The position numbers were made by a program, and so were the translations under genes. This document shows, in pieces, positions 1 to 64,000 of a DNA stretch of 64,000 bases (the stretch's first letter is position 1; the number at the start of each line of letters is the position of its first letter). Location: assembly GCF_000381005.1 (NCBI RefSeq), contig NZ_KB908380.1:1-64000 (forward strand), read 5' to 3'. This stretch comes from Selenomonas bovis DSM 23594 (GTDB lineage: Bacteria > Bacillota > Negativicutes > Selenomonadales > Selenomonadaceae). The notes below the pieces were generated by a model. The model was given only the letters and a program-made list of their open reading frames with translations, was not told the DNA's origin and ran no database searches.

Positions 1-73
1 GGTGACCGCCTGTTTCTTGTACTGTTTTTTATGCCATGATTATCGCCAGTGTCAGATGACCGTGATTGAGGTC

Positions 74-121
74 AAAGAAAACGGGGCTATCCGCACGAAA
101 ATGCTTTCGTGAGACAGCCCC
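74..121 (-). terminator. Rho-independent terminator of codY
   Basis: On the minus strand GGGGCT pairs with AGCCCC (outer stem at 83-88 and 116-121). A second inner stem (CACGAAA/TTTTCGTG) sits inside, and a T-rich tract GTTTTCTTTG follows. It lies about 20 bp after the codY stop, so it most likely ends the codY transcript. Nothing recognisable is seen in bases 1-73. Confidence 0.75.
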
Positions 122-140
122 ACAATGGCAGATGATACGT

Positions 141-980
141 TCAGAAGCGGCCGCGATGCAGCTTTTTCTCATCCCGCGGCAGCGGCTTCGCATCAATCTT
201 CTTGACCTCGTCGATGAGATATTCGTTCTTTACCTTGATATAGGTGCCCTTCATGCCGAGGGATTTCGACTCGATGACACCGGCCGACTCGAATTTCCTC
301 AGAGCATTGACGATGACAGAACGCGTGATCTGCATCTCCTTCGCGACCGTCGAGGCGATGAGGTTGCCTTCCAGCTTGCCGTCCTTGTCATTCTCCTCGA
401 GCTTCTTGAGGATGCCCTTCGCCGCTACTTGCTCCGAATAGGAAAGCGTATTGATGGCGATCTGGACGGCCGTCTTCTTGCGCTCGATGGCCTGGATCTT
501 GAGGTTCTCGTCGCGCAGGATCTCCATGCCGACGACGGTCGCGCCATACTCGACGAGGACGAGGTCATCGTCGTCGAACTCCTCGTTGTACTTGGCGACA
601 ATCAGCGTTCCCTTGCGCTCGCCGTTGCTGTAAATCGGCACGATGGTCGTGTTCTTGCCGTTGAACATGCATTCCCTGTTCTCATCATAGGCACACATGC
701 CCGTCTTGGAGTGCAGGTTCGGTGTCGTCTCGTCGATGCGCTTGAGCCAGTTCACATACTTGCGCGGGAACTCCCCCTGATTGATGACCTTATCCACCAT
801 GAGATCGCACTCGAAATCATCGATGAACGCATAGCCATAGATCTTCCCTGTCGTGTCCGTGATGTAGACGTTGGCGTCGAGCACATTGCTGAGTACGCGC
901 GCAATGCCGTCGTACTCCACACTCACCGAGCGCTGCAGCAGGCGGTTGATCTTCCTCGTCTTTTCCAATAATGTAGCCAT
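141..980 (-). CDS. codY: GTP-sensing transcriptional pleiotropic repressor CodY
   Basis: 279 residues, slightly longer than the Bacillus protein (about 259). CodY is a global nutritional regulator that binds branched-chain amino acids and GTP and represses amino-acid and stationary-phase genes. An N-terminal GAF-like ligand domain spans about residues 1-155. A C-terminal winged helix-turn-helix (about 200-255) carries the near-invariant stretches TRSVIVNALRKFESAGVIES (219-238) and LGMKGTYIKV. A short basic tail follows. The ATG at 980 has a GGAGAGG ribosome-binding site about 8 nt upstream. In many Firmicutes codY is the last gene of a xerC-hslV-hslU-codY operon. Here it follows hslU but is separated by a hairpin and has its own promoter with a CodY-box-like site, suggesting autoregulation. 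Confidence 0.96.
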   Translation of the reverse strand: MATLLEKTRKINRLLQRSVSVEYDGIARVLSNVLDANVYITDTTGKIYGYAFIDDFECDLMVDKVINQGEFPRKYVNWLKRIDETTPNLHSKTGMCAYDENRECMFNGKNTTIVPIYSNGERKGTLIVAKYNEEFDDDDLVLVEYGATVVGMEILRDENLKIQAIERKKTAVQIAINTLSYSEQVAAKGILKKLEENDKDGKLEGNLIASTVAKEMQITRSVIVNALRKFESAGVIESKSLGMKGTYIKVKNEYLIDEVKKIDAKPLPRDEKKLHRGRF

Positions 981-1046
981 AAGGATTCCCTCTCCCCATC
1001 TGGCAGCGCTGTGTGGACGCCGCCTAAAAAAATATCTTTTGTCTGT

Positions 1047-1075
1047 ATTCTAACACACTTTTCCAAAAATTCCTA
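1047..1075 (-). promoter_or_regulatory. Candidate codY promoter
   Basis: Minus strand: TAGAAT (-10, 1047-1052) preceded by TGTGT, with a weak -35 (TAGGAA, 1070-1075) 17 bp upstream. The surrounding DNA is AT-rich, unlike the genes on either side. It lies about 67 bp upstream of the codY start. Confidence 0.5.
1057..1071 (-). promoter_or_regulatory. CodY-box-like operator
   Basis: The 15-mer AATTTTTGGAAAAGT on the minus strand matches the known CodY box AATTTTCWGAAAATT at 12 of 15 positions. It sits between the -35 and -10 elements of the candidate codY promoter, where a bound repressor would exclude RNA polymerase. Autoregulation is known for CodY in other species; here it is inferred from the site. 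Confidence 0.55.
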
Positions 1076-1119
1076 GATTTTGTTACAATTTATAAATTTC
1101 ATGATTTCCATATGGCGCG

Positions 1120-1170
1120 CCGCACGAAAATGCCAGCAGGACGCCGGCTCATGGCCGACGCCCTGCTGGC
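1120..1170 (-). terminator. Terminator-like hairpin after hslU
   Basis: Minus strand: GCCAGCAGG ... CCTGCTGGC with further pairing inside (GCGTCGGC / GCCGGCGT), followed by ATTTTCG. The stem is very stable but the T tract is short, so termination may be partial. It separates hslU from the codY promoter. Confidence 0.6.
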
Positions 1171-1190
1171 GCAATCGTATGCGGGTTCTG

Positions 1191-2585
1191 TCAGAGAATG
1201 AACTGCGAAAGATCTCTGTTCTTGACGATGTCGTGAAGCTTCGCGTCGACGTAGGCCTCGTCGATGACGACATGCTTCTCCGTGAGCTCCGGCGCGTCGA
1301 ACGAGACGTCCTCGAGCAGCTTCTCGAGCAGCGTATGGAGGCGGCGCGCGCCGATGTCCTCGGATTGCTCGTTCACGTCGCAGGCGAGCTGCGCGATGCG
1401 ACTGATGGCGTCGGGACGGAACTCGAGCGCGACGCCCTCCGTCGCGAGCAGCGCCTCATACTGCTTGATGAGCGCGTTCTGCGGCTCGGCGAGGATGCGC
1501 TCGAAGTCCTCCTTGCGCAGGCTCTTGAGTTCGACGCGGATAGGGAAACGCCCCTGGAGCTCGGGGATGAGATCAGAGGGCTTCGCCATGTGGAACGCGC
1601 CCGCCGCGATGAAGAGCACGTGGTCGGTCTTCACCGGGCCGTATTTCGTCGAGACCTGCGAGCCCTCGACGATGGGCAGGATGTCGCGCTGCACGCCCTC
1701 GCGGGAGACATCCGCACCGGAGGAATTGCCGTGCACGGCGACCTTGTCAATCTCATCGAGGAAGACGATGCCGCTGCGCTCCGCGACCTTCACGGCCGTC
1801 TCCGCAACCTCGTCCATGTCGATGAGCTTGCCGGCCTCCTCCTGTGTGAAGATCTTGCGCGCCTGCTCGACGCTGACCTTGCGCTTCCTATGGCTCTTCG
1901 GCATGAAGTTGCCGAGCATGTCCTGCAGGTTGTCGCCCATGCCCTCGAGACTCGACCCCGCGAACATGCCGACCATCGGGCGGCTCGCCTCCTCGACGTC
2001 GATCTCGATGAGCTCCTTTTCGAGCTCGCCGTTCTTGAGGCGCTTGCGCACCCATTCGCGGCCTGCCTGGTATTTGGGCTTGTCCTCCTGCTTTTCCTCG
2101 CCGTCGTCCTCGGCGTTGCCGAAGAGGCGGCCGAGCGGGTTCTGGGACTTCTTCGGCTGCGGTACGAAAACATCGAGGATGCGCTCCTCGGCGAGTTCCT
2201 TCGCCTTTTCCTGTACGGACTCCATACGCTCCTGACGCACCATGCGGACGGCGGTTTCAACGAGGTCCCGCACGATGGACTCAACGTCGCGGCCGACGTA
2301 GCCGACCTCCGTGAACTTCGTCGCCTCGACCTTGATGAACGGTGCCTTGACGAGCTTCGCGAGACGACGGGCAATCTCGGTCTTGCCGACGCCGGTCGAG
2401 CCAATCATGAGGATGTTTTTCGGGATGACCTCATCCTGCATGGGGCCCGTGAGCTGACGGCTGCGCCAACGGTTGCGCAGGGCGATGGCGACCGAGCGCT
2501 TCGCCTCATCCTGTCCGATGATGTATTTGTCGAGCTCCTCCACGATCTGGCGCGGCGTCTGCTCGTTCATGCCGATTTGTTCCAT
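1191..2585 (-). CDS. hslU: ATP-dependent protease ATPase subunit HslU (ClpY)
   Basis: 464 residues, the usual family size. HslU is the AAA+ hexameric unfoldase that feeds substrates into the HslV peptidase chamber in the cytoplasm. Walker A is GSTGVGKT (residues 62-69). Walker B reads [12 protein letters not shown] in the second half of the protein, after the long intermediate (I) domain (about 110-230). The C-terminus NRDLSQFIL resembles the conserved tail that docks into HslV. The ATG overlaps the hslV stop by one base (TAATG), so translation is coupled. GGAGG lies 10 nt upstream. A second ATG five codons in is a possible alternative start. Confidence 0.96.
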
Positions 2586-3127
2586 TAGCTCAGTTCCTCC
2601 ACCTTGATGTTATGATTCGTATAGACGCAGATGTCGGCGGCAATGGAGAGCGCCTCGTGCGCGATATCCTTCGCCTCCATGTCGGTGTGCGCGACCATCG
2701 CGCGCGCGGCGGCAAGCGCGTAGAAGCCGCCGCTGCCGATAGCGGCGACGTCGCCGTCCGGCTCGATGACCTCGCCGTTGCCTGAGAGCATGAGCAGCTG
2801 CTGCTTGTCCGCGACGAGCAGCAGCGCCTCGAGCTTCCGGAGCACGCGGTCCGTGCGCCACTCCTTCGCGAGCTCGACAGCGGCGCGCTGCAGGTTGCCA
2901 TTATACGCCTCGAGCTTGCCCTCGAATTTCTCGAAGAGCGTGAAGGCATCCGCCACGGAGCCAGCGAACCCCGCGAGGATCTTGTCGTGATAGAGCGTGC
3001 GCACCTTGCGCGCGTTCGCCTTCATAATCGTATGCTCGCCGAACGTGACCTGCCCGTCGCCGGCGATGGCCGTCTTGCCATTCTTGCGCACGGCGACGAT
3101 GGTCGTCGCGTGAAATTGCGTGTCCAT
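2585..3127 (-). CDS. hslV: ATP-dependent protease peptidase subunit HslV (ClpQ)
   Basis: 180 residues. HslV is the proteasome-like peptidase of the HslUV complex. The start reads [13 protein letters not shown]. By family knowledge the propeptide is removed to expose an N-terminal Thr, most likely Thr8. The GDGQVT and [14 protein letters not shown] motifs are typical of the family. The gene lies 7 bp after trmFO and overlaps hslU by one base. The usual upstream neighbour xerC (codV) is absent. Confidence 0.96.
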
Positions 3128-3134
3128 GATGCTG

Positions 3135-4451
3135 TTACTCCTTTAATTCTGCACGAAATGTCTCTATGTCAGCGAGCGCCCGCTCCGCGAGGCGCTGCTT
3201 TTTTTCTCTCTTTTTCCGGATGCGCTGGGGAAGCGGCGGCAGCAGGCCGAAGTTCACGTTCATCGGCTGGAAATGATCCGCCTCGCCCGTCGTGATGTAG
3301 TGCGCGAGCGCGCCGTGACACGTCGTCTCCGGAAAGACGAGCGGCGCTTCGCCGCGCGCGAGCCGCGCGGCATTGATGCCGGCGACGAGCCCCGAGGAGG
3401 CTGACTCAACGTAGCCCTCGACGCCCGTCATCTGCCCCGCGAAGAGGAGACGTTCCTCGCCGCGCAGCTGATACGTCGGCAGCAGGTGGCGCGGTGCGTT
3501 GAGAAACGTGTTCCTGTGCATGACGCCGTAGCGCAGGAACTCTGCGTGCTCGAGTCCCGGGATCATGCCGAAAACGCGGCGCTGCTCCGGCCACTTGAGG
3601 TGTGTCTGGAAACCGACGATATTGTAGAGCGTCCCCTCCGCGTTGTCCTGGCGCAGCTGCACGACGGCGAACGGCCGCACGCCTGTCACGGGATGCTCGA
3701 GCCCCACGGGCTTGAGCGGCCCGTAGAGCAGCGTGTCCTCCCCACGGGCCGCCATGACCTCGACGGGCATGCAGCCCTCGAAGAATTTCTCCTTCTCAAA
3801 GCCGTGCGTCGGCGCCTTTTCCGCCGTCACGAGCGCCTCGTAAAACGCGCGGTACTCCGCCTCCGTCATCGGGCAGTTGATATAGGCTGCCTCGCCCTTC
3901 CCGTAGCGGGAGGCGCGGTAGGCCTTCGTCATGTCGACGGACTCGAGGCTCACGATGGGCGCGGCGGCATCGTAGAAATAGAGGGAGTCGCCGCCCGTGC
4001 GCCGCGCGATGTCGTCTGCGAGCGCTCCCTCCGTGAGCGGGCCGCTCGCGACGATGGTCACCATGTCCTCAGAGAGCGGGACTTTCTGTACCTCCGTGCG
4101 CACGACATGGATCTGTGGATGCGCTTCGATCCTTTGCGTGATGTAGTCGCTGAAGCCGTGACGATCCACGGCGAGCGCGCCGCCCGCAGGCACGCGCGTG
4201 GCGTCCGCTGCCGCCATGATGAGAGAGCCGAGACGGCGCATCTCCTCCTTGAGCACGCCGACGGCGTTCTCCAGTCCCGCGCCGCGCAGGGAGTTGCTGC
4301 AGACAAGCTCGGCGAAGCCGCCCGTCTTGTGCGCGGGCGTCTGCTTCTCCGGGCGCATCTCATAGAGCGTGACCTCCGCGCCGCGCTGCGCAGCCTGCCA
4401 CGCTGCCTCTGAGCCAGCGAGCCCCGCACCGATGATCGAGATGTGTTTCAT
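3135..4451 (-). CDS. trmFO: tRNA (uracil-5-)-methyltransferase, folate/FAD-dependent (TrmFO)
   Basis: 438 residues. TrmFO makes ribothymidine at position 54 of tRNA using methylenetetrahydrofolate and FAD. The N-terminal dinucleotide-binding motif [11 protein letters not shown] (residues 8-18) is followed by the family signature LVCSNSLRG and, near the C-terminus, [11 protein letters not shown]. Its start overlaps the topA stop by 4 bp (ATGA), so the two are translationally coupled. In Bacillus the same topA-trmFO order occurs upstream of the codY operon. Confidence 0.96.
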
Positions 4452-6760
4452 GACTTCTTCTCTTTCTTTTCCGTTTTCTCAGCCGCGGCTTTGGCCGCCG
4501 CTTTCTCCTCATCCTTCGCGCGCTTGGCCGCGAGGCGCGCCCGCATCTTCTCGAGTTCCTCATTGATGGGGCTGCCGACGCGCGACTTGCAGTCGTCATT
4601 GCTGCAGTAGATGAGCGCGCGGCCGTTCTTGTACTGGTGCTTGAGCAGGAAGGAACCGCAGACGGGACAGGTATCCTTGAGCGGCGTGTCCCAGGTCGTG
4701 TAGTCGCACTCTGGATAGTTCTTGCAGCCGTAGAATTTCCGTCCGCGCCGCGTCTTGCGCTCAACGATGCTGCCGCCGCACTTCGGGCACTTGACCCCCG
4801 TATCGACGAGCAGCGGCTTCGTATTGCGACACTCAGGGAAGCCGGGGCAGGCGAGGAACTTGCCGAACCGCCCCTGCTTGACGACCATGAGGCGGCCGCA
4901 TTTCTCGCAGCGCACATCAGAGACCTCGACGGGTAGCTCGACGTGGCCGATGGCCTCGTCCGCTTTCTCGAGCGTCTGCTCGAACGGCGTGTAGAACTCG
5001 CTGAGAAGTGCGTTCTTCTCGCATTTTCCCTCGGCGATCTCGTCGAGTTCGTTCTCGAGGTTCGCGGTGAACTTCACATCGACGATATCCTTGAAATATT
5101 CCTCGAGCATGTCGAGCACGAGGAAGCCGAGCTCCGTCGGCTGGAAATGCTTGTCGACGCGCTGCACATAGCCACGCGCCTGGATTGTCTCAATGATCGG
5201 CGCGTAGGTACTCGGCCGGCCGATCTCCTTCTCCTCAAGCGTCTTGACGAGCGAGGCGTCGTTATAGCGCGGCGGCGGCTCGGTGAAATGCTGCTGTGGC
5301 AGAAGCCTGCCGAGGTCGAGCGCATCGCCCGCCGCGAGCTCCGGCAGCACGACATCCTTTTCCTTTTTCGTCGTGTCCGCGCCCGCATAAACGGCCGTGA
5401 AGCCCGCGAAGACAAGCCGCGAGCCGGAAGACTTGAGTTGGTAGCGCTCGCCCGCCGCGATGGTGACGCTCATCGTATCGTAGACAGCGGGCGTCATCTG
5501 ACTCGCGGCGAAGCGCTGCCAGATGAGCGTGTAGAGCTTCCACTGATCCTTAGAGAGGAAGCTCTCGAGCTCGTCCGGCGTGTTGTGGATGGAAGTCGGA
5601 CGGATGGCCTCATGCGCGTCCTGCGCCTTCTTGCCGCTCGCGTAGACGTTCGGCTTTGCCGGCACGTAGTCCGCGCCGAGCGCCTCCTCCAGGTAGGCCT
5701 TCGCCTCTGCCTGCGCGAGCTCGGAGATGCGCGTCGAGTCGGTGCGCATGTAGGTGATGAGGCCCGTCGGGCCGCGCTTGCCGAGCTCGATGCCCTCGTA
5801 GAGCTGCTGCGCGAGCATCATCGTCTTGCGCGAGGTGAAGCCGAGCTTGCGCGCAGCGTCCTGCTGCAGCGAGCTCGTCGTAAAGGGCGCGGCCGGGCGC
5901 CGCTTGCGCTGGCTTTTCTTCACCGCGGCCACGGAGAAGGGCTGCGTGCCGAGGTCCTCAGTAAGCGCCTTCGCCGCCTGCTCGTCATGCAGGACGAAAT
6001 TCTTGCCGCCCTCCTCATGGACGGCGAGCTTCTTTCCATCCACGAGCGCGAGCTCCGCCTCGAAGAGCGCGGATTTCTGCCGGCGCAGCTTGCAGCCGAC
6101 CGTCCAGTATTCCTCCGACTGGAACGCCTGGATTTCCTTTTCCCTGTCGCAGATGAGTTTCACCGTGACGGACTGCACGCGTCCCGCCGAGAGCCCCTTC
6201 CTGATCTTTCTCCAGAGCAGCGGGCTGAGCTTGTAGCCGACGATGCGGTCGAGCATGCGCCGCGCCTGCTGTGCATCGACGCGGTCCATATTGATGGGGC
6301 GCGGCTCCTTGACCGCCTCCTGGATGGCCGGCTTTGTGATCTCGTTGAACACGATGCGGCAGTCCGAGGCGGGATCGATATCCAGGATATGCGCAAGATG
6401 CCAGGCGATCGCCTCTCCCTCACGATCGGGATCGCTTGCGAGATAGACCTTGTCCGCGTTCTTCGCGTCCTTCTTGAGCGCCTTGATGAGGTCTCCTTTG
6501 CCGCGGATGTTGATGTATTTCGGCGCGAAATCATGCTCGACATCGATGCCGAACTGGCTTTTCGGCAAATCCCGCAGGTGCCCCATCGAGGCGCGCACTA
6601 TGTATTTCCTGCCGAGATACTTCTCGATGGTCTTCGCCTTCGCGGGCGACTCGACGACAACGAGTGTCTTCTTCGGCGCGGTTCTGCGCTTCGCCTTTGC
6701 TTTCTTTCCCTTTGCAGACGCTGCCGCGCCTGCTGTCTTCTTTGCTGCTTTGGCTGCCAA
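4448..6760 (-). CDS. topA: DNA topoisomerase I (type IA)
   Basis: 770 residues from a TTG start at 6758-6760. That start has GGAGAGGGAG about 8 nt upstream and lies 4 bp after the dprA stop. An upstream in-frame ATG at 6808 would lie inside dprA and has no comparable site. TopA relaxes negative supercoils. A Lys/Ala-rich leader of about 30 residues precedes the Toprim domain ([18 protein letters not shown] at about 110-116). The active-site Tyr is in [10 protein letters not shown] (Tyr about 337). Three C-terminal C4 zinc ribbons are visible (CEKC...CPGFPEC, CPKC...CKNYPEC, CPVC...CSNDDC), then a Lys-rich tail. Confidence 0.96.
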
Positions 6761-6764
6761 AGTG

Positions 6765-7868
6765 TCACTCCCTCTCCGCACGCAGATAGCCGTGCGATTC
6801 GTTTTCAATCACCAGGCCCTTGAGCTCCAGACCGAGCAACAGGAAGGAGAGCCGCGCGGGATCCCCATCCTTGAGGCTGGCGATGATTTCATCAATGGAA
6901 AGCGGGTGCTCGTAGGAGAGCACCTGGTAGAGGGCGCGCTCTTCCCCGCTGAGATCCGCGTCCTTCCGTTTTCGCGGCGCGCGCGGCATCGGCTCGCGCC
7001 CGTACTCCTCGAGCACATCCCGCACGGAGGTCACAAGCTTCGCGCCCTGTTGGATGAGCCGATGGCACCCCTGGCTCGTCGGCGAATAGATGCTGCCCGG
7101 CACCGCGAAGACATCGCGGCCCTCGTCGAGCGCGAGCTGCGCCGTGATGAGCGAGCCGCTGCGTTCCGCCGCCTCCACGACGATGACGCCCTTCGAAAGG
7201 CCGCTGATGATGCGGTTGCGCGCGGGGAAGAACGCGGGCAGCGGCGGCGTGCCAGGCGCATACTCTGAGAGGATGGCGCCGCCTGAGGCGACGATATCCG
7301 CGAGCAGGCGGCGGTTCTCCGCCGGATAGGCGATATCGACGCCGCAGCCGAGCACGGCCACCGTGCACCCCGTCCGGAGCGCGCCGCGGTGCGCGGCGCT
7401 GTCGATACCGCGCGCCGCGCCGCTCACGACGCAGAAGCCACTCGCCGCAAGCTCCTCGCCGAGCTTCTCCGCGATGCCCTCGCCATAGCGGCTGAACCGG
7501 CGTGCCCCGACGATGCCGAGACATTCCGCATCAGACGGCAGACTGCCGCGTACATAGAGCACGAGCGGCGGCTGATAGATTGCGGCGAGCGATTCTGGGT
7601 ACCCTGCCTCGCCGAACGCAACGAGCGAGACGGACTGCCCCTCGCAAAGCGCCTCGATGCGTTCCGGCTCCGCCGCGTGTTTCGCGCGGTAGCGGCCGAG
7701 CGCCGCGAGTGTGCGCCGCTCCATGCCGGCTGCCGCAAGCTCCGCCGCCGACGCCTCCCAGACGCGCCGCGCGCCTCCAAGCGTGCGCAGGAGCGGCAGG
7801 AGCACCGCGGCATTCAGGCCGCGCACGCACTGCAGCGCAGCAAGTGCGAAAATATCTCGGTCCTTCAT
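6765..7868 (-). CDS. dprA: DNA processing protein DprA (Smf)
   Basis: 367 residues. DprA loads RecA on incoming single-stranded DNA during natural transformation. The Rossmann-like core shows GIVGARRFSRYGEGIAEKL, SGAARGIDSAAHRGAL, TVAVLGCGVD and FPARNRIISGLS, all DprA hallmarks. A SAM-like N-terminus and a C-terminal winged-helix-like part flank the core. I chose the ATG at 7868 because GGAGAG lies 6 nt upstream; a longer frame reaches 7904. It heads the five-gene run dprA-topA-trmFO-hslV-hslU, all within 7 bp of or overlapping each other. Confidence 0.94.
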   Translation of the reverse strand: MKDRDIFALAALQCVRGLNAAVLLPLLRTLGGARRVWEASAAELAAAGMERRTLAALGRYRAKHAAEPERIEALCEGQSVSLVAFGEAGYPESLAAIYQPPLVLYVRGSLPSDAECLGIVGARRFSRYGEGIAEKLGEELAASGFCVVSGAARGIDSAAHRGALRTGCTVAVLGCGVDIAYPAENRRLLADIVASGGAILSEYAPGTPPLPAFFPARNRIISGLSKGVIVVEAAERSGSLITAQLALDEGRDVFAVPGSIYSPTSQGCHRLIQQGAKLVTSVRDVLEEYGREPMPRAPRKRKDADLSGEERALYQVLSYEHPLSIDEIIASLKDGDPARLSFLLLGLELKGLVIENESHGYLRAERE

Positions 7869-7959
7869 AGCGTTCTCTCCATCGTCACAAAACGGAGGGG
7901 GCACATCCGGCAGACGGAAATGACAAGCGCCGCTCCTCTGTCCAAGGCATACGTCTATT

Positions 7960-7988
7960 TGTATATAATAGCTTCAACTACTATACAA
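7960..7988 (-). promoter_or_regulatory. Candidate promoter of the dprA operon
   Basis: Minus strand: TTGTAT (7983-7988), 17 bp spacer, TATACA (7960-7965), in an AT-rich island about 90 bp upstream of dprA. The match is moderate. The rest of 7869-8145 has no gene. It contains a 12-bp direct repeat CCCCATTGCTCC at 8109 and 8125. Confidence 0.4.
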
Positions 7989-8145
7989 AAAAGCGCCACA
8001 TTCTGCAACACCTTTTCTCGACATTTTGCAAAATCAGTGCAAAAACACCGCGCGCCGTCCGCCATAAGCCATGCGGGAAAACACTGCAACAGCGGAGCGC
8101 AGCAAGATCCCCATTGCTCCAGACCCCCATTGCTCCTATACAGCA

Positions 8146-8180
8146 GAAAAAACGGGGCTGCGCCTCAATGCGTCAGCCCC
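8146..8180 (-). terminator. Rho-independent terminator of folB
   Basis: Minus strand: GGGGCTG ... CAGCCCC (8174-8180 with 8154-8160) followed by GTTTTTTC. It starts 5 bp after the folB stop codon. Confidence 0.85.
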
Positions 8181-8185
8181 TTGCG

Positions 8186-8548
8186 TCATTCTGCCCGGCG
8201 TGTCACCGTAGCTTCCACATAGTCCAGAGAACCTGAAATCGGCACATTGGGCTTGCGGATGGTCGTCGTGACCGCGGCGAAGTGCGGATATTTCTTGAGC
8301 AAGCGATCCCCGATGTGGCCGCCGAGTGCTGCAAGCATCGTGAACCGCTTGTTTTCCGTGACATCCTTGACGACGTCGTAGATGGCCGCCATATCCACGC
8401 CATCCTCGATCTTGTCCGTCTCGACGACCTTGTCATCCTTCGTCTCGACTTCCACATCGATGTAGAATTTCTGTCCCTGTTCACGCTCATACTCATAGAT
8501 GCCATGGAATCCATAGAACATCATATTCTTGATACTGGCTCTTACCAT
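8186..8548 (-). CDS. folB: Dihydroneopterin aldolase (FolB-like)
   Basis: 120 residues from the ATG at 8548, chosen because TTTAGGAG lies 8 nt upstream. GTG and ATG codons 6-9 bp further upstream abut that site. The family cleaves 7,8-dihydroneopterin to 6-hydroxymethyl-dihydropterin in folate synthesis. Visible motifs are FYGFHGIYEYEREQGQKFYIDVE (near the start; split here as FYGFHGIYEYE and GQKFYIDVE) and a C-terminal Lys-Pro strand (TIRKPNVPISGSLDYVEATV). No other folate gene is adjacent. 7,8-dihydroneopterin epimerase activity is also known in the family. Confidence 0.88.
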   Translation of the reverse strand: MVRASIKNMMFYGFHGIYEYEREQGQKFYIDVEVETKDDKVVETDKIEDGVDMAAIYDVVKDVTENKRFTMLAALGGHIGDRLLKKYPHFAAVTTTIRKPNVPISGSLDYVEATVTRRAE

Positions 8549-8653
8549 TTCCATCACTCCTAAACTTCTGACCTAGATTCTTCTTTTGCTTTATTCTCTA
8601 TCACCAAGGGGAAATCCTCCCCGCGTTTCCTAAAATCTAAAAAATCAATGCCA

Positions 8654-8693
8654 GCTGCGCCTGCGGCTTGCGCTCTTGGGGATTTACATAGTA
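8654..8693 (+). repeat. 40-bp repeat, copy 1
   Basis: An exact 40-base match to 8763-8802, 109 bp apart. It begins GCTGCGCCTGCGGCTTGCG and ends GGATTTACATAGTA. The same core occurs, with several differences, inside the MITE-like element at 34383-34420 on the other strand, so this is probably part of a dispersed family. Confidence 0.9.
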
Positions 8694-8700
8694 AACTCAA

Positions 8701-8732
8701 CGCACAAACGTCCACTTTGTGGACATTGTGCG
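8701..8732. other. Interrupted palindrome between the two repeat copies
   Basis: CGCACAA ... TTGTGCG encloses GTCCAC TTT GTGGAC, so nearly all of the 32 bases can pair. Outside it, GGATTTAC (in copy 1) and GTAAATCC (about 8747) form another inverted pair. No T tract follows on either strand, so it looks like part of a repeat element rather than a terminator. Confidence 0.7.
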
Positions 8733-8762
8733 CCCGTCCTTGCAGTAAATCCAACCAATCGC

Positions 8763-8802
8763 GCTGCGCCTGCGGCTTGCGCTCTTGGGGATTTACATAG
8801 TA
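8763..8802 (+). repeat. 40-bp repeat, copy 2
   Basis: The second exact copy of the repeat at 8654-8693. Its right end joins sequence that creates TATGAT at 8801-8806. This copy, unlike copy 1, could therefore act as a promoter for the small gene at 8867. Confidence 0.9.
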
Positions 8803-8806
8803 TGAT
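8777..8806 (+). promoter_or_regulatory. Candidate promoter of the small peptide gene
   Basis: TTGCGC (8777-8782), 18 bp spacer, TATGAT (8801-8806). The -35 half lies inside repeat copy 2 and the -10 spans its end. The next TSS window leads into an AT-rich leader ending in a good ribosome-binding site. Confidence 0.4.
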
Positions 8807-8866
8807 AGAAGAAAACTCGTCGTTAACCCGCAAGTGTCTGTTTGCGAGGGAAAGGGGGCTCTCACG

Positions 8867-8944
8867 ATGGGTGATCTCTTCCTCCTGCTGCTTATCTTCC
8901 TGATGGTATCCTACGCCTTCTGGGATCAGCTTTTCACCAACTGA
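8867..8944 (+). CDS. Small hydrophobic 25-residue peptide, function unknown
   Basis: A complete 25-codon frame beginning MGDLFLLLLIFLMV and ending DQLFTN. AGGGGG lies 8 nt before the ATG and a clear Rho-independent terminator starts 14 bp after the stop. One membrane helix (about residues 4-19) fills most of it. The charged residues are two Asp, with no Lys or Arg, unlike most type I toxins. It is the only plus-strand gene between folB and the RNase P RNA gene, and its candidate promoter overlaps a repeat copy. It could be a small membrane protein or the short open frame of a regulatory RNA. I do not recognise a family. Confidence 0.6.
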   Translation: MGDLFLLLLIFLMVSYAFWDQLFTN

Positions 8945-8957
8945 GGCGGCTGCCTCG

Positions 8958-8986
8958 CCCAAGAGTCCTGCACTCTTGGGCTTTTT
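8958..8986 (+). terminator. Rho-independent terminator of the small peptide gene
   Basis: CCCAAGAGT CCTGC ACTCTTGGG followed by CTTTTTC: a perfect 9-bp stem and a T tract, on the plus strand. Confidence 0.9.
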
Positions 8987-8997
8987 CATTATGGGGT

Positions 8998-9023
8998 AAA
9001 AAAGGGGGAGGCGTACGCCTCCC
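8998..9023 (-). terminator. Rho-independent terminator of the NlpC/P60 gene
   Basis: Minus strand: GGGAGGCGTACGCCTCCC (perfect palindrome, 9006-9023) followed by CCTTTTTT. It is 20 bp after the stop codon. Confidence 0.85.
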
Positions 9024-9042
9024 GAACATCAAGATATTTTGT

Positions 9043-9708
9043 TTACATGACACGACGCGCGCCGATGTAGCAGGAACCCCAGTAGGAGCTGTACAGGGAC
9101 GCAATCGAGACGCCGCGGCTCGAGGACGCATTGATGAAATTGCCATCCCCAAGATAGATGCCGACATGAGATGCCCCTGCCTCGTAGGTCGAGAAGAATA
9201 CCAGGTCGCCTGGTACCAGCTCAGCCGTCGAGACCGGATAGCCGCACTCATACTGGGCATCCGCCGTGCGCGGCAGGTAGATGCCCGCATTCGCGAACAC
9301 ATACCGCACATAGCCGGAGCAATCGAAGCCATTCGGTGTCGTACCGCCAAAGACGTACGGCACACCGAGATACTGCATCGAGCTCGCCACGATGCGGCGC
9401 CCGAGAGCGCTCGAACCGCGGCTGACCTCCGGCATCGATTTCCCGAGCAGCGCCGAATACGTGGACGGACCAACGAGGCCGTCCGCATCGAGCCCGCGGG
9501 AAATCTGGAATGCTTTTACTGCCTCAGCGGTTGCGGGACCGAAATCCCCATCTGCTGCGACGTCGTAGCCGAGACTGGCCAATTGCCCTTGGATCTCTGC
9601 TACATCGCTGCCCTGGTCACCGACGCGGAAGGCGGATGCCCCGCAGAGAACGGCAGACCAGCACAGCAGGATCGTGGTGAGCGCAAAGATGCGCAGCGCT
9701 TTACTCAA
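9043..9708 (-). CDS. Secreted peptidoglycan hydrolase, PG-binding domain plus NlpC/P60 domain
   Basis: 221 residues. A signal peptide (about 1-26, ending CGASA) is followed by a peptidoglycan-binding type 1 domain (GDQGSDVAEIQGQLASLGY, about 30-88). The C-terminal NlpC/P60 cysteine peptidase domain (about 103-220) shows Cys130 in GFDCSGYV, His181 in SHVGIYLG and Asn193 as the likely third polar residue. Such enzymes cut peptide stems in the wall (D-glutamyl-meso-diaminopimelate type). Translation starts at TTG (9706-9708) with AGGAG 7 nt upstream. A c-di-AMP riboswitch occupies its leader, which fits the known link between c-di-AMP and wall hydrolases. Confidence 0.92.
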   Translation of the reverse strand: MSKALRIFALTTILLCWSAVLCGASAFRVGDQGSDVAEIQGQLASLGYDVAADGDFGPATAEAVKAFQISRGLDADGLVGPSTYSALLGKSMPEVSRGSSALGRRIVASSMQYLGVPYVFGGTTPNGFDCSGYVRYVFANAGIYLPRTADAQYECGYPVSTAELVPGDLVFFSTYEAGASHVGIYLGDGNFINASSSRGVSIASLYSSYWGSCYIGARRVM

Positions 9709-9729
9709 AAAGCCACTCCTCTCTCTATT

Positions 9730-9872
9730 CGCCTACGAGGTTAGCTGCCGGGTTCGGGTAGAGAAGACCACCCGCGCTCTTGCCGTTGAGCTATCGCTCC
9801 CCGGCGAAAACGTTCACCCCAAAATCTTTTGGTTCCCCCGCTCCTGGGCTGGATTCGGCTTCATGTATCGGC
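9730..9872 (-). promoter_or_regulatory. Cyclic di-AMP riboswitch (ydaO-yuaA class)
   Basis: Minus-strand leader of the NlpC/P60 gene carries the class landmarks in order: GCCGAATCC, GGGGGAACCA, TTTTGGGGTGAA, an inserted variable stem, CTCTACCCGAACCCGGCAGC and TAACCTCGTAGGCG. These match the c-di-AMP riboswitch consensus from memory; a covariance search would be decisive. In known cases c-di-AMP turns the gene off. No separate terminator is seen between aptamer and gene, and the aptamer ends only about 10 nt before the ribosome-binding site, so control may act on initiation or by an overlapping fold. Confidence 0.88.
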
Positions 9873-9880
9873 CCATATAT

Positions 9881-9909
9881 ATAATACGACAAAAAGTCGT
9901 CGTATTCCA
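9881..9909 (-). promoter_or_regulatory. Candidate promoter of the riboswitch transcript, with internal inverted repeat
   Basis: Minus strand: weak -35 TGGAAT (9904-9909), 17 bp spacer, TATTAT (9881-9886). The spacer is spanned by an inverted repeat ATACGAC ... GTCGTAT (9884-9890 with 9899-9905), which overlaps both promoter elements and could be an operator. Confidence 0.45.
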
Positions 9910-9967
9910 GTTTATTTTCTCGAATTCATTCCAGATTTCAGTGAATTTTCAGATAATAACTGGATAT

Positions 9968-9993
9968 AAAGCAAGGCTGCCATGAGACAGCCT
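9968..9993 (-). terminator. Probable terminator of the RNase P RNA gene
   Basis: Minus strand: AGGCTG ... CAGCCT (9988-9993 with 9974-9979) followed by TGCTTTATA. It is about 20 bp after the end of the mature RNA. The T tract is imperfect. Confidence 0.6.
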
Positions 9994-10009
9994 GATTGAC
10001 ACGTGAATA

Positions 10010-10360
10010 CAAGCAGCCAATAAGCCGAGTTCTGTTCCGCTTGCGCGGCGACAATCATTTATCTAGGCACGTGAGTTGCCTCACGGCTCAAGCGACGCAA
10101 CCCGGAAGGTCGGCGGGCCGCCTCAACCCTTCCCTATTAGGTCTTGCTCCGCGTGGGGCTTGCCAAGCCGGACAGTCACCTGCCCGCTGGTGCGCTCTTA
10201 CCGCACCGTTTCAGCCTTACCGGTCACCCGGCGGTTTGTTCTCTGTGGCGCTATCCCTGGGGTCACCCCCGCTGGACGTTATCCAGCACGCTGCCCTCTG
10301 GAGCCCGGACTTTCCTCATCTGCCATAAAGGCAGCCGCGATTGTCTTGACTACTTATATT
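10010..10360 (-). ncRNA. rnpB: RNase P RNA, bacterial type A-like
   Basis: The catalytic RNA of RNase P, which matures tRNA 5' ends. Minus strand: the conserved 5' region GAGGAAAGTCCGGGCTCC (about 10300-10318) is followed by GGGTGACC..., GGTGCGGTAAGAGCGCACC and AGACCTAATAGGGAAGG. The 3' region ends ACAGAACTCGGCTTATTGGC near 10020. Boundaries are estimated from the promoter (TSS near 10364) and the terminator. Open frames crossing this region are not genes. Confidence 0.95.
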
Positions 10361-10370
10361 AACGTTATTT

Positions 10371-10399
10371 ATTTTAGCACTTTCGTCGTAGTGCGTCAA
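10371..10399 (-). promoter_or_regulatory. Promoter of rnpB
   Basis: Minus strand: TTGACG (10394-10399), 17 bp spacer, TAAAAT (10371-10376), close to the sigma-A consensus and correctly placed just before the RNA. Confidence 0.85.
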
Positions 10400-10425
10400 G
10401 GTTATGCACCGCTTTCCGACATGTC

Positions 10426-10454
10426 TTTTCACGCCCCCTCTTTTCTTGTATAAT
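10426..10454 (+). promoter_or_regulatory. Promoter of deoD
   Basis: TTTTCA (10426-10431), 17 bp spacer, TATAAT (10449-10454). The rnpB promoter diverges from it about 30 bp to the left. Confidence 0.7.
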
Positions 10455-10497
10455 GAAATCATGATATTTCTCATTTTGCAGAAAGAAGGCTAGATCC

Positions 10498-11208
10498 ATG
10501 AGTACTCCCCATATTGCCGCTGAAAAGGGCGAGATTGCCGAGCGCATCCTGCTCCCAGGCGATCCGCTGCGCGCGAAATTCATCGCGGAGCATTTCCTCG
10601 ATGACGCCAAAGAATACACGCACGTCCGCAATATCCTCGGCTACACCGGCACTTACAAGGGTGTGCCGGTCTCGGTCCAGGGAACGGGCATGGGCATACC
10701 GTCCATCTCCATCTACGTGCATGAGCTCATCCACACCTATGGCTGCAAGAAGCTCTTCCGCGTCGGCACCTGCGGCGGCATGCATCCGGATGTGAAGCTG
10801 CGCGATATACTCATCGCGCAGGCCGCGAGCACGGACTCGAGCCTCGTCCGCAACATCTTCGGCGGCACGATCAACTTCTGCCCCATCGCGGATTTCACGC
10901 TGCTGGAAAAAGCCGTTGCCAACACGCGCCGCCTGCAGCTCAAGGCAACGGTCGGCAATATCATCTCCGTCGACCGCTTCTATGATGAGGACATCGACAA
11001 CGATAAGCTCAGGAAATACGGCATCCTCGGCGTCGAGATGGAGGCGGCGGCGCTCTACACGCTCGCGGCCGAGGCGCATGTGCAGGCGCTCGCGCTCTTC
11101 ACGGTCAGCGACCACCTGCTCACGGGCGAAAGCTGCACGGCGGAGGAGCGTCAGACGAGTTTCAACGACATGATCCGCATCGCGCTCGAGACAGCCATCG
11201 AAGATTGA
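10498..11208 (+). CDS. deoD: Purine-nucleoside phosphorylase, DeoD type
   Basis: 236 residues, the normal size for the hexameric class. It cleaves purine (deoxy)nucleosides with phosphate to free base and (deoxy)ribose-1-phosphate in salvage. Motifs: [15 protein letters not shown] (phosphate-binding start), [25 protein letters not shown], and [13 protein letters not shown] with ALFTVSDHL at the ribose/base site. AGAAGG lies 8 nt before the ATG. It is monocistronic, with its own promoter and terminator. Confidence 0.95.
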
Positions 11209-11220
11209 TCCATCGCGCAC

Positions 11221-11250
11221 AGCGGCGGCCGGGGTAGGTCGCCGCTTTTT
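11221..11250 (+). terminator. Rho-independent terminator of deoD
   Basis: AGCGGCG/CGCCGCT stem with internal GCC/GG pairing, then TTTTTC, 13 bp after the stop codon. Confidence 0.85.
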
Positions 11251-11290
11251 CTGTGCTATCCCGGCGGTCTGCCGTTTTCATGCAAACACT

Positions 11291-11319
11291 ATGTTCCACA
11301 GCGCCAGTTGATGTATAAT
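11291..11319 (+). promoter_or_regulatory. Candidate promoter of lgt
   Basis: A perfect -10 TATAAT (11314-11319) with a poor -35 (ATGTTC at 11291-11296, 17 bp spacer). It lies 33 bp before the lgt start. Confidence 0.5.
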
Positions 11320-11351
11320 GAGAAGGAATTCTGCCAGAAAGGTCGTTTGTT

Positions 11352-12164
11352 ATGCACCAGTATCTCTTCTTCCTCGGGGACTTCCCCATCCGCGCCTACG
11401 GGCTCGTGCTTTCCTTTTCCATCATCCTCGCGACAGGCGTCGGCTATTTCCTCGCGAAAGCCGACGGCCGCGGCTATGAGAAGTACATCGTAGACCTCGG
11501 CATCTACTGCGGCGTCGCGGGACTCGTCGGCGCCCGTCTCTGGGATGTCTTCTTTTTCGACTGGGCGTATTACCACGACCATCTCACGGAACTTCTGAAT
11601 GTCTGGCAGGGCGGCATGGCCATCCAGGGCGGCGTCCTGCTCGGCGTACTCACAGGCGTCTGGTACTGCCGCCGCCACGGGCTCGACACGCTGCATCTCA
11701 TGGATGTCCTCGCGCCGGCCATCATCCTCGGCCAGGCGCTCGGCCGCTGTGCGAACCTCCTCAATGGCGATGCATTCGGCGCGCCGACGGGCAGCGCGTT
11801 CGGCATCCTCTATCCGACGACGACGCTCGCCTATCATACATACGGCGACCAGCCGCTCTGGCCTGCGGAAATCTGGGAGGGACAGCTCGATACGGCCATC
11901 TTCGCGCTGCTCCTGCTCTACCGCACGACGGGCCACGCGCGCGGGCAGTGCTTCGCGCTCTACGTCATGCTCTACAGCGCGGCGCGGTTCTTCCTCGAAT
12001 TCTTCCGCGGCGACTATACAGCGCCAGTGCTCGGCCTGCTGCACAGCGCGCAGATGACGAGCGTCATCTGCTTCGCGCTCGCCGCTGCCGCCTTCCTCTA
12101 TCTGCAATGCCGACGGCGGGGGAAAGAGGCCCTTATCTTCCGGAAAGGAGCGAAAAAACCATGA
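11352..12164 (+). CDS. lgt: Prolipoprotein diacylglyceryl transferase
   Basis: 270 residues, about seven membrane segments. Lgt transfers diacylglycerol from phosphatidylglycerol to the lipobox Cys of preprolipoproteins at the cytoplasmic membrane. The family signature is recognisable as GQALGRCANLLNGDAFG (128-143, Arg132, Asn135, Asn138), with Ala where Gly is usual before the Asn. The loop usually containing a His (His103 in E. coli) reads GGMAIQGGV, with Gln92 at that place. AAAGG lies 9 nt before the ATG. The stop overlaps the next gene by 4 bp (ATGA). Confidence 0.93.
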   Translation: MHQYLFFLGDFPIRAYGLVLSFSIILATGVGYFLAKADGRGYEKYIVDLGIYCGVAGLVGARLWDVFFFDWAYYHDHLTELLNVWQGGMAIQGGVLLGVLTGVWYCRRHGLDTLHLMDVLAPAIILGQALGRCANLLNGDAFGAPTGSAFGILYPTTTLAYHTYGDQPLWPAEIWEGQLDTAIFALLLLYRTTGHARGQCFALYVMLYSAARFFLEFFRGDYTAPVLGLLHSAQMTSVICFALAAAAFLYLQCRRRGKEALIFRKGAKKP

Positions 12165-12841
12165 AGATTTTCCATATCGCACGCGTTCTTCGCCCTTCTC
12201 TGCCCGCAAACGAGAAGCGCCGCCTGGCAAGCGCACCGCATTCCCGCGGCAGGAAACGCCTGGCCGCCGCCCTGCTCCTCTCCAGCCTTGCACTCCCCCT
12301 CCTGCCGCTGCCCGCCGCTGAGGCGCATCTCGGCGCGAACATCGGCATCGCCTTTCCAATGGGCTCCTCCTCACAGGCGGCAGGAAGAGTCTCCACGGAG
12401 AGCTATGCCGCGTTTGCGAGCGGTTCTCTCATCGAGGAACTCACCGTGAAGGAAAGGAGCGGCCGCCTGCTGCTCGAGCTCAAGGTCACGAACAGCGGCG
12501 ACGCCCCCTACACCATCGAGCACCGCTGCGGTCAACTCTACGACTTCGCCCTGCTCGACAAGAACGGTCAGGCGCTCTACACCTGGTCAGACGGCATGGC
12601 CTTCACACAGGCGCTGACCACTTCCACCATCGCGGCGCACGCAAGCGTCATCTATCAGGAGGAGATCAAGCGGACAGACTATAAGAAGATCAAGGGCGAC
12701 GCCGTGCTCGTCACCGCCTGGCTCACCGACACGCCTGACCGTCTCATGGCGCGCGTTCCCGCGCAGGCGGCGCATACGAGTAACACGGGTGCCATCATCG
12801 GCAGCATCCGGATTGGCAACGGTCACTGGTACCACGACTGA
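12161..12841 (+). CDS. Secreted protein with BsuPI-type proteinase-inhibitor domain
   Basis: 226 residues from the ATG at 12161, with AAAGGAG 10 nt upstream and a 4-bp overlap with lgt. An unusually long basic N-region (about 36 residues) leads into a hydrophobic segment (LAAALLLSSLALPLLPL) and a likely cleavage site near AEA-HLG. The mature part has an immunoglobulin-like BsuPI domain: LLLELKVTNSGDAPYTIEH, GQLYDFALLDKNGQALYTWS and DGMAFTQAL. In Bacillus the founding member inhibits intracellular serine proteases, but many members are exported and of unknown role. No lipobox Cys is seen, so coupling to lgt may be only positional. Confidence 0.8.
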   Translation: MKIFHIARVLRPSLPANEKRRLASAPHSRGRKRLAAALLLSSLALPLLPLPAAEAHLGANIGIAFPMGSSSQAAGRVSTESYAAFASGSLIEELTVKERSGRLLLELKVTNSGDAPYTIEHRCGQLYDFALLDKNGQALYTWSDGMAFTQALTTSTIAAHASVIYQEEIKRTDYKKIKGDAVLVTAWLTDTPDRLMARVPAQAAHTSNTGAIIGSIRIGNGHWYHD

Positions 12842-12871
12842 CACCAGGTGCGCCGCTCATCGTCAATGACA

Positions 12872-12917
12872 ACGACCCCCGTTGGATGGAAAGCCATCCA
12901 ACGGGGGTCGTTCTATT
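12872..12917. terminator. Bidirectional terminator between convergent genes
   Basis: A perfect 18-bp stem (12872-12889 with 12894-12911) with loop AAAG. TTCTATT follows on the plus strand and TGTCATTG on the minus strand. It lies between the BsuPI gene (plus) and the symporter (minus). Confidence 0.85.
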
Positions 12918-12972
12918 AGCGGTTCTATCGAGTGCCATCCTCATGACTTCCAGGCACCGCATCGCGCTGCCC

Positions 12973-14385
12973 TCATTCCTTCATGCGCGCATACAGGGTA
13001 GCGACGCGCCGCCGCTGCTGCAGGATGCCCGGCACGATGAGCACGACGCTCACGGCGAGGCCCACGAAAAGCGGATTCACCTTGACGCCGAGGAAATTCG
13101 CTGCGAGCGCGGCGCAGGTAGAGATGACCATCGACGCGACGGCCCAGTGGCGCTCGATGGCGCGCGGCAGGAAAACCGCGACCGTGAGCGGCAGGAAGAT
13201 GCCGCCGCCGCGCAGCGCCATCGAGAGGTACGACCAGAAGAGCACCTGCGAGCCCTCGTTGAGCACGGCGATGACAGCTGCGACGACGATGGTCGCGAGC
13301 ACGAGACCGCGCGTGAGCCAGAGTTCCGTCGCACTCTTCGTCACATGCAGCACCTTGCAGAAGATATCGCGCGAGAGCATCGTGCCGATGCCGAGCGAAA
13401 GCCCCGCCGTAGAGCCGATGAGCGAGAGCATGATGCCGCCCATCGCGATGCTGCCGAGCACGACAGGCTGATAGGAGAGCAGGAATGTCGGCAGCGCGAG
13501 GATGGCCGGCACCTCGGGATGCGCCGCATGCATGTACATGCCGATCATCGCGCAGGGCAGGCCGATGGGCAGCGAGATGAGCGCGGCGACGAACGCGCCG
13601 ACAGACGCCGTCTTCGGCGTCGTCGCGGAGAAGATGGCCTGGACGTATGTCTGCGTGCAGATCATGCCGACGATGACGGAGACGAGGTTTGCCAGCGTCA
13701 TCTGCATGCCGCCGGCGAAGAGGTTGAACCAGGTGTCGGCGGGCAGCGCCTCATGAATCTCCGGCTGGAAGAGCACCGCATAGCCGGCTGCGCCGCCCGC
13801 AATCAGCATGCTCACCCAGATGACGACCATCTTGAGGATGCCGCCGACGCCCGCGCTCTTCATGCCGCCGAAGAATGCGTAGCAGGCGACAAGCGCGAGC
13901 AGGATGCCCGCGGCCGGCCAGAACGGGATGGCGAGCACGGCCGCGATGATATAGATGCCTGGCAGGCAGCTCGAGACCGCGCTGAAAAGGATGCCGAGCG
14001 AGGAAACGACACTCGTGAAGACGCCGCCTGCCCTGCCGTAATTCTGCACGAGATACTGCGGGATCGTCTCAAGCGACGAGCGGCGCAGCGGGCGCGCGTA
14101 AAAGATGCCCATGATGATGAGCGCGAGCCCGACGCCGATCGTGAACCACCAGGCGGACAGCCCGACGGTCGAGGCGAGCTGCGCCGTGCCGATCGTCGCG
14201 CCGCCGCCGACGCACGTGCCGGCGATGCTGCCGGCAACGAGCGGCACACCGGCACTGCGTCCGCCGAGACTGAAGCCCTCCGCCGAATGGACGGAACGTG
14301 CCGCGTAAATGCCGCAGCCGAGGACGACGGCGATCGTCGCTGCAATGATGACGAGCTGTAACAGGGAAAGTTCCATAGAGCGCAT
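12973..14385 (-). CDS. Sodium:solute symporter (SSS) family transporter
   Basis: 470 residues with about 13 hydrophobic segments, typical of SSS (LeuT-fold) transporters that couple Na+ entry to uptake of a solute. Near the N-terminus the region ARSVHSAEGFSLGGRSAGVP and VAGSIAGTCVGGGATIGTAQ resembles the family TM1-TM2 signature, and FWSYLSMALRGGGIFLPL the later helices. The substrate cannot be told from sequence. The ATG at 14385 has AAAGGA 4 nt upstream; an ATG three codons in is an alternative. It is monocistronic, with a strong promoter. Confidence 0.88.
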   Translation of the reverse strand: MRSMELSLLQLVIIAATIAVVLGCGIYAARSVHSAEGFSLGGRSAGVPLVAGSIAGTCVGGGATIGTAQLASTVGLSAWWFTIGVGLALIIMGIFYARPLRRSSLETIPQYLVQNYGRAGGVFTSVVSSLGILFSAVSSCLPGIYIIAAVLAIPFWPAAGILLALVACYAFFGGMKSAGVGGILKMVVIWVSMLIAGGAAGYAVLFQPEIHEALPADTWFNLFAGGMQMTLANLVSVIVGMICTQTYVQAIFSATTPKTASVGAFVAALISLPIGLPCAMIGMYMHAAHPEVPAILALPTFLLSYQPVVLGSIAMGGIMLSLIGSTAGLSLGIGTMLSRDIFCKVLHVTKSATELWLTRGLVLATIVVAAVIAVLNEGSQVLFWSYLSMALRGGGIFLPLTVAVFLPRAIERHWAVASMVISTCAALAANFLGVKVNPLFVGLAVSVVLIVPGILQQRRRVATLYARMKE

Positions 14386-14478
14386 CAGATCCTTTCATAG
14401 TTGCGCGAAGCAGGCAAAACGTCAGGCGATGATAGATTCCTCTCCGCCATCCCTGCGTTTTCTGAAAACCATATGGAA

Positions 14479-14506
14479 ATTATATCACCAGCCTTGCAAG
14501 CGTCAA
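14479..14506 (-). promoter_or_regulatory. Promoter of the symporter gene
   Basis: Minus strand: TTGACG (14501-14506), 16 bp spacer, TGA-TATAAT (14479-14484), an extended -10. The leader is about 90 nt. Confidence 0.8.
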
Positions 14507-14530
14507 GCATTGATTGCTCGGCACCAGGAC

Positions 14531-14577
14531 AAAAAAATAGACCTGAGACAAGGCAATTCGTTTGCCTTGTCCAGGTC
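14531..14577 (-). terminator. Rho-independent terminator of the rpoBC operon
   Basis: Minus strand: GACCTG-GACAAGGCAA ... TTGCCTTGTC-CAGGTC, a long two-part stem, followed by TATTTTTTT. It lies about 150 bp after the rpoC stop. The interval 14578-14725 holds only small inverted repeats. Confidence 0.9.
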
Positions 14578-14725
14578 CAACACGCGGGACACGCCCGCAA
14601 AATAAAAATTCAAACTATGTTACAGGATAAGAAAATTCGTTTCACACTCCCCGGAGTACAAGACAATCAGCGAGTCATCTCGCTCCGAGATGCACGCATG
14701 GCCGCTGAGCCGTTGCGTGCGCAGG

Positions 14726-18751
<4,026 letters not shown>

Positions 18752-18769
18752 AGAGATGACACTCCCTTC

Positions 18770-22507
<3,738 letters not shown>

Positions 22508-22575
22508 CCCTTAGCCTGTAATACATAGTTTGTGAAATTTGGGCAACAATACGACAGGCGGAATGAAAGAACAAT

Positions 22576-22604
22576 AAAAAAACAAGGTATCTTGCTCTCC
22601 CTTG
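22576..22604 (-). terminator. Possible attenuator in the rpoB leader
   Basis: Minus strand: CAAGG ... CCTTG followed by TTTTTTTATTG, inside the about 145-nt leader between the rpoB promoter and the gene. The stem is short (5 bp), so termination would be weak or conditional. Confidence 0.35.
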
Positions 22605-22659
22605 CTTGCTTCCTTTCCACTTGTGCACACTTCGCCCTATTCTTTTCCTGTAGTTCCTT

Positions 22660-22688
22660 ACTGTATCATGGGAAGTTTTATTTGTCAA
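22660..22688 (-). promoter_or_regulatory. Promoter of rpoBC
   Basis: Minus strand: TTGACA (22683-22688), 17 bp spacer, TGA-TACAGT (22660-22665). It starts just past the rplL terminator, so rpoBC is transcribed separately from rplJL. Confidence 0.8.
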
Positions 22689-22698
22689 TACCTATTTA

Positions 22699-22730
22699 GA
22701 AAAAAAGAACCGCCCCCAACGGAGCGGTTC
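22699..22730 (-). terminator. Rho-independent terminator of rplJL
   Basis: Minus strand: GAACCGC ... GCGGTTC followed by TTTTTTTC, 20 bp after the rplL stop. In many bacteria read-through here adjusts the ratio of L7/L12 to polymerase subunits. Confidence 0.88.
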
Positions 22731-22750
22731 CCTGTGCTCGAAAACTGAAA

Positions 22751-23122
22751 TTACTTCAGCTCAACCGTAGCGCCAGCCTCTTCGAGCTTCTTCTTGAGCT
22801 CTTCAGCCTCTGCCTTCGGAGCGTTCTCCTTGACAGCAGCCGGAGCGCCGTCAACGAGAGCCTTTGCTTCCTTCAGGCCAAGGCCCGTAGCCTCACGGAC
22901 AGCCTTGATGACGTTGATCTTCTTGTCGCCAACAGCCGTGAGCATGACGTTGAACTCCGTCTTCTCCTCAGCGGCAGCACCGCCGGCAGCACCGCCAGCA
23001 GCAGCAACAGCGACCGGAGCAGCAGCGCTGACACCGAACTTCTCTTCCATAGCCTTCACGAGCTCGGAAAGTTCGAGAACCGTCATGTTCTCAATGGCTT
23101 CCATGATTTCTTCTTTCGTCAT
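22751..23122 (-). CDS. rplL: 50S ribosomal protein L7/L12
   Basis: 123 residues from the ATG at 23122 with GGAGG 8 nt upstream; a further ATG 15 bp upstream overlaps that site. The protein has the N-terminal dimerisation domain ([18 protein letters not shown]), an Ala/Gly hinge ([16 protein letters not shown]) and the factor-binding C-terminal domain ([20 protein letters not shown]). It forms the ribosomal stalk with L10 and recruits translation GTPases. rplJ lies 82 bp upstream. Confidence 0.97.
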
Positions 23123-23204
23123 TTCAAATACCTCCATTAAATTGGTTTTTATTCAGATTCATGCTGCGGGACAGGTCCCGCAAACGAAGGGTTCGCTGAT
23201 CGAT

Positions 23205-23744
23205 TTATGCGGATTCCTTCTGCGCGCGGACTGCGTCAAGCACATAGACCGCATTGCGGATAACGCCCTGCAGGACGTTGACCGTGTTCGAGATCGGGGC
23301 ATTCATGCTGCCAAGGAGCTTGGCGATGAGTTCCTCGCGAGACGGCAGGGAAGCGAGCGCCTTGATATCATCGAGACCGATGACCTTGCCCTCGACCATG
23401 CCGGCCTTGACCGTCAGAACCTCCGTATCCTCGAGCTTGTTCTTCTTGATGAAGCCGCAGATGACCTTTGCCGGAGCAACGGCATCCTCCGCCGAGAAAG
23501 CGAAGGCCGTCGTGCCCTCGAGATGCTCGTCAAGACCCTCGACGCCAGCCTCTTTCGCAGCGAGACGGAGCATCGTGTTCTTGACGACGTGATACGATAC
23601 GCCAGCCTCACGCAGCTCGCGACGGAGCTCCGTGTCCTGTGCGACCGTAAGGCCCTTGTAGCCCGTGAGGACAACACCCTTTGCAGACGCAAGCTGTTCC
23701 TTGAGCTCGGCTACGATGGCCTGTTTCTTTTCAGATACACCCAT
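23205..23744 (-). CDS. rplJ: 50S ribosomal protein L10
   Basis: 179 residues. It anchors L7/L12 dimers at the stalk base. The start SEKKQAIVAELKEQLASAKG, VVLTGYKGLTVAQ and VKNTMLRLA are family hallmarks. GGAGG lies 7 nt before the ATG. The 294-bp gap to rplA contains an L10 leader, so the rplJL pair is autoregulated separately from rplKA. Confidence 0.97.
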   Translation of the reverse strand: MGVSEKKQAIVAELKEQLASAKGVVLTGYKGLTVAQDTELRRELREAGVSYHVVKNTMLRLAAKEAGVEGLDEHLEGTTAFAFSAEDAVAPAKVICGFIKKNKLEDTEVLTVKAGMVEGKVIGLDDIKALASLPSREELIAKLLGSMNAPISNTVNVLQGVIRNAVYVLDAVRAQKESA

Positions 23745-23861
23745 GTTTACACCTCCATTCCATCAGGGAAACGCTGAGCATAGCAGCGTTTCTCTGAATT
23801 TGCAGGCAGCACGCACGGACATCCCCAGCGGATGACCTGTGCCGCCCATTTGTAAAGCGAA

Positions 23862-23893
23862 GCAAAAGAACCCCCGGCTGCACGCCGGAGGCT
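23862..23893 (-). terminator. Attenuator stem in the L10 leader
   Basis: Minus strand: CCTCCGGC GTGCA GCCGGGGG followed by TTCTTTTGC. It lies just after the L10-binding motifs and before rplJ, as expected for an intrinsic attenuator in this leader class. Confidence 0.65.
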
Positions 23894-23985
23894 CATAACA
23901 TTCAAGTTCATGTGCTCCGGCCTCGGCAGGCGGTTTTACCCGTTAGATGAGAAATCAAACCTGCTGTCTACAGCCAAGATATTCA
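23894..23985 (-). promoter_or_regulatory. L10 leader (ribosomal protein leader)
   Basis: Minus strand carries the leader landmarks GGCTGTAGACAGCAGGT (about 23959-23975) and, further on, CCGCCTGCCGAGGCC (about 23915-23930), which mimic the L10-binding site of 23S rRNA. With the attenuator that follows, excess L10(L12)4 would stop rplJL transcription. The rest of 23745-24038 holds small inverted repeats around AGCGCT (near 23997 and 24010) and no gene. Confidence 0.75.
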
Positions 23986-24038
23986 TTTGTGGAGCGCTGC
24001 CATTGCTGGAGCGCTCAAGGCCGGAGCCTTGCTGATTG

Positions 24039-24722
24039 TCAGGCAAGCTGGACAGGCACGCCCGGGCCCATCGTCGCGCTCACAGTGATGGAGCGGATGT
24101 ACTGGCCTTTCGCTGCTGCCGGCTTGACACGAATCAGCGTATCCATCAGGGCCTGGAAGTTCTGCTGGAGCTTCTCAGCATCGAACGACGCCTTGCCGAT
24201 GACGACATGCACATTGCCTGCCTTATCGGTGCGATATTCGACCTTGCCTGCTTTTACCTCAGAAATTGCCTTCTGAAGATCCATCGTGACCGTACCCAGC
24301 TTCGGGTTCGGCATGAGGCCGCGCGGGCCAAGGATCTTACCGAGACGACCAACCGTGCCCATCATGTCAGGCGTAGCGACCGCGACATCGAAGTCGAGCC
24401 AGCCCCCCTGAATCTTCTGCACGATTTCGTCGGAACCGACGAAGTCTGCGCCAGCAGCCTCCGCCTCCTTGACCTTCTCGCCCTTTGCAAAGACGAGGAC
24501 GCGCTTCGTTTTGCCGGTGCCGTTCGGAAGAACGATAGCACCGCGAACCTGCTGGTCCGGATATTTCGGATCGACGCCGAGACGAACATGGAGCTCGATG
24601 CTCTCATCGAACTTCGCTGTCGCCGTCTTCTTGACGAGGTCCATGGCTTCTGCAGCCGTGTAGAGCTTGCCTGCCTCGACGAGCTTGCAAGCTTCCTGGT
24701 ATTTCTTACCAGCCTTTGCCAT
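24039..24722 (-). CDS. rplA: 50S ribosomal protein L1
   Basis: 227 residues. L1 forms the mobile stalk near the E site and in many bacteria represses its own mRNA. Motifs: [37 protein letters not shown] and [20 protein letters not shown]. It ends the rpmG-secE-nusG-rplK-rplA run, 55 bp after rplK. Confidence 0.97.
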
Positions 24723-24777
24723 TTCCTATACTCCTCTCGTGGTCATAACGGTACATGCCTCCCACGGGTGAGATGTC

Positions 24778-25203
24778 TCAGTCGACAATCTCGATGCCCA
24801 TGCTGCGCGCCGTACCCTCGATCATGCGGGTAGCAGCATCGATGTCTGCAGCGTTGAGGTCTTTCATTTTGAGCTCAGCAATCTTCTGCGCTTCTGCGCG
24901 CGGGAGCTTCGCGACTTTCGTCTTATTCGGCTCACCCGATGCCTTGTCAATCTTGGCAGCCTTCTTCAGGAGAACAGCCGCCGGCGGCGTCTTCGTGATG
25001 AACGTGAAGGAACGATCTTCATAGACCGTAATCACGACCGGAATCACGAGACCTGCCTGTGCTTTCGTGCGCTCATTGAACTCCTTGCAGAAGCCCATGA
25101 TGTTGACGCCTGCCTGGCCGAGTGCCGGACCTACTGGAGGTGCCGGATTCGCCTTGCCGGCGACGACCTGCAGCTTTACGATTTTAGAAACCTTTTTTGC
25201 CAT
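24778..25203 (-). CDS. rplK: 50S ribosomal protein L11
   Basis: 141 residues, the standard length. L11 binds the GTPase-associated region of 23S r[38 protein letters not shown] and the C-terminal [14 protein letters not shown] are diagnostic. AAGGAGGTGG lies upstream of the ATG, and nusG ends 26 bp before it. Confidence 0.98.
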
Positions 25204-25229
25204 GTGTTTTCCACCTCCTTAAAGGGAAG

Positions 25230-25799
25230 TCAGATTTTCTCGACTTCATCGAAGCCAAGTTCCACCGGAGTCTCCGATCCGCCAAACATCTCGGCAAGGA
25301 CGGTAAGCCGCCCCTTCTCCATATCAATCGTGGAGACTCTCGCCGTGAAGTTTTCGAAGCTTCCGGAAGTAATGCGGACAGAATCACCGACCTCGACATC
25401 GAGGACCGGCCGCTTCTCTGTCTCGCCCATGGAGCCCAGGATGCGCTGTGCTTCCGCATCCGTCAGAGGTATCGGCTCTTTGTTGTCGGAACCAACGAAG
25501 CCCGTCACGCCTGTCGTATTGCGCACGACATACCAGCTGCGCGGGTTGACAATCATATCAACGAGCACGTAGCCGGGGAAAATCTTCCGTTTGACGACCT
25601 TGCGGCGTCCATTCGCCTCCTCGACGACATCCTCCGTCGGTACGACGACATTGAAAATCTTGTTTTCCATGCCGGCGGAATGCACCTTGCTCTCAAGATC
25701 CGTCTTGACCTTGTTCTCATAGCCTGAGTACGTATGGATGACGTACCAGGCACGCTTGGCTTCCTTCTCCGCCTTTCCGGCCTCGTTTTGTGATTCCAT
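25230..25799 (-). CDS. nusG: Transcription termination/antitermination factor NusG
   Basis: 189 residues from the ATG at 25799, where GGGAG lies about 7 nt upstream. An ATG 18 bp further up precedes that site. NusG binds RNA polymerase and affects pausing and termination. The NGN domain shows RAWYVIHTYSGYENKVK and FPGYVLVDM; the KOW domain (VEVGDSVRITSGSFENF) closes the protein. Confidence 0.97.
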   Translation of the reverse strand: MESQNEAGKAEKEAKRAWYVIHTYSGYENKVKTDLESKVHSAGMENKIFNVVVPTEDVVEEANGRRKVVKRKIFPGYVLVDMIVNPRSWYVVRNTTGVTGFVGSDNKEPIPLTDAEAQRILGSMGETEKRPVLDVEVGDSVRITSGSFENFTARVSTIDMEKGRLTVLAEMFGGSETPVELGFDEVEKI

Positions 25800-25818
25800 T
25801 TGGTTTCTCCCAGCCATC

Positions 25819-26040
25819 TTATCTCAGAATGATGTGGAACAATCTCGCGAAGAACGTATCGCACACCCAGATGAGCGCGCAGACAATCGCCACGGCGATG
25901 CCGACGACACACGTATAAGTGACGAGCTCTTTCTTGCTCGACCACGATACCTTTTTCATCTCGGCAACGACTTCCCGCAGAAATTCCACGAGACCCGTCC
26001 CCTGCGACGAAGACGATTTAGCGTCTGACAAATTCTTCAC
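25819..26040 (-). CDS. secE: Preprotein translocase subunit SecE
   Basis: 73 residues, single-helix type. The cytoplasmic amphipathic segment (FLREVVAEMKKVSWSSKKEL) is typical of SecE, followed by one membrane helix (TYTCVVGIAVAIVCALIWV). It stabilises the SecY channel. The frame starts with GTG at 26040, but AGGA lies only 2 nt before it. A TTG three codons later is a possible alternative. It sits 24 bp after rpmG. Confidence 0.92.
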   Translation of the reverse strand: MKNLSDAKSSSSQGTGLVEFLREVVAEMKKVSWSSKKELVTYTCVVGIAVAIVCALIWVCDTFFARLFHIILR

Positions 26041-26064
26041 ATCCTGTCTGCTGCCACGAAGCCC

Positions 26065-26214
26065 TTACTTCGTTTCCTTATGAACCGTGTGCTTCTTGCA
26101 GAACTTGCAGTACTTGTTCATCTCAAGCCGGTCCGGGTTGTTCTTCTTGTTCTTGTTGGTGCGGTAGTTGCGGCTATGGCACTCCGTGCACTCCAACGTG
26201 ATATTGTTGCGCAT
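26065..26214 (-). CDS. rpmG: 50S ribosomal protein L33
   Basis: 49 residues: starts [17 protein letters not shown] and ends HTVHKETK. Two CxxC pairs (ECTEC, CKFC) make this the zinc-binding form. GGGGTGG lies about 8 nt before the ATG. First gene of the rif cluster, directly behind a strong promoter. Confidence 0.95.
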
Positions 26215-26275
26215 TCCTGTTTCCACCCCTTACGTCGCGGATTATGACTCTCCTGATTGAAAACGTCACTAATAT

Positions 26276-26304
26276 AATTTAGCACACCTATCTGTGCGTG
26301 TCAA
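26276..26304 (-). promoter_or_regulatory. Promoter of rpmG-secE-nusG-rplKA
   Basis: Minus strand: TTGACA (26299-26304), 17 bp spacer, TAAATT (26276-26281). It lies between the tRNA-array terminator and rpmG. Confidence 0.7.
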
Positions 26305-26363
26305 CCTGAATTTCGCTGCACGCAAAGAAGTCGAAGCCCTCCTGTGTGCAGCGTGATCCAGGC

Positions 26364-26390
26364 ATAAATAAAACCCCTGAAAAGAGGGGT
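26364..26390 (-). terminator. Terminator of the tRNA array
   Basis: Minus strand: ACCCCTCTTTTCAGGGGT with TTTTATTTAT following, 12 bp after tRNA-Met. It separates the tRNA array from the rif cluster. Confidence 0.8.
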
Positions 26391-26402
26391 CTGTCATCGT
26401 CT

Positions 26403-26479
26403 TGGTGGCGGCACAGAGATTTGAACTCCGGACACTGCGGGTATGAACCGCATGCTCTAGCCAACTGAGCTATGCCGCC
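26403..26479 (-). tRNA. tRNA-Met (CAT), elongator
   Basis: 77 nt with encoded CCA. Acceptor GGCGGCA pairs with TGCCGCC and the anticodon loop is TTCATAC. It lacks the initiator features, so it is elongator Met. A tRNA-Ile with modified CAT anticodon is possible but less likely. Confidence 0.88.
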
Positions 26480-26485
26480 TCTATC

Positions 26486-26561
26486 TGGAGCTGATAACCA
26501 GGATTGAACTGGTGACCTTATCCTTACCAAGGATACGCTCTACCGACTGAGCTATATCAGC
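26486..26561 (-). tRNA. tRNA-Thr (GGT)
   Basis: 76 nt with encoded CCA. Acceptor GCTGATA pairs with TATCAGC; the anticodon loop is TTGGTAA. Second from the end of the four-tRNA array. Confidence 0.93.
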
Positions 26562-26572
26562 GCTTCCATGCT

Positions 26573-26648
<76 letters not shown>

Positions 26649-26701
26649 ATGTTACGGGAAATTTCTTTCCTTATATATAAAACAATATATGTGAGATATC
26701 T

Positions 26702-26777
<76 letters not shown>

Positions 26778-26821
26778 ATGTTGCCGTTCATCATTTATCA
26801 ACTCCCGGCTGACAAGATATT

Positions 26822-26850
26822 ATTATAGTGCAGGGCGATATAGATGTCAA
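26822..26850 (-). promoter_or_regulatory. Promoter of the tRNA array
   Basis: Minus strand: TTGACA (26845-26850), 17 bp spacer, TATAAT (26822-26827), a perfect sigma-A consensus, as is usual for stable RNA. Confidence 0.9.
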
Positions 26851-26894
26851 GGGATTTTTTCAACATCTTCAAGGGATTTCAACCGTTCTTCAAT

Positions 26895-26937
26895 TAAAAA
26901 AGGAGGGCGCCGCTCTTTCTTGAGCCATGCGCCCCCT
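26895..26937 (-). terminator. Rho-independent terminator of the phosphofructokinase gene
   Basis: Minus strand: GGGGGCGC ... GCGCCCTCC with an inner GCTC/GAGC stem, followed by TTTTTTAATTG. Confidence 0.88.
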
Positions 26938-26960
26938 GCAGCCGCTTTGCGGCGTCTCCC

Positions 26961-28250
26961 CTATTTCTTCTCGGCCTCCGATGCCGATGTCATCGTCTCC
27001 GGTTTTTCGAAAAGATAAGCGTAACGATTGCGGAATTCCTCCTGCGTCATGCGGTAGGCATTTGCGAGCCCCGGATCGTCGAGGTCGCCTTCCTCAAGGC
27101 GCATCATGAGGCCACGGGCAATCTTGTAGTGAACCGACTCGATGTTGACCTTGCGCACCTTCGTCTTGCCTGTCGCGGGATCCTTGATGTCCTCGAAGCG
27201 CATCGGGATGGCCTTGTTGTCCTGAATCGTGATGAGCGCACCGGAATCCCCCGCCATGAGGAACTGCACAGCGGAATAGCCGAGCGAGCGAGCGTAGTCG
27301 ATATCGTAGGCAATCGGCGCCGTGCAGCGCAGCTCGTAGCCGATCTCCTTATCGATGATGGAAAGCTTGATGCCGAGCTTCTTCGTCTCCGCGAGGACGG
27401 CCTGCTTGAGGATCTCGCCGAAGTCGAGCTCACTGTAGCGGATGTGTCCATGCTCGTCCGTCACGACGGTGCCGAGCTTCTTGAAGTCCTCAGGCGCGAT
27501 CTTCTCGATGATGCCCTCGGCGATGACGGCCACGCCGTAGTTCTTGCCCATGAGGTAGCGCTTGACAATGGAGCCGGTGATGACATCGACGACCTGCTGC
27601 AGCGGGATCTTCTCCTGCGGGAATTCCTCGGGGATGATCGTGAGCGCCGCCCCGGCGCTCCTGCCCATGCCGAGCGCGAGATGACCCGCCGTGCGTCCCA
27701 TCGCGATGGTGAAGTACCAGCGGTTATTCGTCGTGCGCGCATCCTCCATGAGGTTCTCGACCTCCTCCGTACCGAAGGCGCGCGCCGTCTCGAAACCGAA
27801 CGTCGGCACGCCGTCAGGCAGCGGCAGGTCGTTGTCGATCGTCTTCGGCACATGCACGACATTGATCGTGCGCCCCATCTTGCGCGCATAGTCGGAGACA
27901 GCTGCCGAGCTGTACGCCGTATCGTCGCCGCCGATGGTCACGAGATGCGTGACGCCGAGTTCCGTGAGCGTCTCTACCACCGTACGCAGATCCGATTCCT
28001 TCTTCGTCGGATTGAAGCGGCTCATCTTGAGGATGCAGCCGCCCGTCAGATGAATGCGGCTGATATCCTTCGGTTCGAGGCGAATGTAGTTCTTCTCGCC
28101 GCGCGCGAGGCGGGAGAAGCCGTCGTAGATGCCGAGCACATCCCAGCCGTGGCGCGTCGCCTCATTCGTGATGCCGGAAATAACGCTGTTGATGCCCGGC
28201 GCCGGGCCGCCGCCGCAGACAATGGCAATGACGTTCTTGATTCCAATCAT
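26961..28250 (-). CDS. 6-phosphofructokinase, probably pyrophosphate-dependent
   Basis: 429 residues. Converts fructose-6-phosphate to the 1,6-bisphosphate in glycolysis. The donor-site motifs are GGGPAPGIN (13-21), IGGDD (106-110) and PKTIDND (135-141). ATP enzymes usually have Gly at the second Asp of GGDD and Gly in place of the Lys in PKTIDND; Asp and Lys together mark PPi-using enzymes. If so, the reaction is reversible and saves ATP, as in other Negativicutes and Clostridia. AAGGGGG lies upstream of the ATG. The gene is monocistronic, between tRNA-Asn and the tRNA array. Confidence 0.9.
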   Translation of the reverse strand: MIGIKNVIAIVCGGGPAPGINSVISGITNEATRHGWDVLGIYDGFSRLARGEKNYIRLEPKDISRIHLTGGCILKMSRFNPTKKESDLRTVVETLTELGVTHLVTIGGDDTAYSSAAVSDYARKMGRTINVVHVPKTIDNDLPLPDGVPTFGFETARAFGTEEVENLMEDARTTNNRWYFTIAMGRTAGHLALGMGRSAGAALTIIPEEFPQEKIPLQQVVDVITGSIVKRYLMGKNYGVAVIAEGIIEKIAPEDFKKLGTVVTDEHGHIRYSELDFGEILKQAVLAETKKLGIKLSIIDKEIGYELRCTAPIAYDIDYARSLGYSAVQFLMAGDSGALITIQDNKAIPMRFEDIKDPATGKTKVRKVNIESVHYKIARGLMMRLEEGDLDDPGLANAYRMTQEEFRNRYAYLFEKPETMTSASEAEKK

Positions 28251-28370
28251 GAAGAGTCCCCCTTTGCAGGCTGATATTCTTATTTCCTTATGTTTCTCCT
28301 TGTTTTAATTCTCTTTCTTTTTTCTATATCCTTCTTTTTCAGAAAAATTTCCTTGCCCCTGCATGCAATA

Positions 28371-28403
28371 CAAAAAGGCTGCGCAGAACTTGTCTGCGCA
28401 GCC
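28371..28403 (-). terminator. Rho-independent terminator of tRNA-Asn
   Basis: Minus strand: GGCTGCGCAGA CAAG TTCTGCGCAGCC followed by TTTTTG, an 11-bp stem. Confidence 0.9.
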
Positions 28404-28411
28404 ATACTTTC

Positions 28412-28487
28412 TGGCTCCCCGAACAGGATTCGAACCTGTGACAGCCTGATTAACAGTCAGGTGCTCTACCGGCTGAGCTATCGAGGA
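28412..28487 (-). tRNA. tRNA-Asn (GTT)
   Basis: 76 nt with encoded CCA. Acceptor TCCTCGA / TCGGGGA with one T-G pair; the anticodon loop is CTGTTAA. A single gene with its own consensus promoter and terminator. Confidence 0.93.
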
Positions 28488-28505
28488 ATATCAACAACAT
28501 GTGTT

Positions 28506-28534
28506 ATTATAGGAGGATTTTCCATGATTGTCAA
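28506..28534 (-). promoter_or_regulatory. Promoter of tRNA-Asn
   Basis: Minus strand: TTGACA (28529-28534), 17 bp spacer, TATAAT (28506-28511), perfect consensus, about 20 bp before the tRNA. Confidence 0.9.
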
Positions 28535-28596
28535 GTATTTTCTTTCCAACCTCAAGAGAAAGTAACTTTGACCACCATGCACGGGCGTCCGTTGCC

Positions 28597-29712
<1,116 letters not shown>

Positions 29713-29768
29713 GGAGCAGCCCCCTCTCATACTCATCCATGTCATACAGGTCTATGAACATCAATCTT

Positions 29769-31574
29769 TCAATCATCCATTTCTTCTTTGAATTTTCTGG
29801 CCTCCGCGAGCTTCGCCAAGGCCGCCTCCGCCTCGCCCGCGCGGCTGAGCGCCTCCGCCTCGCGGCTGAGCGCCGCGTAGCGGGCGGTGAGGTAGGTGCG
29901 CCGCAGGAGGCGCAGCGAGTCGTCGTAGGCGACGGCCGCCACTCCGGCGTCCTCGCCCTCGACGATGGCGCGGGAGAGTTCCTCCGCGGCCGCCTCATCG
30001 AGCGCCGCGGCGGCGCGGACGGCGTCCCAGGGCTCGCCGCGCGCCGCGCAGTCCCTCAGATAGAGGAACACGCTGCGCTGCACCTCGTCGGGCACCGCTT
30101 CGAGCGGTATCATCGCCTCGACATGCGCGAGCAGCGTGGCATCCTGCCAGACCGCGCGCATCACGATGCGTCCGGCTTTCTGCAGCGCGCTGTCCGCGCG
30201 CCTTGCCGGCGCGCGCCGCACGGCCGCCGCGGCCTCTTCCCGGGCCGGCGGCTGCGCGAGGAAGCGCTGCGGCTCGTGCTGCGCTTTTGCAAGTTCCTCG
30301 CGTACGACGCCCTCATCGAGCAGGAGGGCGCGCGCGAGCCGCTTCGTCTGCTCGCTGCGCTCGGCGGCATTTTTGATGCCGACGAGCACGGGCAGCATCT
30401 CGCGGAGCGCCTGCATCTTGCCCTCTAGCGTATCGTAGCGCACATGAGAGAGCACGTAGCGCAGGCGGTAGTCGACGAGCGGCAGCGCGTGCTCGATGAG
30501 CGTCTGGAACGCCGCCGCGCCGTGCTTCCTGATATACTCGTCCGGATCCTTGCCGTCCGGCACGATGATGACCTTCACGACGGCGCCCGTATCGCGCGCG
30601 ATCGTGAGCGCGCGCACCGTTGCGTTCTGCCCCGCCTCATCACTGTCGTAGCAGAAATCGATCTCCTTCGCGTACCGCAGGAGCTTCTTGCAATGTTCCT
30701 GCGTGAAGGAAGTTCCGAGCGAGGCGACGACATTCCTCACGCCCGCATCAAAGACGGAAATCGCGTCCATGTACCCCTCGACGACGATGGCGCGCCCCTC
30801 CTGGCTGATGGCGCGATGAGAACGGTCCAGTCCGAAGAGCAGACGCCGCTTGTTGAAGAGCACCGTCTCCTTCGTATTGAGGTACTTCGGCTTGCTGTCG
30901 TCAAGCACGCGCCCGCCGAAGCCGACGATGCGCCCGCGCTCATCCGCGATGGGGATCATCACGCGATGGCGGAACCTGTCGTAGACGCCGCCCTCGCGCC
31001 GCTGCTGCGCGAGTCCGCACTCGACGAGATACGCCTCCGGCACGCCGCGCTTCAGGAACGCGCTCGTGAGCTTATCCCACGCGTCCGGCGCGTAGCCGAG
31101 GCTGAACTCCTCGATGGTCTCCGCTGAGATGCCGCGCCCGGCGAAATACGCCTTGCCCTCCTCGCCGTAATGCGTCATGACGAGACAGTTGTGGAAGAAC
31201 GTCCGCGCCATCTCATTGACCTTCAGGAGATCCTGGAGCTTCTGCTCGCGCTCTCGCTCCTGCGGAGACTTCGGACGCTCGGGAATCGGTATCCCCAGTT
31301 TCTCTGCCTGCAGCTTGATGGCCTCGAAATAGCTCACATTCTCTATGAGCGACAAGAACTTGAAGACATTGCCACCTGCATGACAGCCGAAGCAATAAAA
31401 AAATCCCTTATCGGGAACGACCGAGAACGACGGCGTATGTTCCTGATGAAACGGACAGCAGCCCCAGAACCGGCCGCCCTTGCGCTTGAGCGCGACATAC
31501 TGGGAGACGACGGCTACAATATCAGAGGACTGCTCGACGCGTTCCACGAACTCATCCATCTCTGCACTGCGCAT
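29769..31574 (-). CDS. dnaG: DNA primase DnaG
   Basis: 601 residues from the ATG at 31574 with GGAGGG upstream; the frame stays open to 31682 but without support. The CHC2 zinc finger (Cys40, His43, Cys61, Cys64) is intact. The catalytic core shows FGGRVLDDSKPKYLN and the Toprim stretches IVVEGYMDAIS and DFCYDSDEAGQNA. The C-terminal helicase-binding part (about 430-601) is Ala/Glu-rich. It synthesises primers at the fork. An IS element has inserted about 70 bp upstream, close to where a promoter would lie. Confidence 0.97.
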   Translation of the reverse strand: MRSAEMDEFVERVEQSSDIVAVVSQYVALKRKGGRFWGCCPFHQEHTPSFSVVPDKGFFYCFGCHAGGNVFKFLSLIENVSYFEAIKLQAEKLGIPIPERPKSPQEREREQKLQDLLKVNEMARTFFHNCLVMTHYGEEGKAYFAGRGISAETIEEFSLGYAPDAWDKLTSAFLKRGVPEAYLVECGLAQQRREGGVYDRFRHRVMIPIADERGRIVGFGGRVLDDSKPKYLNTKETVLFNKRRLLFGLDRSHRAISQEGRAIVVEGYMDAISVFDAGVRNVVASLGTSFTQEHCKKLLRYAKEIDFCYDSDEAGQNATVRALTIARDTGAVVKVIIVPDGKDPDEYIRKHGAAAFQTLIEHALPLVDYRLRYVLSHVRYDTLEGKMQALREMLPVLVGIKNAAERSEQTKRLARALLLDEGVVREELAKAQHEPQRFLAQPPAREEAAAAVRRAPARRADSALQKAGRIVMRAVWQDATLLAHVEAMIPLEAVPDEVQRSVFLYLRDCAARGEPWDAVRAAAALDEAAAEELSRAIVEGEDAGVAAVAYDDSLRLLRRTYLTARYAALSREAEALSRAGEAEAALAKLAEARKFKEEMDD

Positions 31575-31603
31575 TGTCTTCCCTCCGTCAAGGTATATAT
31601 ATT

Positions 31604-31629
31604 CACCACAAAATGGAAATTTCCTTTTT
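31604..31629 (-). repeat. Direct repeat left of the IS element, promoter-like
   Basis: A 26-bp sequence (core AAAATGGAAATTTCCTTTTT) repeated exactly at 32783-32808 on the other side of the IS. On the minus strand TTTCCA, a 16-bp gap and TATACC follow toward dnaG, so this copy may serve as the present dnaG promoter. Confidence 0.75.
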
Positions 31630-31645
31630 GTAGGAAAGTCAATGA

Positions 31646-32765
31646 TGTGACACCAGAAAAAATCATACGGAAACGTCCCCATAGATGAAATCCATAATGT
31701 TTTCCGGCAACTTCGGAGCTTTTCTGGGAGAGCTTATAGGCATCAGCTTCTTCGTCATCTCTTCAGGCGTGAGCCAGCTGAGGACACGCGAGGGAATACG
31801 GTTGGAACGATATAGGTAGTTGGACATCTGATATAGAAGATCATTGTAAGAGTAGAAGCTCAGATGATTGTAAAAGCGCTCCTGGTCGTTCCTGTGGCTG
31901 CGTTCCACCTTTCCGTTGTGGCGAGGCGTTCTTGGACGTATGAGCTTGTGCTCAATGCAGATCTTCTGGCAGAGGGCGTCCATGGGATGGATGCGGTCCG
32001 TCTTCCTTGTGTAAGTGAACTCCGAGCCATTGTCGGTCTGGATGATTGCAGGAACGTACTTGAAGAAAAGGATGGCCCTTCTGATGAAATCGCAGGTGGA
32101 GGCACTGCTCTGCTCCATGTAGGGGTAGATGAAGCGCTTGCGCGCAGCCTCGTCGATCATCGTATATTGGTAGAATTTCTGCCCGTCCTGACTGGCATAG
32201 CAGGTAGCCGGGACGTATTTGACATCCATCTGCCATTTGACGCCCAGGGAGGTGGGAGTATCATAGGGCATAGGGACATGCTTTTCCTTCGTGCTGGCAG
32301 CTTTTCCGGGGCGCAAGCCAAGGCGTATGAGGAGACGGCGCAAGGAGCCGGGATGGCGGTGGTAGCCCTTTTTACGGTGCAGCTTCCACCAGAGTTCAGG
32401 ACAGGATATGTCAGGCGTACGCCTGACAAGATTTCTGACCCACTTGATTTCCTCCGGGGTATGCGAATTGGGATGAGGCGTACGGGGGCGGTGAGAATGA
32501 TCCATAAGGCTACCGGGCGTACCGTCGTAGCGCTTGTTCCAGCGAAGGAGAGAAGATTTGGAAACCTTGTATCGTCGGCAAACGAAAGAGATGTCATGTT
32601 CCGAACGATAAAGTTTCACAGCATGGATGCGGGTGTGAAGTTCGTGTGGCAGATAACGCTTGATTGGTGTTATAATGGACATGCGATTAAATCTCCTTTT
32701 TGTGTTTTTGACCAATTACATCTTAGGGGATTTAATCGCTTTTGTATATAGCCTTCGGTGTCACA
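31646..32765 (-). mobile_element. IS481-like insertion sequence
   Basis: About 1.12 kb, bounded by inverted repeats TGTGACACC (31646-31654) and GGTGTCACA (32757-32765); GATGTGACACC matches if two outer bases are counted. It contains one DDE transposase gene and no passenger. I see no clear target duplication directly at the ends. It lies between dgt and dnaG. Confidence 0.8.
31663..32682 (-). CDS. DDE transposase, IS481-like (rve integrase core)
   Basis: 339 residues from the ATG at 32682 with AGGAG 10 nt upstream. The N-terminal helix-turn-helix (about 14-52, VCRRYKVSKSSLLRWNKRY) is followed by an integrase core with Asp153 (WQMDVKYV), Asp217 (IIQTDNGSEFT) and Glu260 (HNGKVERSHRND), so the D-D-E triad is complete. 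The frame is intact and the stop lies 9 bp inside the left end, so the element may be active. Confidence 0.9.
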   Translation of the reverse strand: MSIITPIKRYLPHELHTRIHAVKLYRSEHDISFVCRRYKVSKSSLLRWNKRYDGTPGSLMDHSHRPRTPHPNSHTPEEIKWVRNLVRRTPDISCPELWWKLHRKKGYHRHPGSLRRLLIRLGLRPGKAASTKEKHVPMPYDTPTSLGVKWQMDVKYVPATCYASQDGQKFYQYTMIDEAARKRFIYPYMEQSSASTCDFIRRAILFFKYVPAIIQTDNGSEFTYTRKTDRIHPMDALCQKICIEHKLIRPRTPRHNGKVERSHRNDQERFYNHLSFYSYNDLLYQMSNYLYRSNRIPSRVLSWLTPEEMTKKLMPISSPRKAPKLPENIMDFIYGDVSV

Positions 32766-32782
32766 TCTATTGTATACCTACA

Positions 32783-32808
32783 CACCACAAAATGGAAATT
32801 TCCTTTTT
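32783..32808 (-). repeat. Direct repeat right of the IS element, promoter-like
   Basis: The exact 26-bp partner of 31604-31629. On the minus strand TTTCCA, a 16-bp gap and TATACA (overlapping TACAAT) follow, pointing into the IS. The flanks beyond the 26 bp also share GTATA, so the duplicated block is about 37 bp with an altered centre. The rest of 32809-32978 shows no gene. Confidence 0.75.
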
Positions 32809-32978
32809 CTCTTGACAAAAATAATTCTTTGATTCCCATGAAATTTTTCCTGCCCGCCGGCGAATGCCGCAGAGCCACGCCGCCGCGCGTCTCCTACCGC
32901 TTGTAAAAGCAGCGCCGCGCTGCCTCCGGGAGGGAGTGCCGCAGTCCGCAACCGCGTCCCGCGATCTCTCTGCGGCGC

Positions 32979-33977
32979 TCAGTGCACCATGAGCCCGACC
33001 GGCGGCATGAAAATCTCGTTGAAGAGCTGCACCGCGTAGCTGTCCGTGAGCCCTGCCACATAGTCCGTGACCGTCTGCTGACGTCCCCAGCACGCCTCGC
33101 GCGCCGCGAACTCCTGCGGCAGCGCATCGAAATGCGAGAGGAAGTAGCCATAGAGCTCCCGCAGCACGAACGTCGCCTGCCGCCGTTCGTGCGCGAGCAC
33201 ATCCGAGCGATAGATACGCTCGAACATGAACGAGCGGAACACATCCATGGCCTCCTTGCAGGCCGCCCCCTGCAGGATGTCGTCCTTCCCCGCGGACGCC
33301 GTAATCATATCGGCAACCATGCTCGTGATCATATGCGAGGTATCCGTGCCGAGGCGCTCGTAGACGACCTGCGGCAGATCGCCGGGTTTCAGCAGCCCCG
33401 CGCGCAGGCTGTCGTCGTAGTCATGCGCGAGATAGGCGATGCGGTCCGCCGTGCGCACGATGCGCCCCTCGAGCGTCTTGGGGAGGTGCTTGCCCGTATG
33501 GTTCACGATGCCGTCCTTGACTTCGCGCGTGAGATTGAGCCCTTTACCGCCCTTCTCGAGGAATTCGACGACGCGCAGGCTCTGCTCGTTGTGCGCGAAA
33601 TGCCCCGTGAGCTCCGCCATCGCCGCCTCGCCCGCGTGGCCGAACGGCGTGTGCCCCACATCGTGCCCGAGCGCGATGGCCTCCGCGAGATCCTCATTGA
33701 GCCGGAGCCCGCGCGCGATCGTGCGCGAGATCTGCGAGACCTCGAGGCTGTGCGTCATGCGCGTGCGGTAGTGATCGCCCGCGACGATGTAGACCTGCGT
33801 CTTGTGCTTGAGCCGGCGGAACGACTTCGAGTGCAGGATGCGGTCGCGGTCGCGCTGGAACTTCGTGCGGAACGGACACTCCTCCATCGGCTCCTTCCGG
33901 CGGGCCTCGCGGCTCTTCGCTGCAAATTCAGAAAGGAACTCATACTCGAGCGCCTCCGATCTCTCCCTCACGTTCAT
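32979..33977 (-). CDS. dgt: Deoxyguanosinetriphosphate triphosphohydrolase-like protein
   Basis: 332 residues. HD-domain enzyme that hydrolyses dNTPs to nucleosides and triphosphate. The start of the catalytic domain is FQRDRDRILHSKSFRRLKHK, with metal ligands His76 (RTRMTHSLEV) and His105-Asp106 (GHDVGHTPFGHAGE), and a later Asp in AYLAHDYDD. GAGGTG lies upstream of the ATG. In related genomes dgt precedes dnaG-rpoD directly; here the IS separates them. No clear terminator follows. Confidence 0.93.
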   Translation of the reverse strand: MNVRERSEALEYEFLSEFAAKSREARRKEPMEECPFRTKFQRDRDRILHSKSFRRLKHKTQVYIVAGDHYRTRMTHSLEVSQISRTIARGLRLNEDLAEAIALGHDVGHTPFGHAGEAAMAELTGHFAHNEQSLRVVEFLEKGGKGLNLTREVKDGIVNHTGKHLPKTLEGRIVRTADRIAYLAHDYDDSLRAGLLKPGDLPQVVYERLGTDTSHMITSMVADMITASAGKDDILQGAACKEAMDVFRSFMFERIYRSDVLAHERRQATFVLRELYGYFLSHFDALPQEFAAREACWGRQQTVTDYVAGLTDSYAVQLFNEIFMPPVGLMVH

Positions 33978-34121
33978 CCCCGCACCTCTTCTCTCTGCAG
34001 TATCTATTCATTCTATTAAACATCCGCGGCCAAAATCCTGCCTGGCACGCAGAAAAAGCAAACTTGCCTCCCCCGCTGCCGCCCTGACAGGCAACGCGCG
34101 CAGCCAGGCGGCCGCAAGATA

Positions 34122-34154
34122 CGAAAAGCACCCTATCGATAACGATAGAGTGCT
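34122..34154 (-). terminator. Rho-independent terminator of tRNA-Lys
   Basis: Minus strand: AGCACTCTATCG TTAT CGATAGGGTGCT followed by TTTTCG. A 12-bp stem with one wobble pair. Confidence 0.85.
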
Positions 34155-34186
34155 ATCAAAGCCCACCCATGGGCTGCATGTTCAAA

Positions 34187-34263
<77 letters not shown>

Positions 34264-34289
34264 TGCCGTATCTCTTAACGACAAGACAT

Positions 34290-34318
34290 ATTATAGCCCC
34301 TCTGTTTTCATCTGTCAA
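34290..34318 (-). promoter_or_regulatory. Promoter of tRNA-Lys
   Basis: Minus strand: TTGACA (34313-34318), 17 bp spacer, TATAAT (34290-34295), perfect consensus. Confidence 0.9.
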
Positions 34319-34339
34319 CAGTTTTTTCAATATTTTTTG

Positions 34340-34518
34340 AGGAACCGCTGATTAAATGAGGTGCTCCGGATTTACGCGGATGCACTGTATCTCCCTAGGA
34401 GACAAACCGCAGGCGTAGCGGCAAAACGCTCCATCGCGTTTTGTGCTGAGGATTTGTCGACGACGGGAGGACAGTGCAGACGTGTGAAGACGGAGTGCCG
34501 AATTAATCAGTGGTTCCT
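34340..34518. mobile_element. MITE-like element with 16-bp terminal inverted repeats
   Basis: 179 bp with ends AGGAACCGCTGATTAA (34340-34355) and, inverted, AGGAACCACTGATTAA (34503-34518), one mismatch. It has no coding capacity. Inside are AAAACGC TCCATC GCGTTTT (a hairpin near 34425-34444) and, on the minus strand, a core (34383-34420) that resembles the 40-bp repeats at 8654 and 8763. The right end supplies the last base of the truA stop region. No target duplication is obvious. It probably depends on a transposase elsewhere. Confidence 0.7.
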
Positions 34519-35318
34519 TAAGAGGCTGCCGTCGCCTCCTCCCCGTACGCGACGTGCAGCAGATAGAGCCCGTGCGCGGGCGCCGTCGCGCTCGCCTGCG
34601 CGCGGTCGCGCGAGGCGAGGATGCGGTCGATGTCCGCGGGCTGGAGCACGCCGAGGCCGACATTTGCGATGGTGCCCATGAGGTTGCGCACCATGTGGTA
34701 GAGGAACCCGCTGCCGTGGATGCGGCAGGCGAGCAGCCCGGGGCGCTCCTCCTCGAGCGTCGCCTCGTACATCGTGCGCACGGGGCTCATCGGCGCGCCG
34801 CCCGCCGCGCGGAACGCGGAGAAGTCATGCGTGCCGAGGATGCGCGCGAGCGCCGCCCGCATGGCCGCGCAGTCGAGCGGCCTGCGGATGTACCAGGCAT
34901 AGCGCGCGAGCATGGGATCCGGCGTCTCCCCCTGCGCGATGCGGTAGAGATACGTCTTTGAACGCGCGCTGTGACGCGCGGAGAACGTCCGGTCCGCCTC
35001 CCAGGCCTCCTTGACGACGATGTCAGGCGGCAGCAGGCTGTTCGCCGCGCGCGCGATGCGCGAGACGGGGATCGTGCCGTCCGTGAAGAAATTGACCACC
35101 TGCCCGTAGGCGTGGACGCCGGCGTCCGTGCGGCCGGACGCCGCGAGCTCGATGGAGTCGCCGAAGATGCGCGCGAGCTTCTCCTCGAGCACATTCTGCA
35201 CGGCGATGACAGGCGGCGTCTGCCGCTGGAACCCCGCGTAGGCCGTGCCGTCATAGGCGACGCGCAGCGCGATGTTGCGCGCGCGCGCCTTCATCATTTC
35301 CTTATGTTCGCGTTTCAT
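34518..35318 (-). CDS. truA: tRNA pseudouridine synthase A
   Basis: 266 residues. Makes pseudouridine at positions 38-40 of the tRNA anticodon stem. The catalytic Asp is in ASGRTDAGVHA. RVAYDGTAYAGFQRQ at the start and GSGFLYHMVRNLMGT further on are typical. GAGGCGGGCG precedes the ATG. It follows ecfT by 12 bp, as in the usual ecfA1-ecfA2-ecfT-truA order, but rplM-rpsI, which often follow, are replaced by the MITE-like element and tRNA-Lys. Confidence 0.95.
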   Translation of the reverse strand: MKREHKEMMKARARNIALRVAYDGTAYAGFQRQTPPVIAVQNVLEEKLARIFGDSIELAASGRTDAGVHAYGQVVNFFTDGTIPVSRIARAANSLLPPDIVVKEAWEADRTFSARHSARSKTYLYRIAQGETPDPMLARYAWYIRRPLDCAAMRAALARILGTHDFSAFRAAGGAPMSPVRTMYEATLEEERPGLLACRIHGSGFLYHMVRNLMGTIANVGLGVLQPADIDRILASRDRAQASATAPAHGLYLLHVAYGEEATAAS

Positions 35319-35330
35319 CGCCCGCCTCCC

Positions 35331-36128
35331 TCAGAGCAGCCAGAGTGCGGCGAGCAGCGCGAAGAGCAGCGCCGTCCCCGCCCAGGCCACATAGTCGAGC
35401 GGCACGAAGCGCAGCTGCTTCATCTGCGTGCGCCCCTCGCCGCCGTGATAGCAGCGCGCCTCCATCGCCATCGCGAGCTCGTCGGCGCGGCGGAACGCCG
35501 AGATGAAGAGCGGCACGAGGATAGGCACGACGCTCTTGAGCCGCCGCGCGATGCTGCCCGTCGTGAAATCCGCGCCGCGCGCCTGCTGCGCCTTCATGAT
35601 CTTGTCCGTCTCCTCGAGGAGCGTCGGCACGAAGCGCAGCGCGATCGTCATCATCATCGCGAGCTCATGCGCAGGCACGCCGATGCGTTTGAGCGGCGAG
35701 AGCAACGCCTCGAGCGCGTCCGTGAGCTTCAGCGGGCTCGTCGTGAACGTCAGCAGCGATGAGAGCAGCAGGAGCAGCACGAGACGCAGGCAGATGAAAA
35801 ATCCATGCGAGAGTCCCTCCCAGGTCAGAGAGAACATCCAGACCTGCGCGATCTCCTCGCCCGGCGTCGTGCAGAGATGGATGACGAACGTGAAGAGCAG
35901 GATCCACCAGAGCGGTTTCAGCGAGCCGACGAGCGTCCGCAGCGGCACACGCGAAAGGAGCATGCAGCCGAGCGTCAAAAGGCTCATCACGAAATAGTCC
36001 GCGGGCTGGTCGAAGAGAAACAGCGCGACGATGAGCGCGAAGAGCACGACGAGCTTCGTGCGCGGGTCGAGCCGGTGCAGCAGCGAATTTCCCGGGAAAT
36101 ACTGCCCGATCGTGATATTACTGAGCAT
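35331..36128 (-). CDS. ecfT: ECF transporter transmembrane protein EcfT
   Basis: 265 residues from the ATG at 36128, where AAGGAGG lies upstream; the frame is open to 36215 inside ecfA2. It is the shared membrane coupling subunit for vitamin/metal uptake ECF transporters. Five to six membrane segments are visible, plus the coupling-helix region SAFRRADELAMAMEARCYHG, the usual EcfT signature. It overlaps the ecfA2 end by 11 bp, so the two are coupled. Confidence 0.92.
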   Translation of the reverse strand: MLSNITIGQYFPGNSLLHRLDPRTKLVVLFALIVALFLFDQPADYFVMSLLTLGCMLLSRVPLRTLVGSLKPLWWILLFTFVIHLCTTPGEEIAQVWMFSLTWEGLSHGFFICLRLVLLLLLSSLLTFTTSPLKLTDALEALLSPLKRIGVPAHELAMMMTIALRFVPTLLEETDKIMKAQQARGADFTTGSIARRLKSVVPILVPLFISAFRRADELAMAMEARCYHGGEGRTQMKQLRFVPLDYVAWAGTALLFALLAALWLL

Positions 36129-37020
36129 GGCGTCCGCCCTCCTTCCCCCTGAGCGCCCGCGCGATGGCGGCCGCCGCCTCCGCGGGCGTGCGCAGCGCCG
36201 CGTCGGCCTCGCCAAGCGGCACGCCCGCCGCCCGGAGCGCCGTCATGAGCCGCATGAGCGCCGGCTGGCGCAGCCCGGCCTCCGCGATGCGCTCGCGCTC
36301 GGCAAAGACCGCGGCCGGCGCGCCCTGCAGGAGAATCTCCCCCTGCCGCAGCACGACGACCTCATCGGCAATCGCGAAGACATCCTCCATATTATGCGAG
36401 ACAAAGACGATCGTCGTCCCCTCCGCCGCGTGGAGCTCCCGGATCAGCGCGAGCAGCTCGCGTCTGCCGCGCGGATCGAGCCCCGCCGTCGGCTCATCGA
36501 GGACGAGATACGCGGGATGGAGTGCGAGCACGCCCGCGAGCGCGACGCGCCGCATCTGCCCGCCTGAGAGCTGGAACGGCGAGCGATCGCGATACGCCTC
36601 GAAATCGAGATGCACGCGCGCCATCGCCTCCCGCACGCGCGCCGCGACCTCCGCCTCAGCGAGGCCGAAGCTGCGCGGCCCGAAGGCGATATCCTCATAG
36701 ATGCTCTCCTCGAAGAGCTGATGCTCCGCGTACTGGAAGACGAGCCCGACCTTGCGCCGGGCTGCGAGCGCCGCCCGCTTCTCCTGCTTCGTATGCGCGG
36801 CGAGATCCGTGCCGTCGATGCACACCCGCCCGCTGTCCGGATGGATGAGACCGCCGATGTGCTGGAGCAGCGTCGATTTCCCCGAGCCCGTATGCCCCGC
36901 GAGCGCCGTGATGCTGCCCTCCGCGATCGTGAGGTGGATGCCCTTGAGCGCCTGCCGCTCATACGGCGTACCGGGGAGATACGTAAAGCTCACATCCTCA
37001 AGCTCGATGGCCAAGCCCAT
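36118..37020 (-). CDS. ecfA2: ECF transporter ATPase EcfA2
   Basis: 300 residues from the ATG at 37020 (AAAGG about 5 nt upstream). ABC ATPase with Walker A GHTGSGKST, Q-loop LVFQYAEHQLFEES, signature LSGGQMRRVALAG and Walker B YLVLDEPTAGLDP, followed by the switch His (VFVSHNMED). It pairs with EcfA1 to power EcfT. It overlaps ecfA1 by 23 bp. Confidence 0.94.
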   Translation of the reverse strand: MGLAIELEDVSFTYLPGTPYERQALKGIHLTIAEGSITALAGHTGSGKSTLLQHIGGLIHPDSGRVCIDGTDLAAHTKQEKRAALAARRKVGLVFQYAEHQLFEESIYEDIAFGPRSFGLAEAEVAARVREAMARVHLDFEAYRDRSPFQLSGGQMRRVALAGVLALHPAYLVLDEPTAGLDPRGRRELLALIRELHAAEGTTIVFVSHNMEDVFAIADEVVVLRQGEILLQGAPAAVFAERERIAEAGLRQPALMRLMTALRAAGVPLGEADAALRTPAEAAAAIARALRGKEGGRHAQ

Positions 37021-38005
37021 CGCCCCCTTTCTCCGCCGCGCGGCCAGGCATCGCCTGCTGACGAGCGCCGCGTCCTGCGGGGACTCCTGCCGCACGCTCC
37101 ACCGCGTGGCCAGACGCCTCCGCCTGCCGCTCCTGCGCGGCATTTCCTCCTGCCGCGGCGACGGTACTCTCCGCCGCGCGGCCGAGCGCCGCCACGAGCT
37201 CCGTCTCCGTCAGGAGATCCGCGGGCAGCGCGATGCCCGCCGCGCGCAGCCGATCGCGCAGCTCCACGGCGAGCGGCACCTCGAGCCCGAGCGCGCGCAG
37301 CTCGTCTGCGTGCGAGAACACCGCGCGCGGCGGCGCGTCCATGACGACATGCCCCTGGTCGAGCACGACGACGCGATCCGCCGCCGCAGCCTCCTCCATG
37401 AAATGCGTGATGTAGATGACCGTGATCTGCTGCTCCTCATGGAGGCGCTTCACGATGGAGAGAATCTCCGCGCGCCCCTCAGGATCGAGCATCGCCGTCG
37501 CCTCATCGAACACGATGGCCTCCGTCTGCATCGCGAGCGTCCCCGCGATCGCCACGCGCTGCTTCTGACCGCCCGAGAGCAGATGCGGCGCATAGGAACG
37601 GAACGGCGTCATATTCACAGCCGCGAGCGCCGCATCGACACGCCTGCGGATCTCAGCGGACGGCACGCCGAGATTCTCCGGGCCGAACGCCACATCATCC
37701 TCGACGACCGCCGCGATGAGCTGATTATCAGGATTCTGGAACACCATGCCGACCTTCTGCCGGATGCGCCAGACCTCCGCCTCCTCCCGCGTATCGATGC
37801 CATCGACGCGGCACGCGCCCTCCGTCGGCAACAGCAGCGCGTTGAGATGCTTCGCGAGCGTCGACTTCCCCGACCCATTCGAGCCGAGCACCGCGACGAA
37901 CTCCCCGCGCCCGATCGAGAGCGACACATCATCCAGCGCCCGCCGCTCTCCCTCCTCTCCCGCATGATACACATGCGAGAGATGTTCTATTTCGATAAAG
38001 GCCAT
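36998..38005 (-). CDS. ecfA1: ECF transporter ATPase EcfA1
   Basis: 335 residues from the ATG at 38005 with AAAGGA 9 nt upstream. Walker A GSNGSGKST, Q-loop MVFQNPDNQLIAA, signature LSGGQKQRVAIAG, Walker B IVFDEATAMLDP (Ala instead of Pro in the D-E-P step) and switch His (ITHFMEE). The last about 55 residues are Ala/Gly/Arg-rich and not part of the family fold, an unusual tail that overlaps ecfA2. In many genomes ecfA1 follows rplQ; here the hsd genes intervene. No S-component lies nearby, as expected for a shared (group II) module. Confidence 0.94.
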   Translation of the reverse strand: MAFIEIEHLSHVYHAGEEGERRALDDVSLSIGRGEFVAVLGSNGSGKSTLAKHLNALLLPTEGACRVDGIDTREEAEVWRIRQKVGMVFQNPDNQLIAAVVEDDVAFGPENLGVPSAEIRRRVDAALAAVNMTPFRSYAPHLLSGGQKQRVAIAGTLAMQTEAIVFDEATAMLDPEGRAEILSIVKRLHEEQQITVIYITHFMEEAAAADRVVVLDQGHVVMDAPPRAVFSHADELRALGLEVPLAVELRDRLRAAGIALPADLLTETELVAALGRAAESTVAAAGGNAAQERQAEASGHAVERAAGVPAGRGARQQAMPGRAAEKGGDGLGHRA

Positions 38006-38041
38006 AGCCACCGTTCCTTTGCTGATTGATATACAGGAAAT

Positions 38042-38070
38042 ATTATACGACAGCCAAAAGGTAAAGGCAA
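38042..38070 (-). promoter_or_regulatory. Promoter of ecfA1-ecfA2-ecfT-truA
   Basis: Minus strand: TTGCCT (38065-38070), 17 bp spacer, TATAAT (38042-38047), about 37 bp before ecfA1. Confidence 0.75.
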
Positions 38071-38112
38071 CCACAGCAAAAGGTTGACTATAAGCCCCGC
38101 GCCCCGGCACTA

Positions 38113-38141
38113 TTGGCAATTCCTCTGAGCGTAGCTATAAT
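38113..38141 (+). promoter_or_regulatory. Promoter of hsdMSR
   Basis: TTGGCA (38113-38118), 17 bp spacer, TATAAT (38136-38141), 45 bp before hsdM. It diverges from the ecf promoter. Confidence 0.8.
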
Positions 38142-38185
38142 GAGAATAGCCCGAAGAAATCACGTGTGAAATGGAGAGACACATC

Positions 38186-40741
38186 ATGACGAAACAGGAA
38201 CTGGCGGCGAAGATCTGGGCAACGGCGAATGTACTGCGCAAGAACATCAAGGCATCGGAATATAAAGATTATATCCTCGGCTTCATGTTCTACAAATACC
38301 TTTCCGACAATGAAATCAAGTTCATCAAAGACGACGGCGGAACTATAGACGATCTGAAACAGGTGACTACGGAAGACGATATCAACTATTTACGCGATCG
38401 CATCGGCTATTTCATCGCCTATAACGACTTATTCTCGTCCTGGCAGACGCTTGGCCAGAAGCTCGGCGCGCAGACGGTCACGGAGGCCATCGATCGTTTC
38501 TATCAGAGCCTCTCGGACAAGAGTGCGCGCGTCTTCTATGTCTACAATCAGGACGTCGACCGCCACTCCGGCGTCTTCAACGCGCTCGACGCCGGTCTCT
38601 CCAAGCTCGGCGAGAACATCGGCAGCCGCGACAAAGCCGTCCGCGACATCATCGACCTCGTCGCACAGATACCGGCCCAGTCGAGCTCTTATGATGTGAT
38701 GGGCTACATCTACGAGTATCTGATCCAGCAGTTCTCCTCCGAGGCGAAGAAGGACGGCGCTTTCTACACGCCGCACGAATTGACTTCCCTGATGGCGCGC
38801 ATCATCGCCGAACGCCTCAAAGACCGCAGCCCAAGCGAAGATATTCAAGTCTATGACCCCTGCGTCGGCACGGCAGGCCTGCTGCTGAACATCGGCACGG
38901 AAATCGGCAAATACCATGACAAGGACCATATACAGTACTACGGTCAGGAACTCATCACCGAAACGTCCAACCTCGCCAAGATGAACCTATTCATGAAGAA
39001 CATCTCCTACGAAAATCTCATCCTCCGCAACGCCGACACGCTCGACGAGGACTGGCCGATCGATCCGGAAAACGCTTGCGGCCCGCTCTCCGTCGATGCC
39101 GTGACGGCCAATCCTCCCTACTCCGCACATTGGGATCCCGAGCTCCACACGAGCGACGAGCGTTTCCGCCAGTACGGCCTGGCCCCGTCGACCAAGGCCG
39201 ACCTCGCCTTCCTGCTCCACTGCCTCTACCACATCAAGCCGGACGGCATCATGGCCATCGTCCTGCCACACGGCGTCCTCTTCCGCGGCGGCGCCGAAGA
39301 AGAGATCCGCAAGAACCTCATCGAGAACAACAACATCGAGACGATCATCGGCCTGCCGTCGAACCTCTTCTTCTCGACCGGCATCCCCGTCATCGTCATG
39401 ATTCTCTCGAAGAACCGCGCCGCAAGCGACATTCTCTTCATCGACGCCTCCCAGTCCTTCCAGAAAGACAAGACGCAGAACGTCCTGCAAGAGTCGGACG
39501 TGCAGCGCATCTACGACGCCGTCATCGCACGGCGCGACATACCGCACTTCGCGCGTCTCGTCTCGAAAGAGCAGATTGTCGCCGAGGGCTACAACCTCAA
39601 CATCCCGCGCTACATCTCCGCCACACAGGAAGAAGCGCCGTACGACCTCTACGCCCTGATGACCGGCGATATTGCCAAGGACGAGCTCGACGTCTTTGCC
39701 GACTTCTGGCAGCAGTTCCCGCAGCTCCGCTCCAAGCTCTTCGCCGCCGACGGCTCCTACAGCCGCTTTATCACGAAAGATATCGCCGATGTCGTGCACG
39801 CCGACGAAGGTGTCGTCTCCCTCCAGTCGGACTTCCAGAAGCAATGTCAAGGCTTCCACACCTACCTGATACACACGCTCATCGACAGTCCGACCGATGG
39901 GCGCACGCATGACAAGATCGCCGCCACCCTCTTCCAGACCTTCCGACAGACGGCCCTCGTCGACGTCTACGACATCTATCAGGCGTTCTCCGACCAATGG
40001 GATGATATCGAGGCCGACCTCATACGCATCCACGACGAAGGTCGGGAAATCTGCCGTCAGATCGAGCCTGACATCGTTCTCAAGAAGAACGCCAAAACAA
40101 AGCGCTTTGAGGAAGTCATGGTCGGCATGCGCGGCAAAGTCATCCCCTTGGGCCTCATCAAAAAGACCTATTTCCCCGAAGACCTCGCCAAGATCCAGGA
40201 GCTGCTGCGCAAGGCCGACGATGCCGCCTCAACCATTCAGGACATCTTTGAGAATCTCTCGGACGATGCAAAAGAAGCCATCGTCAAGGACGACGACGAC
40301 ACGAAGTACGAGCTCAAGAAGCTCAAGGCCGCGATCAAGTCACCGGTCGACCTCACCGCCGACGACCTCGCCGCACTCCGGCAGATGCTACACGAGATCG
40401 ACGCGGAGAAAGCCTACAAGAAAAAAGCCAAGACCGCCGACGCCGCACTCGAGAAAAAGACCGAAGCCAAGGCGCAGTCTCTCACCGACGAGGAAGTCCA
40501 CGACATGCTCGAAAAGACCTGGGTCACCCCCGTGACCGACGCCATCCAGAGTGTCATGCAGCGCGTCATCGAGGACTTCATTCGCGCACTCAAAGACCTC
40601 AAACAGAAATACGCCGACCCGCTCTCCGAGCTCGACAAGCAAGAGCAGGAAGAAAGCACCAAGCTCAAAGCCCTGATGAGCGAACTCACCGGTTCCGACA
40701 CCGACGTCAAAGCCATGAAGATGCTGATGGAGGAACTTTGA
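38186..40741 (+). CDS. hsdM: Type I restriction-modification system, modification subunit HsdM
   Basis: 851 residues from the ATG at 38186 with GGAGAG 7 nt upstream; an ATG 15 bp earlier lies on that site. It is an N6-adenine methyltransferase. After the N-terminal helical domain (WATANVLRKNIKASEYKDYI) come FYTP (193-196), the AdoMet motif DPCVGTAG (224-231) and the catalytic NPPY (309-312). It is much longer than a typical HsdM (about 520); the extra C-terminal 350 residues are rich in charged helices and look like coiled coil. hsdS follows at once. Confidence 0.95.
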   Translation: MTKQELAAKIWATANVLRKNIKASEYKDYILGFMFYKYLSDNEIKFIKDDGGTIDDLKQVTTEDDINYLRDRIGYFIAYNDLFSSWQTLGQKLGAQTVTEAIDRFYQSLSDKSARVFYVYNQDVDRHSGVFNALDAGLSKLGENIGSRDKAVRDIIDLVAQIPAQSSSYDVMGYIYEYLIQQFSSEAKKDGAFYTPHELTSLMARIIAERLKDRSPSEDIQVYDPCVGTAGLLLNIGTEIGKYHDKDHIQYYGQELITETSNLAKMNLFMKNISYENLILRNADTLDEDWPIDPENACGPLSVDAVTANPPYSAHWDPELHTSDERFRQYGLAPSTKADLAFLLHCLYHIKPDGIMAIVLPHGVLFRGGAEEEIRKNLIENNNIETIIGLPSNLFFSTGIPVIVMILSKNRAASDILFIDASQSFQKDKTQNVLQESDVQRIYDAVIARRDIPHFARLVSKEQIVAEGYNLNIPRYISATQEEAPYDLYALMTGDIAKDELDVFADFWQQFPQLRSKLFAADGSYSRFITKDIADVVHADEGVVSLQSDFQKQCQGFHTYLIHTLIDSPTDGRTHDKIAATLFQTFRQTALVDVYDIYQAFSDQWDDIEADLIRIHDEGREICRQIEPDIVLKKNAKTKRFEEVMVGMRGKVIPLGLIKKTYFPEDLAKIQELLRKADDAASTIQDIFENLSDDAKEAIVKDDDDTKYELKKLKAAIKSPVDLTADDLAALRQMLHEIDAEKAYKKKAKTADAALEKKTEAKAQSLTDEEVHDMLEKTWVTPVTDAIQSVMQRVIEDFIRALKDLKQKYADPLSELDKQEQEESTKLKALMSELTGSDTDVKAMKMLMEEL

Positions 40742-40742
40742 G

Positions 40743-41954
40743 ATGAAAGAGAAGAAAGTACCGGCGATACGTTTTCAAGGTTTTACGGATGATTGGGAAC
40801 AGCGTAAGGTCGGAAATCTCTATGATTTTAAGAACGGCTTGAATAAAGGTAAGGAGTTTTTTGGTACAGGTGTACCTATTGTTAATTTCACAGATGTATT
40901 CCATCATCGAGGTCTTATTGCAAGCCAATTATATGGCAGAGTAAGCCTTACACCTGAGGAAGTTCATAATTTTTTAGTGAAGAAGGGAGATATATTTTTC
41001 ACTAGGACATCCGAAACTATTGAAGAGATAGGCTATCCATCTGTCATGTTAGATACACCTAAGGATACTGTATTTAGTGGTTTTGTCTTGAGAGGACGAA
41101 GTATTGAAGATAGTGACTCATTAGATGATTTATTCAAGAAATACGTCTTTTTTACTAAGTCGTTTCGCAGTGAGATGACAAAGAAAAGTTCTATGACGAC
41201 ACGCGCTTTGACCTCAGGAACCTCCATTAAGAAAATGTTGTTTCACTATCCAGAATCTAAGAAAGAACAGCATCAAATTGGCTTTTGTATTACCGAACTA
41301 GATAATCTTATCGCCCTTCATCAGCGTAAGCTGACCAAGCTCCAGCTCCTAAAAAAATCCATGCTCACCAAAATGTTCCCGAAAGACGGCGCTCGCGTCC
41401 CAGAAATACGCTTTCAAGGATTTCATGGTAATTGGGAACATCGGAAGATTTCTGAAATGTTTAAAATAACCAGAGGTTATGTTCTTCCTACTAAATATAC
41501 AATTGACATACAGGATGATATTAATAAATATCCCGTATTCTCATCACAAACAGCTAACAACGGATTGATGGGATATTATAAAGATTACCTATATGAAAAT
41601 GCAATCACCTGGACAACAGATGGAGCTAACGCAGGAACGGTTAGATATAGACGCGGAAAGTTCTATTGTACCAATGTTTGCGGTGTATTATTATCGGATA
41701 ATATAACCGCATCTAAGATGATTGCTGAGGCATTAAATCAAGTTGCAAAGAAATATGTTTCTTATGTTGGAAATCCTAAACTAATGAATAATGTCATGGC
41801 AGATATTGTCATTTCATTACCTCAGGATAAAGAGGAACAGGATGTAATTTCAAAGTATTTCGAGATGGTTGACTACCTTATCCTCCTTCAACAACGCAAA
41901 TTATCAAAACTCCATCAAATCAAACAAGCCATGCTATCCAAACTATTTGTCTAA
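40743..41954 (+). CDS. hsdS: Type I restriction-modification system, specificity subunit HsdS
   Basis: 403 residues. It chooses the bipartite DNA target. The protein is an internal duplication: each half begins with a similar stretch (VPAIRFQGFTDDWEQRK / VPEIRFQGFHGNWEHRK) and ends with a similar coiled-coil spacer (QRKLTKLQLLKKSMLTKMF / QRKLSKLHQIKQAMLSKLF). The two target-recognition domains between them differ strongly and are visibly AT-rich against the GC-rich neighbours, a sign of exchange by recombination. GGAGG lies 9 nt before the ATG. Confidence 0.94.
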   Translation: MKEKKVPAIRFQGFTDDWEQRKVGNLYDFKNGLNKGKEFFGTGVPIVNFTDVFHHRGLIASQLYGRVSLTPEEVHNFLVKKGDIFFTRTSETIEEIGYPSVMLDTPKDTVFSGFVLRGRSIEDSDSLDDLFKKYVFFTKSFRSEMTKKSSMTTRALTSGTSIKKMLFHYPESKKEQHQIGFCITELDNLIALHQRKLTKLQLLKKSMLTKMFPKDGARVPEIRFQGFHGNWEHRKISEMFKITRGYVLPTKYTIDIQDDINKYPVFSSQTANNGLMGYYKDYLYENAITWTTDGANAGTVRYRRGKFYCTNVCGVLLSDNITASKMIAEALNQVAKKYVSYVGNPKLMNNVMADIVISLPQDKEEQDVISKYFEMVDYLILLQQRKLSKLHQIKQAMLSKLFV

Positions 41955-41980
41955 CCCACGCAAGAAAGAAGGTCATCGTC

Positions 41981-44900
41981 ATGCCTTTACCCTACACTGG
42001 CCCTCATGGAGAGCTGAATTTTGAGGCGGATTTCATTGCCTTGCTCCAGCAGTCGGGCTGGGAGAAGCAGGTGCTCCGAAACTACACAATCGAGGACTTG
42101 ATCGCGAACTGGCGGCAGATCCTCTTTGAGCGGAACCGCGCGGTGCTGCACGGCGTGCCGCTGTCGGATGATGAGATGCAGCGCGTACTCGATAGTCTGC
42201 GACAGTATGCCGACACGCCGGTCAAGGCGAATCACTTCCTCAACAGTGCAGAGCGCGGGCTGGCCGTCCGACGCGACCGCGACTCGCAGGATACAGCTCA
42301 TGCGGGCAAGGAGGTCTACCTCAATCTCTTCCGGGCGCGCGAGATTGCCGGTGGCTCATCGCGCTATCAGATTGCCGAGCAGACGCAGTTCATCAGCACG
42401 AATCCAAACTACCCCGACCGTCGCGGCGACATCACCCTTTTGATTGACGGTATCCCGGTCATCCAGATCGAGCTCAAGGCGTCGGGCGTCGATGTGTTCG
42501 AGGCGGCGACGCAGATCCAGAAGTACACGAAGGAGAACATCTTCAAGGGCTTTATGGGCCTTGTGCAGGTCTTCTGGGCCATCTCGCCCGAGGATGCGCT
42601 GTACTTCGCCAATCCCGGCGGGGCAGACCGCTTCAATCCAGCGTTCTTCTTTCACTGGGGTGACCGCGACAACCACATCATCCGCGACTGGCGCGAGCTC
42701 ATCACGGGGCCGTCGCACATCCTTTCCGTCCCCGAGGCCCACAAGCTGATTGGCTACTATACCATCGCCGACCGCAATGCCGACGTGCTCAAGGTCTGCC
42801 GCAGCTACCAGTACACGGCCATCAATGCCATCGTGAACCGCGCCATGAAGCAGCGCTGGGGCGAGCATCAACAGCGCGGCGGCTTCGTCTGGTGCACGAC
42901 TGGCGGCGGCAAGACGATGACCTCGTTCAAGGCAGGCCAGCTGATCCTCGACATGGGCTTTGCCGACAAGGTCGTCTTCGTCGTCGACCGCCGCGCGCTC
43001 GATGAGCAGTCGACGCGCGAATACAATTCCTTTGCGCGCGACGGCGAGAGCGTCTGTAGCACGACTTCCTCCGTCAACCTCTTCAACAAGCTCAAGAGCC
43101 GCAAGGCCGACGATGCCATGATCATGACCTCCATCCAGAAGCTCGCCAACGTCAACGAAGAGGCCAGCCATATCGACGCCGCGACGCTCGCAGAGGTCGC
43201 GGGCAGGCGCATCTGTTTCATCGTCGATGAGGCGCACCGCAGTCAATTCGGCAAGATGCACCGGCGCGTGAAGGATACGTTCTACAACGCCTTGTTCTTC
43301 GGTTTCACCGGCACGCCGATCCTCGCCAAGAACATGAAGGGCAGCGAGGAGACGACGGAATCCATCTTCGGCCCCTGCCTCGCCGTCTATTCGCTGGCGA
43401 CGGGCATCCGCGATGGCAATGTCCTGGGCTTCTGGCCCGAGTACAATCCGACATTCGCGGAAAAGGACATGCGCCGCGTCATCGCGCTGCGCGAAGCCAA
43501 AGTCAACGACGAGTCGGAGCTGAAGCCAGGGACGAAGTCGTTCGCCGCCTACCAGTACTATATGACGAAGGCGCCGATGGCGACCGTCTGCGAGCTGGAC
43601 GGCACCATCAAGACGAAGGGCATCGAGGACTTCTTCAGCTCGGCCGACTACGATAGTGACGCGCACCGCCGCGCCGTCGTCCAGCACATCCTCGACAACC
43701 GCCTGATGGTGGCGTTCGGTGGGGAGCACGGCACGCGCTTCCACGGGATGCTGGCGACGAGTTCCATTCCCGAGGCCTATGCTTACTGGCAGCTCTTCCA
43801 GGAGATGGCTCCTGACCTCCATGTCACGGCGCTCTTTGACCCGAATATCGACCAGAATACCGAGGGCGTCATCAACAAAGAAGAATGGCTCATCGCGATC
43901 GTCGGACGCTACAATGAGGAGTTCCAGACGCAGTTCAACCGCAAGACGGACCCGCATTATGAGCGCTTCAAGAGCGACCTGACGGCCCGTCTCGCCCACA
44001 AGAAGCCCTACCAGCATATCGGCAGAGACCCGGCCAAGTGCCTCGACCTCGTCATCGTCGTCGACCAGCTGTTGACGGGCTTCGACTCGGTCTACCTCAA
44101 TGTCCTCTACATGGACAAGGTCATGGAATCCGACGCGCTGATCCAGGCGATTTCCCGCACGAATCGCGTCTATGACAATGCCGAGAAGCCCTGGGGCATG
44201 GTGAAGTTCTACCGCAAGACGCACACGATGCGCCGCAACCTCCAGGACGCGCTAGAGCTCTACTGCGAGGGCGACACGGCCGGTGTCATGGAGCAGGAGC
44301 TCATGGCCAACCTCCATCTGCTCAACGCGCTGTACAAAGACATCGCGGCCTTGTTCGAGCATGACGGCATCGAGCATTTGTGCCGCTTGCCAGAGGATCC
44401 CGCCACGCAGCAGAAGTTCCGCAAGGATTTCACGAAGATGCGCTCGACGCTGCGCGCTGCTTTCCTGCAGGGCTTCCAGTGGAGCGGCGCGTACGCAGGC
44501 AGCCTCATCTTTGACGAGATGACGTATCACATCCTGCGCGAGCGCTTCCGTGAGTTACCGAGCACCGGCACGCACTCCCAGCCGCCAAGAGCAGGCTATC
44601 AGCTCGAGACGAATCTGACCTCTGTCCTAGGCGAGCAGATCGACTCCGACTATCTGGAGTCACGCTTCAAGATCCTGACCATCAGCGACATCGAGGCGCG
44701 TGATCAGGAAGCGAATAAGGCAGCCGTCATGAAGGACATCGAAGCGAATCTCGGCATCCTGCCAGCGCGTCTCCAGCCCTACGCGCGCCAAGTCCTCGAC
44801 GACATCCAGTCGGGAACTCTCTGCGCAGAGCCGGGCAAGCGGTTCCGCACCTACATCACCGAGTACCGCGAGCACGCCATCAGCCACGCCGTCCACGAGG

Positions 44901-45154
44901 AGGCCGCGAAATACGGCATCGACGAGGCGAAGCTGCTCGATGTCTACCGCACGACCGGCACGCAGGGCATTAACCAAATCGCGCTCAAGGAGGTCGAGAA
45001 TACCGCCGACATCACCAAGATCATGCAGATCTACGGCTGCTCCCGCTTCGCCGCCAAAAGCAAGCTCCACGCGGCGCTCACGAACTACATCAGCGCGCAG
45101 CGGGCGGAGGCAGTGGATGTCCAGAACACGAAGAATAACAAGACAGACAACTGA
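41981..45154 (+). CDS. hsdR: Type I restriction-modification system, restriction subunit HsdR
   Basis: 1057 residues. ATP-driven translocase and endonuclease. The nuclease site Asp150 ... Glu164-Leu-Lys166 (GDITLLIDGIPVIQIELKAS) is complete. The SF2 helicase motor shows TTGGGKT (306-312), DEAH (416-419) and FTGTP (442-446). The C-terminus is helical and presumably binds HsdM/HsdS. AAGAAAGAAGG lies upstream of the ATG. It starts 26 bp after hsdS, so all three genes form one operon. Confidence 0.95.
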   Translation: MPLPYTGPHGELNFEADFIALLQQSGWEKQVLRNYTIEDLIANWRQILFERNRAVLHGVPLSDDEMQRVLDSLRQYADTPVKANHFLNSAERGLAVRRDRDSQDTAHAGKEVYLNLFRAREIAGGSSRYQIAEQTQFISTNPNYPDRRGDITLLIDGIPVIQIELKASGVDVFEAATQIQKYTKENIFKGFMGLVQVFWAISPEDALYFANPGGADRFNPAFFFHWGDRDNHIIRDWRELITGPSHILSVPEAHKLIGYYTIADRNADVLKVCRSYQYTAINAIVNRAMKQRWGEHQQRGGFVWCTTGGGKTMTSFKAGQLILDMGFADKVVFVVDRRALDEQSTREYNSFARDGESVCSTTSSVNLFNKLKSRKADDAMIMTSIQKLANVNEEASHIDAATLAEVAGRRICFIVDEAHRSQFGKMHRRVKDTFYNALFFGFTGTPILAKNMKGSEETTESIFGPCLAVYSLATGIRDGNVLGFWPEYNPTFAEKDMRRVIALREAKVNDESELKPGTKSFAAYQYYMTKAPMATVCELDGTIKTKGIEDFFSSADYDSDAHRRAVVQHILDNRLMVAFGGEHGTRFHGMLATSSIPEAYAYWQLFQEMAPDLHVTALFDPNIDQNTEGVINKEEWLIAIVGRYNEEFQTQFNRKTDPHYERFKSDLTARLAHKKPYQHIGRDPAKCLDLVIVVDQLLTGFDSVYLNVLYMDKVMESDALIQAISRTNRVYDNAEKPWGMVKFYRKTHTMRRNLQDALELYCEGDTAGVMEQELMANLHLLNALYKDIAALFEHDGIEHLCRLPEDPATQQKFRKDFTKMRSTLRAAFLQGFQWSGAYAGSLIFDEMTYHILRERFRELPSTGTHSQPPRAGYQLETNLTSVLGEQIDSDYLESRFKILTISDIEARDQEANKAAVMKDIEANLGILPARLQPYARQVLDDIQSGTLCAEPGKRFRTYITEYREHAISHAVHEEAAKYGIDEAKLLDVYRTTGTQGINQIALKEVENTADITKIMQIYGCSRFAAKSKLHAALTNYISAQRAEAVDVQNTKNNKTDN

Positions 45155-45202
45155 TCCCTGAGATGTGTGCTGCAACTGTGCGAGCATACGCCGCCGTGGG
45201 CA

Positions 45203-45245
45203 TAAAAAAACCGCCAACCCCTTGATCAGGGTTGGCGGTCTCTTT
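45203..45245. terminator. Bidirectional terminator between hsdR and rplQ
   Basis: ACCGCCAACCC ... GGGTTGGCGGT (45210-45239). On the minus strand TTTTTTTATG follows, ending the alpha operon; on the plus strand CTCTTTTAC follows, ending hsdR. Confidence 0.88.
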
Positions 45246-45250
45246 TACGA

Positions 45251-45589
45251 TTACACGAGCTCGATGATGACCATCGGAGCTGCGTCGCCGCGGCGCGTGC
45301 CGAGCTTCAGGATGCGCGTGTAGCCACCCTGACGGTCGGAGTATTTGCCAGCGATTTCGCTGAAGAGCTTTCTTACGACATCTTCATCAGCAAGGGATGC
45401 AATCGCCTGACGACGTGCGCTGAGGTCGCCGCGCTTGGCGAGCGTGATCAGCTTGTCGGCGAATTTACGGAGCTCTTTTGCTTTGGCTTCCGTCGTTTCG
45501 ATGCGTCCATATCTGAAGAAGGAAGTGAGAATGCTGCTGAAAAGCGCTTTGCGGGCGCCGGAGTTACGTCCAAGTTTTCTGTAGCTCAT
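45251..45589 (-). CDS. rplQ: 50S ribosomal protein L17
   Basis: 112 residues: start [17 protein letters not shown], then [20 protein letters not shown] and [16 protein letters not shown], all typical. It is the last gene of the alpha operon. The 162-bp gap to rpoA contains GC-rich inverted repeats (such as GTCCGC CTC GCGGAC near 45737) and no gene. Confidence 0.97.
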
Positions 45590-45751
45590 TAGTTTCCCTC
45601 TCTTTGCAGTATTTGTCCGGGAGGCAGGCCGCGAGGGCCGCTTCCCGCTTTTATCCGTCTCACCTGTATGCCAGACGCGGGGCGGAGCGCCGCGCGCCAG
45701 GTATCAGGCAAGGGAGCCGCACAAGTCCGCGAGGCGGACGTCTGCGCGTTG

Positions 45752-46711
45752 TTATTCGTTGCTTTCCATCAGAGATAAACCGAGGTCTTCGAGTTTTTTC
45801 TTTACCTCTTCCAGGGACTTGCGTCCGAGGTTGCGCACCTTCATCATGTCGTCCTCCGTCTTGGCCGTGAGGTCTGCGACGGTGTTGATGTTGGCACGCT
45901 TGAGGCAGTTGAAGGAACGAACGGAGAGGTCGAGGTCCTCGATGGTCATATCGAGCACCTTCGAGGAGGTATCCTCTTCTTCCTCCGGGAACGTCGTCTC
46001 TTCTACTTCTTCCTCTTCCGGAATGCCGTCCATGTTCTGGAACAGCTTCAGGTGCATGACAAGAATGCCTGCTGCTTTCGAGACCGCTTCCTCGGGGCGC
46101 ATGGAACCATCGGTCCAGACTTCGAGGATGAGCTTGTCATAGTCCGTGACGTTGCCGACACGCGTGTCCTGTACCGTGTAGTTCACGCGCTGAACCGGGG
46201 AGAAGATGGAGTCGATGGGGATGACGCCGATGGTGTCATCCGGCTTCTTGTTCTTGTCCGCCGGCACATAGCCGCGCCCGCGCTCGACGGTCATCTCGAT
46301 CTTGAGCTTGCCGTCTTCGTTGAGCGTTGCGATGTGGAGATCCGGGTTCAGGACTTCGATATCAGCATCGCAGATGATGTCTGCTGCCGTGACTTCCTTT
46401 TCTCCCTCGGCATCGATGCGGATGACCTTCGGCTCGTTGCCTTCCATCTTGAGGCAGAGCTGCTTGAGGTTCAGCACGATGTTCGTCACGTCGTCGCGCA
46501 CGCCCGGGATCGTGGAGAACTCATGGAGCACTCCGTCGATGCGGATGGAGGTGACGGCGGCGCCTTCAAGCGAGGAAAGCAGCATACGGCGGAGGCTGTT
46601 GCCAAAGGTCGTGCCATAGCCACGCTCCAAAGGCTCACAGATGAACTTGCCGTAGCGGTTGTCATCGCTGATTTCCGCTATCTCGATTTTCGGTTTTTCG
46701 ATGTCTATCAT
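45752..46711 (-). CDS. rpoA: DNA-directed RNA polymerase subunit alpha
   Basis: 319 residues. The N-terminal dimerisation/assembly domain ([30 protein letters not shown]) and C-terminal DNA/activator-contacting domain ([20 protein letters not shown]) are both intact. The linker between them is Glu-rich and longer than usual ([17 protein letters not shown]). rpsD ends 43 bp upstream. Confidence 0.98.
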
Positions 46712-46754
46712 CTGGAAGGAACCTCCTCAATAATCCTATGCACAAATGCCATTA

Positions 46755-47348
46755 TTATTTGGAGTACAACTCGACGATAGCCTGCTCGTTGACAGGAACA
46801 TCGATCTCATCACGGTTCGGGAAACGCGTTACCGTACCAGTGAGCTTGTCCTGGTCTGCGTCCAGCCATGCCGGAGCGGAAAGCGAGTTGTTCGTTTCCT
46901 TGAGCTCCTTGAAGAACGCGTTGCTCTGGCTCTTCTCAGCGACGGCGACGACATCGCCTGCGGAAACGAGCGCGGACGGGATGTCGACGCGCTTGCCGTT
47001 GACCGTGATGTGGCCGTGGCGGACGATCTGGCGCGCCTGCTTGCGCGTGTTCGCGAGGCCGAGACGGAAGACGACGTTGTCGAGACGGCGCTCGAGGAGA
47101 CCGAGGAGGTTCTCACCCGTGACGCCCTGCATCTTCTTCGCCTTGTCATAGTAGCCACGGAACTGCTTCTCGAGCACGCCGTAGATGAATTTCGCCTTCT
47201 GCTTCTCTTTGAGCTGCAGGCCGTACTCGGAGACCTTGCGGTTCGTGCGGCGCGGCTGACGCTTGGACTCCTTGGAGCGGCCGATGACCGCCGGCTCGAT
47301 GCCGAGGGCACGGCATCTCTTCAGGGCTGGGACTCTATCAATTGCCAT
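46755..47348 (-). CDS. rpsD: 30S ribosomal protein S4
   Basis: 197 residues. Primary 16S binder and S4-type RNA-binding domain ([20 protein letters not shown]). It has only one N-terminal Cys, so it is the zinc-free form. AGGAGG lies upstream of the ATG. Confidence 0.97.
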
Positions 47349-47368
47349 ATTATTCTTCGCACCTCCTA

Positions 47369-47761
47369 TTAGACTCTTCTACGCTTCGGCGGACGGCAAC
47401 CGTTATGCGGGATCGGCGTCACGTCTTTGATCATGTTGACCTCGAGGCCCGTTGCCTGGAGCGAACGAATCGCTGCCTCACGGCCGGCACCAGGGCCCTT
47501 GACGTAGACTTCGACCTGCTTGAGGCCATGCTCCATCGCTGCCTTGGCAGCTGTTTCCGCTGCCATCTGCGCAGCAAACGGCGTGCTCTTGCGCGAGCCG
47601 CGGAAGCCAAGGCCGCCAGCGCTTGCCCAGGAAAGTGCGTTGCCGCTCTTGTCAGTGAGCGTCACAATCGTATTATTAAACGTAGAGCTGATATGCGCTA
47701 CGCCATATTCCACATTCTTGCGAACTTTTTTCTTCGTGCGGACTGCTTTCTTAACTGCCAC
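47369..47761 (-). CDS. rpsK: 30S ribosomal protein S11
   Basis: 130 residues; [20 protein letters not shown] and [18 protein letters not shown] are diagnostic. It begins with GTG and GGAGG precedes it. rpsM ends 17 bp upstream. Confidence 0.97.
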
Positions 47762-47778
47762 CAGTTAACCCTCCTTCA

Positions 47779-48150
47779 TTAGTCCTTCTTCTTGCCAGCA
47801 ACAGCCTTTTTCGGGCCTTTGCGCGTGCGGGCGTTGTTCTTCGTGTTCTGACCACGGACTGGAAGGCCGAGACGGTGACGGCGGCCACGGTAGCAGCCGA
47901 TATCAACGAGTCGCTTAATGTCCATCTGACGTGCGCGACGAAGGTCACCTTCGACGACAACGTTCTTATCGATGGCATCACGAAGTTTCACCACTTCGTC
48001 CTCCGTGAGGTCGCGCGTGCGAGTATCAGGGTTGATGCCCGTCTGCGCGAGCAGGTTCTGGGACGTCTTCAGACCGATACCGAAGATATACGTCAAAGCA
48101 ATTTCAATTCTCTTGTCACGGGGTAAATCTACACCGGCAATACGTGCCAT
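47779..48150 (-). CDS. rpsM: 30S ribosomal protein S13
   Basis: 123 residues; [20 protein letters not shown] at the start and [20 protein letters not shown] near the basic C-terminus are standard. It lies at the 30S head and contacts the 50S subunit and P-site tRNA. Confidence 0.98.
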
Positions 48151-48173
48151 GAATCAAGCACCTCCTTTTTTAA

Positions 48174-48287
48174 TTAACCTTGTCTCTGTTTGTGTTTCGG
48201 GTTCTCGCAGATCACCATGACGCGACCTTTGCGCTTGATGATCTTGCATTTCTCGCAGATCCGTTTGACAGACGGTTTTACCTTCAT
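48174..48287 (-). CDS. rpmJ: 50S ribosomal protein L36
   Basis: 37 residues: starts [15 protein letters not shown] and ends NPKHKQRQG. Zinc ligands are the Cys pair CEKC, a later Cys (VICENP) and His. AAAGGGGG precedes the ATG. It heads the rpmJ-rpsM-rpsK-rpsD-rpoA-rplQ transcript. Confidence 0.96.
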
Positions 48288-48333
48288 CTTGGTTGTGTCC
48301 CCCTTTCATCTTATCATTCGCTGTCATTTTGCT

Positions 48334-48362
48334 ATTCTACCATTTTTCGCGGCGCTTGCCTA
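48334..48362 (-). promoter_or_regulatory. Promoter of rpmJ and the alpha operon
   Basis: Minus strand: TAGGCA (48357-48362), 17 bp spacer, TGG-TAGAAT (48334-48339), an extended -10, behind the infA terminator. Confidence 0.7.
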
Positions 48363-48432
48363 GGGGCAAACGGAAAATTCCCCAAAAAATTTCAAACAGC
48401 GCGATGCGCGATGAAAGAATTATATGAAAGTC

Positions 48433-48459
48433 AAAAAACTGCTGAGCGAATCAGCAGTT
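48433..48459 (-). terminator. Rho-independent terminator of infA
   Basis: Minus strand: AACTGCTGA TTCGC TCAGCAGTT with TTTTGAC following. It is 19 bp after the infA stop. Confidence 0.85.
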
Positions 48460-48477
48460 CCTTGACAACATACCGCC

Positions 48478-48696
48478 TTATTTGAAACGATACGTGATGC
48501 GGCCGCGCGTGAGGTCGTACGGCGTGAGCTCGATCGTGACCTTATCGCCCGGCAGGATGCGGATGAAGTTCATGCGGATCTTGCCGGAGACGTGTGCGAG
48601 CACGACGTGGCCGTTCTCAAGCTCGACCTGGAACATTGCGTTCGGCAGTGCTTCCAGTACTTTGCCTTCTACTTCGATTACATCTTGTTTTGACAT
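48478..48696 (-). CDS. infA: Translation initiation factor IF-1
   Basis: 72 residues, standard length. OB-fold protein that binds the 30S A site. [20 protein letters not shown] and [19 protein letters not shown] are diagnostic. AGGAGAG lies upstream of the ATG. It stands between two terminators, so it is transcribed alone. The map gene that usually lies between adk and infA is missing. Confidence 0.97.
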
Positions 48697-48727
48697 GCTG
48701 CTCTCCTTTTTTATTTATTGACATTCG

Positions 48728-48778
48728 GTTGGGCCGACGTCACTCGGGAGCGCGTCGCATTTCCATGCCATGCCCAAC
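48728..48778 (-). other. Stable inverted repeat in the infA leader
   Basis: GTTGGGC (48728-48734) pairs with GCCCAAC (48772-48778). Inside it, CGACG (48735-48739) pairs with CGTCG (48753-48757). No T tract follows on the minus strand, so it looks like a structured leader rather than a terminator. Confidence 0.5.
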
Positions 48779-48798
48779 AACTGTAATCATCACATAAG

Positions 48799-48822
48799 GA
48801 AAACTGCCGGCTAACCGGCAGC
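48799..48822 (-). terminator. Rho-independent terminator after adk
   Basis: Minus strand: CTGCCGG TTAG CCGGCAG followed by TTTTCC. It ends the spc operon after adk. Confidence 0.75.
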
Positions 48823-48886
48823 TCTCCTGTTACCAACCGCAGCTGCGGCGTTTTATCTGACCGATGGTGTTTCTCCATCCGAGATC

Positions 48887-49546
<660 letters not shown>

Positions 49547-50803
49547 TTATTTCATGAACCCTTCGTAGTGACGCATGACCACCATGGCCTCGATCTGCTT
49601 CATCGTCTGCAGCGCGACACCGACGACGATGAGCAGGGCCGTGCCGCCGAAGTAGACGCCTTGGATATGCGTTGCCGCGGCAATCATGTTCGGCAGGACG
49701 GCGATGAAGGCCAGAAAGATGGAACCGGCAAGCGTGATACGAGTCATGACATGATCTAAATAATCAGCCGTCGGCTGTCCCGGGCGGATGCCAGGGATGA
49801 AGCCACCGTATTTTTTCAGATTCTCTGCCATATCCGATATCTTTACAGTAACCGCAGTATAGAAGTAGGTGAAGAAGATGATGAGCAGGACGTAGAGTGT
49901 CGTCTGCAACGGCTTCCCCCACTCCAGGTAACTGGCAACGGTCTTTACCCAGGGAACGTCAATAAACTGGGCAATGGTTACTGGAAACATCAGCACGGAT
50001 GACGCAAAGATGATTGGGATAACACCCGCCGGATTGACCTTGAGCGGGATGTGGCTCGAATGGCCGCCAAAGGCTCTCTGGCCGACCACTCGCTTGGCGT
50101 AGGAAATCGGGATCCTACGGAAGCCGGTCTCGATATGTACCACGAACATGACCATAGCGATCGCGATGATACCGAAGAGGAACACCGAGAAGTAGCTGAT
50201 GGTGCCGGCTTGTACATAGTGGTAGATCGTACCGATATTCTTCGGCAGCGCGGCGACGATGCCGGCGAAAATGATGAGGGAGATACCGTTGCCCACACCC
50301 TGCGCCGTAATCTGCTCGCCGAGCCACATGAGGAAGATCGTTCCCGCGGTGAGCGTGATCGCGATGATCAGGATGTTCACCGGATTGGGATTGAGGATTG
50401 CCTGCTTGAGGCCGATGGACATGCCGACGGCCTGGAAGAAGGCGAGGACTACCGTGAGGTAGCGTGTGACCTGGGTGGTTTTCTTATGCCCTTCTTCGCC
50501 TTCCTTACTCCACTGCTCGAGCGTCGGAATGACGACATTCAGTAGCTGAATGATGATCGCCGCATTGATGTAAGGTGTGATGCTCATGGCAAAGATGGAA
50601 AACTTGCTGAATGCACCACCAGAGAACAAATCGAGCAGTCCGAAGAGGTTGCCGTTCTGGAAGAGCGCTTCGAGCGCTGTCGGATCAACGCCTGGGACCG
50701 GGATGTGTGTTCCCATCCGGAATACGGCGAACATCACCAGTGTGAAGATGATCTTCTGCCGAAGCTCCGGAATCTTGAAGATGTTCGCAAGGGCTGAAAA
50801 CAC
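49547..50803 (-). CDS. secY: Preprotein translocase subunit SecY
   Basis: 418 residues, ten membrane segments. It is the protein-conducting channel. VFRMGTHIPVPGVDP near the start and RYLTVVLAFFQAVG and FFTYFYTAVTVKISDMAENL further on are typical. Start is GTG at 50803, one base after the rplO stop, with GAGGTGATC upstream. Confidence 0.97.
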   Translation of the reverse strand: MFSALANIFKIPELRQKIIFTLVMFAVFRMGTHIPVPGVDPTALEALFQNGNLFGLLDLFSGGAFSKFSIFAMSITPYINAAIIIQLLNVVIPTLEQWSKEGEEGHKKTTQVTRYLTVVLAFFQAVGMSIGLKQAILNPNPVNILIIAITLTAGTIFLMWLGEQITAQGVGNGISLIIFAGIVAALPKNIGTIYHYVQAGTISYFSVFLFGIIAIAMVMFVVHIETGFRRIPISYAKRVVGQRAFGGHSSHIPLKVNPAGVIPIIFASSVLMFPVTIAQFIDVPWVKTVASYLEWGKPLQTTLYVLLIIFFTYFYTAVTVKISDMAENLKKYGGFIPGIRPGQPTADYLDHVMTRITLAGSIFLAFIAVLPNMIAAATHIQGVYFGGTALLIVVGVALQTMKQIEAMVVMRHYEGFMK

Positions 50804-50804
50804 C

Positions 50805-51245
50805 TCAGATCACCTCGACTTTACCGCCTGCAGCCGTGATTTTCTGCTCGGCAGCCTTCGTGAAGCCGTTGGCGCGAACCGTGAGCTTCTTCGTGAGCTC
50901 ACCGTTACCGAGGATGCGGATGCCGTCCTGAACGTTCTTCAGGATGCCGCTCTCAACGAGGACGACGGGATCGACCGTCGTGCCATCTTCGAAGCGGTTG
51001 AGCGTCTCAACATTGACCTCAGCGAACGTCTTTGCCCAGATGTTCTTGAAGCCGCGCTTCGGGAGACGGCGGTAGATCGGCATCTGGCCGCCCTCGAAGC
51101 CCGTGCGGACGCCGCCGCCGCTGCGAGAGTTCTGGCCCTTCATGCCGCGGCCAGCCGTCTTGCCGTTGCCGGAGCCGAGGCCACGGCCGACGCGGTTGCG
51201 GGTCTTGCGGGAGCCCTCAGCCGGAGCTAATTCGTGTAATTTCAT
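50805..51245 (-). CDS. rplO: 50S ribosomal protein L15
   Basis: 146 residues from the ATG at 51245 with GGAGG 8 nt upstream; a GTG 9 bp earlier lies on that site. [20 protein letters not shown] and the Gly-rich [20 protein letters not shown] are diagnostic. Confidence 0.97.
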
Positions 51246-51264
51246 CTCGTGCACCTCCTACCGC

Positions 51265-51450
51265 TTAGTCTGCGATTTCTTCAACCTTGATGAGATGTTC
51301 AACTTTGTGGAGCTGGCCGCGGATCGCGGGGTTGTCAGGAAGCTCGACAACAGAGTTGATCTTTCTCAGGCCAAGCGAACGCACCGTGTTGCGCTGCGTC
51401 TGCGGATGGCCGATCAGGCTTCTGGTAAGAGTGACTTTTACTTTTGCCAT
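51265..51450 (-). CDS. rpmD: 50S ribosomal protein L30
   Basis: 61 residues from the ATG at 51450 (GGAGGCAGGAAC upstream). [20 protein letters not shown] and [20 protein letters not shown] match the short bacterial L30. Confidence 0.96.
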
Positions 51451-51464
51451 GTTCCTGCCTCCAA

Positions 51465-51971
51465 TCAACCTAAGATCTCTGCGACCGTCTTGCCGCGGAG
51501 CGCTGCGACGTCCTCTGCCTTCTTGAGGCTCTTGAGGCCTTCCATCGTCGCGCGGACCATGTTGTTCGGGTTCGCGGAACCGAGGGACTTCGTGAGGATG
51601 TCGCGGATGCCGGCGAGCTCGAGCACAGCACGAGCGGGGCCGCCGGCGATGACGCCGGTACCTTTGGCAGCCGGCTTGAGCATGACGCGGCCAGCACCGA
51701 AGATGCCGATCATCTCATGCGGGATCGTGCGGCCATCGAAGAGGGCGATCTCGACGAGATGCTTCTTCGCGTCCTCGACGCCCTTGCGGATTGCCTCGGG
51801 GACCTCGGCAGCCTTGCCGAGACCGACGCCGACCTTGCCCTTCTTGTTGCCGACGACAACGAGAGCACTGAACGAGAAGCGGCGGCCGCCCTTGACGACT
51901 TTCGCAACTCGATTGATGTATACAACTTTCTCCTCGAACTCTGGAGTTTCGTTGTCCATGTTTCTAGCCAT
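51465..51971 (-). CDS. rpsE: 30S ribosomal protein S5
   Basis: 168 residues. The double-stranded RNA-binding motif region ([20 protein letters not shown]) and [19 protein letters not shown] are typical. It affects decoding fidelity. Confidence 0.97.
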
Positions 51972-51997
51972 TCATTTACCTCCTTTGACAAAAAGTA

Positions 51998-52357
51998 TCA
52001 GAACTTGAGACCAGCCTCGCGCGCTGCTTCTGCGAGCGCTGCGACACGGCCATGATAGACATAACCACCGCGGTCGAAGACGACCTCCGTGATGCCCTTC
52101 TCGATTGCGCGTTTCGCAATCTCGGTACCAACAGCCTTGGCAGCCTCGATGTTGCCGCCGTAGTTCTCAAACCCCTTGTCCTGGGAGCTGGCACTGACGA
52201 GCGTCGTGCCCTTCTCGTCATCGATGACCTGCGCGTAGATGTTCGCGAGGCTGCGATAGACGTTGAGGCGCGGGCGCTGTGCCGTACCTGCGATATGGTT
52301 GCGGACTCTCAGATGACGTTTCTGACGAGCCTTGTTCTTATCTTCCTTCAGAAGCAC
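51998..52357 (-). CDS. rplR: 50S ribosomal protein L18
   Basis: 119 residues from a GTG at 52357 with AGGAG 8 nt upstream; the GTG 9 bp earlier overlaps that site. [20 protein letters not shown] and [20 protein letters not shown] are standard. It binds 5S rRNA. Confidence 0.96.
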
Positions 52358-52385
52358 TATGGTCACTCCTTTCCTCGATCAGTGA

Positions 52386-52937
52386 TTATTTCTTGCCCTT
52401 AGCGCCGGCTTTGCCTTCCTTGCGGCGGATGTGCTCGCCAGCGTACTTGATACCCTTGCCCTTATACGGCTCAGGCTCACGGAAGCCGCGGATCTCAGCC
52501 GCGATCTGGCCGACAACTTCCTTGTCGATGCCCTTGACCGTGATGGCATTTGCGGACGGCACGTCGAACTCGATGCCTTTCGGCGGCTCGACGATGACCG
52601 GATGGGAGAAGCCGAGGGAAAGGTTGAGGTTCTTGCCCTGCTTCTGCGCGCGGTAGCCGACACCATTGATTTCGAGGCTCTTGGAGAAGCCCTCCGTCAC
52701 GCCGAGCACCATGTTGTGGATGAGCGTGCGGGAGAGGCCGTGCAGAGAGCGATGCGTCTTATCGTCGGAAGGACGCTCCACCTTGACGATGTTGCCTTCG
52801 ACGGTTACTTTCATTTCCGGATGGATGTGGCGCGAAAGTTCACCTTTCGGGCCTTTGACCGTCACCAGATTTTCCTCACCGAGCGTGACCGTTACGCCAG
52901 CCGGGATTTCGATCGGTGCATTACCAATTCTTGACAT
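52386..52937 (-). CDS. rplF: 50S ribosomal protein L6
   Basis: 183 residues; [20 protein letters not shown] at the start and [20 protein letters not shown] near the end are typical. Lies near the factor-binding site. Confidence 0.97.
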
Positions 52938-52963
52938 CAGTACACCTCCTGACTATGTTCCGA

Positions 52964-53362
52964 TTACCAAACGTATGCGATGACTTCGCCGCCGAGGCCT
53001 GCCTTGCGCGCCTGCTTGTCGCTCATGATTCCCTTGGACGTGGAAATGATGGCGATGCCGAGGCCGCCGAGCACGCGCGGGAGCTCGTCATGCTTCGCAT
53101 ACTGGCGCAGACCGGGTTTCGAGATGCGCTTGATGCCGGAGATGACCTTCTCGCGGTTCGGACCATACTTGAGGGAGACCGTCAGGACACCCTGCTTGCT
53201 GTCCTCCGTGAGCGTGTAGTCTTTGATGAAGCCCTCTTCCTTCAGAACATCCGCGATGGAGTTCTTGATCTTGGAAGCGGGGATTTCCACCTTGTCGTGG
53301 AAAACGGAGTTTGCATTGCGCAAACGCGTCAGCATATCTGCAATAGGATCAGTCATTACCAT
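52964..53362 (-). CDS. rpsH: 30S ribosomal protein S8
   Basis: 132 residues from the ATG at 53362 with GGAGG 10 nt upstream; an in-frame ATG 21 bp earlier precedes that site. [16 protein letters not shown] and [20 protein letters not shown] are diagnostic. It binds the 16S central domain and in other species represses the spc operon. Confidence 0.97.
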
Positions 53363-53395
53363 GAATCGATATCCTCCTTTCAATCAGTGAGAAAA

Positions 53396-53581
53396 TTACC
53401 AGCTGGCCTTCGTAACGCCAGGGATTGCGCCTGCATAGCTCTGCTCGCGGAAGCAGATACGGCACATGTCGAACTTGCGCATGTAGCCATGCGGACGGCC
53501 GCAGATCTTGCAGCGGTTATAACCGCGCGTGGAGAATTTCGGTTCTTTCTTCCACTTCTCAACCATTGACTTCTTAGCCAA
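53396..53581 (-). CDS. rpsN: 30S ribosomal protein S14, zinc type
   Basis: 61 residues, with two CxxC pairs (CKIC, CRIC) that bind zinc. Start is TTG at 53581 with GGAGG upstream. Confidence 0.97.
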
Positions 53582-53595
53582 AGTTCCTTACCTCC

Positions 53596-54135
53596 TTATG
53601 CTTTGAACGGCATACCCATGAGTTTCAGGAGCTCTCTCGCTTCTTCATCCGTCTTTGCCGTCGTTACGATTACAATGTTCATGCCGCGGATCTTGTCGAT
53701 CTTATCGTACTCGATTTCCGGGAAGATGAGCTGTTCCTTGAGGCCGACAGCGTAGTTGCCGCGACCGTCGAACGCCTTGTCAGAGACGCCGCGGAAGTCA
53801 CGGACGCGCGGGAGCGCGACGTTCATGAACTTGTCGAGGAACTGGTACATGCGGACACCGCGGAGCGTGACCTTGCAGCCGATCGGCATGCCTTCACGCA
53901 GCTTCCAGGCGGCGAGGGATTTCTTCGCACGCGTCAGAAGCGGCTTCTGGCCGGAGATGATTGTGAGATCGCTCACGGCTGCGTCGAGGGCCTTCGGATT
54001 GCCGACAGCCTCGCCAACGCCCATGTTGATGATGACTTTCTCGATTTTCGGAAGCTGCATGACGTTCTTGTAGCCGAACTTTTCGTTGAGCGCCGGCACG
54101 ACTTCCTTCTGGTATTTTTCCTGTAATCTATCCAC
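53596..54135 (-). CDS. rplE: 50S ribosomal protein L5
   Basis: 179 residues from a GTG at 54135 (GGAGGAGCATCA upstream), which fits family length; the frame runs open 51 bp further but without support. [20 protein letters not shown] and [19 protein letters not shown] are typical. It binds 5S rRNA. Confidence 0.97.
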
Positions 54136-54155
54136 TGATGCTCCTCCTTTCTCGC

Positions 54156-54488
54156 TTATTTCGTCTCGTCGATGACTTCGCCGCACTTCTTGCAGACGCG
54201 GACGTTCTTGCCATTGACTTCCTTATGACCGACGCGCGTCGGCTTGTTGCAGGCGGGGCAGACGAGCATGACCTTGCATGCGTGGAGCGGAGCTTCCTTC
54301 ACGAGGATGCCGCCCTGCGGTGCCTTGACATTCGGTTTCGTGTGGCGCTTGACCTTGTTGACGCCCTCGACGATGACCTTGCCCTTCTTCGGCATGGCCG
54401 TCACGACCTTGCCCTGCTTGCCTTTATCTTTGCCGGACAATACGACGACCGTATCGCCCTTCTTCACGTTCAGTTTAACGAGTGACAA
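54156..54488 (-). CDS. rplX: 50S ribosomal protein L24
   Basis: 110 residues, starting at TTG 54488 with GGAGG upstream. KOW motif ([20 protein letters not shown]) near the start; two CxxC pairs (CPAC, CKKC) near the C-terminus suggest zinc binding. Confidence 0.96.
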
Positions 54489-54506
54489 AATAGCACCTCC
54501 TCACAA

Positions 54507-54875
54507 TCAAAGAACTTCAGGAGCCAGGGAGACGATCTTCATGAAGTCCTTATCGCGGAGCTCTCTCGCCACCGGGCCAAAAATACGCGTACCTCTCGGC
54601 GTCTTGTCGTCCTTGATGAGGACAGCCGCGTTCTCATCGAAGCGGATGTAAGAGCCATCGCTGCGGCGCAGCCCCTTGACGCTGCGGACGACGACCGCCT
54701 TGACGACGTCGCCCTTCTTCACCGTGCCGCCAGGTGCTGCGGATTTGACTGCAGCGACGATGATATCACCGATGTTGGCATACTTGCGGTAGGAGCCGCC
54801 AAGCACGCGGACGCACATGATTTCTTTCGCGCCGGTGTTGTCACCAACCTGCAGGATAGTTTGCTGTTGGATCAT
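54507..54875 (-). CDS. rplN: 50S ribosomal protein L14
   Basis: 122 residues, standard. [20 protein letters not shown] and [20 protein letters not shown] are diagnostic. It sits at the subunit interface. Confidence 0.98.
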
Positions 54876-54905
54876 TGTTTGACCTCCTTCTTCAAGTTTT
54901 GGGGT

Positions 54906-55163
54906 TTATTTTGCACGCTCGATGACTTCGACAACTCTCCAGCGCTTGTCCTTGGAAAGCGGACGCGTCTCCATGATGGAGACCTTGTCGCCCTCATGCG
55001 CCTCGTTGTTCTCGTCGTGAGCCTTGAACTTCACCGTGGTCTTGATGGCCTTCTTGTAGAGCTTGTGCTGCTCGAGTTCCTCGACAGCCACGACCACCGT
55101 CTTGTCCATCTTGTCGCTGACAACCTTGCCAACCTTTGTCTTGCGTACGTTTCTTTCGCTCAT
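54906..55163 (-). CDS. rpsQ: 30S ribosomal protein S17
   Basis: 85 residues from the ATG at 55163 with GGAGG 7 nt upstream; an in-frame ATG 24 bp earlier precedes that site. [20 protein letters not shown] and [20 protein letters not shown] are standard. Confidence 0.97.
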
Positions 55164-55200
55164 TCGAGAGCCTCCTTCCTTTTGCATATCGTAGCCTGAA

Positions 55201-55395
55201 TCAAGCCTTCATCTCGTTCTCGCGCTGGATTGTCTTGATGCGGGCAATCGTCTTCTTGACGTCCTTGATACGCATCGGGTTCTCGAGCTGGCCCGTAGCA
55301 AGCTGGAAGCGGAGGCCGAAAAGCTCTTCTTTGAGCGAAGCAAGTTTCTGGTTAAGCTCCTCAGCGCTCAGATCGCGAATTTCCTTAGCCTTCAT
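55201..55395 (-). CDS. rpmC: 50S ribosomal protein L29
   Basis: 64 residues, helical. [20 protein letters not shown] and [20 protein letters not shown] are typical. Starts inside the last codons of rplP (11-bp overlap), so the two are coupled. Confidence 0.97.
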
Positions 55396-55825
55396 TTACT
55401 TCACCGCCCTCTGCATGATTTTCTTTCTCGACAAATTTCGTCTTGATCGGGAGCTTGTGGCCAGCGAGGCGCATAGCTTCCTGTGCGATTTCCTTGGAAA
55501 CGCCGTCCATCTCGAAGAGGACGCGGCCCGGCTTGACGACGCAGACCCAGTACTCAGGCGAACCTTTACCGGAACCCATGCGCGTCTCTGCCGGCTTCGC
55601 CGTGACCGGCTTGTCCGGGAAGATCTTGATCCAGACCTGGCCGCCGCGCTTGATGTAACGCGTCATGGCGATACGAGCTGCCTCGATCTGGCGGTTCGTG
55701 ATCCATGCGGGTTCAAGAGCGACGAGACCATACTGGCCGTGGCTTACGGTGTTGCCGCGATGGGCCTTGCCCTTCATGCGGCCGCGGAACTGCTTGCGGT
55801 ATTTGACTCTCTTTGGTAATAACAT
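55385..55825 (-). CDS. rplP: 50S ribosomal protein L16
   Basis: 146 residues. [20 protein letters not shown] and [20 protein letters not shown] are diagnostic. Its ATG overlaps the rpsC stop by one base. Confidence 0.98.
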
Positions 55826-56493
55826 TAAGCTTCGCTCCCTTCAGCTACAGCCTTGCGCTGCTTTCTTTCCGGAAGAACCTCGCCCTTGAAGATCCAGACC
55901 TTCACGCCGATGCGGCCATACGTCGTATGTGCCTCAGCCGTGCCGTAGTCGATGTCGGCGCGGAGCGTGTGCAGGGGGATGCTGCCCTCGCGATAGGCTT
56001 CCTTACGAGCAATCTCGGCACCGCCGAGACGGCCTGCGAGCGCGACCTTGATGCCCTTGGCACCGAGGCGCATCGTGCGGCCGACGGCCTGCTTCATTGC
56101 GCGGCGGAACGCGATGCGGCGCTCGAGCTGCTGTGCGATGTTCTCAGCGACGAGCGTGGCATCCATATCCGGCTGCTTGATCTCGGCGATGTTGATGTCG
56201 ACGCGCTTCTGCGTGTAGCCCTTGAGGCCTTCCTTGATCTGCTCGATGCCCGAGCCGCCGCGGCCGATGACCATGCCCGGCTTTGCCGTGTGGATCGTGA
56301 TCTTGAGACGGTTCTTGCTGCGCTCCGTCTCAATCCTCGAAACGCCGGCTGCCTGAAGGCTCTGCTTCAGATAGTCACGGATCTTAATATCTTCATGCAG
56401 GTTCTCTGCGAAATCTTTATCAGCATACCACTTGGCATCCCAGGTCTTGACGATGCCCAGGCGAATACCATGCGGATTAACTTTCTGACCCAA
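55825..56493 (-). CDS. rpsC: 30S ribosomal protein S3
   Basis: 222 residues starting at TTG 56493 with GGAGGG upstream. [20 protein letters not shown], the KH-domain stretch [19 protein letters not shown] and [20 protein letters not shown] are typical. It lies at the mRNA entry. Confidence 0.98.
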
Positions 56494-56509
56494 ACCGTTT
56501 CCCTCCTTC

Positions 56510-56845
56510 TCAGTTCTTCTCGTCTACGACGATGGTGACATGGGACGTGCGCTTCAGGATCTTGAACGCCTGTCCACGGGAACGCGGATGGATGCGCTTG
56601 AGCGTCGGGCCCTGATCGGCGTATGCCGTCTTGACGAAGAGCTTGTCAGCGTCCATGTCAAAGTTGTTCTCTGCGTTCGCGACTGCGGAGCGCAGGACTT
56701 TCTCTACAACGTCCGCGCCGGCTTTCGGCGTGAACTTCAGAATCGCAAATGCCTCTGCCACGTTCTTGCCTCGGATGAGATCCAGGACAATGCGAACTTT
56801 GCGCGGAGTGATGCGAATGTATTTAGCAACTGCTCTTGTTTCCAC
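56510..56845 (-). CDS. rplV: 50S ribosomal protein L22
   Basis: 111 residues, starting at GTG 56845. [20 protein letters not shown] and the basic loop with [19 protein letters not shown] reach the exit tunnel. Changes in that loop give macrolide resistance in other species; nothing odd is seen here. Confidence 0.97.
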
Positions 56846-56866
56846 AAAGATTCTCCTTTCGCAAAA

Positions 56867-57148
56867 TTACTTGAGCGCGGTCTTTCTCTCTTCGCCGCCG
56901 TGCCCCTTGAACGTGCGCGTCGGTGCGAACTCGCCGAGCTTGTGGCCGACCATGTCTTCCGTGATGTAGACGGGGACATGCTTGCGGCCGTCATGGACGG
57001 CGATGGTGTGGCCGACGAAGTCCGGGAAAATCGTGGAGCTTCTGGACCAGGTCTTCACCACTTTTTTATCGTTAGCTTCGTTGAGTGCCGTGATTTTCTT
57101 CATGAGGCTCTCTGCAACGAAAGGTCCCTTCTTAATCGATCTTGACAA
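56867..57148 (-). CDS. rpsS: 30S ribosomal protein S19
   Basis: 93 residues, starting at TTG 57148 with GGAGG upstream. [18 protein letters not shown] and [20 protein letters not shown] are diagnostic. Confidence 0.98.
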
Positions 57149-57200
57149 GATGTATCCTCCTTCCGTCAGGCAGCTTCACGCGGCTGCCCGCTGTCTCTCA

Positions 57201-58028
<828 letters not shown>

Positions 58029-58051
58029 TTGTTTAACCTCCTTTTCTTGTT

Positions 58052-58333
58052 TTAAGCCTTGAAGAACTCGATGCTTTCGCCAGCAGCGAGCTTCACGATG
58101 GCCTTTTTATAGTCAGGGCGCTTACCGGACGTGCGGCCCATGCGTTTCGTTTTGCCAAGTACGTTGACCGTATTGACCTTGTCCACCTTCACGTTGAAGA
58201 CTTCCGCAACCGCCTTGGCGATCTCGATCTTGTTGGCTGCTTTCGCAACAACGAAGACGTATTTGCCTTCGGCCATGAGCTGCGTCGTGCGCTCCGTGAT
58301 GAGCGGACGGATAAGGATATCACGTGCTTCCAT
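58052..58333 (-). CDS. rplW: 50S ribosomal protein L23
   Basis: 93 residues. [20 protein letters not shown] and [20 protein letters not shown] are typical. It forms the docking site for trigger factor and SRP. Overlaps rplD by one base. Confidence 0.97.
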
Positions 58334-58956
58334 TATGCGAATACCTCCTCGATGCGGGTGATGGCATCCTTCGTAATGAACAGCTTGTCCGAATTGAGGA
58401 TATCGAACACGTTGAGTCCATTCGTGTTGATGGCTTTCACACCCTGAATGTTGCGTGCGGACTTCTCAACGTTCTCAGCCTCATCAGCCGTGATGAAGAG
58501 AGCCTTTGCATCAATACCGAAATCGCCGAGGAGCTTGACGACCTGCTTCGTCTTCGGCGCGTCGAATGCGAGGCTGTCGAGGACGATGAAGTCGCCGCTC
58601 TTGACCTTGTCAGAGAGCGCGCACTTGATGGCGAGGCGACGCTGCTTGCGCGGCATGCTGAACGCATACTTGCGCGGATGCGGTCCGAAGACCGTGCCGC
58701 CGCCGACCCACAGCGGGGAACGCGTCGAGCCGCTGCGTGCGCGGCCCGTGCCCTTCTGCTTCCAGGGCTTGCGGCCGCCGCCGCGGACGAAACCGCGCGT
58801 CTTCGTTGCATGCGTGCCGAGACGCTGGGCAGCGAGCTGCATCAAAACGGCCTGGTGGAGAAGACCTGCGTTCATCTCAACGCCGAAGATGCTTTCATTC
58901 AACTCAATATCGCCAACCTTGTTGTTCGCGATGTCAAAAACTGCTACTGTAGCCAT
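58333..58956 (-). CDS. rplD: 50S ribosomal protein L4
   Basis: 207 residues. The extended loop with [20 protein letters not shown] lines the exit tunnel. In other species L4 also represses the S10 operon; no matching leader structure was recognised here. Confidence 0.97.
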
Positions 58957-58980
58957 AATGTTGGTTATCCTCCTTCCAAA

Positions 58981-59634
58981 TTAGTTTTTCGCCTGCTTGC
59001 CAGGCTTTACGGTGTCTTTGATCACGACGAAGCCCTTCTTCGGCCCCGGGATGGCACCCTTGATGAGGATGAGGTTGCGGTCAGCATCGACACGGACGAC
59101 CGTGAGGCGCTGCACCGTAACGCGCTCGCCACCCATGCGGCCCGGCAGTTTCTTGCCCTTGAGGACGCGTCCGCCAGGACCGGAGATCATCGCACCCGTG
59201 GAACCGGGCTCACGATGGGATTTGGAGCCGTGGCCCATGGGGCCGCGAGCGAAGTTGTGACGCTTGATACCGCCGGCAAAGCCTTTGCCCTTGGAAGTAC
59301 CGACAACATCAACGAGCTCTCCAGCAGCAAATATATCAACGCCGAGGCTGTCCCCGACCTTGTATTCCGAAGCATCCGCGAGTCTCATTTCACGGATGAA
59401 TTTCACAGGGCTGACGCCCGCTTTCGCGAAATGACCTTTCTGCGGCTTGTTTACATTCTTTTCCTTCACTTCACCGAAGCCAAGCTGGACGGCGTTGTAG
59501 CCATCGTTTTCCACCGTCTTGTTCTGGAGCACGACGTTGTTGCCGGACTCGACGACCGTAACGGGAACGACTTTGCCTTCCTCCGTGAAGATCTGGGTCA
59601 TACCAAGTTTTCTACCTAAAATAGCTTTTGACAT
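58981..59634 (-). CDS. rplC: 50S ribosomal protein L3
   Basis: 217 residues. [20 protein letters not shown] and the long loop [20 protein letters not shown] (ending toward the peptidyl-transferase centre) are typical. Confidence 0.98.
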
Positions 59635-59652
59635 TCATTCCACCTCCTCGGA

Positions 59653-59964
59653 TCAGAGTTTGATTTCGATGTCCACGCCTGCCGGCAGGTCAAGGCGCAT
59701 GAGTGCATCCACCGTCTTGTTCGTCGGCTGCAGGATGTCGATGAGGCGCTTGTGCGTGCGCATCTCGAACTGCTCACGGCTGTCCTTGTTGACATGCGGG
59801 GAGCGCAGAATCGTGTAGATGTTCTTTTCCGTCGGGAGAGGAATCGGACCGGATACCATGGCACCCGTCTTCTTTGCAGTGTCAACAATCTTCACTGCAC
59901 TCTGGTCGAGGGCTTTGTGGTCATAAGCCTTCAAACGGATTCTGATTTTCTGATTCTTCGACAA
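59653..59964 (-). CDS. rpsJ: 30S ribosomal protein S10
   Basis: 103 residues, starting at TTG 59964 with GGAGG upstream. [20 protein letters not shown] and [20 protein letters not shown] are typical. It also binds NusB in antitermination. First gene of the S10 cluster. Confidence 0.98.
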
Positions 59965-60060
59965 TTCATTTTCCTCCTTATCGTCCAGACTCTTGGCCCA
60001 AACATTTCTCCGTAGCAGTTCCCTCGGTCAGGCCGAGCCATCTGCCACGTCATCGCATGG

Positions 60061-60114
60061 GGGGTATTATTGAAAAATACCCTTGAAATAAGAGCGACGC
60101 GAGCGCCGCTCTTA
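60061..60114 (-). terminator. Tandem hairpins after tuf, probable terminator
   Basis: Minus strand: an 11-bp stem TAAGAGCGGCG CTCG CGTCGCTCTTA (60089-60114) followed by TTTC, then GGGTATT ... AATACCC (60061-60082). The T tracts are short. It separates tuf from rpsJ (175-bp gap). I saw no strong promoter before rpsJ, so partial read-through is likely. Confidence 0.55.
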
Positions 60115-60139
60115 CCTAAAGGATACTTTTTAGATTGGA

Positions 60140-61333
60140 TTAGCCTTCGATCTCCGTGACACGACCAGCGCCAACCGTGTGGCCACCCTCGCGGATAGCG
60201 AAGCGGAGGCCCTTCTCGATAGCGATTGGCGTGATGAGCTCGACTTCCATCTCGACGTTATCGCCAGGCATAACCATCTCCGTGCCCTCCGGCAGTTTGA
60301 TGACGCCCGTGACGTCCGTCGTGCGGAAGTAGAACTGCGGACGATAGTTGGAGAAGAACGGCGTATGACGGCCACCCTCTTCTTTCGTGAGGACGTAGAC
60401 CTGAGCCTTGAACTTCGTGTGCGGATGAATCGTGCCCGGCTTTGCGAGAACCTGGCCACGCTCGATCTCCTTGCGGTCGATACCGCGGAGCAGCGCACCG
60501 ATGTTATCGCCAGCGACTGCCGTGTCGAGCATCTTGCGGAACATCTCGATGCCCGTGACAACCGTCTGCTTCGGCTCATCCTGGAGGCCGACGATTTCAA
60601 CCGTGTCGTTGAGCTTCAGCTCACCACGCTCAACACGGCCCGTTGCGACCGTGCCGCGGCCCGTGATCGTGAAGACATCCTCGACCGGCATGAGGAACGG
60701 CTTGTCCGTGTCGCGCTCCGGCGTCGGGATGTACTCATCGACAGCGTCCATGAGCTCGAGGATCTTCTTCTGCTGCTCAGCATCGCCTTCGAGGGCTTTG
60801 AGAGCGGAGCCGGCGACGACCGGAATGTCATCGCCCGGGAAGTCATAGCTCGAGAGAAGCTCGCGGACTTCCATCTCGACGAGCTCGAGGAGCTCGGGAT
60901 CGTCGACCTGGTCGACCTTGTTGAGGAAGACAACGATTGCCGGCACACCGACCTGGCGAGCGAGCAGGATGTGCTCACGCGTCTGCGGCATCGGGCCATC
61001 TGCAGCGGAGACGACGAGGATCGCGCCATCCATCTGAGCAGCGCCGGTGATCATGTTCTTGACATAGTCAGCATGGCCCGGGCAGTCGACGTGCGCATAG
61101 TGACGCTTCTTCGTCTCGTACTCAACGTGAGCCGTGTTGATCGTGATACCGCGCTCGCGCTCCTCCGGAGCCTTATCGATATCAGCGTAATCCTCGAAGG
61201 AAGCCTTGCAGCCTTCCGTCTGGGAAAGAACTTTCGTGATCGCAGCCGTCAGCGTCGTCTTGCCGTGGTCGACGTGACCAATCGTACCGATGTTGACATG
61301 CGGTTTGGTTCTCTCAAACTTTTCTTTAGCCAT
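60140..61333 (-). CDS. tuf: Elongation factor Tu
   Basis: 397 residues. GTPase that brings aminoacyl-tRNA to the ribosome. G1 is GHVDHGKT (19-26), G3 [13 protein letters not shown]4 VFLNKVDQ, and domains 2 and 3 are complete, ending [11 protein letters not shown]. Only one copy is seen in the window. It follows fusA by 17 bp. Confidence 0.98.
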
Positions 61334-61350
61334 TGTTGTGTTTTCCTCCC

Positions 61351-63429
61351 TTATTCGCCTTTGTTCTTGGCAACAATCTGATCGGCAATATTCTTAGGAA
61401 CTTCATCATAGTATGCAACTTCCATGCTGTAGTTCCCTCGGCCCTGAGTCTTGGAACGCAAATCCGTCGAATAGCCGAACATCTCGGAGAGCGGAACAAA
61501 GCCGTTGATGACCTGAGCGCCATTGCGTGCTTCCATGCCCTCGATGCGGCCGCGGCGGGAGTTGAGGTCGCCGATGACGTCGCCCATGTACTCCTCCGGA
61601 ACCGTGACTTCGACTTTGACATACGGCTCGAGAAGAACCGGATTTGCCTTTTCTGCACCATTCTTGAATGCCATGGAACCTGCCACCTTGAAGGCTGCCT
61701 CCGAGGAGTCGACCTCGTGGAAGGAACCATCGAAGACCGTTGCCTTGATGTCGACCATCGGATAACCAGCGACAACACCGGACTCCATGGCCTGACGGAC
61801 ACCGTCCTCGACCGGCTTGATGAATTCTTTCGGAATGGCACCGCCGACGACCTTGTTCTCGAAAGCGAAGCCCTCGCCCGGCTCCTGCGGCTCGAGCTTG
61901 AGCCAGCAGTGACCGTACTGGCCGTGACCGCCGGACTGGCGGACGAACTTGCCTTCCGCCTCGACGGTCTTGCGGATCGTCTCGCGGTAAGCGACCTGCG
62001 GCTCACCGACCTTGCAGTCTACGTGGAACTCACGCAGCATGCGGTCGACGATGATCTGCAGATGAAGCTCGCCCATGCCGGAGATGATCGTCTGGCCCGT
62101 CTCCTCGTCCGTGCGGACGCGGAACGTCGGATCCTCTTCTGCGAGCTTCTGCAACGCGACGCCCATCTTCTGCTGGTCGTTCTTCGTTGCCGGCTCGACA
62201 GCGACGGAGATAACCGGATCCGGGAACTCCATCGACTCGAGGATGATCGGATGCTCTTCATCGCAGAGCGTGTCGCCTGTCGTCGTATCCTTGAGGCCGA
62301 CAGCCGCGGCAATGTCGCCGCTGTAGACCTTCTCGATTTCCTTGCGGTGGTTTGCGTGCATCTGCAGGATACGGCCGATGCGCTCTTTCTTGCCCTTCGT
62401 CGAGTTGTAGACGTAGGAGCCAGCGTCGAGCGTACCGGAGTAGACGCGGAAGAACGCGAGCTTGCCGACGAACGGATCCGTCATGATCTTGAACGCGAGT
62501 GCCGCGAACGGCTCATCATCGCTCGAAGGACGGTGATCCTCCTCGCCCGTCTCAGGATCGACACCAGCGATCGGCGGGATATCCGTCGGTGCCGGCATGA
62601 AGTCGACGATGGCGTCGAGCAGGGGCTGCACGCCCTTGTTGCGGTAGGACGTGCCGCAGGTCACGGGAACCATCTGGCAGGTGACCGTCGCCTTGCGGAT
62701 GACCTTTTTGATGTCATCCTCGGTGATCTCCTCGCCGCCGAGGTACTTCTCCATGAACTCGTCGTCCTGTTCGGAGCAGGCCTCGAGCAGCTTCTCGCGA
62801 TACTCCTCCGCCTGATCCTTCATGTCGTCAGGGATAGCGACCTCATCCTCGACCTTGCCGAGATCGTCCTCATAGACGATGGCTTCCATCTTGATGAGAT
62901 CGATGATGCCCTTGAACGTATCCTCAGCGCCGATCGGCAACTGGATGGGAACCGCGTTCGCCTGGAGGCGCTCATGCATCATCTTGACGACGTTGTAAAA
63001 ATCTGCGCCGGTGATGTCCATCTTGTTGACATACGCCATACGCGGAACGTTGTATTTCTCAGCCTGGCGCCATACGGTCTCCGTCTGAGGCTCGACACCG
63101 CCGCGGGCAGTCAGAACTGTCACAGCGCCATCGAGGACGCGCAGGGAGCGCTCAACTTCTACCGTAAAGTCCACATGGCCCGGCGTATCAATGATGTTGA
63201 TACGATGGTCCTTCCAATGGCAGGTCGTCGCAGCCGACGTGATCGTGATGCCGCGCTCCTGCTCCTGGACCATCCAGTCCATCGTAGCCGCACCATCATG
63301 AACCTCACCAATCTTGTGGTTGACACCCGTGTAGAAGAGGATACGCTCAGTAGTCGTCGTCTTACCGGCATCGATGTGAGCCATGATACCGATATTACGC
63401 GTTTTCTCAAGGGAATACTCTCTTGCCAC
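61351..63429 (-). CDS. fusA: Elongation factor G
   Basis: 692 residues, starting at GTG 63429. GTPase driving translocation. G1 is AHIDAGKT (17-24), G2/G3 [13 protein letters not shown] and [15 protein letters not shown], domain [17 protein letters not shown], and the C-terminus has [16 protein letters not shown]. It lies between rpsG and tuf, as in the standard str operon. Confidence 0.98.
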
Positions 63430-63466
63430 TTTTACTATCGCTCCTTATCTTATATAGTAGAAAAGA

Positions 63467-63952
<486 letters not shown>

Positions 63953-63975
63953 TCATAGTCTCTCGCGAGCTGGTG

Positions 63976-64000
63976 TTATTTTTTCTTTGCTTTCGCTTTC
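63976..64000 (-). CDS. rpsL: 30S ribosomal protein S12, C-terminal end only
   Basis: Cut by the window edge. The last codons on the minus strand read KAKAKKK followed by TAA, like the basic tail of S12. Its position 38 bp before rpsG is the usual str-operon place. Identity rests on context. Confidence 0.75.

Follow-up and report, generated by a model that had tools for sequence, protein, structure and literature searches.

A MITE with a predicted full-length hairpin beside truA of Selenomonas bovis and its relatives across Negativicutes

The element between truA and tRNA-Lys and its copies in the genome

The investigated window is a stretch of 64,000 nucleotides from Selenomonas bovis DSM 23594 (contig NZ_KB908380.1, positions 1 to 64,000). 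Its gap between truA and tRNA-Lys harbors a short, non-coding element with 15-bp terminal inverted repeats, which agrees with the general definition of a MITE and reads GGAACCGCTGATTAAATGAG...GAATTAATCAGTGGTTCC (GGAACC...GGTTCC). The limits were set by comparing copies (Table 1). The initial annotation had recognized inverted repeats that enclose non-coding DNA (34340-34518); the repeats are present, but these limits include one flanking base too many on each side. The pairing does not stop at 16 bp but extends far inward and makes the whole element one hairpin; as RNA it is predicted to fold into a single full-length structure of -107.9 kcal/mol (z -12.6, 200 dinucleotide shuffles). A perfect 12/12 match to a sigma-70-type promoter (TTGACA-17-TATAAT; 34290-34318, minus strand) lies upstream of tRNA-Lys at a distance of about 20 bp from the MITE.

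Table 1. Coordinates of the MITE copy, its parts and the 109-bp repeat array in the window
Feature	Position	Strand	Basis or remark
MITE copy, 177 bp	34341..34517	+ (AATGAG-type end on left)	copy alignment, fold
Left terminal inverted repeat GGAACCGCTGATTAA	34341..34355	+	end motif matched exactly
Right terminal inverted repeat GGAACCACTGATTAA	34503..34517	-	end motif matched exactly
Left target duplication TTGA	34337..34340	no strand	one mismatch versus right copy
Right target duplication TTAA	34518..34521	no strand	includes truA stop codon (34518-34520, minus)
Apical hairpin CAAAACGC/GCGTTTTG	34422..34443	+	177-bp class; missing in 158-bp class
Stretch similar to 109-bp repeat family (26/36)	34386..34420	-	
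Array of a separate 109-bp repeat family, 1.37 units	8654..8802	+	not part of the MITE family

A DNA search of the genome (2.69 Mb, 75 contigs) with the element retrieved at least 43 long matches. Allowing up to two mismatches, the end motif GGAACCRCTGATTNA was counted 163 times in forward and 169 times in reverse orientation (332 in all), compared with 5 and 7 occurrences (12) of the reversed control. Half of the 332 end motifs corresponds to an estimated number of about 160 elements in the genome, which are dispersed and have the same end motif. Two size classes of 174-178 bp and 157-161 bp can be distinguished, whose main difference is the apical hairpin, and further forms of 27, 43, 89, 232 and 303 bp are present. 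The 27-bp elements (L061, L066, L071, L073, L076) consist of the two fused ends and nothing else; perfect 4-bp duplications surround three of these five, an indication that no more than the ends is needed for movement. A 72-bp element at L062:1152-1223 exhibits similar but distinct ends (AAAACCACTGATACA) and perhaps represents a related family.

The four bases adjacent to both ends were scored in 52 copies and match completely in 36, at three positions in 11 and at two positions in 5, compared with complete matches in 0.7% at control offsets. The duplication has the consensus YTAR and is mostly TTAA (TTAA 13, CTAA/TTAG 9, TCAA/TTGA 4, TAAA/TTTA 3, others single); adjoining elements have one TTAA in common (L086, L089). 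An insertion preference for stop codons was rejected, as the contact rate of 9 out of 94 sides shows no excess over that of any YTAR site (94 out of 1039). Empty sites are documented within the genome and in a relative. Two copies (L012, L018) lie inside another repeat with a doubled TTAA, and the same repeat is uninterrupted in L077. A further copy (L027) interrupts a unit of the repeat type found at 8.7 kb, and a unit of this type without the MITE is present in L034. The orthologous truA/tRNA-Lys gap of the sister genome G005 lacks the element; its flanks match at about 87-91% and are separated by about 12 bases, with a junction that is not base-exact and in which a recognisable TTAA has not been kept. 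The many copies with common ends, the 4-bp target duplications and the paralogous and orthologous empty sites bear out the MITE reading of the initial annotation, and the assignment of the window element to a MITE family is strongly supported.

Relatives across Negativicutes and the fold of the hairpin

Motif counts in 120 related genomes, with one mismatch allowed, revealed a patchy distribution. The own genome contains 219 motifs and one of six congeners 20, and most of the 120 genomes are at background; counts of 148, 82, 58, 55, 38 and 36 were obtained in other genera of the family, and genomes of another family of the class Negativicutes reached 219 and 115. An exact longer pattern matched a MAG of Mitsuokella and MAGs of Selenomonas, S. 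bovis among them, in a scan that may exclude records of the own genome. A 160-bp copy with a TAAA duplication was found on one viral contig, and the searched plasmid and phage collections contained no real match. The copies from three genomes (G012, G019, G081) are mostly 155-164 bp long and have the same asymmetric ends; those of G012 measure 160-200 bp, and G019 harbors many shorter forms. Contigs of G012 that end inside elements were considered as collapsed long IS, which was rejected when they proved to end in MITEs of 160-200 bp.

Sixteen copies from across the class align over their full length with a mean identity of 57%. In the structure predicted from this alignment 93.8% of the cells are paired, a value biased upward by the use of one alignment for both prediction and evaluation. 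Stronger evidence for the hairpin than this percentage is provided by the compensatory changes, with both sides changed in 25 of the 47 pairs and a covariation of 0.488, compared with 0.223 in shuffles and 0.154 or less when slid. Taking together the copies, ends, duplications, empty sites and covariation of the hairpin, all of which were demonstrated, we regard it as highly probable that the element belongs to an old, class-wide MITE family of Negativicutes, whose copy number is raised in some genomes and at background level in most, and in which compensatory change has kept the body as a full-length hairpin. Three observations speak against this explanation, namely, the search with four Pfam models, which gave no autonomous partner, the imperfect duplication of the window copy (TTGA/TTAA), and the G005 junction without a recognisable TTAA.

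The two strands of the hairpin are not equivalent. The plus strand, with the AATGAG-type end on the left, folds better than the minus strand in 40 of 41 copies of the own genome (mean difference 25 kcal/mol), the exception being an end-duplicated copy with a tied orientation call, and the same applies to all 16 aligned copies across the class. The strand difference is small in five further copies of G081, which are shorter or more decayed. G-U pairs on one of the strands account for this asymmetry, which may reflect a constraint at the RNA level; the G-U pairs may also stem from shared ancestry or from strand-biased C-to-T change. A hairpin that was spread by transposition and is now kept by the host for an RNA function of one strand at gene ends, as a terminator, mRNA stabiliser or RNase III site, would be in line with the better fold of the plus strand and the covarying pairs across the class. 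Yet copies lie in either orientation relative to their neighbouring genes (14 same versus 11 opposite), stop codons are contacted at the rate of any YTAR site, a terminator-like site was looked for in the window copy and not found, an Rfam search with the element gave nothing, and the G-U pairs have the other potential sources named above. We consider such a host function unlikely. To a similar degree we doubt that the family is an orphan TTAA-inserting element of the whole class whose hairpin would be selected as RNA of one defined strand, with a transposase outside the searched types and either an RNA-level function of its own or an RNA-level control of its movement. In the favored scenario of a class-wide MITE family, the hairpin would be transcribed only via read-through from neighbouring genes.

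The 109-bp repeats at 8.7 kb

The initial annotation also proposed that the repeats at 8654 and 8763 are partial copies of the same dispersed family, based on their resemblance to the minus strand of the element. The resemblance exceeds chance but is weak: the best local alignment between the MITE and the repeat is short, comprising 36 bp with 26 matches, and scores higher than dinucleotide shuffles (p 0 to 0.007 in six tests that varied the scoring and used either the copy or a consensus, 300 shuffles each; alignment chosen by eye), and a 13-bp motif (GCTNCGCCTGCGG) is exactly common to both. The 34-kb copy has the minority variant CGCAGGCG, which is also carried by the 158-bp class; compared with CGGAGGCG, the consensus of the 177-bp class, this variant looks closer to the repeats at 8 kb. 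The repeats at 8654 and 8763 nevertheless represent a second high-copy family of dispersed 109-bp units in tandem arrays of 1-2.5 (loci L031-L060), with other boundaries and without GGAACC ends; its right end is fairly constant (GGGGATTTACATAG(T/C)A), and the left end is more variable. Common ends and alignability over the full length are lacking, the 36-bp match does not have end, length or duplication in common between the families, and the MITE copy L027 sits inside a 109-bp unit. A single family with these repeats as partial copies is accordingly very improbable, and the 36-bp similarity may at most, and tentatively, be attributed to a short common module or to convergence of hairpin sequence. 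Several 109-bp arrays directly adjoin apparent rho-independent terminators (e.g. L035, L038, L044, L052).

The remotest of the alternatives, which we give hardly any credence, is a palindrome of the REP/REPIN type mobilized by a RAYT (Y1) transposase: the elements are palindromic, of high copy number and often near gene ends, but they exhibit clear 4-bp target duplications, which Y1-type movement is not known to make, and a 160-177-bp body with conserved ends.

The search for a transposase and comparison with known systems

The MITE would be moved by a DDE-type transposase. The ends of the IS5 family differ from those of the MITE. We infer a partner of the IS5 or IS701 kind, since IS5 elements generate a 4-bp YTAR target duplication (PMC10359306), the same as that of the MITE, and the IS701 family makes a highly conserved duplication of exactly 4 bp (PMC2266710), a length likewise found here. 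The models PF13546, PF01609, PF05598 and PF13586 were used to search for this partner in the own genome, in amplified relatives or in both, and the ends were checked at the loci. No transposase with the MITE's ends was detected with these four Pfam models; contigs below 3 kb were masked in the own genome, and the absence of a partner from it is therefore not proven. The own genome contains no PF01609 or PF05598 gene with such ends and gave zero matches to PF13586, and its single PF13546 copy was rejected as partner due to its different ends (TCAAACTTCCCACAT). PF01609 is absent from the amplified genome G012, and the PF13546 genes of three relatives have no MITE-type ends nearby. The Pfam matches examined were dismissed as IS701-like or IS1182-like with other ends, or as lacking an end motif nearby, and no IS5-family transposase gene with ends in common was found among them.

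Two further loci were recorded. A transposase gene with internal stops is located between IS1182-like inverted ends at L083 (own genome, C11:73796-75175), and the window contains a transposase-like gene of 350 aa with an integrase core (rve, PF00665; 31663-32715, minus strand), beside which there are no GGAACC ends.

The family is ordinary in kind and comparable to MITEs of the ERIC and Correia type. The target duplication of both ERIC and Correia elements is TA, whereas that of the present family is the 4-bp YTAR. ERIC sequences of Enterobacteriaceae/Vibrionaceae are likewise short non-coding palindromes that occur over a wide taxon with marked differences in abundance (30 to 711 copies per genome; PMC10969869). 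This likeness is one of kind only; the sequence and the bacterial class of the hosts differ, and the MITE measures about 160-177 bp compared with the 127 bp stated for ERIC (PMC2759123). The Correia elements of Neisseria are likewise MITEs that form RNA hairpins, and RNase III cleaves their transcripts at the inverted repeats (PMC10969869); their ends and target duplication differ from those of the present MITE, whose hairpin is known here from sequence and predicted fold.

Papers searched for the end sequence gave unrelated matches only, and no relevant paper joining MITEs with Selenomonas or Negativicutes was retrieved; within this limited literature search, the family is apparently undescribed so far. 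What sets it apart is mainly how broadly it occurs across a class, along with its covarying hairpin and the missing transposase. The analysis defines an ERIC-like interspersed repeat for Negativicutes, comprising relatives in Selenomonadaceae and at least one further family, and gives its exact ends, its target rule and a structure backed by covariation. This can aid annotation, help to explain breaks in assemblies and serve as a marker for typing.
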